A DNA stretch of 49,237 nucleotides from Flavobacteriaceae bacterium. GTDB lineage: Bacteria > Bacteroidota > Bacteroidia > Flavobacteriales > Flavobacteriaceae. Position 1 is the stretch's first letter. Each line of letters opens with the position of its first letter. This document shows, one piece after another, positions 1 through 49,237 of the stretch. The stretch is taken from positions 1-49,237 of the forward strand of contig JAIUMH010000005.1 of assembly GCA_022565635.1 (NCBI GenBank). Direction: 5' to 3'. The notes beneath the pieces were generated by a model that saw nothing but the letters and a program-made list of their open reading frames with translations, had not been told where the DNA came from and searched no databases. The translations under genes were made by a program, and so were the position numbers.

Positions 1-44
1 TTCATCGTTGATTCTAAAGGTAGGTAGCGAGATGTATCGAGAGC

Positions 45-110
45 TTGGATGTTGGATGAATGAGTGAGCTTGTTTTTAAATCTTAGCATCTTTGCGTCTT
101 TGAAAGCAGA
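45..110. repeat. Degenerate intergenic repeat, copy 1 (CTTTGCGTCTTTG type)
   Basis: This shares an ordered set of short blocks with 5657-5710: TTGGATGTT, then an A/T stretch ending TAAAT, then CTTAGC, then a GCGTCTTTG core, then an AGCA-containing end. The core is made of imperfect CTTTGCG-like units. From memory, similar CTTAGCGCCTTTGCGTC strings are scattered between genes in other Flavobacteriaceae. This copy is eroded and its function is unknown. Confidence 0.45.
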
Positions 111-422
111 ATAAGTCACCGATAAGATTAACCTCACATCCACTCCCCTACCTTTTATACAGTAAAACAGGCTAAAAAGTCCAAAAAACAGTTAACAAAC
201 AAAAGGACTTCAGATTGGGTACAAATAGTTTTGAAATACAAATCCCTAGAATCTTGAAACATAAATTAAAAAAAAATCAATAATCATTGAATAACAAACA
301 ACAAAGAATAAAGATCAGATTGAAGAAAAGAGTCTTTTAAAATAAAAAAGATGATGAATGAAATCCATACAATATAATTAGCCAATTATACAAAAGCGGT
401 AAAGACAAGGTCAGTTAATTCT

Positions 423-430
423 TACATTTG
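423..430 (+). promoter_or_regulatory. Promoter -7-like box TACATTTG
   Basis: TACATTTG matches the Bacteroidetes -7 consensus TAnnTTTG and lies 27 bases before the lipoprotein start codon. No clear -33 TTG is seen at the usual distance, so this is a weak call. Confidence 0.35.
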
Positions 431-457
431 AAGTAATAATTAATAATCGTATAAATT

Positions 458-916
458 ATGAAAAAATATGTAAAAGTTCTTGTATTAGTGATTACCACAA
501 TTGTCTTAACATCTTGTTCTAGTGATGATGATAACTCTTCATCAGGAGGCGATAAAAACGTATGGATAGTCTATTTACAAGGCACTGGATCAGGAGGAGT
601 AGACATTGAATATGATAACGAAATGTTCTGCTACGAAGACGGGGAATGCGAATCAACATCAGGGTTTACTTTTGTCGGTACATTTGGTGATAGCAGATTA
701 GACATCACATCATCCAAAACAAATCGAGTAGCATCAGGGGTTTTAATGGAAAGTATTAAAGTAACTTCTGGTAGCGGAAAAATAGAAGTGGTAAGTGCAA
801 GTGTTAGAGAGGTAGATGGGTTTATGGAAATAGAAGAAGGGAAAACTTTGTTTAGTTCTCCGGAATTATCTTCAGGTGACACCTATACTTTAGAATTTGG
901 CGAAATAAATAATTAA
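458..916 (+). CDS. Small surface-type lipoprotein, function unknown
   Basis: This is a 152-residue predicted lipoprotein. The N-terminus is a short basic, hydrophobic signal ending in the lipobox VLTSC, with the lipidated cysteine at residue 20. It is followed directly by SSDDDNSSSGG. A Ser/Asp-rich stretch right after the cysteine resembles the lipoprotein export signal that sends Bacteroidetes lipoproteins to the cell surface, so surface exposure is inferred. The mature part contains a CYEDGEC pair that could form a disulfide and is otherwise acidic and probably beta-rich. I do not recognise the family. It stands alone with its own promoter-like box and a strong hairpin terminator, which suggests a single-gene transcript. 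Confidence 0.75.
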   Translation: MKKYVKVLVLVITTIVLTSCSSDDDNSSSGGDKNVWIVYLQGTGSGGVDIEYDNEMFCYEDGECESTSGFTFVGTFGDSRLDITSSKTNRVASGVLMESIKVTSGSGKIEVVSASVREVDGFMEIEEGKTLFSSPELSSGDTYTLEFGEINN

Positions 917-940
917 TTAACCAAAAAATTGTGTGAGTGT

Positions 941-979
941 GAAAGCCCTGTATTGCCGCCAGGCAAAAGCAGGGCTTTC
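941..979 (+). terminator. Hairpin terminator after the lipoprotein gene
   Basis: GAAAGCCCTG pairs perfectly with CAGGGCTTTC, with a second inner stem (TTGCC/GGCAA). It is followed by TTCTTT. It lies 24 bases after the lipoprotein stop codon. Confidence 0.8.
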
Positions 980-1153
980 TTCTTTAATAAGTTTAGTAAA
1001 ATTTAAATCTAATCTAGAAAAGAAAATTTATAAGTAGTATAAAGAAAAGTTTGAAATATCATGTTTGCTACATCAAGCAGTCCATATTTAAGAATAACGG
1101 AATTGAGTTTATCTATAGTTATCAACAGCATAAAAAAAACAACTAACTGAAAA

Positions 1154-1516
1154 TCATAACACTAAGATAGCAAGAGAAAAAATTAGCATAATAAATGCTG
1201 GCATTGATTTTTTAGGCTCATCTTTAATTTTGATATGCATTCCAATTGCTCCAAGCATAAGGAAGGAAATACCCGCTGCTGAGATAGCAAGAATCTCAGG
1301 AATCCAATAAGAGGCGATAAGGCCAATTGCAAAAAGCAACTTCAAGCCACCTACAATAAGCATCATTGTTTCGTTGAGCCCATAGGCTTCAAACTCTTTT
1401 TTCATATTTGAAGCATTTGCTCCTCTAAATTCAGTTGATTTCCCGAAACGAAACAACCATACATTAAAAATAGTAATGGCAACAACCACTTGTAAAAAAA
1501 GTTTAAGATACTCCAT
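1154..1516 (-). CDS. DoxX-like four-helix membrane protein
   Basis: This 120-residue protein has four hydrophobic segments (about residues 4-22, 49-70, 73-93 and 103-120), the layout of the DoxX/DoxX-like family of small inner-membrane proteins. Members are often found beside NAD(P)-dependent oxidoreductases and are linked to redox or oxidative stress, but the biochemical role is not settled. Here it diverges from an NAD(P)-binding oxidoreductase gene across a 176-base intergenic region that carries a pair of direct repeats, so joint regulation of the two is plausible. The assignment rests on topology and context rather than a diagnostic motif. Confidence 0.65.
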   Translation of the reverse strand: MEYLKLFLQVVVAITIFNVWLFRFGKSTEFRGANASNMKKEFEAYGLNETMMLIVGGLKLLFAIGLIASYWIPEILAISAAGISFLMLGAIGMHIKIKDEPKKSMPAFIMLIFSLAILVL

Positions 1517-1568
1517 AATTTTTTTTCACAATATAAAAACAACAACAAAATAAACAAAAGAATTAATG

Positions 1569-1645
1569 TTTAATTAATAGTTCTAGTTAAGAATATTTAT
1601 AAAAAATTAAATGAATTATTAAAATTTAATTAACTATTCTAATCA
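1569..1645. promoter_or_regulatory. Direct repeats, candidate operator between divergent genes
   Basis: Two related 21-base stretches at 1569-1589 and 1625-1645 each begin with TTTAATTAA and continue with a TTCTA core. They match at 16 of 21 positions and start 56 bases apart. They lie in the shared upstream region of the DoxX-like and oxidoreductase genes. In this AT-rich background, chance similarity is possible. Confidence 0.3.
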
Positions 1646-1692
1646 GGTATTTCAAAGCAAAGAACTTATACTTAAGGAAACAAAAAAAGACT

Positions 1693-2337
1693 ATGGATAA
1701 AGTATTTATTATTGGTGCTAACGGATTAACAGGCAGAGAGGTTTGTAAAATTCTTAAAAAATCTGAATTATACAAACCAATTGCTATGATAAGAAAAAAG
1801 GAGCAGGAAGAATATTTTAAAGATATTGGAGTTGATTGTTGTATGGGCGATTTAGAAAAGGATTTCAGCGAAGCGTTGAAAGGAATGAGTCGACTAATAT
1901 TTGCTGCAGGGTCAGGAAGTAAAACAGGATCAGAGAAGACTACGAGCGTGGATGAAGAAGGAGCGAAAAAAGCAGTTGACTTTGCAGAAGAACATCAACT
2001 TGACAAATATGTAATGTTAAGCAGTATAGGTACCTATGAACCAGAAAAAGCGGGTGAATTAGAGCACTATATTCGTGCGAAAAAAGCAGCAGATGATTAT
2101 TTGAGAAACAGTGGATTAAATTATACGATTGTTCAACCAGGTGGACTTACCAATAAAGAAGCAACAAATCAAATACAAACCGCTGAACGTTTGAATAAAT
2201 ACGGAGAAATACCAAGGAAAGACGTAGCTAAAATTCTTGTAAAGTGCTTAGATTTAAATATTGCAAGAAACAAATCCTTTGAAGTAGTTAGTGGGGAAGT
2301 CACTGTTGAAAAAGCATTGAAAGAAATGAGCGAATAA
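1693..2337 (+). CDS. NAD(P)-binding SDR-family oxidoreductase
   Basis: This 214-residue protein belongs to the atypical short-chain dehydrogenase group (NAD(P)H-binding, YhfK/YwnB-like). The dinucleotide-binding loop is at the very start, FIIGANGLTGREV, giving the GxxGxxG pattern. Residues 71-75 (AAGSG) follow the fourth strand. The later YVMLSSIGTYEP and HYIRAKKAADDYLRNSGLNYTIVQPGGL are typical of the family, with the tyrosine and lysine of the active-site region present as HYIRAKK. The substrate is unknown; such proteins are often quinone or flavin reductase-like, or purely structural. It ends in a terminator shared with rpmE2 and diverges from a DoxX-like gene. Confidence 0.85.
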   Translation: MDKVFIIGANGLTGREVCKILKKSELYKPIAMIRKKEQEEYFKDIGVDCCMGDLEKDFSEALKGMSRLIFAAGSGSKTGSEKTTSVDEEGAKKAVDFAEEHQLDKYVMLSSIGTYEPEKAGELEHYIRAKKAADDYLRNSGLNYTIVQPGGLTNKEATNQIQTAERLNKYGEIPRKDVAKILVKCLDLNIARNKSFEVVSGEVTVEKALKEMSE

Positions 2338-2357
2338 AGAAAAAAGTATATCCAAAA

Positions 2358-2388
2358 ACAAAAGCCCTTAAATTAAAAGGGCTTTTGT
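2358..2388. terminator. Bidirectional hairpin terminator
   Basis: ACAAAAGCCCTT pairs with AAGGGCTTTTGT around a short A/T loop, with T-rich sequence on the plus side and A/T-rich sequence on the other. It sits between the convergent ends of the oxidoreductase gene and rpmE2 and can serve both. Confidence 0.8.
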
Positions 2389-2411
2389 TTATATACTGAT
2401 AAAGGCAAAGC

Positions 2412-2663
2412 TTATTTTTTGAACTTGGAATATTTGTTCTTGAACTTATCAATACGACCAGCAGTATCAACCAATTTCTTCTTACCAGTGTAAAAAGGGT
2501 GAGAAGTTCTAGAAATCTCCAATTTAATTAATGGATATTCAGCACCGTCAACTTCAATAGTCTCTTTCGCCTCAGCCGTTGATTTAGTCAAAAAAACTTC
2601 ATTATTTGACATATCTTTAAATGCCACTAATCTATAATTTTCTGGGTGTATGCCTTTTTTCAT
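2412..2663 (-). CDS. rpmE2: 50S ribosomal protein L31, type B
   Basis: The open frame extends further upstream, but the family start is clear: MKKGIHPENYR at 2663, giving 83 residues, the normal length of type B L31. Conserved family segments follow: VAFKDMSNNE, ISRTSHPFYTGKK and a basic end with DTAGRIDKFKNKY. The CxxC zinc motif of the C+ (type A) form is absent, as expected for type B, which substitutes for the zinc form or is the only L31 in many Bacteroidetes. It is part of the large ribosomal subunit. It lies downstream of hemA on the same strand with 131 bases between. Confidence 0.95.
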   Translation of the reverse strand: MKKGIHPENYRLVAFKDMSNNEVFLTKSTAEAKETIEVDGAEYPLIKLEISRTSHPFYTGKKKLVDTAGRIDKFKNKYSKFKK

Positions 2664-2794
2664 CTTGTTTCTATTCTTTAAAAATTCAGTGTGCAAATCT
2701 AAGCAATCTTATTTATCTAACAAATTTATATTCAACTATTTTTAATCTAATTTCAAACTTGTTATGTATCAAAAAAGAAATATGTGAAATCGGT

Positions 2795-4054
2795 TTATTT
2801 AACTTCTTGATTTTCTAATTCAAAAACCTTATTTAAAAGAGCTACAGTGTCTTCTGTAGAACCGTTAGCACCTCTTAAGTGAGAAGCAAAACTTCTAGTT
2901 ATTTTATGGATTATCCTATCTGAGATGATTTTTGCTTGTTCCTCATCAAAAGCTTCATATTTTTTTGACTGGTAATCTAACTCTTCATTTTTGAACAACT
3001 CAAACTTTTCTTTAAGCGCCTTAATGGTAGGAGCAAATTTTCTTGTGTCAAGCCATTCGTAAAATTCAGATTTCACTTCTTCAATAATAGCTTCGGCTTG
3101 TGGAATATATTTTTTTCTTTTTGAAAGTGTCTCATCGGTTAATCTAGATAAATGATCCATGTGTAAAAGATTTACATTATCCAAATCGCTCACATCATCG
3201 TTTACATTCTTAGGAATAGACAAATCCAAAATCAACAACTCTTTGTTGGTGTGGATAAGCTCCTTAGTAATTGTAGGATGTTGAGCCCCTGTAGCAACAA
3301 TTAAAATATCCGATTTTCTAATTTCAGCTTGTAATTCAGAAAAATCCTTTACCTCCAAATTAAACTTCCCTGCAACTTCTTCAGCCTTATCTTTTGTACG
3401 ATTAATTAAGGTAATATTTTTATTGTGGGTATGCTTGACAAGATTTTCACAGGTATTTCTTCCAATTTTTCCAGTTCCAAATAATAAAATATTCTTTTTC
3501 GTAGTAAAGTCAATTCTATCCATGATGTATTGAACTGAAGCAAATGATACTGAAGTTGCTCCAGAAGAAAGAGCCGTTTCATTTTTAATTCTACGACTAG
3601 TTTGAATTACAGAATTAAACAAACGCTCTAAAAAAGCATTAGACATACCGCGTTTTTTAGATAGTATAAAAGCTGACTTCATCTGAGAAATAATCTCAAA
3701 ATCTCCTAAAATCTGGCTATCTAAACCGCCACCAACTCTAAACATGTGCGCTATAGCTAAATCATCTTTATAAATATAACCCACATTTTTAAAAGTTTCT
3801 TTAGTGCCAAGACTATGTGCGCAAAGCAAATCAATAAGCGTGCTCACATCATTACTAAAACCGTAGAGCTCAGTGCGGTTACAAGTTGAAGTAACAACAA
3901 TAGCATCTAACCCTTTTTGCTTGGCGTCTTCCAGCAATGCATTTCTTTGAGCCAAACTCAAACTAAACTTTCCACGCACCACGGCATCTGCTTTTTCATA
4001 GCTAAGGCCTACGGCAAAAAAACTTTTAAACTTTGATACTTGATACATTTGCAT
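2795..4054 (-). CDS. hemA: Glutamyl-tRNA reductase
   Basis: It catalyses NADPH-dependent reduction of glutamyl-tRNA(Glu) to glutamate-1-semialdehyde, the first committed step of C5 haem biosynthesis. The 419-residue length is normal. The catalytic domain carries TSTCNRTELYGF with the nucleophile Cys58. DFEIISQMKSAF corresponds to the GExQIxGQxK segment, and the NADPH domain carries LLFGTGKIGRNTCENL. The C-terminal dimerisation helix ends in SHLRGANGS. Two ATGs (4054 and 4048) are both possible starts. It is divergent from an AraC-family gene with a 190-base shared upstream region that contains a perfect palindrome. Haem made by this route is needed by the ctaB, cytochrome oxidase and P450 products encoded elsewhere in the window. 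Confidence 0.97.
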   Translation of the reverse strand: MQMYQVSKFKSFFAVGLSYEKADAVVRGKFSLSLAQRNALLEDAKQKGLDAIVVTSTCNRTELYGFSNDVSTLIDLLCAHSLGTKETFKNVGYIYKDDLAIAHMFRVGGGLDSQILGDFEIISQMKSAFILSKKRGMSNAFLERLFNSVIQTSRRIKNETALSSGATSVSFASVQYIMDRIDFTTKKNILLFGTGKIGRNTCENLVKHTHNKNITLINRTKDKAEEVAGKFNLEVKDFSELQAEIRKSDILIVATGAQHPTITKELIHTNKELLILDLSIPKNVNDDVSDLDNVNLLHMDHLSRLTDETLSKRKKYIPQAEAIIEEVKSEFYEWLDTRKFAPTIKALKEKFELFKNEELDYQSKKYEAFDEEQAKIISDRIIHKITRSFASHLRGANGSTEDTVALLNKVFELENQEVK

Positions 4055-4149
4055 GTATTATAATTTTGCCACAAAAATATATCATAAGCTTATTTTAAAA
4101 TAACGCTCAAAGTTCTTTTTGTATTGAAAAAAGGTTTTTCTTTGAATTT

Positions 4150-4181
4150 ATGATAAATATCATCTATATGGCTTAAATTTG
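4150..4181 (+). promoter_or_regulatory. Palindrome and -7-like box between hemA and the AraC gene
   Basis: ATGATAAATATCAT (4150-4163) is a 14-base sequence with perfect 6-base arms. Eleven bases later, TAAATTTG (4174-4181) matches the Bacteroidetes -7 consensus TAnnTTTG, pointing toward the AraC-family gene. The palindrome would cover the spacer or -33 region of that promoter and is well placed to act as an operator for either divergent gene. No TTG is seen at the usual -33 spacing. Confidence 0.4.
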
Positions 4182-4244
4182 CCTTATAGCAGGGCATACA
4201 AAGAAGTTTAATTAGAACGATTCTAAATAAAAACAAGATTTAAA

Positions 4245-5129
4245 ATGATTCATCAAGAGAAAAATATCGCTATAAGTTCAGACCATTTATTTGAAGTGAA
4301 TGAAGATTTCACTTTATTACACATCAAAAACAATTCTTCAGATAATCAGTGTTTTACCCACCCAATTGATGAAAATTACATTCAATTTCACTTTTGCGTG
4401 AAAGGGAAAATTAAATTCAATTTTAATCAAGGTCAATACAGTATGGATATCCTTGAAGATCAATCCTTGTTACTTTATAATCCCGAACGCGGATTACCAA
4501 TTAACTTAGAAGTTTATCAAGATTCTTGGTTTGTTAGTATTTTGGTATCCATTAAAAAATTGCACGAACTTTTTTCAAGAGAAGCCTCTTATATTGATTT
4601 TCTTACGGATGAAAATCGAGACAAAAAATACTATAAACAAGGTGACATATCTCCAGCCATGGCCGTTGTTTTAAGCCAGATTCTTAACTTTAACATGCAT
4701 GCATCAGTCAAAGAAATTTACTTAAAAGGCAAGGCTTATGAGTTATTAGGTTTGTTTTTTAATCGCCCTGAAGAAGCCGACATAGAACAATGTCCGTTTT
4801 TAGACGATGAGGACAATGTAAAAAAAATAAAATTAGCCAAAGAAATCATTATTCAGCGAATGGTTAATCCTCCAAGTTTAGGTGAACTTGCTGAAGAAGT
4901 TGGTCTAAGTCTAAAAAAATTAAAAGAAGGCTTCAAAGAAATTTACGGAGACACCGTGTATTCCTTTTTATTAGATTACAAAATGGATTTTGCAAGAAAG
5001 TTACTAGAACGCGGAAAACACAATGTGAATGAAGTAGGCTTAACTGTTGGTTACAGTACTTCAAGTCATTTTATTGCAGCCTTTAAAAAGAAATTTGGTA
5101 CCACACCAAAAAAATACATCCAAGATTAA
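4245..5129 (+). CDS. AraC-family transcriptional regulator
   Basis: This 294-residue protein has an N-terminal sensory part (about residues 1-180) and a C-terminal AraC-type double helix-turn-helix (about 195-294). The second HTH signature is clear in NVNEVGLTVGYSTSSHFIAAFKKKFGTTPKKY, described here by its residues near 262-292. The ligand is not evident. Its position opposite hemA makes a role in haem or iron-related control plausible, but that is context only. A palindrome upstream could be its own site. The recX start codon lies 7 bases after the stop, so the two are probably co-transcribed. Confidence 0.92.
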   Translation: MIHQEKNIAISSDHLFEVNEDFTLLHIKNNSSDNQCFTHPIDENYIQFHFCVKGKIKFNFNQGQYSMDILEDQSLLLYNPERGLPINLEVYQDSWFVSILVSIKKLHELFSREASYIDFLTDENRDKKYYKQGDISPAMAVVLSQILNFNMHASVKEIYLKGKAYELLGLFFNRPEEADIEQCPFLDDEDNVKKIKLAKEIIIQRMVNPPSLGELAEEVGLSLKKLKEGFKEIYGDTVYSFLLDYKMDFARKLLERGKHNVNEVGLTVGYSTSSHFIAAFKKKFGTTPKKYIQD

Positions 5130-5136
5130 AACTACA

Positions 5137-5625
5137 ATGATGAAATCTTCTGAAAAACACAAATCATACACCCTAGAAGAAGCGAAATTAAGATTAACCA
5201 AGTATTGTGCCTATCAAGACCGATGCCACTTTGAAGTAGAACAAAAACTGAAGGAGATGCGAATGATCCCTTTAGCCCAAGAAGAAATCATTATTTTTTT
5301 GATGCAGGAAGGCTTTTTAAATGAGGAACGATTTACTAGAAGTTTTATAAGGGGAAAATTTTATTTTAAGAAATGGGGAAAAAATAAGATTACGCAACAC
5401 CTAAAATCAAAAAAAATACCTCAGAGTTTAATCCACTTATGCATGGATGAGATTGATTCTGCCGATTATTTTACTACCTGCCTTCAATTAGCAGAAAAAA
5501 AGCTTGGTCAACTTCAGGGCCAACTGACGTTAAAAAACCAACAAAAAATTCAATCTTACCTTTATCAAAAAGGCTACGAAAGCTCACTGATTTATGAATG
5601 TTTAAATGAGTTGAAGGAGAAATGA
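5137..5625 (+). CDS. recX: RecX regulatory protein
   Basis: RecX binds RecA filaments and limits their activity. The frame is open back into the AraC-family gene, but the protein most likely starts at one of two adjacent ATGs, 5137 or 5140, just after that gene's stop, giving about 162 residues. The sequence shows the three-helix RecX repeats: an N-terminal LTKYCAYQDRCHFEVEQKL, a middle FLNEERFTRSFIRGKFYFKKWGK with the conserved basic patch, and a C-terminal KIQSYLYQKGYESSLIYECL. RecR, RuvA and RuvB are also encoded in this window but in other transcription units. Confidence 0.9.
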   Translation: MMKSSEKHKSYTLEEAKLRLTKYCAYQDRCHFEVEQKLKEMRMIPLAQEEIIIFLMQEGFLNEERFTRSFIRGKFYFKKWGKNKITQHLKSKKIPQSLIHLCMDEIDSADYFTTCLQLAEKKLGQLQGQLTLKNQQKIQSYLYQKGYESSLIYECLNELKEK

Positions 5626-5656
5626 GAATTGATGTTTGAAATAATAAATGTATGAG

Positions 5657-5710
5657 TTTGGATGTTTAAATATTTAAATTCTTAGCGCCTTGGCGTCTTT
5701 GCGAGCAAAA
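5657..5710. repeat. Degenerate intergenic repeat, copy 2
   Basis: This is the second copy of the repeat at 45-110, with the blocks TTGGATGTT, TTAAATT, CTTAGCGCCTTGGCGTCTTTG and GAGCAAAA in the same order. The 286-base gap between recX and the serine hydrolase gene contains this copy. It also has three GATGTTTRA-type words (5631, 5661 and 5822) and an ACTGTGTACTTTGTGCATTAATGG stretch near 5731, which I also associate from memory with flavobacterial intergenic filler. No gene is seen. Confidence 0.5.
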
Positions 5711-5846
5711 ATCAATTTTGAATTAATATAACTGTGTACTTTGTGCATTAATGGTGATAAATGAGTAAAGGATTTAGGGCCGATGGCGGAGATTTTTTTA
5801 GATTGATAGGTTAGAGGTTGGGATGTTTGAGAAAAGAGAGGTTGAA

Positions 5847-5876
5847 ATACCAGAAACAAGAAATTTATACCAGAAA
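5847..5876 (+). promoter_or_regulatory. Direct repeat ATACCAGAAA spaced 20 bases
   Basis: ATACCAGAAA occurs at 5847-5856 and again at 5867-5876, a spacing of exactly 20 bases (about two helical turns), 35 bases before the serine hydrolase start codon. That geometry suits a dimeric regulator binding on one face of the DNA, but no regulator is known. Confidence 0.3.
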
Positions 5877-5911
5877 TCATTACCTTAGCATAAAAATAAA
5901 AATTTGAGAAA

Positions 5912-7066
5912 ATGAGCAGGTTAAGAAAAATTATCTGGGGAGTCTTTATAAGCATCGCTGTAATCCTCTTAGCATTATACATCACAGGCTATGATTACAT
6001 TTTAAAAGGGGTAAGAGTGGTTTATATGACAGGGCATTCTACAGCATTTATTGATGACCATAAATATTTTGACAACCGAGTAATTCACAACGATGCGCCT
6101 CAAAAAATAACTAGACATCCCCACTATGATAAAACGAAAAGCACACAGCGCTTAGATAGTATTAATGAGGCTTTAGGAACCATTGCATTTCTGATTATTA
6201 AAGACGATCAAATTTGGTATGAAAAATACGATGACGATTACGGTCCCACTAGTCAAACTAATTCGTTTTCAATGGCGAAAAGCATCACAACAATGCTTTT
6301 AGGGAAAGCCATAGAAGATGGATATATAAACGGCTTAAATCAAAAAGTTATTGATTTTTATCCCGATTTAAAAGGAGAATTTGCAGAAGAACTTACCGTA
6401 GGTGATTTAGCATCCATGTCTTCAGGATTAAATTGGGATGAAAATTATTATTCGCCTTTTTCGATGACAGCTCAGGCGTACTATGATGGTAATATTCGCG
6501 ATTTAATTTTAGGCTTAGAGGTTACTGAAGCGCCAAATCAATCTTTTAAATACCTCAGCGGAAACACCCAACTTTTGGGTATGGTGATTGAAAAAGCCAT
6601 TGACCAACCTCTCTCCAATTATTTAAGTAGCTCTTTTTGGAAGCCTTTAGGTATGGAAGATAACGCATTATGGCAATTGGATGGTTTAGAAAGTGGTATG
6701 GAGAAAACCTATTGTTGTATTTCGTCTAACGCTAGAGATTTTAGCAAAATAGGTATGCTCTACAAAAACCACGGAAAATGGAACGGTAAACAACTATTAG
6801 ATTCTACTTTTACGGCTATTTCAACCCAGCCCAAGTTTGAAGATGCTCCAGAATATGGTTATGGCTTTTGGTTAAGCAATCACCTTGGAAAACAAAGTTT
6901 TATTATGCGTGGAATTTTAGGGCAATACGTGATTAGTATTCCTGAAGACAATATTATAATCACCCGTTTAGGGCATCAGCGCAGTAAAGAGAAAATCAAT
7001 AATTTTCCAAAAGATATGTATATTTATATGGAAGAAGCTTACCAAATGTTGAATTTAAAAAATTGA
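5912..7066 (+). CDS. Membrane-anchored serine hydrolase, class C beta-lactamase fold
   Basis: This 384-residue protein has one N-terminal membrane segment (about residues 7-25) that should leave the enzyme domain in the periplasm. The SxxK catalytic motif is SMAK (Ser120, Lys123). The second motif is YLSGNTQLLG around residue 214, the form usual in esterase/amidase-like members rather than true beta-lactamases. The third motif region is RGILGQY near residue 332. Members act as esterases, D-amino-peptidases or 6-aminohexanoate-type hydrolases; the substrate cannot be read from sequence. It is followed after only 6 bases by the exonuclease gene, which suggests co-transcription without an obvious shared task. 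Confidence 0.85.
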   Translation: MSRLRKIIWGVFISIAVILLALYITGYDYILKGVRVVYMTGHSTAFIDDHKYFDNRVIHNDAPQKITRHPHYDKTKSTQRLDSINEALGTIAFLIIKDDQIWYEKYDDDYGPTSQTNSFSMAKSITTMLLGKAIEDGYINGLNQKVIDFYPDLKGEFAEELTVGDLASMSSGLNWDENYYSPFSMTAQAYYDGNIRDLILGLEVTEAPNQSFKYLSGNTQLLGMVIEKAIDQPLSNYLSSSFWKPLGMEDNALWQLDGLESGMEKTYCCISSNARDFSKIGMLYKNHGKWNGKQLLDSTFTAISTQPKFEDAPEYGYGFWLSNHLGKQSFIMRGILGQYVISIPEDNIIITRLGHQRSKEKINNFPKDMYIYMEEAYQMLNLKN

Positions 7067-7072
7067 TCCACT

Positions 7073-7789
7073 ATGTTAGAAAAAATCAATCTTGAACACA
7101 TCTTATTTTTAGATATTGAAACCGTACCTGAAGCTGAAAATTATGCTGATTTAAGTCCTTTGAAGCAACAACTTTTTGCAGACAAAACAGCGTATCAAAG
7201 AAAGGAAGACTTTACGCCAGAAGAATTTTATGAACGTGCAGGAATTTGGGCAGAATTTGGTAAGATTGTTTGTATTTCAGTTGGCTACTTTAGAATTAAT
7301 GGAGCAGAAAAACAATTCAGATTAAAAACATTTCACGGAGAAGAAAAGAGTTTACTTGTAGAATTCAAGCAACTTTTAGAATCGCATTTTAACCATCCCT
7401 ACCATTTGCTTTGCGCACACAATGGAAAAGAATTTGATTTTCCTTACATCGCTAGGAGAATGATTATCTTAGGTATTAGTTTACCTAATCAATTACAATT
7501 ATTTGGCAAAAAGCCATGGGAAATTCCGCATTTAGATACCTTAGAAATGTGGAAATTTGGAGATTATAAACATTATACTTCTTTAAAACTTCTTACTGAA
7601 ATTTTACACGTCCCCTCCCCTAAAGATGATATTGATGGTAGTGAAGTGGCTAAGGTGTTTTATGAAGAAAAAAACATTGATCGCATTATTACTTATTGCG
7701 AAAAAGATGTGGTTGCTATAGCGCAGATTTTCTTACGCTACCGTCAAGAAGATTTATTAGAAGAAGATGAAGTAAAAGTAGTGGGTTAG
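7073..7789 (+). CDS. PolB-like predicted 3'-5' exonuclease
   Basis: This 238-residue protein of the DnaQ-like nuclease superfamily belongs to the PolB-type stand-alone exonuclease group (DNA_pol_B_exo2). All three exonuclease motifs are visible: Exo I FLDIETVPE near residue 12, Exo II CAHNGKEFDFPYIARR near residue 117, and Exo III YCEKDVVAIAQI near residue 208. The acidic metal ligands DxE, D and YxxxD are intact, so an active metal-dependent 3'-5' DNA or RNA exonuclease is expected. The cellular role of this stand-alone group is poorly known. The gene ends on its own before a hairpin at 8014. Confidence 0.88.
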   Translation: MLEKINLEHILFLDIETVPEAENYADLSPLKQQLFADKTAYQRKEDFTPEEFYERAGIWAEFGKIVCISVGYFRINGAEKQFRLKTFHGEEKSLLVEFKQLLESHFNHPYHLLCAHNGKEFDFPYIARRMIILGISLPNQLQLFGKKPWEIPHLDTLEMWKFGDYKHYTSLKLLTEILHVPSPKDDIDGSEVAKVFYEEKNIDRIITYCEKDVVAIAQIFLRYRQEDLLEEDEVKVVG

Positions 7790-8013
7790 CTGGTATTCTA
7801 GCTCTCTAACTTTATTGTAAAGTAAGATTATTGCATCCATACCATCTTGAATATGAGGGAAATAAGGAGGTTTATAGCTCACCTCAAAGTAAAATTGATG
7901 TTGATGCTTGCCTGGACACTTTAAAAAATTGCCTCCATAAACCCATAAACGCTCAGCACCTATCACTTAATACCTGATTAGTTTTTTGTAATGGTCATTA
8001 AGACCTCAACAAA

Positions 8014-8049
8014 AAAAGGCTGGAACTACATCAATATTTCCAACCTTTT
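8014..8049. terminator. Hairpin terminator between convergent genes
   Basis: AAAAGGCTGGAA pairs with TTCCAACCTTTT with one mismatch. It lies between the end of the exonuclease gene (+) and the end of the E2 gene (-), and has A/T runs on both sides. Confidence 0.65.
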
Positions 8050-8083
8050 CTTACTTCTTAAAAACTATATATTCAATAGAGAC

Positions 8084-9406
8084 TTAAATTTCTTTATCTA
8101 CATTAAACCCTTCTAAATATTGTGCTACACGCTGAACAAATTGTCCACCAAGCGCTCCATTAACCACACGATGGTCATAAGAGTGTGATAAGAACATTTT
8201 GTAACGTATACCAATAAAGTCACCTTCAGGAGTTTCTATTACCGCCGGAACTTTCCTTATAGCTCCAAGCGCTAAAATACCTACCTGAGGTTGATTTATA
8301 ATGGGGGTTCCCATAATACTTCCAAAAGTACCAACATTAGTTACAGTGTAAGTTCCTCCTTGGGTATCATCAGGTTTTAATTTTCCATTTCTTGCGCGAC
8401 TAGCTAAGTCGTTTACTTTTTTAGCCATGCCTAATAAATTTAATTGATCTGCATCTTTAATTACAGGAACAATTAAATTTCCATCTGGAAGTGCTGCGGC
8501 CATCCCTAAATTAATATGCTTGCGTTTAATAACACGGTCACCATCAACAGAGATATTAATCATTGGAAAATCTTTGATGGCTTTAGCTACAGCTTCCATG
8601 AATATTGGAGTAAAAGTAAGCTTCTCACCTTCTCTCTTTTCAAAAGCATCTTTGTGTTTTTTTCTCCAATTCCATATCTTAGTAACATCTGCTTCAATAA
8701 AAGATTGAACATGAGCTGAAGTTTGAACACTTTGAACCATGTGATGAGAGATCATTTTTCCCATTCTGGTCATCTCAATAACTTCGTCTTCAGCATTAAC
8801 GTTAACCGGTGCTGCAGGTTTTGGAGGTGTTTGACTTGAGCTAGTAATACTTTGCTCTTTTACTTGACTACGTGTTGGAGTTGAAACTTTTCCAGATTTT
8901 CTTTTTTCTACAAAAGATAACATGTCGTCTTTTGTTACTCTTCCTTCTAGTCCAGTTCCTTCAATTGACTCTAACTCTGCTAAAGAAACACCTTCTTCTT
9001 TGGCTATGTTTTTTACTAAAGGTGAATAAAAGCGTTTAGCATCAGAGAAATCTGTTGTACTTGTTGCAACTTGTGCCTCATTAACAAGTGCGGAAGCCTT
9101 TTCTGCTGAAGCTTTTACTTCAGTATTTTCTTCTGTTTGAATATCCTCTTCATCATCAATAGATGCGTCCGTCTCTATAACGGCAATAACTTCTCCAACT
9201 TTAACCACATCATCAACATCAAAAAACTTTTCTACCAACTTACCATCTACTTCACTTGGAACTTCAGAATCAACTTTATCTGTAGCAATTTCTAATACAG
9301 GCTCATCAGCTTCAATTGTATCGCCAATTTCCTTCAACCAATTAGTGATTGTTGCTTCTGCAACACTCTCACCCATTTTGGGTAATTTTAATTCGAATTT
9401 TGCCAT
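8084..9406 (-). CDS. 2-oxoacid dehydrogenase E2 (lipoyl acyltransferase), probably branched-chain type
   Basis: This 440-residue protein is the core acyltransferase of a 2-oxoacid dehydrogenase complex. One lipoyl domain occupies about residues 4-78, with lipoylated Lys44 in TDKVDSEVPSE. A peripheral subunit-binding domain lies at about 128-165, and the catalytic domain runs from about 210 to the end. The DSEVPSEVDG form of the lipoyl site resembles branched-chain 2-oxoacid dehydrogenase E2 of Bacteroidetes, so that substrate class is inferred. The catalytic motif reads DHRVVNG, with His412 present but Asn416 where HxxxDG normally has Asp. No E1 or E3 gene is in the window. It is the last gene of a minus-strand run after recR and a glycosyltransferase, with a 122-base gap before it. 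Confidence 0.9.
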   Translation of the reverse strand: MAKFELKLPKMGESVAEATITNWLKEIGDTIEADEPVLEIATDKVDSEVPSEVDGKLVEKFFDVDDVVKVGEVIAVIETDASIDDEEDIQTEENTEVKASAEKASALVNEAQVATSTTDFSDAKRFYSPLVKNIAKEEGVSLAELESIEGTGLEGRVTKDDMLSFVEKRKSGKVSTPTRSQVKEQSITSSSQTPPKPAAPVNVNAEDEVIEMTRMGKMISHHMVQSVQTSAHVQSFIEADVTKIWNWRKKHKDAFEKREGEKLTFTPIFMEAVAKAIKDFPMINISVDGDRVIKRKHINLGMAAALPDGNLIVPVIKDADQLNLLGMAKKVNDLASRARNGKLKPDDTQGGTYTVTNVGTFGSIMGTPIINQPQVGILALGAIRKVPAVIETPEGDFIGIRYKMFLSHSYDHRVVNGALGGQFVQRVAQYLEGFNVDKEI

Positions 9407-9528
9407 ATCTTTACCTCTACGGTTATTTTTTAATTCAGATTGCGAATTTAATAAATTTTGACCTACTTTTACTCAATTCTTTTTAAAACTTAAGCTTTTA
9501 TATCTTCATGCATTCATTAAAAAAAGAA

Positions 9529-10659
9529 TTAAAATTTAAGAACTTCTCCTTGCAAGTAGCTTGAGTCACTACCTATAACATATTTTGAATTCCTTGGACG
9601 AATTCTAAAGTGTATTCCTTGCCCATGTATTTCAAAAATCAAATCAATAATCTCTTTGTAAGTTAATTGATTAGCATCTAATATAAACAGCGTTTCTTTT
9701 TTTGAAAAACTTAAAGCCTCTTGTACAGACATTTGATAAATTTCTGGCTTTTTATTTGCGTCAAAAATAGCAGCATTTTGTAAGTCGGTTTCGCAATTCA
9801 CATATACAAGATGATTGATTTGCCTAGGCCCTTTCTCTGATTGTTTTTTAACCATTAAAACCGCATACAGTTTAATAAAAGTCATTGACAAACGCGCCAA
9901 CCAAGATAAGAGTTTAAAATGACTGAAGTTTTTTTCATAAAAAATAAGCATTGCGTTATAAAACCGATTGACATAAACTTGGTCTTTAATGGTGCTTTCT
10001 CCTTTAAAGTGAATCACTTTTTCTGTCCCTAAATAATAATTTTGATAGTTATTTTGTAAAAAAGCGTAGCTTAAGTCAATGTCCTCTCCATACATAAAAT
10101 AGGCTTCGTCTAAGCCACCAACTTCCCAATATCTATTCTTTTTCATTAGCATAAAAGCCCCAACAAGAATGTCAACTTTACTAAAATCTTTGGCTTGAAT
10201 TTGGGTTGGATAATAACTTTGATTGTTTCCTAAAAGCTTCAGTAAAGCAACCTTTGGGGTAGGAGTATTTCTTTTGCTTTCAGGCAAAAAATGTCCAGTT
10301 CCATTCATTAAATATGGCCCTATACAACCTAAATCAGGTAACTGTTTAGCCTTTGCTAATATATTTTTAAAGGTGTTATTCCCTACTACGGTATCTGGAT
10401 TAAGCAAACAAATATAATTGCCCTTAGCTCTTTTAACCCCTACATTATTACCAGCTGAAAAACCTATGTTTTTTGAATTTTGAATATAAGTAAATTCAGG
10501 ATATTTTAACTTAACTAAATTACTCGTTTCCTTATCTTGAGCATTATTTACTACAATAACTTCTGCGTCTAAATCTATTATTGAATCTTTTACTGAACTC
10601 AAACATAAATTTAAGTAATGAGGAACTTTATACGTTAATATGATAATTGATAGTTCCAA
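9529..10659 (-). CDS. Family 2 glycosyltransferase with extra C-terminal domain
   Basis: The N-terminal GT-A fold (about residues 1-230) shows SIIILTYKVPHYL, the N-x-G-F-S-A-G-N-N signature and LNPDTVV as the metal-binding motif. GGLDEAYFMYGEDIDLSYAF carries the catalytic-base region. This resembles rhamnosyltransferase-like enzymes of cell-surface polysaccharide synthesis. A hydrophobic stretch follows near residue 255. The last roughly 95 residues form a separate domain ending FRIRPRNSKYVIGSDSS, which recalls the nucleotide/CoA-binding-like part of polyprenyl glycosylphosphotransferases. The start appears to be TTG, 2 bases after the recR stop, consistent with translational coupling. Confidence 0.85.
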   Translation of the reverse strand: MELSIIILTYKVPHYLNLCLSSVKDSIIDLDAEVIVVNNAQDKETSNLVKLKYPEFTYIQNSKNIGFSAGNNVGVKRAKGNYICLLNPDTVVGNNTFKNILAKAKQLPDLGCIGPYLMNGTGHFLPESKRNTPTPKVALLKLLGNNQSYYPTQIQAKDFSKVDILVGAFMLMKKNRYWEVGGLDEAYFMYGEDIDLSYAFLQNNYQNYYLGTEKVIHFKGESTIKDQVYVNRFYNAMLIFYEKNFSHFKLLSWLARLSMTFIKLYAVLMVKKQSEKGPRQINHLVYVNCETDLQNAAIFDANKKPEIYQMSVQEALSFSKKETLFILDANQLTYKEIIDLIFEIHGQGIHFRIRPRNSKYVIGSDSSYLQGEVLKF

Positions 10660-10661
10660 AT

Positions 10662-11279
10662 TTAATTTTTTAGTGAATTTTCAAAAGGAACCCTATGAAG
10701 GATACTACGACCAAGACTAATTTGATCTGCGTATTCTAACTCATCTCCAACAGCTATTCCTCTAGCAATGGTAGAAACTTTTAGGTGAGTATTTTTAATT
10801 TGTTTGTATATATAGTAATTAGTTGTATCTCCTTCCATGGTGCTACTTAAAGCAAAAATCAACTCTTTTACTTCTCCTGAGTTAAGCTTTTCAACCAACG
10901 AATCAATAGTTAAATCACCAGGCCCAATACCTTCCATTGGATTTATTTTTCCACCTAAAACATGGTAAACCCCAGAAAATTGTTGTGTACTTTCTATTGC
11001 CATAACGTCTCTAACATCTTCTACTATGCATACTATTGAATGGTCCCTTCTAGAATCTTTACAGATTTCACAAACGGTTTGATCGCTAATATTATGGCAT
11101 TTTTTACAATGCTTGATTTTCATTTTAAGATCTACTAAAGCACTTGCTAAATTAGTTGTTCTTTCCGTAGGCTGGTTGAGCAAGTGCAAAACTAATCGTA
11201 AAGCAGTACGCTTGCCAATACCAGGAAGCAAAGCTACTTCCTGTACTGCATTTTCTAGAATTTTTGACGAATAATCCAC
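10662..11279 (-). CDS. recR: Recombination protein RecR
   Basis: RecR, with RecO and RecF, helps load RecA on gapped DNA. The 205 residues match the family. The helix-hairpin-helix region [17 protein letters not shown] is at residues 18-34, the four-cysteine zinc motif [16 protein letters not shown] follows, then a Toprim domain with [13 protein letters not shown]. The C-terminal Walker B-like segment ends in [15 protein letters not shown]. The frame starts with GTG at 11279, and the encoded [12 protein letters not shown] is the usual RecR N-terminus, so this start is favoured. It lies first in a minus-strand unit with the glycosyltransferase. Confidence 0.96.
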
Positions 11280-11373
11280 TTGTATAAAATTTGTTCTTAT
11301 TTAGCCTTTAATGAATACCAAAATTAATTTACCTCAAAAATACATTTTTTTAGATTTTTGCAAACAATATTTC

Positions 11374-11381
11374 TACATTTG
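11374..11381 (+). promoter_or_regulatory. Promoter -7-like box TACATTTG
   Basis: TACATTTG fits TAnnTTTG and lies 18 bases before the symporter start codon, so the leader would be very short. The nearest upstream TTG (11358) is closer than usual for a -33 element. Confidence 0.4.
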
Positions 11382-11399
11382 TCAAGGTAAAAAACAAAC

Positions 11400-12860
11400 A
11401 TGACTCCATTACAAATTATATTCTTAATTGTAGCTTACTTTGGTGTACTGATTTTAATCTCTTATTTTACTAATCAATCTGGCAACAATGATGAGTTTTT
11501 TAAAGCTAACCGACAATCTCCTTGGTACTTAGTAGCTTTTGGAATGATAGGCGCATCATTAAGTGGCGTGACTTTCATCTCTATTCCTGGAACAGTAGAA
11601 TTTGACCAATTTAGTTATTTTCAAGTGGTTTTAGGTTACACTATTGGTTACGCTGTAATTAGTTTAGTGTTATTACCCTTATATTATCGGTTAAATTTGA
11701 CCTCAATTTACACCTATTTAGGTTCTAGGTTTGGCAACTATGCATACAAAACTGGGGCTTGGTTTTTTATTTTATCCAGACTAGTTGGTGCAAGTTTTAG
11801 ACTTTTTCTTGTTGCCAACGTACTTCAATTAATTGTTTTTGATCAACTAAATGTGCCTTTTTACGTAACGGTAAGCGTAACTGTATTTTTAATTTGGCTA
11901 TACACATTTAAAAGTGGTATCAAAACTATTGTGTGGACAGACAGTCTTCAAACTTTATTTATGCTTTTGGCTTTGGGTGTTAGCATTTATTATCTATCTG
12001 AAGACCTAGGCATCTCTACCAAAAACATGTTTCAATACTTAGGTAATCATGAACATTTTCAAGTGTTTTTCACAGAAAATGTAAATAGTCCAAACTACTT
12101 TTGGAAACAATTTATTTCAGGTGCTTTTATTGCCATTGTTATGACTGGTTTAGACCAAGATATGATGCAAAAAAACCTTACCTGCAAAAATTTAAAGGAT
12201 GCGCAAAAAAATATTTTATGGTTTACACTTACTCTTACTGTTGTTAATTTTCTTTTTTTAAGTCTTGGATTACTGCTCATTGATTATGCTGAAATTCATC
12301 AAATTACTGCTGAAAGAGATGAGCTTTTTCCGAGTATAGCAACAAGCGGAAATATGGGTTTTGCCGTTGCGGTTTTTTTTGTGCTTGGACTAATTGCGGC
12401 TGCCTATTCAAGTGCGGATTCTGCGCTTACCTCACTTACTACATCATTTAGTATTGACATCTTAGCCATTGAAACTAAAGTCAAAAAAAGCAAACAAGTG
12501 ATGTATCGAAAATTTATACACATAGGTATTTCGATTGTTTTTATTGGAGTAATGATGGTTTTTCGTTATGCCATAAAAGACGAAAGTGTAATTATTAAAT
12601 TATTTGAATTTGCTGGTTACACCTATGGCCCAATTTTAGCCATGTTTTGCATAGGTATGTTTACCAAATTTCGTCCAACAGATAAGTTAATTCCTATTGT
12701 TGCTATTGCCGCTCCAGTAATTACTTACTTGATAAGTTGGTGGGCAAAAGACTCGTTTAATTTTGAATTTGGTTTTTTTGTGCTGATTTTAAACGCCTTA
12801 ATTTGTAGTATTGGGCTAGTACTGATTAGTCTGAAGCATGACCAAAGTACAAGCACTTAA
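11400..12860 (+). CDS. Sodium:solute symporter (SSS family)
   Basis: This 486-residue polytopic inner-membrane protein has about 13 hydrophobic segments. The N-terminus has the family pattern: a first helix, then the loop GNNDEFFKANRQSPWYLVAFGMIGASLSG in residues 27-56, where the broken second helix (LeuT fold) begins. The segment AAAYSSADSALTSLTTSFSIDI near residue 335 is the conserved SSS Na+-site helix. It is predicted to bring in an organic solute with Na+; the solute cannot be told. The last 45 bases overlap the end of the convergent CoA-binding gene, so the two transcripts must be complementary there. Confidence 0.92.
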   Translation: MTPLQIIFLIVAYFGVLILISYFTNQSGNNDEFFKANRQSPWYLVAFGMIGASLSGVTFISIPGTVEFDQFSYFQVVLGYTIGYAVISLVLLPLYYRLNLTSIYTYLGSRFGNYAYKTGAWFFILSRLVGASFRLFLVANVLQLIVFDQLNVPFYVTVSVTVFLIWLYTFKSGIKTIVWTDSLQTLFMLLALGVSIYYLSEDLGISTKNMFQYLGNHEHFQVFFTENVNSPNYFWKQFISGAFIAIVMTGLDQDMMQKNLTCKNLKDAQKNILWFTLTLTVVNFLFLSLGLLLIDYAEIHQITAERDELFPSIATSGNMGFAVAVFFVLGLIAAAYSSADSALTSLTTSFSIDILAIETKVKKSKQVMYRKFIHIGISIVFIGVMMVFRYAIKDESVIIKLFEFAGYTYGPILAMFCIGMFTKFRPTDKLIPIVAIAAPVITYLISWWAKDSFNFEFGFFVLILNALICSIGLVLISLKHDQSTST

Positions 12861-13184
12861 AACCTCTATACCTACCTCTCTAAGTTTTTCTTGCAATTTT
12901 AGGTTAGAAGTTCCTGGATTAAAAATTACGCGTTTTGGATTAAGCTGAAAGATCAAGTCTTGATATTGCTCTTGAAGTGAAGCTCTTATGTAAAGGCTAA
13001 CTGTATGAACAGTTTTTACGTCTTCTGGCAGTTTTTGATGTATTTTGATGTTTCCAACACTTGCTTCAACAAGCCCAATAGCAATTGTTTTTTTTCCTTT
13101 TTTTTCAAGCAACTCAAGAGCCATTTTTGAATAACGACCTGGCTTATTTGAAGCTCCTAAAACTAAAGTAACTTTTTTGCTCAT
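12816..13184 (-). CDS. CoA-binding domain protein (YccU-like)
   Basis: This 122-residue protein is a single Rossmann-type CoA_binding_2 domain. VLGASNKPGRYSKMALELL at residues 8-26 is the nucleotide-binding start. NPKRVIFNPGTSNLKLQEKLREVGIEVLSACTLVML is the conserved end, with a cysteine at residue 114. Small members of this family bind CoA, and some proteins have been linked to CoA-thiol modification, but no firm enzymatic role is known. Its 3' end overlaps the symporter gene on the opposite strand by 45 bases. A good promoter candidate lies 38 bases upstream. Confidence 0.85.
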   Translation of the reverse strand: MSKKVTLVLGASNKPGRYSKMALELLEKKGKKTIAIGLVEASVGNIKIHQKLPEDVKTVHTVSLYIRASLQEQYQDLIFQLNPKRVIFNPGTSNLKLQEKLREVGIEVLSACTLVMLQTNQY

Positions 13185-13221
13185 AAGCGTTTTGTTTAAC
13201 TTTTTAAATGATTTTGTGCTA

Positions 13222-13255
13222 CAAAGTTAAAAAAGGTTAATTTACAGATTTACAA
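13222..13255 (-). promoter_or_regulatory. Promoter candidate for the CoA-binding gene
   Basis: Read on the minus strand: TTG, 23 bases, then TAACTTTG, matching the Bacteroidetes TTG / TAnnTTTG pair with a spacer at the long end of the usual range. Confidence 0.4.
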
Positions 13256-13362
13256 TCAAGTAGATGTAACATTTTGGCATCATTTTCGTTATATAATAAA
13301 CAGGTTCCTTTAAATTTATTTGAATTAGCCTTCTAAATAAAGCAAGAATGAGAACCATATAT

Positions 13363-13402
13363 AAATAAGGCTTGTAAGGTATATTCTTACAAGCCTTTAT
13401 TT
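13363..13402 (-). terminator. Hairpin terminator after fabH
   Basis: GGCTTGTAAG pairs with CTTACAAGCC, extended by AATA/TATT arms with a small bulge, and followed by T-rich sequence on either side. It lies 9 bases after the fabH stop codon. Confidence 0.75.
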
Positions 13403-13410
13403 TTTTTAGA

Positions 13411-14418
13411 TTACCATTTTATAATTGCACTAGCCCATGTAAAACCACTTCCAAAAGCTGCTAAAACAACATGATCTCCTTCTTTAATTTTCCCTTCTTC
13501 CCATGCCTCTGTTAAAGCTATTGGGATAGAGGCTGCCGTAGTGTTACCATAACGCTGAATATTATTATACACTTGGTCATCTGTAAGTTTAAATTTCTTT
13601 TGAATAAACTGCGAAATTCGTAAATTAGCCTGATGAGGGATGAGCATATCCAAATCACTTACTTCTAATTGATTGTGCTTTAAGCCCTCCATGATTACTT
13701 CAGAAAAACGAACTACCGCATTTTTAAAAACCAATTGACCATTCATATAGGGAAAATAAGGAATATCTTCTTGCGGGTTTTCTGCTATAATTTCGGGTAC
13801 CCAATAGTTGGTACTTGGTCCTATTAAGGATAATTCTTTAGCATATTCTCCTTGCGAATGCAGGTGGGTAGATAAAATTCCTTGGCCCTTTTCTTCAGAT
13901 CTACTTACTACTGCTGCTCCCGCTCCATCACCAAAAATCACAGATACAGAACGGCCTCTAGTAGTCATGTCTAAACCTCCACTGTGATTTTCACTTCCTA
14001 TTACAAGCACGTTTTTGTACATCCCAGTTTTAATAAATTGATCGGCAATTGAAAGTGCATATACAAAACCTGAACATTGGTTTCTTACATCAATGGCTGG
14101 ACATGTGTGGATTCCTAACAAATCTTGAATCTGAACCCCACAACCTGGAAAATAATAATCAGGACTTAAAGTAGCAAAAACAATTAAGTCAATTTCATTA
14201 GTGGCTATTCCTGCCCTTTCAATGGCTTGAACAGCTGCCTTTTTACCCATTATTGCAGTGGTGTCTTCTGTCTTTTTATCAATATGCCTGCGTTCCTGAA
14301 TACCTGTTCTTTCAACAATCCATTCGTTACTTGTGTCCATGATTTTTGCTAAATCATCATTGGTGACAATATTTTCAGGAACATATTTTCCTAATCCTTT
14401 AATTTTTGATTGATACAT
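13411..14418 (-). CDS. fabH: 3-oxoacyl-ACP synthase III (FabH-type)
   Basis: It condenses an acyl-CoA primer with malonyl-ACP to start fatty acid synthesis. The length is 335 residues. The catalytic triad is visible: Cys115 in VRNQCSGFVYAL, His in LIPHQANLRI and Asn in QRYGNTTAAS. EWIVERTGIQERR at residues 32-44 is the CoA-binding arm. Bacteroidetes often carry more than one FabH-like gene, and this one stands apart from plsX/acpP, so it could be a paralogue with another primer preference (for example branched acyl-CoA). It has its own promoter and terminator, hence probably monocistronic. Confidence 0.9.
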   Translation of the reverse strand: MYQSKIKGLGKYVPENIVTNDDLAKIMDTSNEWIVERTGIQERRHIDKKTEDTTAIMGKKAAVQAIERAGIATNEIDLIVFATLSPDYYFPGCGVQIQDLLGIHTCPAIDVRNQCSGFVYALSIADQFIKTGMYKNVLVIGSENHSGGLDMTTRGRSVSVIFGDGAGAAVVSRSEEKGQGILSTHLHSQGEYAKELSLIGPSTNYWVPEIIAENPQEDIPYFPYMNGQLVFKNAVVRFSEVIMEGLKHNQLEVSDLDMLIPHQANLRISQFIQKKFKLTDDQVYNNIQRYGNTTAASIPIALTEAWEEGKIKEGDHVVLAAFGSGFTWASAIIKW

Positions 14419-14470
14419 TTGTAAATGCTTAAAATTTTATTTCACAATATACTATTATTTAAAAATATAA

Positions 14471-14500
14471 CAAATTTACTAGTAGCATTTAGTTATGCAA
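14471..14500 (-). promoter_or_regulatory. Promoter candidate for fabH
   Basis: Read on the minus strand: TTG, exactly 19 bases, then TAAATTTG. This is a textbook match to the Bacteroidetes TTG-N19-TAnnTTTG pattern, 53 bases before the fabH start and directly after the ABC1-kinase terminator. Confidence 0.55.
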
Positions 14501-14512
14501 GCATAATAAAAA

Positions 14513-14543
14513 AGAGCCGCCGTGACTAAATCACAAACGGCTC
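14513..14543 (-). terminator. Hairpin terminator after the ABC1 kinase gene
   Basis: AGAGCCG pairs with CGGCTCT, with an inner TGA/TCA pairing, and a T-run follows on the minus strand. It lies 35 bases past the ABC1 kinase stop. Confidence 0.75.
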
Positions 14544-14577
14544 TCAACCAACCTAACCAATAAATTTTCGTTCTACA

Positions 14578-15888
14578 TTAACCCATCAAATCCTTATATT
14601 GGTTAACTTTTATTTTTGCTTTTAAATCATTGAGTAAATTATATAACCCAAAGAATGTTCTATTGATGTAAATAAAGTGTTTACTTCCTCTGTTTCCGTT
14701 CATTTTTCTCAATTGTGCATCACTGGAATACTTTTCACTTAAATTGGAAATCTTTGACCAAAATTCATCATCTCCAAAATCAAATTCCTCCTTATGAAAA
14801 GGTTGTGTAAAAAGGCTCAGCATTTCATGGAATAAGCCTGTAAAATATTCAATTTCTTCTTCAGTATCATCGGGACGTAAAATTTCTAATTCACGTAATT
14901 TTTTTTGAAAGAAATCTATATTATTAATTAATTCTGGGTCAGACAATTCAAAATAAGGTACATAAAAATCTTCAGGTACTTTTTTAATACAACCAAAATC
15001 AATAGCAATCAAATTATTGTCCTTATCTACTAAGAAGTTACCGGGATGAGGATCGGCGTGCACCTCTTTTAAACCATGCATTTGGAACATGTAAAAATCC
15101 CACAATGTTTGGCCTAGCTTGTTACCTACTTCCTCAGAGAAGCCAGTTTTTGCAAAATCAGACAAATGTTGGCCATCCATCCAATCCATAGTAATTATTC
15201 GTTCACTTGAAAGATCTTCATAATAAGTAGGAAATTTCAACCCGTCAATATGTTGGCAAGCTTCTGAAATTCTTTTACTTTGCTCTACTTCTAGAATATA
15301 ATCGGTTTCTTCAAGGAGCTTATCTTCAACTTCTTTAAAATACTTATCTGAATCTTTGCCGCGAATATTAAACATTTTAATGGCGATAGGCTTCACCATT
15401 TTAAGATCGGAGCTAATACTATCTGCAACCCCAGGATATTGAATCTTTACCGCTAATTTTTTCCCATCTTTTTCTGCTTTATGAACCTGGCCAATACTGG
15501 CAGCGTTTACTGAATTGCTTGTAAAAAGATCAAATAAATCTTCAGGATATTGCCCATTATATTTTTTAAAAGTTTTTCTAACTAAAGGTGGTGAGAGTGG
15601 TGGCACACTAAATTGAGCCAACGAAAATTTTTCTACATAAGCATTGGGCAGTAAACTTTTTTCCATAGAAAGCATTTGTGCAACTTTAAGCGCACTACCC
15701 TTCAAACTTTTTAGTCCGTCGTAAATATCTGAAGCATTACTTTCATCTAATTCATCTCTTGTTAATTCTGGATTAAAAGCCTTTTTGGAATAATACTTTA
15801 GGTAATTGGTACCCACCTTAGCGCCTGTAGTAAATAACTTTGAAGTTCTACCTAATTTACTAGTTGGTATTTTATCTAATGTTTTCAT
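14578..15888 (-). CDS. ABC1/UbiB-family atypical protein kinase-like protein
   Basis: This 436-residue ABC1 (AarF/UbiB/COQ8) family protein has an ATP-binding region with AASIGQVHKA near residues 129-138. HADPHPGNFLVDKDNNLIAIDFG near residues 278-300 holds the catalytic-loop Asp/Asn and the metal-binding DFG. The family's KxGQ motif is present in altered form as LKVAQMLSM, with Ala in place of Gly. UbiB/COQ8 support quinone synthesis; Bacteroidetes use menaquinone, so the role here may be in menaquinone or lipid metabolism, which is inference. No transmembrane pair is seen at the C-terminus. A TetR-type gene lies 82 bases upstream on the same strand, and both promoters carry TTAAACAGA. Confidence 0.9.
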   Translation of the reverse strand: MKTLDKIPTSKLGRTSKLFTTGAKVGTNYLKYYSKKAFNPELTRDELDESNASDIYDGLKSLKGSALKVAQMLSMEKSLLPNAYVEKFSLAQFSVPPLSPPLVRKTFKKYNGQYPEDLFDLFTSNSVNAASIGQVHKAEKDGKKLAVKIQYPGVADSISSDLKMVKPIAIKMFNIRGKDSDKYFKEVEDKLLEETDYILEVEQSKRISEACQHIDGLKFPTYYEDLSSERIITMDWMDGQHLSDFAKTGFSEEVGNKLGQTLWDFYMFQMHGLKEVHADPHPGNFLVDKDNNLIAIDFGCIKKVPEDFYVPYFELSDPELINNIDFFQKKLRELEILRPDDTEEEIEYFTGLFHEMLSLFTQPFHKEEFDFGDDEFWSKISNLSEKYSSDAQLRKMNGNRGSKHFIYINRTFFGLYNLLNDLKAKIKVNQYKDLMG

Positions 15889-15919
15889 TTAGTTATTTTA
15901 AAATAGTTTAACCTTACAG

Positions 15920-15934
15920 TTAAACAGATATCTG
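15920..15934 (-). promoter_or_regulatory. Candidate TetR operator before the ABC1 kinase gene
   Basis: TTAAACAGATATCTG contains the perfect palindrome CAGATATCTG and begins with the same 9-base word found twice, inverted, upstream of the TetR gene. It lies 32 bases before the start codon, between a TTG and a weak TAACTG box. Confidence 0.45.
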
Positions 15935-15970
15935 CTATTTTACAATACGTAAATCGTATATTAGCAAACA

Positions 15971-16639
15971 CTATTTAGCCATTTGCTCTTTGTAAAGAAA
16001 TTTCCCAAAATCAAACACCTTTTCTAGAGGCGTATTATCAAACACATCAAAAACAGTATTGACTGACTTTTCTATGGCTACATCAGTTTTTTCAAAACCT
16101 GGCGACTGATCATCTTTCCAGAATTTTAATAAAAATAAAAATTGAATCCACGCGCCTTCAGAAAACACACTCTCGGAATTCTTTAAGAAATTGAATTTCT
16201 TATCATCATTGTCTTCGGCTATCAATTCTTTTGCAAATGATTTTATGTTTTTTCGTAAACCTTTTAATTGAGACATGTTTTTCATCATATCATCATGAGC
16301 GTCTAATACATAAATCACATAACTTCTATTGGCTGTCAAAATTTCAAAAAAAGTAAAAAAGAAAGTAAGCATTTTTTCTCTACTCCCATATTGCATCACC
16401 TCTTCATTTGAATCCATTAATTGGCTAGCATTCTGGTAAAAATGTTCCCAAATCTGACTCTTTAATCCGTCAAAATTTCCAAAGTGAGCATAAAATTCAG
16501 CTTCTTCAATACCAATATCCTTAGTAAATTTATATACAGATTTTGGGTTTTTTTCATGTTCTAATACATAATCCATGTAGTTAGACATCAATTCCTCTTT
16601 TGATAATTGTTTCTTTTTAGATTTAGCTTTTGCACTCAT
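15971..16639 (-). CDS. TetR-like transcriptional regulator
   Basis: This 222-residue protein has a lysine-rich start (residues 4-11) and then a TetR-type helix-turn-helix. LMSNYMDYVLEHEKNPKSVYKFTKDIGIEEAEFYAHFGNFDGLKSQIWEHF spans about residues 17-67, and the recognition-helix end EAEFYAHFGNFDGLK is the best-matching part. The remaining helices form a ligand/dimer domain of unknown specificity. It precedes the ABC1 kinase gene and is divergent from htpG. An inverted repeat in its own promoter suggests autoregulation and control of the kinase gene. Confidence 0.82.
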   Translation of the reverse strand: MSAKAKSKKKQLSKEELMSNYMDYVLEHEKNPKSVYKFTKDIGIEEAEFYAHFGNFDGLKSQIWEHFYQNASQLMDSNEEVMQYGSREKMLTFFFTFFEILTANRSYVIYVLDAHDDMMKNMSQLKGLRKNIKSFAKELIAEDNDDKKFNFLKNSESVFSEGAWIQFLFLLKFWKDDQSPGFEKTDVAIEKSVNTVFDVFDNTPLEKVFDFGKFLYKEQMAK

Positions 16640-16653
16640 AATTCCAATTTTTA

Positions 16654-16697
16654 CAAAGATAAATCTGTTTAATGTTTTTATAAAATACTTAAACAGA
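16654..16697 (-). promoter_or_regulatory. TetR gene promoter with inverted repeat operator candidate
   Basis: On the minus strand, TATCTTTG (16654-16661) fits the -7 consensus. Immediately upstream are TCTGTTTAA (16664-16672) and TTAAACAGA (16689-16697), perfect 9-base inverted copies separated by 16 bases. They cover the -10 to -40 region. The same word occurs before the ABC1 kinase gene. Confidence 0.5.
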
Positions 16698-16803
16698 ATG
16701 TTTTGTTAATCTTTACCTGATGAATTTTATCACGCCAATTTGTCATACTCTATTATATGGTATCTAATTTGGTATAGATAAGTAAAATTAAATTTTAAAA
16801 ATT

Positions 16804-18696
16804 ATGGCAACTGGTAATATTAATGTTTCTGTAGAGAATATTTTTCCGTTAATTAAAAAATTTCTTTACAGTGACCATGAAATTTTCTTACGCGAGTTAA
16901 TATCAAACGCAACTGATGCAACTTTAAAATTAAAGCACTTAGCTAGGATTGGGGAAGCCAAGGTTGAAATTGGAAATCCTAAAATTGAGGTCAAAATCAA
17001 TAAAGAAAACAAAACACTTCATATTATTGATGAGGGAGTTGGTATGACCCAAGAAGAGGTAAAAAAATACATTAATGAAGTAGCTTTTTCTGGAGCTGAA
17101 GAATTTTTAGAAAAATACAAAGATAGCGATGCTAAAGATTCTGGTATCATTGGCCATTTTGGATTAGGCTTTTATTCTGCTTTTATGGTGGCTAATAAGG
17201 TAGAAATCTTTACAAAATCCTGGAAAGATGAACCTGCGGCACATTGGACTTGCGAAGGAACTACCGAATTTTCTTTAGAAGAGCATGATAGAAAAGAGCG
17301 TGGAACTGAAATTGTACTCCATATCAATGATGACGAGGAAGAGTTTTTAGAGGAATCTAAAATCACTGAACTTTTAGTTAAGTACAATAAGTTCATGCCT
17401 ATTCCAATTAAATTTGGCACGAAAGAAAAGGAGCTTCCAAAAGCGGAAGATGCTAAGGAAGACGAAGAACCTAAAAAAGTAACCGTTGACAATATCATCA
17501 ACAACCCTAATCCAGCTTGGACAAAGCAACCTACCGATTTAGAGGATAAAGATTACAAGGATTTTTATAGAGAGATGTACCCAATGCAGTTTGAAGATCC
17601 TTTATTTCATATTCATTTAAATGTTGATTATCCTTTCAATCTAACTGGAATTTTATACTTTCCTAAGATGACTAAGGATATGAGTATCCAAAAAGATAAA
17701 ATTCAACTTTATCAAAATCAAGTTTTTGTTACCGATAACGTAGAAGGTATTGTGCCCGAATTTTTAACCATGTTACGTGGGGTTATAGATTCTCCAGACA
17801 TTCCTTTAAATGTTTCTCGTTCTTACCTTCAAGCGGATGGAGCTGTAAAGAAAATATCCAATTATATCACTAAAAAAGTAGCCGATAAATTAAAATCGAT
17901 CTTCAAAAATAGCAGAGAAGATTTTGAGAGTAAATGGAATGACATTAAAGTGGTGATTGAGTATGGAATGCTCACGGATGAAAAATTCTTTGAAAAGGCT
18001 GACAAATTTGCACTTTACCCAACCACAGAAAACAAGTTTTACACGTATAATGAATTGGTAGAGCAAATCAAAGACAAGCAAACTGACAAGAACGATAAGT
18101 TGGTTGTACTTTATGCATCTGATGCAGAAGAACAACATAGCTACATTCAAACTGCTAAAGAAAAAGGATACGAAGTGCTTCTATTAGATTCTCCTATTGT
18201 TTCTCATTTAATTCAGAAAATTGAAACCGCTAAAGAAAACAAAGTTTCATTTGTTCGTGTAGATAGTGACCATATTGACAACTTGATTAGCAAAGATGAG
18301 GAGGTAATTTCAAAACTTTCAGACGAAGAAAAAGAACAATTAAAAGAAACTTTTGAAAAGTATATTACCAAAGAGAAATATACCGTTCAAATGGAAGCTA
18401 TGGATTCTAAAGCTGCACCGCTTATGATTACCGAGCCAGAATTTATGCGAAGAATGAAAGAAATGCAACAAACTGGCGGTGGCGGTATGTTTGGCATGGG
18501 AAATATGCCAGAAATGTACAATCTAATTGTCAATTCTAATCATGAAATGATGGCTGAGATTTTAGCCGCAAATGATGAGGCTAAAAAAGAAGATGTGATT
18601 AAACAATCTTTAGATTTAGCGCTACTTTCTAAAGGACTTTTAAAAGGTGAAGCACTTACTAAGTTCATTAACAGAAGTTATTCATTAATTAAATAA
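16804..18696 (+). CDS. htpG: Chaperone protein HtpG (Hsp90)
   Basis: This 630-residue Hsp90-family ATPase chaperone is full-length. The N-terminal GHKL ATP site has LRELISNATDA near residue 27, IIDEGVGMT near residue 75 and GHFGLGFYSAFMV near residue 119. The middle domain holds FPKMTKD and LNVSRSYLQADG, with the catalytic arginine in the latter. The C-terminal dimerisation domain carries a glycine/methionine-rich patch, TGGGGMFGMGNMPEM, near residues 559-573. The gene is divergent from the TetR-type regulator and ends in a hairpin shared with the polyferredoxin gene. A TTG with TAATTTG lies upstream but is one base short of the consensus, and no heat-shock element is recognised. Confidence 0.97.
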   Translation: MATGNINVSVENIFPLIKKFLYSDHEIFLRELISNATDATLKLKHLARIGEAKVEIGNPKIEVKINKENKTLHIIDEGVGMTQEEVKKYINEVAFSGAEEFLEKYKDSDAKDSGIIGHFGLGFYSAFMVANKVEIFTKSWKDEPAAHWTCEGTTEFSLEEHDRKERGTEIVLHINDDEEEFLEESKITELLVKYNKFMPIPIKFGTKEKELPKAEDAKEDEEPKKVTVDNIINNPNPAWTKQPTDLEDKDYKDFYREMYPMQFEDPLFHIHLNVDYPFNLTGILYFPKMTKDMSIQKDKIQLYQNQVFVTDNVEGIVPEFLTMLRGVIDSPDIPLNVSRSYLQADGAVKKISNYITKKVADKLKSIFKNSREDFESKWNDIKVVIEYGMLTDEKFFEKADKFALYPTTENKFYTYNELVEQIKDKQTDKNDKLVVLYASDAEEQHSYIQTAKEKGYEVLLLDSPIVSHLIQKIETAKENKVSFVRVDSDHIDNLISKDEEVISKLSDEEKEQLKETFEKYITKEKYTVQMEAMDSKAAPLMITEPEFMRRMKEMQQTGGGGMFGMGNMPEMYNLIVNSNHEMMAEILAANDEAKKEDVIKQSLDLALLSKGLLKGEALTKFINRSYSLIK

Positions 18697-18721
18697 TCAA
18701 GTACGCATAATCTTAATTATC

Positions 18722-18755
18722 AAACTCCTTCAGTTTTTTTAAATTGAAGGAGTTT
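18722..18755. terminator. Bidirectional hairpin terminator
   Basis: AAACTCCTTCA pairs with TGAAGGAGTTT around a T/A-rich loop between the convergent htpG and polyferredoxin genes. The stop codon of the latter lies directly beside it. Confidence 0.75.
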
Positions 18756-18756
18756 A

Positions 18757-20337
18757 TTATTTCGTATAATCATGAAGGTTTAGCTCATTTCCTAATAAAA
18801 TTTCATTTTCATTTAATCGGTTTTTATGATTATCATTCTCTAATTTGAGTACTCCTCGTGGACAAACTGAAGCACAAATACCACAACCCACACAGGAAGA
18901 GCGAACTATATTTTCTCCTTTTTGAGCATACGCCCTCACATCTATTCCCATTTCACAATATACTGAGCAGTTACCACAAGAAATGCATTGTCCGCCATTG
19001 GTGGTAATTCTAAACTTGGAGAAAAGTCGCTGTTGGAAGCCTAAAATAGCGGCCATTGGGCAACCAAATCTACACCAAACTCGGTTGCCTAAAATGGGAT
19101 AAAATCCTGTACCAACAACCCCAGAAAATATACTACCAATCAAAAACCCATACGAAGCCCGAAGCGGTTCGGCTTCAATAAAAAACAAGTGATGCGTCCA
19201 TCCCAATAAATTTAAACTTACCAAAACAATAATAGCTAACAAAAATCCACCCCCTGCATATAGCGCATCTTTTTTAAAGGCGTTTCGCTTGTAAATCAAC
19301 ACCCAAGCATAGACAAGCACTAATAAAAATGTGCTTCCAATTAAAAAAATGGGTTTGGTGAGCCAATATTTATCTGCATCATAGCCTAAATAAGTTGAAA
19401 CCACCGCCATGGTCATCACCACTACAAAAACGGTAACTAAATGTACCATCCAGCGTTCTATTTTCCAGGCTTGTGTAGATTTATCACTCAAATGCCTAAA
19501 CTTATCTCCAGCGGTTTCGGCTAATCCACCACAGCCACAAACCCAAGAACAATACCAGCGTTTTCCGTATTTGTAAGTAAGTATGGGAGTAACGATCAAA
19601 ATAGACAACACGCCAAAAAGTAAGAGTCCAATACCTATGTTGCCAGCACTAATAAATTCATCTACTCGGTATTGTTCAAAATTATAATAATTTAAGGGCC
19701 ATATATTTTTAAGGTCATAATAAGGTAAAGCAAAAGAATCCGAATTTAACCGTGCCATGAACTCTGGAATTAAAAAGGCAAATCCCAATTGAAAAAACAT
19801 CACAGAAAAGGTTCTTAAGCGTTGGTATTTATTATGTCTATATTTCCAAATAAATTTTACGCCAAACAACAAAATAGCCAAAGTATAAAACACCCCATAA
19901 ACAAACCATTGGCTGGCTGGGTTACCGCTAAAAAGTTGACTCAAAGGATCAAATAAAGCAACTAAACCTGTATTTTTACCTGATTCACTTAAACCTAAAT
20001 AACTAGGATAAAAATACAATACCACATAAAAGCCCGTAAGAAAAATCCCTAAAGCATAGGCCCAAACACCTCTACTGGTTAAGGATTTAAAATAAACATG
20101 ATTATTCTTAATTCCAGGCAGTGTATTTTTATACATTTCTCTTGTATAACCAATCACCCCAAAACAAATTAAAATTAAAGAAGCAGAAAGCCAAAACACC
20201 AACTGATTTTCTATAAAATTAAAACTGGCTATTAAAGAGATAAACAAGCCTAAAAAGCCTAGAAACAAGAAAATCTTCTGTTGATTTGATAATTCTTCTG
20301 AGCTTCTTCCAGTAAAAGAAATATTTTCTGTTGCCAT
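18757..20337 (-). CDS. Membrane polyferredoxin (NapH/RdxA-like 4Fe-4S protein)
   Basis: This 526-residue protein has about ten hydrophobic segments and two classical [4Fe-4S] motifs near the C-terminus: CISCGNCSVYC and CVGCGICASVCP (about residues 449-490). Two further membrane-adjacent cysteine groups, CSWVCGCGG near residue 264 and CRFGCPM near residue 422, resemble the C-x3-C motifs of NapH/NosR/RdxA electron-transfer proteins. The predicted role is moving electrons between a quinol or cytoplasmic donor and a redox partner. It begins 2 bases after the stop of an FAD oxidoreductase gene, strongly suggesting a two-part redox unit. No nap, nos or cco-type genes are nearby, so its acceptor is unknown. 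Confidence 0.82.
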   Translation of the reverse strand: MATENISFTGRSSEELSNQQKIFLFLGFLGLFISLIASFNFIENQLVFWLSASLILICFGVIGYTREMYKNTLPGIKNNHVYFKSLTSRGVWAYALGIFLTGFYVVLYFYPSYLGLSESGKNTGLVALFDPLSQLFSGNPASQWFVYGVFYTLAILLFGVKFIWKYRHNKYQRLRTFSVMFFQLGFAFLIPEFMARLNSDSFALPYYDLKNIWPLNYYNFEQYRVDEFISAGNIGIGLLLFGVLSILIVTPILTYKYGKRWYCSWVCGCGGLAETAGDKFRHLSDKSTQAWKIERWMVHLVTVFVVVMTMAVVSTYLGYDADKYWLTKPIFLIGSTFLLVLVYAWVLIYKRNAFKKDALYAGGGFLLAIIVLVSLNLLGWTHHLFFIEAEPLRASYGFLIGSIFSGVVGTGFYPILGNRVWCRFGCPMAAILGFQQRLFSKFRITTNGGQCISCGNCSVYCEMGIDVRAYAQKGENIVRSSCVGCGICASVCPRGVLKLENDNHKNRLNENEILLGNELNLHDYTK

Positions 20338-20339
20338 AA

Positions 20340-21653
20340 TTAATGCGTTAATTTTCTATTCTCGTTCTTCCATTGATTCTTGATTTCTTGTTCATACGAA
20401 TCAAAAAATTCAGGATCAAAATTTGCTTGTTTTAAATATTCAATAACAAAACTTATTGTTTTACCAGCCTTTAAGCATTGGTCAAAAAACTCATGTCTTA
20501 AGCGAATACCAAACGAATTAATTCCAACAAACTCTTGTGTGGCTCTATTGTATTCAATTTCAATAGCTTTTTCTTCGGTTTCATGTTTCCAATAAAAATG
20601 GGCATTTCCTTCTTTTGGCGTAGGAAAAACCCAACCATAAGTCTGGTATTCAATATCAAAAAATTTAGCTGAGTTAAACCAATTTCCTGGGTTATATTTT
20701 TTTGGGTTTCCACAAAGGGTTTGCGCCAAAGTCTCCCCCATAATTCTTCCGGTGTACCAAACCGCTTCAATGGGCGGACGATTACCTAAGGAGTAATTTC
20801 GCTCTGCGCAATCACCAATGGCATAAATATTTTTGATGTTGGTTCTAAAATATTCATCCACCACTACACCTTTATTGGTAGTAATTTCAGAAGCTTTCAA
20901 AAATTCAATATTCGGTTTTACACCAGCAGTTAATCCTACAAAATCGCATGAAATTTCTTCTTGAGTTTCTTTGATAATTACAGACTTAGCTTTTCCAGCG
21001 CCATCAGTTTTAATAGCTTCTAAATGAACAGACAGACGCAAATCTATACCGTGTTTTTGAATATGCTTTGTAATTAATTCAGCACTGTGTTTGGGCAACA
21101 CATTATTCCAAAAATAAGGCTCTCTTACTAAAAAAGTGACCGGAATATTTCTGGTATGAAGCATTTCAGCCAATTCCACACCAATCAATCCACCTCCAAC
21201 AATTACGGCGCTTTTACAAGTTTCAGCATCGGTAGCAAATTCTTCTAGACGTTCTAAATCTTGTTTGGAATAAAGCCCTTGCACACCATTCAAATTTTCA
21301 CCTGGCCAACCCAATTTATTCGGAATAGAACCAGTAGCAATAACCAGTTGATCATAAATAAATTCCTGCTGATCTTGAAAAATAAGTTTGTTTTCTTCAG
21401 AATGAATAGCCACAACCCGGTTTTGAACAAGGTCAATTCGGTTTTTTTTCCAAAACGAATTTTCATAAGGCATTAAATGTTCCCACTTCATATGCCCCAT
21501 ATAAACATACATCAACGCAGTTCGTGAGAAAAAGTAGGGAGATTCATCAGAAATAAGACTAATTCTTTTATTCGAATTTTTTCTAATATGCCTAGCCAAA
21601 GTTACACCCGCAATGCCATTTCCAATAATTGCAATATGTTCTTGATTACTCAT
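20340..21653 (-). CDS. FAD/NAD(P)-dependent oxidoreductase, partner of the polyferredoxin
   Basis: This 437-residue pyridine-nucleotide flavoprotein has an N-terminal FAD site IIGNGIAGVTLA (residues 9-20), a central NAD(P) site VIVGGGLIGVELAE (near 150-163) and the second FAD motif NIYAIGDCAER near 274. No CxxC redox disulfide lies beside the first motif, so it is not a disulfide reductase; it is closer to NADH-dependent ferredoxin or nitrite-reductase-type flavoproteins. A C-terminal extension of about 120 residues has no recognised motif. No membrane segment is seen, so a cytoplasmic location is likely. It probably exchanges electrons with the membrane polyferredoxin encoded 2 bases downstream. 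Confidence 0.85.
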   Translation of the reverse strand: MSNQEHIAIIGNGIAGVTLARHIRKNSNKRISLISDESPYFFSRTALMYVYMGHMKWEHLMPYENSFWKKNRIDLVQNRVVAIHSEENKLIFQDQQEFIYDQLVIATGSIPNKLGWPGENLNGVQGLYSKQDLERLEEFATDAETCKSAVIVGGGLIGVELAEMLHTRNIPVTFLVREPYFWNNVLPKHSAELITKHIQKHGIDLRLSVHLEAIKTDGAGKAKSVIIKETQEEISCDFVGLTAGVKPNIEFLKASEITTNKGVVVDEYFRTNIKNIYAIGDCAERNYSLGNRPPIEAVWYTGRIMGETLAQTLCGNPKKYNPGNWFNSAKFFDIEYQTYGWVFPTPKEGNAHFYWKHETEEKAIEIEYNRATQEFVGINSFGIRLRHEFFDQCLKAGKTISFVIEYLKQANFDPEFFDSYEQEIKNQWKNENRKLTH

Positions 21654-21780
21654 AAGCTATAAATAATGGGCTAAGTTAATAAACTTCCAAAGAGCCTATC
21701 CATAAATTTTTCTCTTTTTTAAGCAAGATTCTCCAAGTCCATCAAAACCAACAAGCAGAGTTGAAATAATAATCAGAATT

Positions 21781-21925
21781 AGGGCGTTTAAACGGGCTGT
21801 TCGCTAAAGTTGGTTCACAAAAAACGGTTTTTATTAGGTTATGCCAAGAGCTTCTAAGGTCGCTTTGGCACGCCCATAAAAACACATTTTTTGCCCAACC
21901 AAGCTACCGCTACCATCCCTAACGC
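21781..21925. repeat. Dispersed intergenic repeat with internal hairpin
   Basis: The 342-base gap upstream of the flavoprotein gene has no gene but holds a structured, unusually GC-rich element. It starts AGGGCGTTTAAACGGGCTG and ends GCTACCATCCCTAACGC. Inside, TTTTTAT pairs with ATAAAAA and TGCCAA with TTGGCA to form a long stem (about 21828-21882). From memory, elements of the form GGGCGT...GGGCT.TCCGCT...CCGCT.CATCCCTAACGC are repeated between genes across Flavobacteriaceae. The rest of the gap (21654-21780 and 21926-21995) shows nothing recognisable. Confidence 0.55.
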
Positions 21926-21995
21926 GGGTTTAGGGGTAAGAATAATTGTATAGTATTTCAGGTAGTTATATACGGGTAAAACTTAATCGTTTTTA

Positions 21996-22898
21996 TTACA
22001 AAGCCTTTCTTTTTTGAGCAGGGTTTTTAGAAACCATAAAAACACCAACAAAAACTAAAACAGCGGCTGTGATTTTTAACAAATCAAGTTGATCTATGCC
22101 TGCATAAATAGCGTAAACTATGGCAATAACGGGTTGAAGATAAACAAACACTCCAATGGTGGATGCTGACAATTGTTTTAAAGCATAAATATTGAGTAAA
22201 TAGGTTAAAAAAGTAGTTCCTAAAACCACAAAAGCCATTCGCCATACCGCATCAAAGGGAAGACTTGACCACTCAACCGCGGTAAATTCTGAAAAACAAA
22301 TAGGCAGATTAATAATAGTTGCAATTAAAAACAAGTGCTTCATTAAAGTAATGGAAGAATATTTTTTGGTTAGTGGTCTGACTAAAATGAGATAAATTCC
22401 GTAAGAAGTAGCATTAATTAAAATTAGACTATTTCCTAAGGGAATATTGGGTGCGTCTGTGGTGATTTGCGGACCAAATAAGACTAAACTTATTGCGCCT
22501 AAAAGTCCTAAAATAGCTCCTGAGGCTTTTAACCAAGTAATTTTTTCACGGATTAAAACCGCCGACAAAATAAAAACAAGTATAGGTGAAATGGTAACAA
22601 TTACCGAAGAATTGATGGGTGTGGACAAACTCAATCCTTTAAAAAACATAAGCATGTTGATGACCATTCCAAAAACAGCCGATGCTATTAGTCGTTTCCA
22701 ATCTTTTTGATCTATTTTTTCAGAAGGAAAGAAAAAACTAATGATGAAGAAAAGTAAAAAAGCTCCAGAAACACGCAGCAATATCAGGCCAAATGGCTCA
22801 ATGTAGGTAGGCATTAAAGTTTTAGCAACGGTGTGATTAACTCCGTAAATACAAGTAGCTCCTAAGGCGGCTAATACAGCCCACCATCGCTTAGTCAT
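21996..22898 (-). CDS. EamA/DMT-family transporter
   Basis: This 300-residue inner-membrane protein has ten hydrophobic helices arranged as two five-helix EamA repeats (about residues 8-140 and 155-290). The N-terminus ALGATCIYGVNHTVAK and the end-of-repeat SVIVTISPILVFILSAVLIREKITWLKASGAILGLLGA show the family pattern. It is likely an exporter of amino acids or other metabolites; the substrate is unknown. The gene start overlaps the ArsC-like gene by 8 bases, so it is the last member of the oxidase assembly transcription unit, perhaps by chance rather than function. Confidence 0.88.
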   Translation of the reverse strand: MTKRWWAVLAALGATCIYGVNHTVAKTLMPTYIEPFGLILLRVSGAFLLFFIISFFFPSEKIDQKDWKRLIASAVFGMVINMLMFFKGLSLSTPINSSVIVTISPILVFILSAVLIREKITWLKASGAILGLLGAISLVLFGPQITTDAPNIPLGNSLILINATSYGIYLILVRPLTKKYSSITLMKHLFLIATIINLPICFSEFTAVEWSSLPFDAVWRMAFVVLGTTFLTYLLNIYALKQLSASTIGVFVYLQPVIAIVYAIYAGIDQLDLLKITAAVLVFVGVFMVSKNPAQKRKAL

Positions 22899-23241
22899 CT
22901 AAAAACTCTTTGAGCTGTGCTATGGTATTTTTGGCATTTCCAACAAAAATTTGATTTTCAAAAAGAAAAACTGGGCGTTTCAAAAAGGTGTAATGCTCTA
23001 AAAGTAAATTTTTGTAATCTTCTTCAGAAAGCTGTTTTGATTTTAAATCACGTTCCTTATACAATTGAGCTCGTTTGTTCAGCAAAGCTTCATAAGAATT
23101 TGTAAAGTTGTACATCAGAGATAATTCATCCGCTGAAATAGGATTCTTTTTAATATCGATAAGCTGATGTTCAGGAAGTTCAATTTCAGAAAGAATTCGT
23201 TTACATGTAGAGCAAGTTGACAAATAAAATACTTTTAGCAT
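22891..23241 (-). CDS. ArsC/Spx-family protein
   Basis: This 116-residue thioredoxin-fold protein of the ArsC family has CSTCK at residues 10-14 (FYLSTCSTCKRIL) and the conserved LKRPVFLFENQIFVGN near residues 87-102. The fold includes arsenate reductases, the transcription factor Spx and many uncharacterised members. The CxxC pair is Spx/YffB-like rather than the single CX5R cysteine of true arsenate reductase, so thiol-redox activity is more likely than arsenate detoxification. It sits between the DMT transporter (8-base overlap) and the small CxxC membrane protein (2-base gap) at the end of the oxidase assembly cluster. Confidence 0.85.
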   Translation of the reverse strand: MLKVFYLSTCSTCKRILSEIELPEHQLIDIKKNPISADELSLMYNFTNSYEALLNKRAQLYKERDLKSKQLSEEDYKNLLLEHYTFLKRPVFLFENQIFVGNAKNTIAQLKEFLDD

Positions 23242-23243
23242 AA

Positions 23244-23468
23244 TTATTTTTTTGAACTGTAATTTTTATAAATGTAATATCCTAAACCACCAACCAGTAA
23301 ATACGGGAAAGCCATTAAAAAGACAATTCCGTTGTTAATACCTTTTGCCGTTGATTTGTCTGCGTCAGATTCAAGCACTGCTCTACACATAGAACATTGA
23401 GCTTCTAAAAATTCTGGTATAAATAATAATACCAAGGTAAGGATTAAAAATTTCGACTTCAACTTCAT
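23244..23468 (-). CDS. Small exported membrane protein with CSMC motif
   Basis: This 74-residue protein has an N-terminal signal-like segment (residues 7-23), then QCSMCRAVLESD with Cys25 and Cys28 right after a likely cleavage point. A second hydrophobic segment lies near residues 48-66 before a basic tail. The CxxC would face the periplasm close to the membrane, suitable for copper handling or thiol redox. It lies between the DUF420/CtaM gene (12 bases) and the ArsC-like gene, inside the oxidase assembly cluster, so a role in oxidase maturation is inferred. I do not know a named family for it. Confidence 0.8.
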   Translation of the reverse strand: MKLKSKFLILTLVLLFIPEFLEAQCSMCRAVLESDADKSTAKGINNGIVFLMAFPYLLVGGLGYYIYKNYSSKK

Positions 23469-23480
23469 ACTTCATTAATT

Positions 23481-24017
23481 TTAATAATACGGCATCATAA
23501 ATACATAAACTAAAACACCAGTCACGGCAACATACATCCAAATAGGAAAGGTCCAACGAGCAATTTTTTTATGTTTCTCATATTGACCTGTAATACCTCG
23601 ATAAATAGTAAAGAGAACTAAAGGAATAATAATCCCTGAGAGTACAATATGAGTAACAAGAATAAAAAAGTAAAGGTTACGCAAAATTCCTTCACCTCCA
23701 TATGGCACAGGATCATGACTGATTTTTGAAATAACATAACTGACTAAAAATACTACGGATAAGCCAAAAGCTGTAAGCATAACGTTTTTATGCATCCGTT
23801 GGTCACCTTTTTTCACTAACCGATAACCAGTAAACAAAAGAACAACCGTTGCCGCATTGATTACAGCATGAAAAAAAGGGAAACTTCCTACATCTAGTCC
23901 AAGAAGATTAACTCTATTGTTAAGATTCATCAGAACAATAACCACTATAGGAACTATAACCGAAAGCGCTATTATTATTGGGATTGCAATTTTATCATTA
24001 ATTCGTTTAGCTTCCAT
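23481..24017 (-). CDS. DUF420 membrane protein, CtaM-like oxidase assembly factor
   Basis: This 178-residue protein has five hydrophobic helices and the DUF420 layout: FPFFHAVINAATVVLLFTGYRLVKKGDQRMHKNVMLTAF in residues 42-80, with conserved His residues, then FILVTHIVLSGIIIPLV and a final RWTFPIWMYVAVTGVLVYVFM. The family includes YozB/CtaM of Bacillus and CtaM of Staphylococcus, which are needed for active aa3-type oxidase. The start codon overlaps the SCO stop codon (TAATG), indicating tight coupling. The neighbours all concern cytochrome oxidase, which supports an assembly role. Confidence 0.85.
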   Translation of the reverse strand: MEAKRINDKIAIPIIIALSVIVPIVVIVLMNLNNRVNLLGLDVGSFPFFHAVINAATVVLLFTGYRLVKKGDQRMHKNVMLTAFGLSVVFLVSYVISKISHDPVPYGGEGILRNLYFFILVTHIVLSGIIIPLVLFTIYRGITGQYEKHKKIARWTFPIWMYVAVTGVLVYVFMMPYY

Positions 24018-24703
24018 TACAAAAGTTTTTTAATATCTTCAATTAATAAGCTTACTTGTTCTTCATCTCCAGGATTAGTAGTATTGCCATTCATAGGAAC
24101 AGAACCTTGGTAATACAAAATAGGGTTTCCTTGTTCATCATATCTTGAACGCAAATGCCCGTCTTTGTCAACTAAAGCAAAGAAGCCCGAGTGCTCAAAT
24201 CCGCCTGGAGCGTTAGGCTCTTCTGCCGCATAAGCGTTAAAACCATTTCTTGCAAGATTGTAAATTTTATCTCGGTCACCCGTAAGCATGTGCCAATGCG
24301 GATGCTTAATTCCGTATTTTTCTCTGTATTCTTTTAATACTTCTGGAGTATCATGTTCTGGGTTAATGGTAAACGATGCAATTCCAAAATTCATGTTGCC
24401 ATAAAATTCATTTTGTACCTCAACCAAATTCTCATTCATAATTGGGCAAATGGTAGGGCATGTTGCAAAGAAAAATTCAACCACGTACACTTTACCTTTA
24501 AAATCTTTCTGTGTTATGGTCTTGCCTTCATGATTTGTAAAACTAAAATCAGGAACTTTTCGTTTTACAAGTTCACCATTTTCATTTTCAACAGTAAGGT
24601 ATGCCAGTTCATTTTTAGCTGACCTACTCATGAATTCATTGATGGCCCATATACCAAAAATCAAAATTATAAACGAAATACCTATGTACGAATAATTTTT
24701 CAT
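24017..24703 (-). CDS. SCO1/SenC-family copper chaperone
   Basis: It delivers or reduces copper for the CuA site of cytochrome c oxidase. The 228-residue protein has an N-terminal membrane anchor (about residues 6-22) and a periplasmic thioredoxin-fold domain. The copper ligands are Cys82 and Cys86 in FFATCPTICPIMN and His171 in GFEHSGFF. It lies directly between a cysteine-less relative (5 bases upstream) and the DUF420/CtaM gene, which it overlaps by 1 base. Confidence 0.93.
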   Translation of the reverse strand: MKNYSYIGISFIILIFGIWAINEFMSRSAKNELAYLTVENENGELVKRKVPDFSFTNHEGKTITQKDFKGKVYVVEFFFATCPTICPIMNENLVEVQNEFYGNMNFGIASFTINPEHDTPEVLKEYREKYGIKHPHWHMLTGDRDKIYNLARNGFNAYAAEEPNAPGGFEHSGFFALVDKDGHLRSRYDEQGNPILYYQGSVPMNGNTTNPGDEEQVSLLIEDIKKLL

Positions 24704-24708
24704 AAACT

Positions 24709-25365
24709 TTATTCTAATGCTTCTTTTGTATACTTTTTAAGCTCAAGACGATATTCAGCTAAAATAACTTTTATATCATCTACCATTTTATTGTTTAGCT
24801 CTGCTACAGATTTAGTGTTATAGCTTTTCTTAACCCCTTCATCTTCGTCGTCTAAACGTCCACGAAGATTTCCTTTTTTATCAATAATAAAAGCTTCTGC
24901 AGAGGAGACTTGATCATCTAGCTGGTGTTTTGAATTTAAAACAGCATATTGTTTTTTAAGCTCATCTTCAGTAAGCACAATGATTTTCCAAGCAAATGCA
25001 TCAGAGGTTTTGTTGATTTCATCTATGAATTTTTTAGCTTCTTCAACTTGATTCTCAAGGATAAAACTGATTACTTGAAAATCATTAAACTCTCTGTTTT
25101 TATCATAAATTTTTTCTTTTAAGTTAAAAGCAAAAACCGACTTGGCTGAGACATCCCCGCCCAAAAAAGTTAATATATTGATTTTATCTTGTAGCTGAAC
25201 TTCATTATTAGTTATGGGGTCTGTTGCAGTATAAAGCACCAAAACATTTTCTTCTAAAACAGGAAGCCTACCAAAGTTATTTACCCCACTTGAAAAAAAA
25301 AGGTAAGCAACTAGGGGTAGTATGAATAGCACAGCTAATACTGTAAATTTTTTAAACTTTTTCAT
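24709..25365 (-). CDS. Cysteine-less SCO/thioredoxin-fold-like membrane-anchored protein
   Basis: This 218-residue protein has a hydrophobic anchor (residues 8-25) and then an apparent thioredoxin-like domain. KINILTFLGGDVSAKS aligns in position with the SCO region that normally carries CxxxC, and EAFIIDKKGNLRGRLDDED closely parallels FFALVDKDGHLRSRYDEQ of the adjacent SCO protein. There is no cysteine anywhere in the protein, so it cannot bind copper or do thiol chemistry as SCO does. It may have arisen by duplication of SCO and now act as a structural partner in oxidase assembly; this is inference. A perfect hairpin separates it from the upstream subunit IV gene. Confidence 0.75.
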   Translation of the reverse strand: MKKFKKFTVLAVLFILPLVAYLFFSSGVNNFGRLPVLEENVLVLYTATDPITNNEVQLQDKINILTFLGGDVSAKSVFAFNLKEKIYDKNREFNDFQVISFILENQVEEAKKFIDEINKTSDAFAWKIIVLTEDELKKQYAVLNSKHQLDDQVSSAEAFIIDKKGNLRGRLDDEDEGVKKSYNTKSVAELNNKMVDDIKVILAEYRLELKKYTKEALE

Positions 25366-25377
25366 AGTGCAAAAATA

Positions 25378-25407
25378 AAAAAAGGCAGTTGTACAACTGC
25401 CTTTTTT
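25378..25407 (-). terminator. Perfect palindromic terminator inside the oxidase cluster
   Basis: This is a 30-base perfect inverted repeat centred at 25392/25393 (core GGCAGTTGT/ACAACTGCC) with A- and T-runs forming the outer arms. It lies 27 bases after the subunit IV stop and 12 bases before the next start codon, so it probably lowers expression of the assembly genes relative to the structural subunits. Confidence 0.85.
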
Positions 25408-25434
25408 ATGTAAGTTTTATGTATGAAATTTCAA

Positions 25435-25794
25435 TTAAAAATCCCAAGTCATATATCCGTTTACATAAACATCGTGAATGTAACCGCCTTCAACTAACAA
25501 AATTGTAATTAAGTAACAAATTAAGAATACACCTGTCCAAACAACCGTTCTTCTTAAACCAGCTGACTCGTGTTCCATGTGCATAAATGCCCAAGTAATA
25601 TAATATGCTTTATAAATAGTAAGGATTATAAATATCCAGTTTTGAAGAGACATTGAAACAATTTCTGTAAAAACAAGAACATCTAGTCTTAATATACCTA
25701 ATATAACCTCTACTATAGTAAGAATAGATAAAATTAAAAATACGGACCATATTCTTTTCGTTGAACCTTCGTGATGTGCTGCATCGTGTGCCAT
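25435..25794 (-). CDS. Cytochrome c oxidase subunit IV-like protein
   Basis: This 119-residue protein has three hydrophobic helices (about residues 13-36, 45-70 and 82-103). It has an N-terminal histidine-rich start MAHDAAHHEG and the segment KAYYITWAFMHMEHESAGLRRTVVW, typical of bacterial prokaryotic-type subunit IV. It is a structural subunit of the haem-copper oxidase. It starts 18 bases after the long subunit III gene ends and is followed by a strong terminator. Confidence 0.88.
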   Translation of the reverse strand: MAHDAAHHEGSTKRIWSVFLILSILTIVEVILGILRLDVLVFTEIVSMSLQNWIFIILTIYKAYYITWAFMHMEHESAGLRRTVVWTGVFLICYLITILLVEGGYIHDVYVNGYMTWDF

Positions 25795-25812
25795 AACAAA
25801 TATTTTTTTAAA

Positions 25813-26796
25813 TTATACCAAGTAGAAAAATGTAAAAACAAAAACCCAAACTAAATCAACAAAGTGCCAATAAAGCCCAACTTTTTCTACCATTTCATAG
25901 TGACCTCTTTTTTCGTATGTACCGATTAAGACATTAAAAAATGTAATAATTAAAAGAACTACACCAGAAAATACGTGAAAACCGTGGAATCCAGTAATAA
26001 AGAAAAAGAAACCTCCAAAAAGAGGAGCACCGTATTCGTTCTTACTAAGGTTAGCTCCAAAAATCAAATCCACACCTCTTTCCTCAAGATATTTCATTGA
26101 TTCTTCACGACTTAAAATCGTTTTTTCCTTTTCCTCGTTTAATTGCATTGTTCTAACCAAAAGGTTATCGTTAGATTTAAATGCTTCTTTAACATCATCA
26201 ATATGGTATTCAGGAAGATTGCTTTCACTTACGTACCAAGCTCCTTTATCTCCTGTATGTTGTTGCCTGTACGATTCATGCCGAGGAGCAAAATCTTGAA
26301 TAGCAACACGTTTACCGTCATTATCAACAAACTGTAAAATTTTACCAGATTTTGTTTCAACGGCACCATATTCGCCTTGAATAAAGTTTTTCCATTCCCA
26401 AGCTTGAGAACCAAGGAAAATAGCACCTCCTAAAATAGTTAGCGCCATGTAAAAAGTGACTTTAGATTTATTCATTTGATGTCCAGCATCCACAGCCAAA
26501 ACCATAGTTACTGAAGAAAAAATAAGAATAAAAGTCATTAAAGCAACGTAGTACATAGGTGCATCTACACCGTGTAAAAATGGAAAGTGATTAAAAACTT
26601 CATCAGCAATAGGCCATTCTTCAATAAATTTGAATCGAGTAAAACCATAGGCCGCTAAAAAGCCTGAAAAAGTTAAAGCATCAGAAGTGATAAAAAACCA
26701 CATCATTAATTTACCATAACTGGCTTTAAGAGGCTGATTACCACCTCCCCAGTTTTTCCCTTCTGTACCAGTCTGCGCAACAGCTGTAGAATCCAT
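25813..26796 (-). CDS. Cytochrome c oxidase subunit III, long form
   Basis: This 327-residue subunit III has about seven helices. The N-terminal KLMMWFFITSDALTFSGFLAAYG and the C-terminal GGFFFFITGFHGFHVFSGVVLLI and GLYWHFVDLVWVFVFTFFYLV are the family's conserved helices. About 90 residues, roughly 135-235, form a hydrophilic, charged insertion between helices that typical bacterial subunit III lacks; it is likely to be exposed outside the membrane. A second, shorter subunit III gene follows upstream in the same unit, so the two may both be part of the complex. Confidence 0.92.
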   Translation of the reverse strand: MDSTAVAQTGTEGKNWGGGNQPLKASYGKLMMWFFITSDALTFSGFLAAYGFTRFKFIEEWPIADEVFNHFPFLHGVDAPMYYVALMTFILIFSSVTMVLAVDAGHQMNKSKVTFYMALTILGGAIFLGSQAWEWKNFIQGEYGAVETKSGKILQFVDNDGKRVAIQDFAPRHESYRQQHTGDKGAWYVSESNLPEYHIDDVKEAFKSNDNLLVRTMQLNEEKEKTILSREESMKYLEERGVDLIFGANLSKNEYGAPLFGGFFFFITGFHGFHVFSGVVLLIITFFNVLIGTYEKRGHYEMVEKVGLYWHFVDLVWVFVFTFFYLV

Positions 26797-26840
26797 AAAT
26801 TTTAATTTAAGTTACCGCAAAAATAATTAATTATTTGTTC

Positions 26841-27428
26841 TTAAAAAATATAAAAATAGGAAAAAAATAAAAATAATAAGAGCCATAGTACATCTACAAA
26901 ATGCCAAAAAGTTACTCCTATTTCAAATCCCAACATTTGATCTTTTGAATAACGCCCTTTCAACTGCTTAAAAATGATTACAGTTAAGACTACCAAGCCA
27001 GATAGAATGTGTAATAAATGTAAAAAAACAATTAAGTAAATGTAAGACGCAGTTACATTACTAGCTGCTCCTGTAAACCTATAACCTAGCTCAATAATTG
27101 CATTGAAACCTACAAATTGTAGCACAACAAAAACAACACCCAAAACAAAAGCTACTAAAGTACCTAGTTTTGCTTGTGACAAATTCTCTTCTTTGAGCTT
27201 GTTTTTAGCATAAATCAACGCTAAAGAGCTTAAAATTATAATCCCCGTACTCCAAAAAAACTCATCTGGTAATCTAAAATCGTCTTCCCAATCTGGTCTT
27301 GAACTACTTACAATGAAGGCAGACATTAAGCCCGCAAAAGTCATTGACAAACTTATTATGCCAAACCACAACATCATCTTTCTGGAACGTTCAAACTTTT
27401 CTTTATACGGTCTATTTTCTATACCCAT
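26841..27428 (-). CDS. Cytochrome c oxidase subunit III, short form
   Basis: This 195-residue second subunit III-like protein has five helices, about RKMMLWFGIISLSMTFAGLMSAFIV (residues 16-40) through to GVTFWHFVDVLWLLLFLFFSYFYIF at the end. It lacks the long insertion of its neighbour. The family signature HxVDxLW is intact near the C-terminus. Its start overlaps the ctaB stop by 10 bases, so it is co-translated with ctaB. Paired subunit III genes of this kind are usual in Bacteroidetes oxidase clusters. Confidence 0.92.
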   Translation of the reverse strand: MGIENRPYKEKFERSRKMMLWFGIISLSMTFAGLMSAFIVSSSRPDWEDDFRLPDEFFWSTGIIILSSLALIYAKNKLKEENLSQAKLGTLVAFVLGVVFVVLQFVGFNAIIELGYRFTGAASNVTASYIYLIVFLHLLHILSGLVVLTVIIFKQLKGRYSKDQMLGFEIGVTFWHFVDVLWLLLFLFFSYFYIF

Positions 27429-28321
27429 GCTCTAATAAATTTATCTGCTACGTAAACAATTTGAATCAACGTTATATATGACACACTTGCTAACATTAAT
27501 TTTTTGGCGGCTTTTTCTGTTCTTAATTTATACAACTGAACGGCGTGATAAACCATCACTAAACCTAATACTAAAACGATTGCCCCGCCTACATAAGAAA
27601 GTTTTAAACTTCCTGTAAGTCCAGAAACCGGGAGAAGAGAAACAATCAGTGTCCAAATAGTATATAAGACAATTTGAAGAGCTGTTGAAGAATCTCTCTT
27701 TCCAGTAGGCAACATAAAAAACCCTCCTTTTTTATAATCCTCATACAACCACCAGCCCAATGCCCAAAAATGAGGAAATTGCCAAAAAAACTGAATCATA
27801 AATAAAGTTCCTGCTTCTATGCTAAATTCTCCGGTTGCAGCAACCCATCCTAACATAAATGGAATAGCTCCAGGGAATGCGCCAACAAAAACTGAAAGTG
27901 GAGTTTTAGTTTTTAAGGGAGTATATATACTCACATAGATAAAAATTGAAATAGCCCCAAAAAGAGCGGTTTTAGGATTGATTATAAAAAGTAAACCTAA
28001 ACCTAAAGCGGTTAAAAGCGAAGCTATAATAAAACTTTGATTCACCGAAAATCTACCACTAGGTAGGGGTCGATTTTGCGTGCGTTTCATTTTCTTATCT
28101 AAGTCTCTTTCTATAATTTGATTGTACGCATTAGAGGCGCCAACCATGGCATAACCTCCCACTGCTAGCAAAAGAATATCCACTATAGAAAGTTGGTCAG
28201 CACCAAGAAAGTAACCCGCAATAGAGGAAAAAACAACACTAATAGCTAATCGCATTTTAGTGAGCTCTTTAAAGTCTGATAAAAAACTTATATTTTTAGT
28301 TACGGCCAAATCTGTAGACAA
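27419..28321 (-). CDS. ctaB: Protohaem IX farnesyltransferase (haem O synthase)
   Basis: It attaches a farnesyl group to protohaem to make haem O for the terminal oxidase. The 300-residue UbiA-superfamily protein has about nine helices. The two acid-rich motifs are present: NAYNQIIERDLDKKMKRTQNRPLPSG near residues 64-89 and YEDYKKGGFFMLP near residues 194-206. The frame begins with TTG at 28321, and no ATG lies upstream in frame before the likely promoter box, so TTG is the probable start. It heads the oxidase subunit and assembly run. Confidence 0.93.
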   Translation of the reverse strand: MSTDLAVTKNISFLSDFKELTKMRLAISVVFSSIAGYFLGADQLSIVDILLLAVGGYAMVGASNAYNQIIERDLDKKMKRTQNRPLPSGRFSVNQSFIIASLLTALGLGLLFIINPKTALFGAISIFIYVSIYTPLKTKTPLSVFVGAFPGAIPFMLGWVAATGEFSIEAGTLFMIQFFWQFPHFWALGWWLYEDYKKGGFFMLPTGKRDSSTALQIVLYTIWTLIVSLLPVSGLTGSLKLSYVGGAIVLVLGLVMVYHAVQLYKLRTEKAAKKLMLASVSYITLIQIVYVADKFIRAWV

Positions 28322-28337
28322 TGCTTTAAAATTTGTG

Positions 28338-28345
28338 CAAAGATA
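28338..28345 (-). promoter_or_regulatory. Promoter -7-like box before ctaB
   Basis: Read on the minus strand, TATCTTTG fits TAnnTTTG and lies 16 bases upstream of the TTG start, so transcripts would have a very short leader. No TTG is seen at normal -33 spacing. Confidence 0.4.
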
Positions 28346-28436
28346 CCTTTTAAAAGTATTTTTACTTAGAAAAATTGGTTAATATTTATATTCAATGTAG
28401 TTTTTTAAACAAGAATTATGGTTTATTCAAGTTATG

Positions 28437-30518
28437 TTAATAGTCAAAATACCAATTGAACACATCTGTTCTAAATCCAAAGTTCACCCAAGTTGTACTT
28501 CTATCAAAATTCATTAAATTAGACTGAGCTATATCAAATTCTCTATGAATAATATTTACATAAATTTTTAAGTTTGTAGTTGGGTTCACCAAGTAGCCTA
28601 TCTCAATTTCTCCATAATAAGAGTTTGCTCTATTGCCTTGACCAATATTAATGTTATTATCACCTACTCTCACTCTCTCATCTCCAAAAAGATCACTACC
28701 ATAATAAGGGTTGCTATCACTATTTGTCTCAAACCCACGCTCTCCAAAAATAAATTTTGTGTGGCCATAAAACCTGTCTTTTCTATACCTAGCCAACAAC
28801 ATAATTTCTCTAAAGTTTGCCCCCCATAAATGCGCCAAAGACTGATTATTATGTGTGTAGTGTTGCGTTAAAGAAAAATGAGAATAAGTATAGGGTCTCA
28901 CTTGATTGTATTCAAGCTGGAGGAGTAAGTTATCAACTTTAAAAGCATCGTAATATTTCATTCCTAATTGCAAACCAAACTTGTTTCTCCAACTTTTATC
29001 CATTGCAGCAACATCTCCAACGGCAAGCTCATCAATAAGCCATTGACCGTAAGTATTTATTTTATCAGACCATTTATATTTATAACTCAAACCAATAGTT
29101 GATTTACCTGAACGCGAACCAAGTGAATACTCAGCCATGTTCCAAAACAAAAGTGGGTTTACAAAATTCCAATCAAAACCTCTTTCCGGTTCGCTTGCAA
29201 ACATTACCGACTCAAACAAGCCTAAAGTTAAACGCTTATTAACGTTATAACTTAAATAATGTATGGCATTATATTTTGGCAAAAATGAGCCTTCTGCTGT
29301 TCTGTTATTTAAATTTCTTAAGGATTGATAAATATTTGTGTACTTTATTTTCCAAAATGTAGTTTCAACCTTAAAATAAGCATTTGGACTGGCATTATCA
29401 CTAAGAAACAAAGATCTATACCCATCCCCTATAAAATTGTTACCAGACCCAAACTCAAGGTTTAAAAAATCGGTAGCATCATAGTTAAGATAACCAATGG
29501 TTACTGGGTAATCAAAAGAGGAACCCCTAAATGATTCCCCTAGTCCTCTACCAGGAACCATTACTAATTCAGAACCTTCTGGCCCTAAACTCCTGGCAAA
29601 ATCATTGTAATAACCAGCAAACTTACCTTGACTTTCAAAAACTGTTGCGTAGAAGTTTAACTTATCTCCTAATCCACCTTGAAAAATACCAGCTCTAGTG
29701 TTATTGTAAGTCGTAAAGTTTTCTTCAAAATCTCTACCTACTTGTAAATCTGCGGCAATATCTACAGTAAACCAATAATCTTCAGCCTCGAACCGAGCCG
29801 TATTTTCATTAAATAATTTCTTGCCAAACCAAGTTCTTTTATCCAGAGCCAAATCTTCTCTTTCTTGCCTAAAATCGTAATATTTTTGAATCTCACTATA
29901 CCTATAAGGCTTAGTTGCTGTATGTGCGTTAGTTCCAATTTTGTTCATTTCAGAATCCATACGACTGTACAATTCATGAGAAAACTGAACATTTAAATTA
30001 CTTCTTGTTTGAGGATCTGTAAATTTCTTTGATTGAATTTGATCATACTCTTCTCTCAATAACTTCTGTTGAGCAGTAATAATTGGGTCTTGTGACTTTA
30101 AATCTTCAGAAGCATCTTGAAAAGGTAAATTAATAGATAACCTCATTTGAAAATCTGTAGGCCTTGAATTATAGGTAGCGGGATGAATTGCAGGCAACTT
30201 ATTAAATGCACTATGAATGGAGTCTATCACTTCAGCAAATTTTGACTCGACATAAATTACATTAAAAACTCCTTTTTTATTCACATCAAATATAACTACT
30301 ACTCTTTCTTCTCTATTGTTCTCTTCAAAAGAAGCTGGAAGTTGAAAATTAGCTTTTAGAAGTTTAAACAGCTCACTATTGAAACACTTTTTTTCGTCTT
30401 CTGTAACTTCACAATTTTCAAAAACCGGCAGGCTTTCATTAGACTGAACTGATGTAGCAGCTTGACTAAAAACACTCAAGCTAAATAATATTGTTATAAA
30501 AAAGAAAAAAAACCTCAT
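28437..30518 (-). CDS. remB: Gliding motility protein RemB with TonB-like N-terminal module
   Basis: This 693-residue exported protein has a signal peptide of about 19 residues (a run of Phe, then VFSQA). Residues 30-135 form a TonB-C-terminal-like module with PVFENCE (Cys36), a second Cys45 and LPAIHPA near 110. The rest, from about 190 on, is rich in aromatic, alternating segments ending FGFRTDVFNWYFDY, consistent with an outer-membrane beta-barrel. From memory, remB of Flavobacterium johnsoniae lies a few genes downstream of sprA, as here, and contributes to gliding and surface movement. Its first codons form the descending arm and T-tract of a hairpin. Confidence 0.75.
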   Translation of the reverse strand: MRFFFFFITILFSLSVFSQAATSVQSNESLPVFENCEVTEDEKKCFNSELFKLLKANFQLPASFEENNREERVVVIFDVNKKGVFNVIYVESKFAEVIDSIHSAFNKLPAIHPATYNSRPTDFQMRLSINLPFQDASEDLKSQDPIITAQQKLLREEYDQIQSKKFTDPQTRSNLNVQFSHELYSRMDSEMNKIGTNAHTATKPYRYSEIQKYYDFRQEREDLALDKRTWFGKKLFNENTARFEAEDYWFTVDIAADLQVGRDFEENFTTYNNTRAGIFQGGLGDKLNFYATVFESQGKFAGYYNDFARSLGPEGSELVMVPGRGLGESFRGSSFDYPVTIGYLNYDATDFLNLEFGSGNNFIGDGYRSLFLSDNASPNAYFKVETTFWKIKYTNIYQSLRNLNNRTAEGSFLPKYNAIHYLSYNVNKRLTLGLFESVMFASEPERGFDWNFVNPLLFWNMAEYSLGSRSGKSTIGLSYKYKWSDKINTYGQWLIDELAVGDVAAMDKSWRNKFGLQLGMKYYDAFKVDNLLLQLEYNQVRPYTYSHFSLTQHYTHNNQSLAHLWGANFREIMLLARYRKDRFYGHTKFIFGERGFETNSDSNPYYGSDLFGDERVRVGDNNINIGQGNRANSYYGEIEIGYLVNPTTNLKIYVNIIHREFDIAQSNLMNFDRSTTWVNFGFRTDVFNWYFDY

Positions 30519-30560
30519 TTTATATTTTTTAGCAAATTAAACTAAAAAAAATGAGGTTTT
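30509..30560 (-). terminator. Terminator-like hairpin containing the remB start codon
   Basis: On the minus strand, AAAACCTCAT pairs with ATGAGGTTTT. The second arm is the remB start codon and second codon, and the following Phe codons (TTT TTT TTC TTT TTT) form the T-tract. It lies 21 bases past the stop of the small secreted protein gene. It could end that transcript, hide the remB start, or both. Confidence 0.6.
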
Positions 30561-30580
30561 CATATTTTAAAAAGTAGAAT

Positions 30581-31078
30581 TTAGTTGACTTGATACTTCT
30601 GGGTTGATTCTTCATCAAAAGTGAAATCTAAATCAATTTGAATATCTACCTTATTTTTAACATTAATCTGATTCCTTTCCAGCTCAATTTGGACTTTAAA
30701 TCTCAAATCTATAGGTCTTTCTATAGAGTTAAGAGCAGGCTTTAGCTTTGGAAATTGCTGTATGGTTTTAACAAAAGGAATAAATATTCTACTTTCTGCT
30801 GTTGAAAAATCAGCAATTGAAATATTACCTCTTCTATCCACATCAATAAATGCTTCAAATTGCACTTCATACTTTTGATCAAAGGCTAGTTCATTTTTTA
30901 AATAGCCTTCTTTCATCAATCTTATAAATTCTGATTGAAAGCATGCGTTTCTATCTCTATCATCAGATTCACACACTTCAAATTTAGGAAGTTGTTGAAT
31001 TTGATTGTGTTCATTGAGTTGTGCACTTGCAGAAACAAAAAAAAGACCAATAATGGTCATTAAAAAATATCTTCTCAT
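30581..31078 (-). CDS. Secreted protein with TonB-C-terminal-like module
   Basis: This 165-residue protein has a signal peptide (about residues 1-19, ending VSASAQ) and essentially one domain. PKFEVCE (Cys36), a second Cys46, VQFEAFIDVDRRGNISIADF near 70-89, then FPKLKPALN and a final beta strand match in order the module found at the start of RemB and at the end of both TonB proteins here. It has no membrane anchor and no Pro-rich linker, so it would float in the periplasm. Function unknown; it may dock to the same partners as the TonB domains. It lies between tonB and remB with hairpins on both sides. Confidence 0.75.
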   Translation of the reverse strand: MRRYFLMTIIGLFFVSASAQLNEHNQIQQLPKFEVCESDDRDRNACFQSEFIRLMKEGYLKNELAFDQKYEVQFEAFIDVDRRGNISIADFSTAESRIFIPFVKTIQQFPKLKPALNSIERPIDLRFKVQIELERNQINVKNKVDIQIDLDFTFDEESTQKYQVN

Positions 31079-31096
31079 TATGTAGGGGTATTAAAA

Positions 31097-31120
31097 ACCC
31101 GAGGCTGAATAACCTCGGGG
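31097..31120 (-). terminator. Hairpin terminator after the Pro-rich tonB gene
   Basis: CCCGAGG pairs with CCTCGGG around an 8-base loop. On the minus strand it is followed by GTTTTTAA. It lies 20 bases past the tonB stop. Confidence 0.75.
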
Positions 31121-31139
31121 ATAAATAATCTAAATTTTA

Positions 31140-31865
31140 TTAATCTTGAATTTGGAAAACGATTGGTAAATTGTAAGATACCCTAACGGCTCTACCTCTC
31201 TGTTTACCAGGTTTCATGCTTGGTAATTTATTAACTACACGCTCTCCTTCTTTGGTTAATCTAGGGTGTTGCGACCTACCTCTAACGTCAACAATGTTTC
31301 CGTTTTGATCAATTACAAAAGTGATATAAACACGATTTACACCCGTAAGTCCTAAATCTCTACCAATACTAGTATCAAATTTTTTATTCACAAACTTCTG
31401 AATTTTATCCTGCATGCATTGCTTTCTTGCATCGTTTGTTTTTTCTTTTTCACAACCTGGAAAAACAGGAACATCAGAAATACTAGCAAAAGGAACTTCT
31501 TCAATTACATCATCAGAACCTATATCAGCTACCTCATCAATTTCAACAATTTCATCATCAAGATCAATTTCAGTTTCTTCTATTTCAACTTCTTCTTCTT
31601 CAGAATCATCTTCAATAATTTCTATGATTTCTGGTGCTGGAGGTGGTGGAGGTGGTGGTGGCGGTGCTTGAATCATTTCTGTAATTGGCACTTCCTCATC
31701 ATCTAAAAGATTCATTTCTACAATTTCGTCTTCATACTCAACCTTATCGTAAGTCTTCCATTCAATCATTACATAAGAGGTTGCAAGCATAAAAACTAAA
31801 CCGAGCTGAAAGAATAAAAAACTCTTTTTGCCGATGTTTGCTTTTTCTGATTTTTTAGGTTTCAT
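31140..31865 (-). CDS. Energy transducer TonB, Pro-rich linker
   Basis: This 241-residue TonB-family protein has a single inner-membrane anchor at about residues 15-35. A periplasmic linker with a nine-Pro run (residues 68-76) comes before a long acidic stretch, and the C-terminal TonB domain starts near residue 125. That domain carries VPVFPGCE (Cys138), Cys150, RVYITFVIDQNGNIVDV and ends YNLPIVFQ. TonB passes proton-motive force energy from ExbBD to outer-membrane receptors. No exbB/exbD is in the window. A 92-base gap separates it from a second TonB-like gene upstream. Confidence 0.92.
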   Translation of the reverse strand: MKPKKSEKANIGKKSFLFFQLGLVFMLATSYVMIEWKTYDKVEYEDEIVEMNLLDDEEVPITEMIQAPPPPPPPPPAPEIIEIIEDDSEEEEVEIEETEIDLDDEIVEIDEVADIGSDDVIEEVPFASISDVPVFPGCEKEKTNDARKQCMQDKIQKFVNKKFDTSIGRDLGLTGVNRVYITFVIDQNGNIVDVRGRSQHPRLTKEGERVVNKLPSMKPGKQRGRAVRVSYNLPIVFQIQD

Positions 31866-31957
31866 AGTAATTATTTTTCAAGTGATAAAATTAATGATTT
31901 TTTTGTAAACTAAAAGTTTTAATTGGAAAATTTGAATCAAGATCAAATTAATTATTC

Positions 31958-32704
31958 TTAGTTGATCTTTACAAATATGGGTAACGAATAAAGTACTTGT
32001 ACTTTTTGCCCATTGTGTTCAGCGGGTTGAAAATTTGGTAAATTTTCAATTATCTGCTTTGTTTTATAATTTAATGACTCTGAGTTTGAGTTGGTTTTAA
32101 CCTCCACCACTTGCCCAATTTCATTAACAGTGAACTGCACGTAAATTCTTACTCCATCGTCATTTTTAGACAAATGAGAGCTTAGACGTTTACTTACTAT
32201 ATGCGCTATTTTGTTGTTCATGCAAGCTTTTTGGTCTTCTTTTGTATTTAGCATTTCACAACCTTTAAAAATAGGCGCATTACTTACACTAGCGTAAGGA
32301 ACACTTGCAATTTTTTCTACGCGAGGTAAATCATCAATATCCTCAACCCCTAAAGCAGCGTTGCTTTCAGAAGAATGAACAAACAAAACACTCAAATCTA
32401 TCGGATCTATTTCATCTTCTAGGTTTTCCTCAACTGTATTTTCAGATTTTTCAGGAGGTTGATGAGATGAAGCAGTTTCTTTCTTATTCATTTTTTTCTC
32501 CTTTACTTCTATAAAGTCAGAGAAAACTTCGTCTTCCTTAAACTCTGAAGCATTTAAAATGGATTTATTTGAATCTGATTTTTCTAAGGTATAATAAGTT
32601 TTATTCTCAATAAATATCAAACTTATAAATAAGACAAGTAGTAAGCTGGTAAGAAAATATAATTTCGATTTCTCTTCTGAATCTTTTTTCATTTTAAACT
32701 TCAT
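31958..32704 (-). CDS. TonB-family protein with acidic, non-Pro-rich linker
   Basis: Taking the ATG at 32704, the protein has 248 residues. The frame is open 21 codons further, to a TTG at 32767, so that longer form is possible. A membrane anchor (about residues 15-34) is followed by a charged linker without the Pro run. The C-terminal TonB module carries NAPIFKGCE (Cys149), Cys161, VRIYVQFTVNEIGQVVEV and ends LYSLPIFV. It is clearly related to the adjacent TonB, probably by duplication. The short linker may limit its reach across the periplasm. Confidence 0.85.
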   Translation of the reverse strand: MKFKMKKDSEEKSKLYFLTSLLLVLFISLIFIENKTYYTLEKSDSNKSILNASEFKEDEVFSDFIEVKEKKMNKKETASSHQPPEKSENTVEENLEDEIDPIDLSVLFVHSSESNAALGVEDIDDLPRVEKIASVPYASVSNAPIFKGCEMLNTKEDQKACMNNKIAHIVSKRLSSHLSKNDDGVRIYVQFTVNEIGQVVEVKTNSNSESLNYKTKQIIENLPNFQPAEHNGQKVQVLYSLPIFVKIN

Positions 32705-32822
32705 CTCTATTTGTTTTTGTGGTTCTACAAATGAACAAACAGCATTGGACTTTTTAGTAGTATTCAATCTTTCTTTTTTCTAGAAGAAGATTATATAAGC
32801 TAATCAACTTTAAATATTCGCT

Positions 32823-33221
32823 TTATTTATATCGCTTCAGACTTAAAGCTAAAACAAAAAGCAAAGCAAAAGAGGTTAATGCACCTAGAGAGTTAAACAA
32901 GACATCTCCCCAATCAAAAGTTCTATGATCTGTTAATGTTCCTTGTAATACTTCAATTATAATGCCAAAAAAAACAACCGTTAAAAATGCAAAAAAAGAG
33001 GTAAGTAAAAATGATTTTTTATATGTAGTATAGAGATACATGAACCATACAACAAAAAACACAAAATATTCAACAAAATGAACGTATTTGTCTGCATGAG
33101 GAATAGACACAGACGGCAAGCCATCTGTGTCCATAAAAGATAAATAAGTAATTGCAAAGCTTACAAACAAACTTGCAACTAACCAAAAATAACTATGCTT
33201 CAATATGTGCTTTATAAGCAT
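32823..33221 (-). CDS. VanZ-like family membrane protein
   Basis: This VanZ-like protein has four hydrophobic helices and the family pattern [18 protein letters not shown] (after the first helix) and [27 protein letters not shown]. The Asp/Trp motif is conserved. A longer frame reaches 33302, but it lies entirely inside gcvH; the likely start is the ATG at 33221 (132 residues), or the ATG at 33227. The start overlaps the end of gcvH by 29 bases. The function of the stand-alone VanZ-like family is not known. It keeps the order sprA, gcvH, vanZ-like, tonB, remB. Confidence 0.8.
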
Positions 33222-33573
33222 CTGCATCCAATAAGTCTGTTGCTTCTTCAGGGTTGGTAAGTTTAATTTTAATAATCCATCCCTTTCCGTAAACATCTTC
33301 ATTTACTACTTCTGGTTCATCTTCAAGTTCATCATTAAACTCAACAACTTCTCCAGAAAGAGGCATAAATAAATCTGACACCGTTTTTACCGCTTCAACA
33401 GTACCAAAGACTTCATCTTTTTCAATAGTTTCATCTAAGGTTTCTACTTCAACGTAAACAATGTCACCCAATTCACCTTGTGCAAAATCGGTAATTCCTA
33501 CGGTAGCAATATCGCCTTCAATTTTCACCCACTCGTGGTCTTTTGTGTATTTTAATTCTTGTGGTATATTCAT
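33193..33573 (-). CDS. gcvH: Glycine cleavage system H protein
   Basis: This is the lipoyl carrier of the glycine cleavage system. The 126-residue length is normal. The lipoylated lysine is Lys63 in [21 protein letters not shown], and the start [23 protein letters not shown] is the family's. The other subunits (gcvP, gcvT) are not in the window. It starts 17 bases after the sprA stop. Confidence 0.97.
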
Positions 33574-33590
33574 TTTATATAAGTATTATA

Positions 33591-36500
33591 TTAATTTCCA
33601 AAATTATAAGTTAGAGTTAAGCCTGTTCTAATAGTTGTTTGCGGGAAGATAGTTGAGATGGCATTTTCTGTAAAAATATGATCGTAAAAGAAAATTACAG
33701 TAAGTTGTTTGGTCAACATATAATCGGCTGTAAAATTAATTTGCCAAATATTTTGTCCAGAAACCACTCTGTTATTATCTACATCTAAAGCACGGATTAA
33801 GGTTTCATTTTGTCTTAAAGCCAGATCTAGCTTTAGGTTTAAATCACCACTTAAAACCCTTCTGTTTCCTTCAAATTGGGTAACAATTCTCAAATCTTTA
33901 ATTCTATATCCTAAACCAACAATGTATTCTTGCCCTTGAACTTCGGTCAACAGGTTATTATCAAAACTTAATGACAAAGAACGATCTCTTCTTATTTCAG
34001 TTAATATGCTAACTGAATTTTTCATTTCAAAATCTAACCGAATTAATGGTGAAAACATTTCAGTTAAATTTATGTTCGCAATATACAATTCATTTCTGAA
34101 GTTTCCATTAGAGTCTTTATTGAATTGTCCAAATGGGTCTCTTCGGTCATACTGTAAATTAGATTGAAACATATTCATGGTGTACATAGATTGGTATCCA
34201 TGCTGAACAGAAAAACGATTGAAACGATCTTTGAACCATTTCACTTTCATTAAGCCAGTATACTTTAAATTCCAGTTAGGCAGAGGAGTTTCTCTAAATG
34301 CACCTAAGCTAACCGATTCTGGGTCGTCACCCATATAGGCCGCTAAAAAAGCGGGCAGTAGAACAGACTGACTAGATCTTCCAAAACCGTTAGGATAGCC
34401 ATTTTCATCTAAATTTTCTGGATTATTGGTATCAATACCAGCGTTTTCTGCCAATCTGCGGGCAATTACCATTCTGTTTTCTCTAAATTCTTGAAATACT
34501 GGAGAATTAGTTCTTGAACTTTCTTTAAATGCTGTTCTAATCATTAAAGTTGAAACGCTATAATTTCCAAAAGTATTTGGTGTGAGGGATTGATATCTCA
34601 TCGATTCTCTATCTACTCTAAAATTCTCTGTATAAGTATCAGAATACATTCTATTGGCTAAAATATCAATGGTTAAACCATCTAGCGGTTTTAAACCAGC
34701 ATTAAAATCTAATTGCTCATTTAGGGTTCGGTTATATTGTTCATTAAAGCCCTGAAATTCTGTTAATTGACCATTCATTGCCGCTCTGTTTCTAATATCA
34801 CGTTGCCCTCCAAAAGTAAATAATGGAGAGGGCTGTAATGTTCCAAAACCAATATCATGAGTAAATCCTGGTAAAAATATACCGCGTGTTTCAGACATAT
34901 TAAGCTGAAGGCGTTCTATCATGGTGACTAAACTTATACCTAAGTTATAAAGATGGTCTCCAAAGTTAAGTTCCTCTTTTATATTTTTGTCTTTTTTTTC
35001 TGGAGCATTGCCAAAACCAGCAGATTGAGCTCTTCTCCGGTCACCTCCTCTTCTATCCATTTGCTGCTGACGCTGTCCTGCCGCTTGCTGTACTTTTCTC
35101 TTTTTAAGGTTAAAATGATTATACAAAGTAGCCATGTTGAAATTGGTGTTCAACTGATGTACTTGCGAATTTTGGATGGTATTACCAATGTTTGGGATAC
35201 CTTCTAAATTCCTAAGAATTTCTGAACCCCTTTGCCATTGAAAAGTACCCGTGTATGAATAATCGGCTTGAATAAATTTTAACGCTGGTATTTTGTCAAA
35301 TGGAATGCTGTAATTCATCTGAAGATTTTGAAGATGGTTATTGGCTTCTCCAGTATTAAAAAACCCGTCCCAAATACCAATAGTAGGATCTTGATTTAAG
35401 TCGTCATCTAAAAAGTTTCTTACAATTCTATTATTATTGACATTAAAATTAAAGGTTAGATTTTGAGTTAAGTTCCAATCTACAGCATATTGCAAATCAA
35501 AAAAGTAGTTTCTTTGAAAAAGTGTAGGCAATCCTGGGCTATCTTCAGGCAAATTAAATTCTCTAAAATTCACTTCGCTATATTGCCTTAATACACTTGT
35601 GCTTGCTGTAAAGCTGTTTGGAAGAGGGTTGATATTAAAATCTTTAATTAAATCGAAGTACTTACTTTTATCAAAAAATTCAATACTTTTAAACGGCTCC
35701 CATTCATCCGAAGTAAAATTAAACCCATAATTGGCATTAAAATCGATATTTTGATCCAAGCTTCGCCTAATTTCAAAATCCCTATGATTGGTCTGGTTAT
35801 AAGTTCCAGAGAAGGTGAAGTTTTCAATATCCCAAGGCATGGGTAGGTTACCTTCGCCTACACGCTCTTTTCTCAGTCCAATAATACTTAGGCTCTGTCT
35901 TTTTGTATAGCTTTCTGCCCTTCGCTGAAACTCATTTCTATCTTCAGCATTTTCAGTATTAGCAAGGAGTGTTTCAAGTTCAATATCCAGTAAAACAGGG
36001 TCAAACTGAGGTGTAATTAATTCTTCCCCTATGCTGTAATTAAATGGGATTTTTATGCCCCAATCTTCAGGTAAAAGTTGGCCTACATTAATTCCTGTAA
36101 CCACTTCATACTGTTGTGCGTCTTCTCTACTTCTTTGGTTAGGCTTATCTTCAATACCTCCAAAACCAACTGTATTTTTACTTGCACTTGCAGTCACATT
36201 CATGAAATCTGCTACGTTAGCATCTAAGTCCAAAATAGCGGCCCAGCCTCCTTGATTTCTTAATTCTGAAATTCTTAACTCATTGAACCAGACCGACCCA
36301 GAGATATTTCTATCGGAAGCATTTCTTAAACCGAGCATTAAAACTCTAATATTTCCAAAACTGGGATTACCCTTTATACCTACTCGTATATTTCCAGCTT
36401 CAGTAAAATCTGGTGCTGGATTTCCTTCTTCATCAAAAAAGTTTAAGTCTAACGAGCTAAACTGGTCACTTCCAATTACAGTAGATTTGATTTGCTGTAA

Positions 36501-39500
36501 CAGCTCTAGGGGAACTTCCATATCATTTTCTAATGGCCACACATCTCGCTCTGCTGTGGCTTGCCGGTCTGAAACCTTTAGCGGAACTTCTATTTCATAA
36601 AAGTTATTGGTAAAGTCAATTCCCATTCTAATAAAAGCAACCATTTCATTGTCTTGCAGTTGCATTTCAGGAGGGGGCAGTGCCTCAGCATGCAGGAACA
36701 TTTCTAAATACTTATATTGCCGCATGTCTATTTGGAAGTTTTTAAACACGGCTCTAGAATCTTTTGGTTGAAGGTTTTTGGTGGTTAAAGCCAAAGACTG
36801 TTCGTCTTCTCTAATCACAACATTATTATTCACCATTTGTTCTCTAATCACCCCTGGTGGCGTTACATACCTAGAGGTAATTTCTTCACTTACAGGTGCA
36901 ACTTCTAGGGTTGTAGCCGAGTTGGTTATAGGGTTAGTACCGTCGGGTATTACAGGTTGATCATAGGTTAGGTAATCTCCTCTCACCAAATCCATAGTAC
37001 CAAATCTCAAGATGGTTTCTTGCTGAAAATCAGTTAAAAACATACGCATAAAACGCACAGCTCTTAAATCTGAAATACCTCCAACAGAAAATTCTGAAGA
37101 AGTTCTTAGAGGTACTCTAAATTGAATCCATCTTGCTGGAATTTCAGCTCCATTTGGCGCCGTAGTAACCACTTCTTTTACATCTGTAATATAGTCGTTA
37201 TTCACCCCTGAAATACTACTTGTATTATTTTCAACACTCATACCAGGATAAACGGGTACTTCATATTCAAAATAACTATCAATAGTGTTCATGGTATTAT
37301 CTCTATCTACATCTTCAACATCAGGTTGAGCTGAGTTTCCTCGATTATTTTGTCCAACTCCTACCGGGTTATTCCCTTCCATACCATTATAGAATTCGTA
37401 ACGCTCTAAAATACCGCCTTCCCTTTGGAGATAAAATTGATAATCGTCTCTTGCTGGATCTTCAAAATTGGCAAACTGAGGAAAAGCCGCTGCTTCTTGA
37501 GCATTATTAAATCCATCTAGACCAACATCTTGGTTCACACGTTCATCACCTTCCGTATCAAAAGCGTAAACTAAAGATTGATTTGAAGGTACTTTGGCAA
37601 AGTTTGTAGTAATTGTATTTTGAGTACCCCCATCTTCAGGCAAGCCATTTTCAAATTGTTTACGGCCATCTTTTAGGATATCTTCTGAAATACTACCAAA
37701 GTTAAGCACAACTTTTCCTCCAGGGTTATTTTGATTTTCTTCATAAATAAAGGGATCCATCAACCAAAACTCAACAAACTCTACATTTGCCCTTTCAAAA
37801 TCTGTAGTTTCCATACCGCGCATAATTCCTCCAAAATTTTGTTGAGGATTAGGCAAGGAATTGTCTCCAGCGCCAGCAGGATTGTAGTTATACATTCCTC
37901 TCTCTCCTGGTTTATACACCAAATCTAAAGAAAAAATAGTTTGAAATTGACCAGGAACAATATCTCTATTAGGGAAAATTTCATTGATTAAAATCCTTCT
38001 TGAATACCAATGAGACAAGTCATCATCAGTCATACTTCCAGGTCTTTGCGTACTATAAAATATAGGATCTATACTATACCAATTCAATTTTCCTCGAAAA
38101 TAACCCGTACTAATTTGATCATTCGAATCAAAATTTCCACTAGTGTCATTTGGCCCTCTGTAGCCAACGGGGACACTTGATAACTTCCAAGCATCAGCAC
38201 CAAGTACAGAAATAGTGGTTTGTGAAGCTTCAAAATCATCCACATAAGAAGCGTCTCTACCATTAAAGTTATCTGCTGATGGTGTATTGGGACTCAAGTA
38301 AGCAAATTCACCTCTTAAAGAAAAATACGATTCAACTTCTGTGTTGATGTTAGGCAACTTATTTACCATTCTTGTTAAAAAAGGAACTTCAGTATTATAA
38401 TTAAAATTAAGTCCATACATGGTATTGTTAACCGGCTCACTTCCAAAATTAGCTTTTTGAGTTAAAGGTCGCTCATTCATATTTAAAAAAGTACCTCCCA
38501 CCACTAGTTCTTCTGAAAACTCATGCTGTACATCTACCCCTGTAAAACGTTTAGTTTGTCTTCCAAAAACAGCGTTATTTTCTGTTGATACCTGAATAGG
38601 CGTATCTGAAGCAAGCAAAGCATCATCTATAATTTGCACTAAACCAAGTTCATAATTCACAGTAAAATCTACCCCTTCTTGAAGCTGTCTTCCTCCAGCA
38701 GTAACTTGTACAGAGCCACGGGGTACGTTTTGCGCTCCAATAGGAATACCTTCTTGACCAGAAGCTTTGTACTGTCCTCTAAGCTGAAATTTATTACGTT
38801 CAGCTTCTTGTTGCATAGCTTGAGTTTTGGTAGTATTATAAAGTGCTTGAAAGACATAAAATTGTTGGTTTTCGTTCCAAGTATCTTGATCTGAATAATC
38901 TTCAGTCATTTCATTTTGAAGCTCTTCAAAGAGAAACTCTCCAAAAGGTTCAACTTTGGTAAACATGATGAGTCCAGTTTCAGGGTTAATGGTTACACCT
39001 GGCACAAAATCAAAGAATCCATCACTACCTGGTAAATTTCCTCCTGCATTTAGACGGTCAAAATTAAAAAGTTGAAGCAAGTTGAGTTCATCTACTTCTT
39101 CCGGTAAAGGCAACGCACTTCCTGGTGGTTGCTGAAGGAAATTGACAGGCTGAGGGTCGGTATATAAAATATTAAACCTAAACCGGTCTTCTTCAATATC
39201 AAACCCACCAATATTATAGATGTTTTTCATCATTAAATCCCAAACAGGCTCAGTTACATTAGTTACTGGACTTTTCAACATTTTCACAATCAATGCTTGA
39301 TTAGAGGAAATGTTCTGTTCTTCTGGGTTATTAGGGTCTGGGTTAGGATCAGCTATTGGTTGTGAAGAATCTACACCGTCATTAGCAAACTCACCAACTT
39401 TAAAAACTCTACCGTTAGATGTGTATTCATAAGCAACAGCTAAAATTTCATCGTTATTAATACGTTGATTTAAGGAGATGTATCCTAATTGGGGGTATAA

Positions 39501-40865
39501 AGTATATTCATTAGGATTAAGTTGTCTTGCATTTTCTAAAACAGCGTAATCTCTACCTTCACTTACAGCAGAAGTAGCAGGACCAAAACCTTGCTGAACC
39601 GAAGATATATCTCTAATTTGAGAATTTAATATTGTAGAGCCAGCTCCAGTAATTGCAGCTGGGTTAAATAAATTATTTCTGTTATCAGGTAAGTTATTGG
39701 GTTGAGTAATAAAGTTAGGTACTGGAGAAGGTATTGGGTTTCCATTGTTATCCTGAAACAATCCCATTTTAATATCATTAGATTCTCCTAAATCTTGAAG
39801 AGCTACGATATTTCTTGCATTTTGAAAACTCTGTGGGTTGTTAGTTCGGTTAGTTACCCAAATCTGCACACGAGTAATTTGAAATTGGCTATTGATAAAA
39901 GGATAATTTAAAAGTGCTTTATCATATTCATCTCTAAACCGTTGAGCTAGAAAAAAGTGTCTGTTTTCATCATATTCTAAAATAAACTTATCAAATTCTT
40001 CAACCGTACCCCCACCTTCAACGTTAACGCTTTGTCGTTCAGAATTTAGTTCTGAAAAAACACCTGTAATGGTAGTTTTACCAAATTGAAATTGAGCTTT
40101 AACACCAAATAAGCTTTCGGAACCTTGAATTAATGAGCTGTTAAGAGGCATGTTCACATTACCCACTTCAATGCTACGTAAAATATCATCTTCATCTGGT
40201 GTATATTCTAAACGAATTTGATTTTGAAAATCGAATGTTGCTTGTGTGTTGTATTGAGCGGCAATGGTAACACGTTCACCAACCTGCCCATCCATACTAA
40301 GATTAATTCGTTGATCAAAATCTAAGGTAGTGTTGCTTTGGTTTCTTGGAGAAATAGAAGGATTGTCCTGTTTAGAATAAAGTACTCCTAAATCCATAGA
40401 GACTTGACCTCTTGGCACGACTTCTATTTTATTTCCTCCAAAAATACGTTCAAACAAGCTATTATTCACATAAAAAGCCGGTATTAGATTTTTGTCTTCT
40501 TCTCCGTCTTCAGCTCTTCTAGCTGCATCTGCTTTTTGTTTGAAGTAATTTTTCATTTCTTCCCTTAGAATTAACTCTTCGTATTCTTCTGGAGTTAAAA
40601 CTAAAGGGTAATCAATATCAACACTATTAATTTGGGCAGTAAAAATGTAACGATTAATTATAGGGTCATACGTATAAGATTCCTGAACACTTTTGAGTTT
40701 TGGAAGCTTCACTTTACCTAATGTATAACCAGTTTTAACAGAATCTTGCTCAGTTTCTTCCTCCTCTTGAGCATGCGCTGTACTCAAGAAAAAAAATAGG
40801 GTAAGCAACAAAAAACAAACCTTATTATACTGTCTATAAATAGTCTTAATCTTACTAAATATCAA
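33591..40865 (-). CDS. sprA: SprA, type IX secretion translocon protein
   Basis: This giant 2424-residue outer-membrane protein is the translocation channel of the type IX secretion system and is required for gliding. It has a signal peptide (residues 1-33, ending STAHAQ), then an acidic start and long alternating beta-strand segments that make the very large barrel and its caps. Internal conserved blocks such as GVDFTVNYELGLVQI and the final RTGLTLTYNFGN (C-terminal strand) are visible. The start codon must be TTG at 40865: the preceding in-frame codon but one is the ruvA stop, and the next in-frame Met lies after the signal peptide. Neighbours ruvA and gcvH match the usual flavobacterial order. 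Confidence 0.96.
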   Translation of the reverse strand: MIFSKIKTIYRQYNKVCFLLLTLFFFLSTAHAQEEEETEQDSVKTGYTLGKVKLPKLKSVQESYTYDPIINRYIFTAQINSVDIDYPLVLTPEEYEELILREEMKNYFKQKADAARRAEDGEEDKNLIPAFYVNNSLFERIFGGNKIEVVPRGQVSMDLGVLYSKQDNPSISPRNQSNTTLDFDQRINLSMDGQVGERVTIAAQYNTQATFDFQNQIRLEYTPDEDDILRSIEVGNVNMPLNSSLIQGSESLFGVKAQFQFGKTTITGVFSELNSERQSVNVEGGGTVEEFDKFILEYDENRHFFLAQRFRDEYDKALLNYPFINSQFQITRVQIWVTNRTNNPQSFQNARNIVALQDLGESNDIKMGLFQDNNGNPIPSPVPNFITQPNNLPDNRNNLFNPAAITGAGSTILNSQIRDISSVQQGFGPATSAVSEGRDYAVLENARQLNPNEYTLYPQLGYISLNQRINNDEILAVAYEYTSNGRVFKVGEFANDGVDSSQPIADPNPDPNNPEEQNISSNQALIVKMLKSPVTNVTEPVWDLMMKNIYNIGGFDIEEDRFRFNILYTDPQPVNFLQQPPGSALPLPEEVDELNLLQLFNFDRLNAGGNLPGSDGFFDFVPGVTINPETGLIMFTKVEPFGEFLFEELQNEMTEDYSDQDTWNENQQFYVFQALYNTTKTQAMQQEAERNKFQLRGQYKASGQEGIPIGAQNVPRGSVQVTAGGRQLQEGVDFTVNYELGLVQIIDDALLASDTPIQVSTENNAVFGRQTKRFTGVDVQHEFSEELVVGGTFLNMNERPLTQKANFGSEPVNNTMYGLNFNYNTEVPFLTRMVNKLPNINTEVESYFSLRGEFAYLSPNTPSADNFNGRDASYVDDFEASQTTISVLGADAWKLSSVPVGYRGPNDTSGNFDSNDQISTGYFRGKLNWYSIDPIFYSTQRPGSMTDDDLSHWYSRRILINEIFPNRDIVPGQFQTIFSLDLVYKPGERGMYNYNPAGAGDNSLPNPQQNFGGIMRGMETTDFERANVEFVEFWLMDPFIYEENQNNPGGKVVLNFGSISEDILKDGRKQFENGLPEDGGTQNTITTNFAKVPSNQSLVYAFDTEGDERVNQDVGLDGFNNAQEAAAFPQFANFEDPARDDYQFYLQREGGILERYEFYNGMEGNNPVGVGQNNRGNSAQPDVEDVDRDNTMNTIDSYFEYEVPVYPGMSVENNTSSISGVNNDYITDVKEVVTTAPNGAEIPARWIQFRVPLRTSSEFSVGGISDLRAVRFMRMFLTDFQQETILRFGTMDLVRGDYLTYDQPVIPDGTNPITNSATTLEVAPVSEEITSRYVTPPGVIREQMVNNNVVIREDEQSLALTTKNLQPKDSRAVFKNFQIDMRQYKYLEMFLHAEALPPPEMQLQDNEMVAFIRMGIDFTNNFYEIEVPLKVSDRQATAERDVWPLENDMEVPLELLQQIKSTVIGSDQFSSLDLNFFDEEGNPAPDFTEAGNIRVGIKGNPSFGNIRVLMLGLRNASDRNISGSVWFNELRISELRNQGGWAAILDLDANVADFMNVTASASKNTVGFGGIEDKPNQRSREDAQQYEVVTGINVGQLLPEDWGIKIPFNYSIGEELITPQFDPVLLDIELETLLANTENAEDRNEFQRRAESYTKRQSLSIIGLRKERVGEGNLPMPWDIENFTFSGTYNQTNHRDFEIRRSLDQNIDFNANYGFNFTSDEWEPFKSIEFFDKSKYFDLIKDFNINPLPNSFTASTSVLRQYSEVNFREFNLPEDSPGLPTLFQRNYFFDLQYAVDWNLTQNLTFNFNVNNNRIVRNFLDDDLNQDPTIGIWDGFFNTGEANNHLQNLQMNYSIPFDKIPALKFIQADYSYTGTFQWQRGSEILRNLEGIPNIGNTIQNSQVHQLNTNFNMATLYNHFNLKKRKVQQAAGQRQQQMDRRGGDRRRAQSAGFGNAPEKKDKNIKEELNFGDHLYNLGISLVTMIERLQLNMSETRGIFLPGFTHDIGFGTLQPSPLFTFGGQRDIRNRAAMNGQLTEFQGFNEQYNRTLNEQLDFNAGLKPLDGLTIDILANRMYSDTYTENFRVDRESMRYQSLTPNTFGNYSVSTLMIRTAFKESSRTNSPVFQEFRENRMVIARRLAENAGIDTNNPENLDENGYPNGFGRSSQSVLLPAFLAAYMGDDPESVSLGAFRETPLPNWNLKYTGLMKVKWFKDRFNRFSVQHGYQSMYTMNMFQSNLQYDRRDPFGQFNKDSNGNFRNELYIANINLTEMFSPLIRLDFEMKNSVSILTEIRRDRSLSLSFDNNLLTEVQGQEYIVGLGYRIKDLRIVTQFEGNRRVLSGDLNLKLDLALRQNETLIRALDVDNNRVVSGQNIWQINFTADYMLTKQLTVIFFYDHIFTENAISTIFPQTTIRTGLTLTYNFGN

Positions 40866-40868
40866 TGT

Positions 40869-41450
40869 TTACAAGTTTTTTAAAGCCAACTTAATAATTG
40901 ATTCTACAGAGGCGTCTGGGGTGTTTTTCAGAATTTTAACAACCACTTTTTCTGCTTGTTTTTTAGTATATCCCAAAGTCTCTAGTGCTGATAACGCTTC
41001 ATCTTTGTGAGTATTGTCTTTAAATGTTAATTTTTCTAAAGAAGATTCAACTTGGGTAATTTTATCTTTGAGGTCTATAATTACTCGTTGTGCAGTTTTT
41101 GCTCCAATCCCCTTAATACTCTTGATGGTATCTACATCTGCTTCTGCAATAGCTTGAATAATTTCAGATGGAGTTAATGAAGAAAACATCAATCTAGCTG
41201 TGCTGGCACCAATACCAGAGACGGTAATCAATTTCCTAAACACTTCTCTTTCTGTTGCTGTATAGAATCCATATAAAGTGTGTGCGTCTTCTCTAACCTG
41301 AAGGTGAGTAAACATTTTGAGGTTTTCCTGGTCTGGAATTTGTTCAAAAGTGTGTATAGATATGTTTAAAAAATACCCAACTCCGTTGCAATCAAGAATT
41401 ACATGAGTTGGGTTTTTTTCTACTAATTTTCCTGTTATATGAGTAATCAT
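40869..41450 (-). CDS. ruvA: Holliday junction helicase subunit RuvA
   Basis: RuvA binds Holliday junctions and, with RuvB, moves the branch point. The family start is MITHITGKLVEKNPTHVIL at the ATG 41450; the frame extends 16 codons further upstream but that part is not RuvA-like. The protein has 193 residues with an OB-fold domain I and the helix-hairpin-helix LITVSGIGASTARL and IKSIKGIGAKTAQRV motifs. The C-terminal domain III is ALSALETLGYTKKQAEKVV. The stop lies 3 bases before the sprA start, in the same frame. RuvB is encoded about 5 kb upstream on the same strand. Confidence 0.96.
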   Translation of the reverse strand: MITHITGKLVEKNPTHVILDCNGVGYFLNISIHTFEQIPDQENLKMFTHLQVREDAHTLYGFYTATEREVFRKLITVSGIGASTARLMFSSLTPSEIIQAIAEADVDTIKSIKGIGAKTAQRVIIDLKDKITQVESSLEKLTFKDNTHKDEALSALETLGYTKKQAEKVVVKILKNTPDASVESIIKLALKNL

Positions 41451-41528
41451 TTTACCTGGTTTTGAAGTGACCAAATGTAACAAAAAAATTGAAAGCAAAA
41501 ACTTTCTTAAAAGAAAATGAATTTGTAA

Positions 41529-43832
41529 TTAATCTTTACTTTTTCGCTTTGCTTTTTGTTGCGCATCAATAACAGCAACTGCTGTCATATTCACCATTTC
41601 TTCTACATTTGCACCTAACTGAAAAACATGCGCCGGTTTATCCATTCCTAATAAAATAGGGCCAATTGAGTCGGCTTCATTTAATTCTTTTAATAGCTTA
41701 TAAGTAGAATTAGCTGCATCAAGATTAGGGTAGATAAGAGTGTTTACTTTTCTATTATTCAATTTAGTAAACGGGAATTTATCTGCTCTCATTTTTCTAT
41801 TTAGCGCAAAATCTGCTTGCAACTCACCATCCACATTTATTTCTGGGTGGTATTTATGCAAGTAATCAACTGCTTTACCTACTTTAGTAGCCATAGGATT
41901 TTTAGAAGACCCAAAATTGGAATAAGAAACCATAGCAACATTGGGTTCTAACCCAAACATTTTTACCGTATAAGCTGTCATTTGAGCAATTTTGGCAAGT
42001 TCTTCAAAATTAGGATCTATATTAATAGAAGTATCTGAAATAAACACAGGACCTTTTGATGTATTCATTAAGTTGGTTGCCGCTACCTTAGAAACTCCTT
42101 GTTCCTTACCTATGATTTCTAATATAGGTTTTAATGCTGAGGCATACGCTCTTGAATATCCTGAAAGCATAGCATCTGCATCTCCTTCAACAACCATCAT
42201 TGCAGCAAAATAATTACGTTCACGCATTAATTTTTGTGCATCAAAATGAGTTATTCCTTTTCGTTTTCGCTTCATCCATAGTGACTTAGCGTAAATCTCT
42301 AATTGTTCTTTTTGCTCATCTGATTTTGGATCAATGATTTGAATATGATCGGTTTCAAAATCAAGTTCATCCATCAGCTCAATGATCACATCTCTTCTAC
42401 CTAATAAAATTGGAGTTGCAATACCTTCATCATAGGCAATCTGAGCCGCTTTTAAGACATCAAGATGGTCTGCTTCTGCATAGACAACCCTTTTGGGATT
42501 TGACTTAGCACGATTATGAAGTAAACGCGTAATTTTATTTTCATTCCCCATACGCTCCAGCAAATCTTTAGCGTATTGATCCCAATCTTCAATTGTTTCT
42601 TGAGCTACTCCAGAATGAATAGCAGCTTTTGCAACAGCTGGAGGAATTTCACCAATTAATCTTGGATCAAAAGGTTTGGGAATAATATAATCTCTACCAA
42701 AAGTTAAGCGTGTTTCTGCATAAGCAATATTCACTTCTTCAGGAACAGGTTTTTTGGCTAATTCTGCTATAGCCTTAACCGCAGCCATTTTCATTTCTTC
42801 ATTAATTTTAGTTGCGCGCACGTCTAGAGCACCTCTAAAAATAAACGGAAAACCCAACACATTATTCACCTGATTAGGGAAATCTGATCTACCTGTAGCC
42901 ATGATAACATCTTCTCTAGCATCAATGGCTGTTTGATAATCTATTTCTGGATCCGGGTTAGCCATTGCAAATACAATAGGGTCACTGGCCATTGTCTTAA
43001 GCATTTCTGCTGTTACTATTCCGCCTACAGACAAACCTAAAAACACATCAGCATTTTTTAGCGCATCGGCTAAGGAGTTATAGGCTTTTGAAGTTGCGTA
43101 ATTCATTTGACGTTCAGACAAATCTGTTCTGTCCTTATGCAGGGCTCCTCCACTATCAAACATTACAATGTTTTCTGGTTTTACACCAAGCAACACATAT
43201 AAATCTGTACAAGCCATAGCGGCTGAACCCGCACCAGAAACCACCAATTGAACTTCATCAATATTCTTATTTGCAAGATCTAAAGCATTGAGTAAGGCAG
43301 CTCCAGAAATGATAGCTGTGCCATGTTGATCATCATGCATTACAGGAATATTTAACTCGGCTTTTAATCGATCTTCAATTTCAAAAGCTTCAGGAGCTTT
43401 AATGTCTTCAAGGTTAATCCCACCAAATGTAGGCGCAATTGCCTTTACAGTTTCTATAAATTTTTCAGGATCATTGGCATCTACTTCTATATCAAAAACA
43501 TCTATATCGGCAAATATTTTAAAGAGTAAAGCTTTACCTTCCATTACTGGTTTAGAGGCTTCAGGACCAATATCACCCAATCCTAAAACGGCTGTACCGT
43601 TAGAAATGACTGCAATTAAGTTCCCTTTATTGGTGTATTTGTAAACTTCCTCTACATCTTTGGCTATTTCTTTACAAGGTTCTGCAACCCCAGGCGAATA
43701 AGCTAAGCCTAAATCACGTTGAGAGCTATGCTTTTTTGTAGGTACCACTTCTATCTTTCCGGGTTTTGGCTTAGAGTGATAAACAAGTGCGTGTCTTCTT
43801 AATCTTTTTTTACTAATGTCCATAGGGTTCAT
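41529..43832 (-). CDS. maeB: NADP-dependent malic enzyme with phosphotransacetylase-like domain
   Basis: It decarboxylates malate to pyruvate, supplying NADPH. The 767-residue length matches the MaeB type. The N-terminal malic enzyme part has VISNGTAVLGLGDIGPEASKPVMEGK near residue 75, the metal/substrate DDQHGTAIISG near 142, and the NAD-binding SGAGSAAMACTDLY. From about residue 430 follows a phosphotransacetylase-like domain that is usually regulatory rather than catalytic. Alternative starts are the ATGs at 43832 and 43823. It is 53 bases from the queG end and 78 bases from ruvA. Confidence 0.95.
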   Translation of the reverse strand: MNPMDISKKRLRRHALVYHSKPKPGKIEVVPTKKHSSQRDLGLAYSPGVAEPCKEIAKDVEEVYKYTNKGNLIAVISNGTAVLGLGDIGPEASKPVMEGKALLFKIFADIDVFDIEVDANDPEKFIETVKAIAPTFGGINLEDIKAPEAFEIEDRLKAELNIPVMHDDQHGTAIISGAALLNALDLANKNIDEVQLVVSGAGSAAMACTDLYVLLGVKPENIVMFDSGGALHKDRTDLSERQMNYATSKAYNSLADALKNADVFLGLSVGGIVTAEMLKTMASDPIVFAMANPDPEIDYQTAIDAREDVIMATGRSDFPNQVNNVLGFPFIFRGALDVRATKINEEMKMAAVKAIAELAKKPVPEEVNIAYAETRLTFGRDYIIPKPFDPRLIGEIPPAVAKAAIHSGVAQETIEDWDQYAKDLLERMGNENKITRLLHNRAKSNPKRVVYAEADHLDVLKAAQIAYDEGIATPILLGRRDVIIELMDELDFETDHIQIIDPKSDEQKEQLEIYAKSLWMKRKRKGITHFDAQKLMRERNYFAAMMVVEGDADAMLSGYSRAYASALKPILEIIGKEQGVSKVAATNLMNTSKGPVFISDTSINIDPNFEELAKIAQMTAYTVKMFGLEPNVAMVSYSNFGSSKNPMATKVGKAVDYLHKYHPEINVDGELQADFALNRKMRADKFPFTKLNNRKVNTLIYPNLDAANSTYKLLKELNEADSIGPILLGMDKPAHVFQLGANVEEMVNMTAVAVIDAQQKAKRKSKD

Positions 43833-43885
43833 TTCGTTTTAATTTTGAATAAAGGCAGGTTTTATGTTGTGTGATAGCCTGTGAG

Positions 43886-44818
43886 TTATTCTTCATTTAA
43901 AAATGATATATTTCTTTTTAAGCCTTCAAATTTAGTTCTTTTTACTGCAGATTTTTTAAATATTTCATTAAAAACTTCTTTTGTAATTTCTTGCCATTCT
44001 TTTTTGGAATAATTCAATAGACGTTCATCTGGCTGAAATAAGGGTTCAGCGTGCGCTTTGCTAAATTTATTCCACGGGCAAACGTCTTGGCAAACATCAC
44101 AGCCAAAAGCCCAATCATTAAAAGTGTTTTTAAATTCTGTTGGAATGCTGTCTTTCAACTCAATCGTAAAATACGAAATACACTTGCTTCCATCAACCAC
44201 ATAAGGTTCTACAATAGCCTGAGTTGGACATGCATCTATACAGGCTGTGCAACTTCCACAGTGATCGGTTACAGGCGTATCATACACTAAATCTAAATCT
44301 ATGATTAACTCTGCAATAAAGTAAAATGAACCTACTTGTTTGGTAAGTAAATTGGCATTTTTTCCAAGCCAACCTAAACCGCTTCGCTTTGCCCATGCTT
44401 TATCTAATACTGGGGCTGAATCTACGAATGCTCTACCGTGTACTTCACCAATTTCTGCTTGTATAAAAGCTAAAAGTTGTTTCAATTTATCTTTTACAAC
44501 AAAATGATAATCTTGCCCGTAAGCGTATTTACTTATTTTGAAAGAATCATTTCGCTGTTGTTTTTCAGGGTAATAATTGTATAATAGCGAGACTACTGAT
44601 TTACTTCCTTCTACTAATTTGGTGGGATCTAAACGCTTGTCGAAATGATTTTCCATGTATTTCATTTCACCGTGCATTCCTTGTTGAAGCCACTTTTCTA
44701 AACGAGGTGCCTCTTCTTCTAAAAATTCAGCTTTACTAATTCCGCATGAAAAAAAACCAAGCTCCAAGGCTTTTTGCTTAATCAATGTAGATCGATTTTC
44801 AAATGACGAATTATCCAT
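43886..44818 (-). CDS. queG: Epoxyqueuosine reductase QueG
   Basis: It reduces epoxyqueuosine to queuosine in tRNA, the last step of the pathway, using cobalamin and two [4Fe-4S] clusters. The cluster motifs are [16 protein letters not shown] and [11 protein letters not shown]. The N-terminal cobalamin-binding domain contains [26 protein letters not shown]. At 310 residues it is shorter than the Escherichia coli enzyme and lacks a C-terminal HEAT-like part, as in many Bacteroidetes. Its start overlaps the P450 stop by 8 bases. Confidence 0.95.
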
Positions 44819-46145
44819 TTTTCCTTTTGGTTAAGCTTACCCAAGCATTTTTTGGTTTTAAGCTAATTAATGGTGTAATTTCAATCTCCTTGAAATGTGG
44901 AGTTATTTGGAACTTACTTAGTAATTGATGAAAAATCAAAATCATTTCATACATGGCAAAATTGTTACCAATACACTTTCTAGGACCTGCTCCAAAAGGA
45001 AAAAATTGCTTACTAAAATTCTTCTCTGTTGAAAAGCGTTCAGGAATAAACTGCAAAGGGTTTTCCCATAATTCTTCTTTTCGATGCATAGCATACAACG
45101 AAAACAGAAAAGTTGTATTTTCAGGGAACTCCATATTTTTATATGTGAATTTTTTATTATTCACACGATCAATAAAATAAACAGGTGGATAAAGACGCAT
45201 AGATTCATTAAGTGTATTGCTTAAATGCTGGCTAGACTGAATTATTCCTACTAAGTCAGACTTACCCGAACTTACCAAATCTTGGGCTTCTTTAGTCAAA
45301 ATATCTTGGCATTTTTGATCTTGAGCAATAAGCTGAGCTGTAAACGTTAATGCGTTGGAGGTTGTTTCATGGCCTGCAATAAATAAAATTAGAATTTCAT
45401 CTAAAAGCTGTTTCTCTGTCATTACCGAACCATCATCGTAGGTAGATTGCAAGAGTAAGTCTAACAAGTCTTCACTTTGAGAAGGTTTACTCTTTCTTTT
45501 TTTGATAATGCTAAGAATGAGATCTCTAGCTTCATCTGTTAATTGGATTTTATCTCTTAACTCTCCACTCAAACTAAACCACCATTTTTTATACGGTTGT
45601 CTCAGCTCTTTAACTAGCATCATTTGGGCTTCTTCAGTAATATGTTGTAATCTGTAAATTTCATCTGTAGTAATTGCATCTCCAAAAAGAGATTTTGCAA
45701 CCACCTTAAATGCTAGCGTACTGAAGAATGGAAATATATCAAATTTTTGTTGAATAGGTAATTGTTTCATTTCTAAGTGAATGGCATCCTGCATAATACC
45801 GAGTAACGAAACAATATTTTTTTTATAGAAAGTAGGTTGTAAAAGTTTTCTCTGTTTTTTCCAATCTTCACCTTCGTTAGTGAGCAAACCTTTACCAACA
45901 TATTTTACTAAGTCTTTGGTTTGAATATCAGACTTTCTAAAATTCTTTTGCTCTTTCTGAAGAGCAACTAATGCTAATTCTGGATCTCTACAAAACAATA
46001 CTGATTTCCCCAAGCCTAAGTTTAATTGAAATAAGTCGCCATGCTTATCAAAATTTTTCTTGTGAAAGGGTAACGGATTTTTAAGAATTTTAGCTGAATG
46101 TCTTAAAAACTGAAACACGGAAACTGCTGGAATTTTTTTTTGCAT
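44811..46145 (-). CDS. Cytochrome P450
   Basis: This 444-residue P450 carries the haem-thiolate loop [16 protein letters not shown] with Cys391, the I-helix oxygen-binding AGHETTSNA near residue 255, and the K-helix ExxR in NESMRLYPP. There is no fused reductase domain and no adjacent ferredoxin or ferredoxin reductase, so electron donors must come from elsewhere. No N-terminal membrane anchor is obvious. The substrate is unknown; fatty acids or terpenoids are typical for related bacterial enzymes. The gene is 2 bases from the ruvB stop and overlaps queG, so it belongs to a housekeeping transcription unit. Confidence 0.93.
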
Positions 46146-46147
46146 AA

Positions 46148-47167
46148 TTAAAATAATCCACCTTGTTTAGGTTGATGAATACCTAAGTGAAAGTAAGCTT
46201 CTTGAGTAGCCTCTCTTCCTCTTGGGGTACGCATCAAAAATCCCTTTTGTATTAAAAATGGTTCATACACCTCTTCAATAGTTTCTGCGTTTTCACTAAC
46301 TGCTGTAGCCAGTGTGGAGATACCAACCGGTCCACCTTTAAATCGATCAATAATTGTTTTTAGAATTTTATTATCCATTTCATCTAAGCCATGCGCATCA
46401 ACATTTAATGCATTTAAGGCATATTGGGCAATTTCCATATCAATTTTACCATTCCCTTTTATTTGAGCAAAATCTCTAACTCTTCTTAATAAGGAATTGG
46501 CAATACGGGGTGTTCCTCTACTTCTCCCTGCAATTTCAATGGCCGCTTGTTCTTTAATGGGAACGTTTAAAATACCTGCGCTTCTTTGAATAATATGGGT
46601 AAGTAATTCAGTAGAATAATATTCAAGGCGACTTGAAATTCCGAATCTTGCCCGCATTGGTGATGTTAGCAAACCTGAGCGTGTAGTGGCACCAATTAAA
46701 GTAAATGGATTCAAGTTGATTTCAACAGTTCTGGCATTGGGACCGCTTTCAATCATGATATCAATCTTATAATCTTCCATAGCAGAATAAAGATATTCTT
46801 CAACCACTGAAGACAATCGATGGATTTCATCAATAAAAAGAACATCACGCTCTTCTAAGTTGGTAAGCAAGCCTGCAAGATCACCTGGTTTATCAATTAC
46901 TGGTCCAGAGGTAACTTTAATATTAACATCAAGTTCATTAGCGAGAATGTGAGCTAATGTAGTTTTTCCTAGGCCTGGAGGTCCGTGCAACAAAGTATGA
47001 TCTAAGGCATCACCTCTAAGGTTAGAAGCCTTAACAAAAACCTGCAAATTTTCTAAAGCATGTTGCTGTCCCGCAAAATCATCAAATGAAAGGGGTCTTA
47101 AGGCTTTGTCTATTTCAAAATCTTCATTAGAAAAAGATTCTCCAGTAGGGTCTAAATGTTCATTCAT
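46148..47167 (-). CDS. ruvB: Holliday junction helicase subunit RuvB
   Basis: RuvB is the AAA+ motor for branch migration. The family start is the ATG at 47167 (MNEHLDPTG), giving 339 residues; an upstream extension in the open frame is not RuvB-like and lies beyond the likely promoter. Walker A is [12 protein letters not shown] near residue 65, Walker B is LFIDEIHRL near 113, and the arginine-finger region is [17 protein letters not shown] near 161. The C-terminal winged-helix domain ends [15 protein letters not shown]. It starts a run with P450, queG and probably maeB and ruvA. Confidence 0.97.
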
Positions 47168-47186
47168 GTTACAAATATAAGCAATA

Positions 47187-47218
47187 CAAAAGTAGGAATT
47201 TACATTTTGAAAAATCAA
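47187..47218 (-). promoter_or_regulatory. Promoter candidate for ruvB
   Basis: On the minus strand, TTG is followed after 21 bases by TACTTTTG, a match to the Bacteroidetes TTG / TAnnTTTG pattern, ending 19 bases before the ruvB start codon. A further TATATTTG lies even closer to the ATG (47171-47178) but leaves no room for a leader. Confidence 0.5.
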
Positions 47219-47420
47219 TGCTTCCAAATGCTATTCTAAACTTAAAGTTGATTAAAACATAAGAAACGCTAAACATACTTTATAGGAAATTTCATAGAAA
47301 ACACAACGTAGTGGTAGATTAAATTTGGTAGTATCAAATTAATAAACCCCTTTAAAATTGACCTTAGAAGAAACAGAAGCATTAGGAACAATGTCAAAAA
47401 TAAGTTCGGGATGGAAAACA
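47219..47420. other. Intergenic stretch between ruvB and ctaD
   Basis: No gene is called here, though the gap between the ruvB start and the ctaD end is 303 bases. The part near 47340-47440 reads as a protein-like open frame without a start on the minus strand (ending SSKVNFKGVY, then stop) and also on the plus strand (LTLEETEALGTMSK). This suggests the remnant of a coding or repeated sequence. The rest is AT-rich with no clear motif. Confidence 0.4.
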
Positions 47421-47451
47421 AAAAAGCCTTTTGATGATCAAAAGGCTTTTT
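47421..47451 (-). terminator. Strong hairpin terminator after ctaD
   Basis: AAAAAGCCTTTTGAT pairs with ATCAAAAGGCTTTTT across a single-base centre, with A/T runs on both arms. It lies 19 bases past the ctaD stop. Confidence 0.85.
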
Positions 47452-47470
47452 TATTTTATCAAAATCTGAA

Positions 47471-49237
47471 TTAATGATTTAATTCTTCTTCATTATCATG
47501 TAAAGGAACATTTTGCGGAATAAAATCCTGTCCTGCTATTACATAATCAGTTTCCTCTTTATTCATTTTACTGTAGTCATATGACCATCTATAAACTTTA
47601 GGCAAATCACCTGGCCAGTTTCCATGAATGTGTTTAACCGGAGTAGTCCATTCCAGCGTATTAGATCTCCATGGATTTTGAGGTGCTTTTTTACCATAAA
47701 ATATTGAATGAATAAAATTGTAAACAAAGAACAATTGAGCAAATGCTGTTAAGAATGCAAACAAGGTAATTAAAACATTAACATCAGCTAAATCATCAAA
47801 GTATGGAAAAGCAGTATTTGTGTAATAACGTCTTGGAAGTCCAGCCATTCCGATAAAGTGCATTGGGAAAAATACACCATAAGCACCAACAGCTGTAATC
47901 CAAAAATGTACGTATCCTAAATTTTTATTCATCATTCGCCCAAACATTTTAGGAAACCAGTGATAAACACCAGCAAATAAACCATAAAGGGCAGATATAC
48001 CCATTACAAGGTGGAAGTGAGCAACAACGAAGTAAGTGTCGTGAACATTAATATCTAAAGTAGAATCACCTAAGATAATACCCGTTAAACCACCCGTTAT
48101 AAAAGTAGATACCAAACCTATGGAAAATAACATACCTGGATTCATCTGCAGGTTACCTTTCCACAACGTTGTGATGTAATTAAAAGCTTTAACCGCAGAA
48201 GGAATAGCAATCAAAAGGGTTGTAAAAGTAAATACAGAACCTAAGAAAGGATTCATACCTGATACGAACATGTGGTGCCCCCAAACAATTGTTGATAAAA
48301 ATGCAATTGCAAGAATAGAAGCAACCATTGCACGGTAACCGAAAATTGGTTTTCTAGCGTTGGTAGCAATTACTTCAGAAGTAATTCCTAAAGCGGGCAA
48401 TAATACAATATAAACCTCAGGGTGTCCTAAAAACCAGAATAAATGTTCATATAAAACTGGAGATCCACCTTGGTGACTTAAAACCTCTCCTTGTATATAA
48501 ATATCGCTTAAGAAAAATGAAGTTCCAAAACTTCTATCCATGATTAATAATAAAGCAGCTGATAATAAAACAGGGAAGGATACAGTACCAATAATAGCAG
48601 TAACAAAAAATGCCCAAACGGTTAATGGCAGTCTTGTCATAGACATTCCTTCAGTTCTTAGATTTAAAACAGTAACAATGTAGTTTAATGAACCTAAAAG
48701 CGAAGAAGCAATGAAAAAAGCCATAGAAATTAACCACAATGTCATACCCATTCCTGAACCAGAAATAGCTTCAGGCAAAGCACTTAAGGGAGGATATACA
48801 GTCCAACCGGCAGACGCAGGTCCTGATTCTACAAACAAAGACGATAACATGATTACAGATGAGATAAAGAATATCCAATAAGAAAGCATGTTTAAAAAAC
48901 CAGAAGCCATATCTCTTGCACCAATTTGAAGAGGAATAAGGAGGTTACTAAAAGTACCACTTAAACCAGCGGTAAGCACAAAAAATACCATGATTGTACC
49001 GTGAATGGTCACAAGAGCTAAATAAGCTCCAGGATCCATAACGCCATCGGTACCAAATTTGCCTAGAAGGGCTTCAAAAATCCAGAAAGACTTTTCAGGC
49101 CAGGCAAGTTGCATTCTAAATAAAAGGGACATTGCAATTCCAATGAATCCCATAATTAAACCAGTAATTAAATACTGTTTAGCAATCATTTTATGATCTG
49201 TACTAAATATGTACTTCTCAATAAATGATTGTTCGTG
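47471..49237 (-). CDS. ctaD: Cytochrome c oxidase subunit I, start outside the window
   Basis: This is the catalytic haem-copper subunit of the terminal oxidase. An ATG at 49189 is not the start: the frame continues to the window edge as HEQSFIEKYIFSTDHK, which is normal subunit I sequence, so the gene is cut at its 5' end. The 588 visible residues include the low-spin haem His in TIHGTIMVFF, the CuB/tyrosine site FLGHPEVYIVLLPALG, WGHHMFVSGMNP, and the haem ligands in HDTYFVVAHFHLVMG. About twelve helices are present. Subunit II, expected upstream, is outside the window, and subunits III and IV with the assembly genes lie 19 kb away. Confidence 0.96.
   Translation of the reverse strand, partial: HEQSFIEKYIFSTDHKMIAKQYLITGLIMGFIGIAMSLLFRMQLAWPEKSFWIFEALLGKFGTDGVMDPGAYLALVTIHGTIMVFFVLTAGLSGTFSNLLIPLQIGARDMASGFLNMLSYWIFFISSVIMLSSLFVESGPASAGWTVYPPLSALPEAISGSGMGMTLWLISMAFFIASSLLGSLNYIVTVLNLRTEGMSMTRLPLTVWAFFVTAIIGTVSFPVLLSAALLLIMDRSFGTSFFLSDIYIQGEVLSHQGGSPVLYEHLFWFLGHPEVYIVLLPALGITSEVIATNARKPIFGYRAMVASILAIAFLSTIVWGHHMFVSGMNPFLGSVFTFTTLLIAIPSAVKAFNYITTLWKGNLQMNPGMLFSIGLVSTFITGGLTGIILGDSTLDINVHDTYFVVAHFHLVMGISALYGLFAGVYHWFPKMFGRMMNKNLGYVHFWITAVGAYGVFFPMHFIGMAGLPRRYYTNTAFPYFDDLADVNVLITLFAFLTAFAQLFFVYNFIHSIFYGKKAPQNPWRSNTLEWTTPVKHIHGNWPGDLPKVYRWSYDYSKMNKEETDYVIAGQDFIPQNVPLHDNEEELNH

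What the first reader, a model, noticed from the sequence alone, without database searches (positions are those of the whole stretch)
28437..32704. Four neighbouring genes share one TonB-C-terminal-like module in four different settings
The sequence shows a common pattern in all four products: P-x-F-x-x-C-E, a second Cys 9 to 12 residues later, a strand like V-x-F-x-V-(D/N)-x-x-G, and a L-P-x-x-x-P or F-P-x-L-x-P motif. It occurs at the end of a TonB with a Pro-rich linker, at the end of a TonB with an acidic linker, as almost the whole of a 165-residue secreted protein, and at the N-terminus of RemB ahead of its likely barrel. A TonB-type module placed on an exported barrel, beside two transducers and a free copy, suggests a dedicated contact system linked to gliding/type IX secretion. 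That function is inference.
Basis: partly seen in the sequence, partly recalled or inferred. Interest (0 to 1): 0.7.

Follow-up and report, generated by a model that had tools for sequence, protein, structure and literature searches.

The report
TonB-tail module on a sugar-binding-type barrel
Four neighbouring genes beside a secretion gene really do share one TonB-tail protein module, and in one of them (RemB) the module is attached to an outer-membrane barrel of the kind that holds surface sugars in other bacteria; what that arrangement does is still untested.

Summary
All four products carry one module, and it is a TonB C-terminal domain. The two TonBs match Pfam TonB_C directly. RemB-N and the 165-aa protein (S165) do not, but profiles and models place them with it; structure search supports S165 only weakly.

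New here: RemB's barrel is Wzi-like. Two of five module-less relatives scanned pass Pfam Caps_assemb_Wzi. Module plus barrel was seen only in the window's family in a phylum survey and has one origin. Published tables list RemB as adhesin-like; no type IX secretion tail was found.

The 'dedicated contact system' is only partly supported. The order sprA-gcvH-vanZ-tonB-(tonB)-remB-ctaB is very conserved. But a TonB stays beside sprA in 38 of 40 RemB-less loci, these are the only two membrane-anchored TonBs found in the draft genome, against 19 receptor plugs, and S165 occurs in 5 of 27 genus genomes and survives one RemB loss.

Best mechanism (inferred): RemB-N is a disulfide-stapled periplasmic docking domain, partner unknown.

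The parts
28437..30518 (-). RemB (693 aa): signal-peptide-like start, TonB_C-like module, helical segment, Wzi-like outer-membrane barrel ending in FNWYFDY
   Evidence: ORF; 96 of 149 family genomes hold a match beyond the module (counted by me from the listing); AF2 model mean pLDDT 79.1; best PDB match E. coli Wzi 2ynk, E 3.3e-9; tables place F. johnsoniae sprA at Fjoh_1653 and remB at Fjoh_1657 (PMC4910214 passage); the F. johnsoniae sequence itself was not retrieved
30120..30443 (-). TonB_C-like module of RemB, residues 26-133; Cys36 and Cys45 invariant in 55 of 55 aligned orthologs
28440..29798 (-). RemB residues 241-693, beta-rich barrel region (Wzi-like)
30581..31078 (-). S165: 165-aa protein with a signal-peptide-like start, almost entirely one module; Cys36 and Cys46
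   Evidence: profile-profile to RemB-N 98.8%; AF2 model mean pLDDT 80.9; highest Foldseek probability among the 50 listed rows is a TonB CTD, 6i97_D 0.96, but E 0.086
31140..31865 (-). TonB1 (241 aa): N-terminal hydrophobic helix, Pro-rich and acidic linker, TonB_C domain
   Evidence: PF03544 33.5 bits, cut-off 24.6; groups with the first TonB after vanZ of related genomes
31143..31505 (-). TonB1 C-terminal module, residues 121-241
31958..32704 (-). TonB2: divergent paralog with an acidic, Pro-poor linker and TonB_C domain (ORF as listed opens at TTG 32767)
   Evidence: PF03544 25.6 bits, cut-off 24.6; in a 12-row set of last TonBs at 97/86, 82/95, not resolved
31961..32314 (-). TonB2 C-terminal module
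32823..33302 (-). VanZ-like gene, conserved neighbour
   Evidence: PF04892 39.1 bits; present in 78 of 78 and 72 of 72 RemB-holding loci with SprA
33193..33573 (-). gcvH, conserved neighbour
   Evidence: PF01597 149.6 bits
33591..40865 (-). sprA, type IX translocon; anchor of the conserved gene order
   Evidence: TIGR04189 2694 bits
27419..28321 (-). UbiA/ctaB-like gene that closes the conserved cluster
   Evidence: PF01040 201.5 bits

Best explanation
Shown by sequence and model: the four genes carry one TonB C-terminal (TonB_C) module with a fixed pair of cysteines. Two of them are TonB energy transducers. RemB is a Wzi-like outer-membrane barrel with the module between its signal peptide and the barrel. 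S165 is a stand-alone module with a signal peptide. Inferred: the module of RemB lies in the periplasm under the barrel, stapled by a Cys36-Cys45 disulfide, and serves as a docking domain. It ties a barrel that probably binds or anchors surface polysaccharide to something below it, either peptidoglycan or the C-terminal domain of TonB1 or TonB2. TonB1 is probably the cell's general energy transducer rather than one dedicated to RemB. S165 is a lineage-limited soluble version that could compete for or modulate the same contact. My confidence is about 0.9 in the anatomy, about 0.35 in the docking role, and lower for any one partner.
For: TonB_C identity: (34 of 55 RemBs match PF03544 at E up to 0.1, best 4.2e-6; the window's RemB is not among them). 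Fold: alpha-beta-beta-alpha-beta order in both models, with TonB CTDs of P. aeruginosa, H. pylori and E. coli among the S165 matches (probability 0.96, 0.75, 0.75). Wzi-like barrel: and (PF14052 over its cut-off in 2 relatives of 5 scanned, just below in 1, none in 2). Fusion seen in the family only: module and barrel stand together in 15 of 19 family genomes with a match and in no listed match outside the family; a barrel-only relative exists in G128 away from sprA. One origin of RemB-N: 98/99 and 99/100. Conserved cysteines. Conserved gene order. Two or more TonBs in 67 of 78 RemB-holding loci against 11 of 33 without. TonB1 probably general.
Against: No interaction, localisation or phenotype was tested. 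In the S165 Foldseek search no row reaches E 0.001 (best TonB row 0.086), and three kinesin rows rank above it by E-value, with probability at most 0.38. The S165 model used RemB-N rows as its alignment, so it is not independent. RemB-N was not searched alone against structures. The window's own RemB and S165 do not reach Pfam TonB_C at E 1, and sequence profiles found no TonB in the PDB. The Wzi match has TM only 0.41 on the query, rmsd 7.5 and 12% identity, and general porins follow closely; of five neighbours scanned at four barrel-only loci, only the two at L338 are polysaccharide genes. One full RemB locus, L185, comes from a metagenome bin labelled Cytophagaceae, so the family limit is not absolute on record titles. 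The link of a second TonB with RemB is not independent: most RemB-less TonBs in the tree form one lineage (22 rows, 100/99), second TonBs need at least 6 changes of label, and two RemB-less genomes hold a TonB of the TonB2 set. Eleven of 33 RemB-less loci counted, and 14 of all 40, keep two or more TonBs.
Confidence: 0.5

Rival explanations
1. Dedicated energised contact: TonB1 or TonB2 pairs with RemB-N through their homologous C-terminal domains and moves or gates the RemB barrel for gliding or type IX secretion; S165 regulates this.
For: Near-fixed neighbourhood of sprA, TonB and RemB; a second TonB is more common with RemB, uncorrected for kinship; homologous modules.
Against: A TonB remains without RemB in 38 of 40 loci; 53 of 149 family genomes have no RemB match beyond the module although 50 of those have SprA and 148 of the 149 ring for GldJ; only two membrane-anchored TonBs were found for 19 plugs over the cut-off.
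Confidence: 0.2
2. The module has no partner: it is a folded spacer or barrel plug left over from a gene fusion with a neighbouring tonB, kept for stability of RemB.
For: RemB is missing or decayed in 5 of 27 genus genomes (one of them 79% complete) and in 53 of 149 family genomes; the helical segment after the module may already be the Wzi-type plug.
Against: Cys36, Cys45 and Gly83 are invariant in 55 of 55 orthologs, and free-standing copies keep both Cys, which argues for constraint on the fold itself.
Confidence: 0.25
3. The cysteines make the module a redox attachment to the GldK track, as in SprF and PorG.
For: SprF and PorG are disulfide-bonded to GldK Cys343 in F. johnsoniae (PMC12635249, abstract and passages seen); RemB has two invariant Cys in the module.
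Against: The same Cys pair is in 349 of 359 TonB-class ORFs by pattern and in the other ten by eye, so it is a property of the module; spacing is 9-12, not C-x-C; a term search of the paper's main text gives 0 for RemB and TonB.
Confidence: 0.07
4. S165 descends from a duplicated RemB N-terminus and is a decoy or a stand-alone copy; alternatively it came from a free module.
For: Closest profile is RemB-N (98.8% against 94.6% for TonB); it sits next to RemB in 4 of 5 genomes.
Against: Trees do not settle it: S165 with RemB-N p-AU 0.602, with TonB 0.495, with the free modules already one side at 67/89.
Confidence: 0.35

Closest known systems
TonB C-terminal domain (Pfam PF03544; solved CTDs 6i97_D, 6sly, 1xx3)
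   Same: alpha-beta-beta-alpha-beta order, the strand-G and LPxxxP signature, profile similarity, and a weak structural match for S165
   Different: In RemB and S165 the module has no membrane helix or linker before it, so it cannot itself couple to ExbB/ExbD; it carries an N-terminal Cys-pair extension common to the modules examined here
Wzi capsule-anchoring lectin barrel (Pfam PF14052; PDB 2ynk)
   Same: Best PDB match of the RemB model; 2 of 5 module-less relatives scanned pass PF14052, and one relative (L338) lies beside polysaccharide biosynthesis genes
   Different: RemB itself gives no Pfam hit, carries the extra TonB_C module, and lies beside sprA rather than capsule genes
Stand-alone and M56-fused TonB_C proteins in the same family
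   Same: Same module with the Cys pair; the one free thyA-neighbour copy scanned scores 31.3 bits, over the Pfam cut-off
   Different: No barrel; other genomic places
SprF and PorG disulfide attachment to GldK (PMC12635249)
   Same: Outer-membrane proteins of the gliding/T9SS world with functional periplasmic Cys
   Different: C-x-C in a C-tail, no TonB_C module named; RemB not mentioned in the main text

Membership tests
TonB_C module (RemB N-terminus) | Sequence-profile membership | tested here: met
   hhalign 99.2%, E 7.2e-20 against 139 TonB C-termini, shuffles at most 5.2%; 34 of 55 orthologs match PF03544 at E up to 0.1. The window's own RemB alone: no Pfam hit
TonB_C module (RemB N-terminus) | CTD fold order alpha-beta-beta-alpha-beta | tested here: met
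   H42-57, E71-79, E85-91, H95-106, E123-131 in the model; not superposed separately
TonB_C module (S165) | Sequence-profile membership | tested here: met
   hhalign 94.6% to TonB, 98.8% to RemB-N; no Pfam hit alone for S165 or for its L299 ortholog
TonB_C module (S165) | Superposes on solved TonB CTDs | tested here: inconclusive
   6i97_D probability 0.96, TM 0.56 on target and 0.38 on query, rmsd 3.3, but E 0.086; model informed by RemB-N rows
TonB energy transducer (31140 and 31958) | N-terminal membrane helix, linker, TonB_C over the Pfam cut-off | tested here: met
   33.5 and 25.6 bits against 24.6; hydrophobic N-terminal stretch read by eye from the sequence
TonB energy transducer (RemB, S165) | N-terminal membrane anchor and periplasm-spanning linker | tested here: not met
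   Signal-peptide-like start directly followed by the module, read by eye
Wzi barrel (RemB) | Wzi-like outer-membrane beta-barrel | tested here: met
   2ynk top match, E 3.3e-9, TM 0.61 on target, 0.41 on query, rmsd 7.5, 12% identity; porins follow at E 2e-8 and weaker
Wzi barrel (RemB) | PF14052 over its cut-off in RemB itself | tested here: not met
   No hit in RemB nor in the 55 aligned RemBs at E 0.1; over the cut-off only in 2 of 5 module-less relatives scanned
Wzi barrel (RemB) | Binds capsule or other surface polysaccharide | not testable with these tools
   needs a binding assay
Type IX secreted adhesin (as RemB is listed in published tables) | C-terminal type IX secretion domain | tested here: not met
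   No NCBIfam or Pfam match at E 1 for RemB; C-terminus FNWYFDY fits a BAM-inserted barrel (recalled rule)

The most novel reading that the evidence does not exclude
RemB is an energised or track-linked foot. A Wzi-type barrel that grips surface polysaccharide is coupled across the periplasm by a TonB-type domain that pairs with the TonB C-terminal domain encoded next door, so that proton-motive force (or the gliding track) acts on a polysaccharide-binding barrel instead of on a TonB-dependent transporter.
Probability: 0.13. Interest if true: 0.85.

Novelty: new variant of a known kind. Interest (0 to 1): 0.5.

Why it matters
RemB is listed with gliding motility genes as an adhesin-like product, and I found no mechanism for it in the papers seen. 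If it is a Wzi-type barrel with a TonB-tail domain, it links surface polysaccharide, the outer membrane and the energy-transduction neighbourhood of the type IX translocon, and it gives a short, removable domain on which to test this. It also shows a TonB C-terminal domain used outside a transducer, on the outer-membrane side.

Tried and rejected
Chance similarity: rejected by shuffled profiles. Single-protein Pfam/NCBIfam scans of RemB gave nothing at E 1, and S165 gave one weak unrelated NCBIfam row; profiles and the alignment-wide scan were needed. PDB sequence search with the RemB profile gave two weak unrelated rows, with the S165/RemB-N profile only an RNA-binding protein at E 0.12 and weaker, and phmmer with TonB1 gave no TonB. 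S165 origin from TonB or from RemB-N: neither rejected. GldJ as a gliding marker is useless here, since 148 of 149 genomes ring. A track-disulfide reading was set low because the Cys pair is general to the module. That the TonB left in RemB-less loci might be TonB2, which BLAST labels suggested for 12 of 40 loci, was tested by a tree: all 21 first TonBs included lie on the TonB1 side of a 97/86 branch.

Literature: searches (RemB with TonB, SprA or RemA; RemZ with SprA; Wzi with gliding; TonB C-terminal domain; locus tags Fjoh_1654-1657, 0 papers; TonB with F. johnsoniae and energy transducer). I saw listings with abstract starts, and passages of six papers; none of that describes this architecture. 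Most listed papers were not opened, and the held library lacks most subscription papers.

Rows dropped: 2 of 80 RemB-holding loci (no SprA in the stretch) and 7 of 40 RemB-less loci (no ctaB in the stretch) before the two-by-two count. I fetched 40 of the 53 RemB-less genomes, and 21 of those 40 went into the tree. The pattern count mixes unnamed and named genomes that may overlap. The bootstrap had not settled.
Full report
What was checked. The four genes lie on the - strand: RemB 28437-30518, S165 30581-31078, TonB1 31140-31865 and TonB2 31958-32767 (or from ATG 32704), followed upstream by a VanZ-like gene, gcvH and sprA (sprA 2694 bits to TIGR04189). I call the window's family Flavobacteriaceae because the named relatives are mostly so labelled; the window's own name is not given.

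The module is TonB_C. TonB1 and TonB2 pass Pfam's cut-off for PF03544 (33.5 and 25.6 bits against 24.6). RemB and S165 alone give no Pfam family at E 1. In pairwise BLASTP, S165 is close to RemB-N (1.7e-7) but weak to TonB1 (0.004-0.012) and not above chance to TonB2. With profiles, RemB-N (81 sequences) aligns to 139 TonB C-termini at 99.2%, S165 (5 sequences) at 94.6%, and S165 to RemB-N at 98.8%. Twenty column-shuffled controls for each pair reached at most 5.2%, 0.8% and 3.1%. Of 55 aligned RemBs, 34 match PF03544 at E up to 0.1, best 4.2e-6; the window's is not among them. Free modules of about 124-144 residues elsewhere in the family resemble RemB-N, and the one scanned passes the Pfam cut-off at 31.3 bits, so they bridge the two.

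Structure. The RemB model (55-row alignment, mean pLDDT 79.1) has the module at about residues 26-133 with helix 42-57, strands 71-79 and 85-91, helix 95-106 and strand 123-131, then helices, then a beta-rich region from 241 to the end. Foldseek's best PDB match is the capsule lectin barrel Wzi, 2ynk, E 3.3e-9, TM 0.61 on the target and 0.41 on the query, rmsd 7.5, 12% identity; porins such as OccD2 follow at 2e-8. The S165 model (mean pLDDT 80.9, alignment of S165 with 38 RemB N-termini) has the same order. In its PDB search no row reaches E 0.001. Kinesin motor domains fill the first three places by E-value, with probability 0.16 to 0.38 and TM 0.16-0.22. The highest probability in the 50 listed rows is the P. 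aeruginosa TonB CTD 6i97_D at 0.96 (rank 4, E 0.086, TM 0.56 on the target, 3.3 A, 75 columns), with the H. pylori and E. coli TonB CTDs at 0.75. I read this as support, not proof. RemB-N was not searched on its own.

Where the barrel comes from. In 198 Bacteroidota genomes the RemB profile matched 108. The module-plus-barrel form (match starting at profile position 15 or lower and running to the end) was in 15 of the 19 matching genomes of the window's family and genus. The listed barrel matches outside the family start at profile position 178 or later, in ORFs of mostly 500-650 aa (some matches were not listed). A record labelled Cytophagaceae, a metagenome bin, holds a full RemB (L185), so record titles do not confine it to one family. 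Of five outside relatives scanned, two pass and one just misses the cut-off of PF14052 Caps_assemb_Wzi, and two show nothing. Two neighbours at L338 are sugar transferase and polysaccharide synthesis genes; the single neighbours scanned at L351, L346 and L342 are MreC, an ABC transporter and an acetyltransferase/FemAB-like gene. Inside the family, G128 holds a 541-residue barrel-only relative away from sprA. The RemB N-termini form one clade in both trees (98/99, 99/100). So RemB is best described as a Wzi-type barrel that carries a TonB_C module of one origin and is found at the sprA locus.

Neighbourhood. RemB matches beyond the module occur in 96 of 149 family genomes (my count from the listing); 50 of the 53 others have SprA, the three without being at most 80% complete. 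In 78 of the 80 fetched RemB loci SprA lies in the same stretch, all 78 with gcvH and vanZ, and 77 of the 78 have at least one TonB. In a second set of 80 named-record loci the figures are 72 with SprA, all 72 with at least one TonB. Of 40 RemB-less loci fetched at the sprA end, 38 keep a TonB there; of the other two, one stretch is cut by the contig end and in the other nothing recognised follows sprA. BLAST labelled the first TonB of 12 of these loci as nearer the window's TonB2, so I made a tree: all 21 first TonBs included lie with all 19 first TonBs of RemB-holding genomes, opposite a 12-row set (97/86) that holds the window's TonB2, nine other rows of the same kind (last TonBs of RemB-holding genomes, and the TonB2s of two genus mates) and two from RemB-less genomes. 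Two or more TonBs occur in 67 of 78 RemB-holding and 11 of 33 RemB-less loci, Fisher p 9e-8. This is not independent evidence: 22 of the 31 RemB-less TonB rows form one set at 100/99, and second TonBs arose several times. In none of the 200 loci of these sets is any ORF best matched by S165.

S165. In the window's genus an S165 match of its own size occurs in 5 of 27 genomes, the window included. In the window and in L299, L301 and L302 it lies between TonB1 and RemB. In G157 (L300) RemB is gone, ctaB follows directly, and S165 remains. RemB is missing or decayed in 5 of 27 genus genomes: G149, G157, G164, G170 and G173. The trees do not settle whether S165 arose from RemB-N, TonB or a free module.

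TonBs. The window's 31140 TonB groups with first, short-branched TonBs of related genomes; 31958 groups with last TonBs at 97/86 and 82/95, and one search leaves it open. In the whole draft genome two searches found four TonB_C modules: these two, one at the end of an M56-type protein, and one in a 266-residue protein with a signal-peptide-like start and no TonB layout; my own profile adds a fifth, in a 184-residue lipoprotein-like frame. The genome has 20 receptor-plug matches, 19 over the cut-off, and three ExbD matches. A general role for TonB1 follows from established knowledge of TonB, if the 248-contig draft misses no other.

Cysteines. The Cys pair is invariant in 55 of 55 RemBs. By pattern it is in 349 of 359 TonB-class ORFs, 164 of 166 RemBs and 15 of 16 free modules, and the rows of these three kinds that the pattern missed have both Cys when read by eye. 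Of three long proteins with a TonB match, one passed by pattern, one by eye, and one could not be read. The pair is therefore a feature of the module, most simply an internal staple (inference).

Known work. F. johnsoniae tables give sprA as Fjoh_1653 and remB as Fjoh_1657, and list RemB as adhesin-like and under type IX secretion (PMC4910214 and PMC4891872, passages). That spacing fits this gene order. I did not retrieve the F. johnsoniae sequence. No type IX secretion domain was found in the window's RemB. The GldK disulfide paper (PMC12635249: abstract, section list and passages) and the translocon paper (PMC10994853: passages) have 0 occurrences of RemB and TonB in the main text. The T9SS review PMC5445135 has none of RemB (passages). 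Wzi as a capsule-anchoring 18-stranded barrel with a helical bundle is described in PMC9601211 (passages).

Mechanism. What is shown is anatomy, conservation and history. That RemB-N is periplasmic follows from its place between signal peptide and barrel (inference). That it docks to TonB or to peptidoglycan is inference from what TonB C-terminal domains are known to do (recalled). I put about 0.35 on a docking role, 0.2 on the dedicated energised reading, 0.25 on a passive remnant and 0.07 on a track disulfide.

Noticed in passing
L286-L295, about 4400-5900 in each locus: Small signal-peptide TonB_C-only proteins, sometimes two in tandem. In L289, where neighbours were scanned, they lie between a thymidylate synthase gene and a pair with FGE-sulfatase/DinB and histidine-methyltransferase domains (ergothioneine-like); the other loci show ORFs of the same sizes.
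   Followed up: partly
L335:774-2312, L336:1-1247, L354:795-2762 and 4032-4502: The same module at the end of M56-type peptidase-like proteins (twice in one protein of G001) and in lipoprotein-like small proteins, in the window's own genome and in G001.
   Followed up: partly
G173:C1:2351355-2353865: RemB matches there are short and run over many stop codons, as in a decayed gene.
   Followed up: no
window 32823-33573: The VanZ-like ORF as called overlaps the gcvH ORF by 110 bases; its true start is probably further downstream.
   Followed up: no
L362:3886-5511 (G128): A barrel-only RemB relative without the module inside the family, away from sprA: a possible ancestral form or a module loss.
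   Followed up: partly
L246, L248, L249, L251, L262 between TonB and ctaB: RemB-less loci with a stretch of about 1-3 kb between TonB and ctaB whose content was not identified.
   Followed up: no
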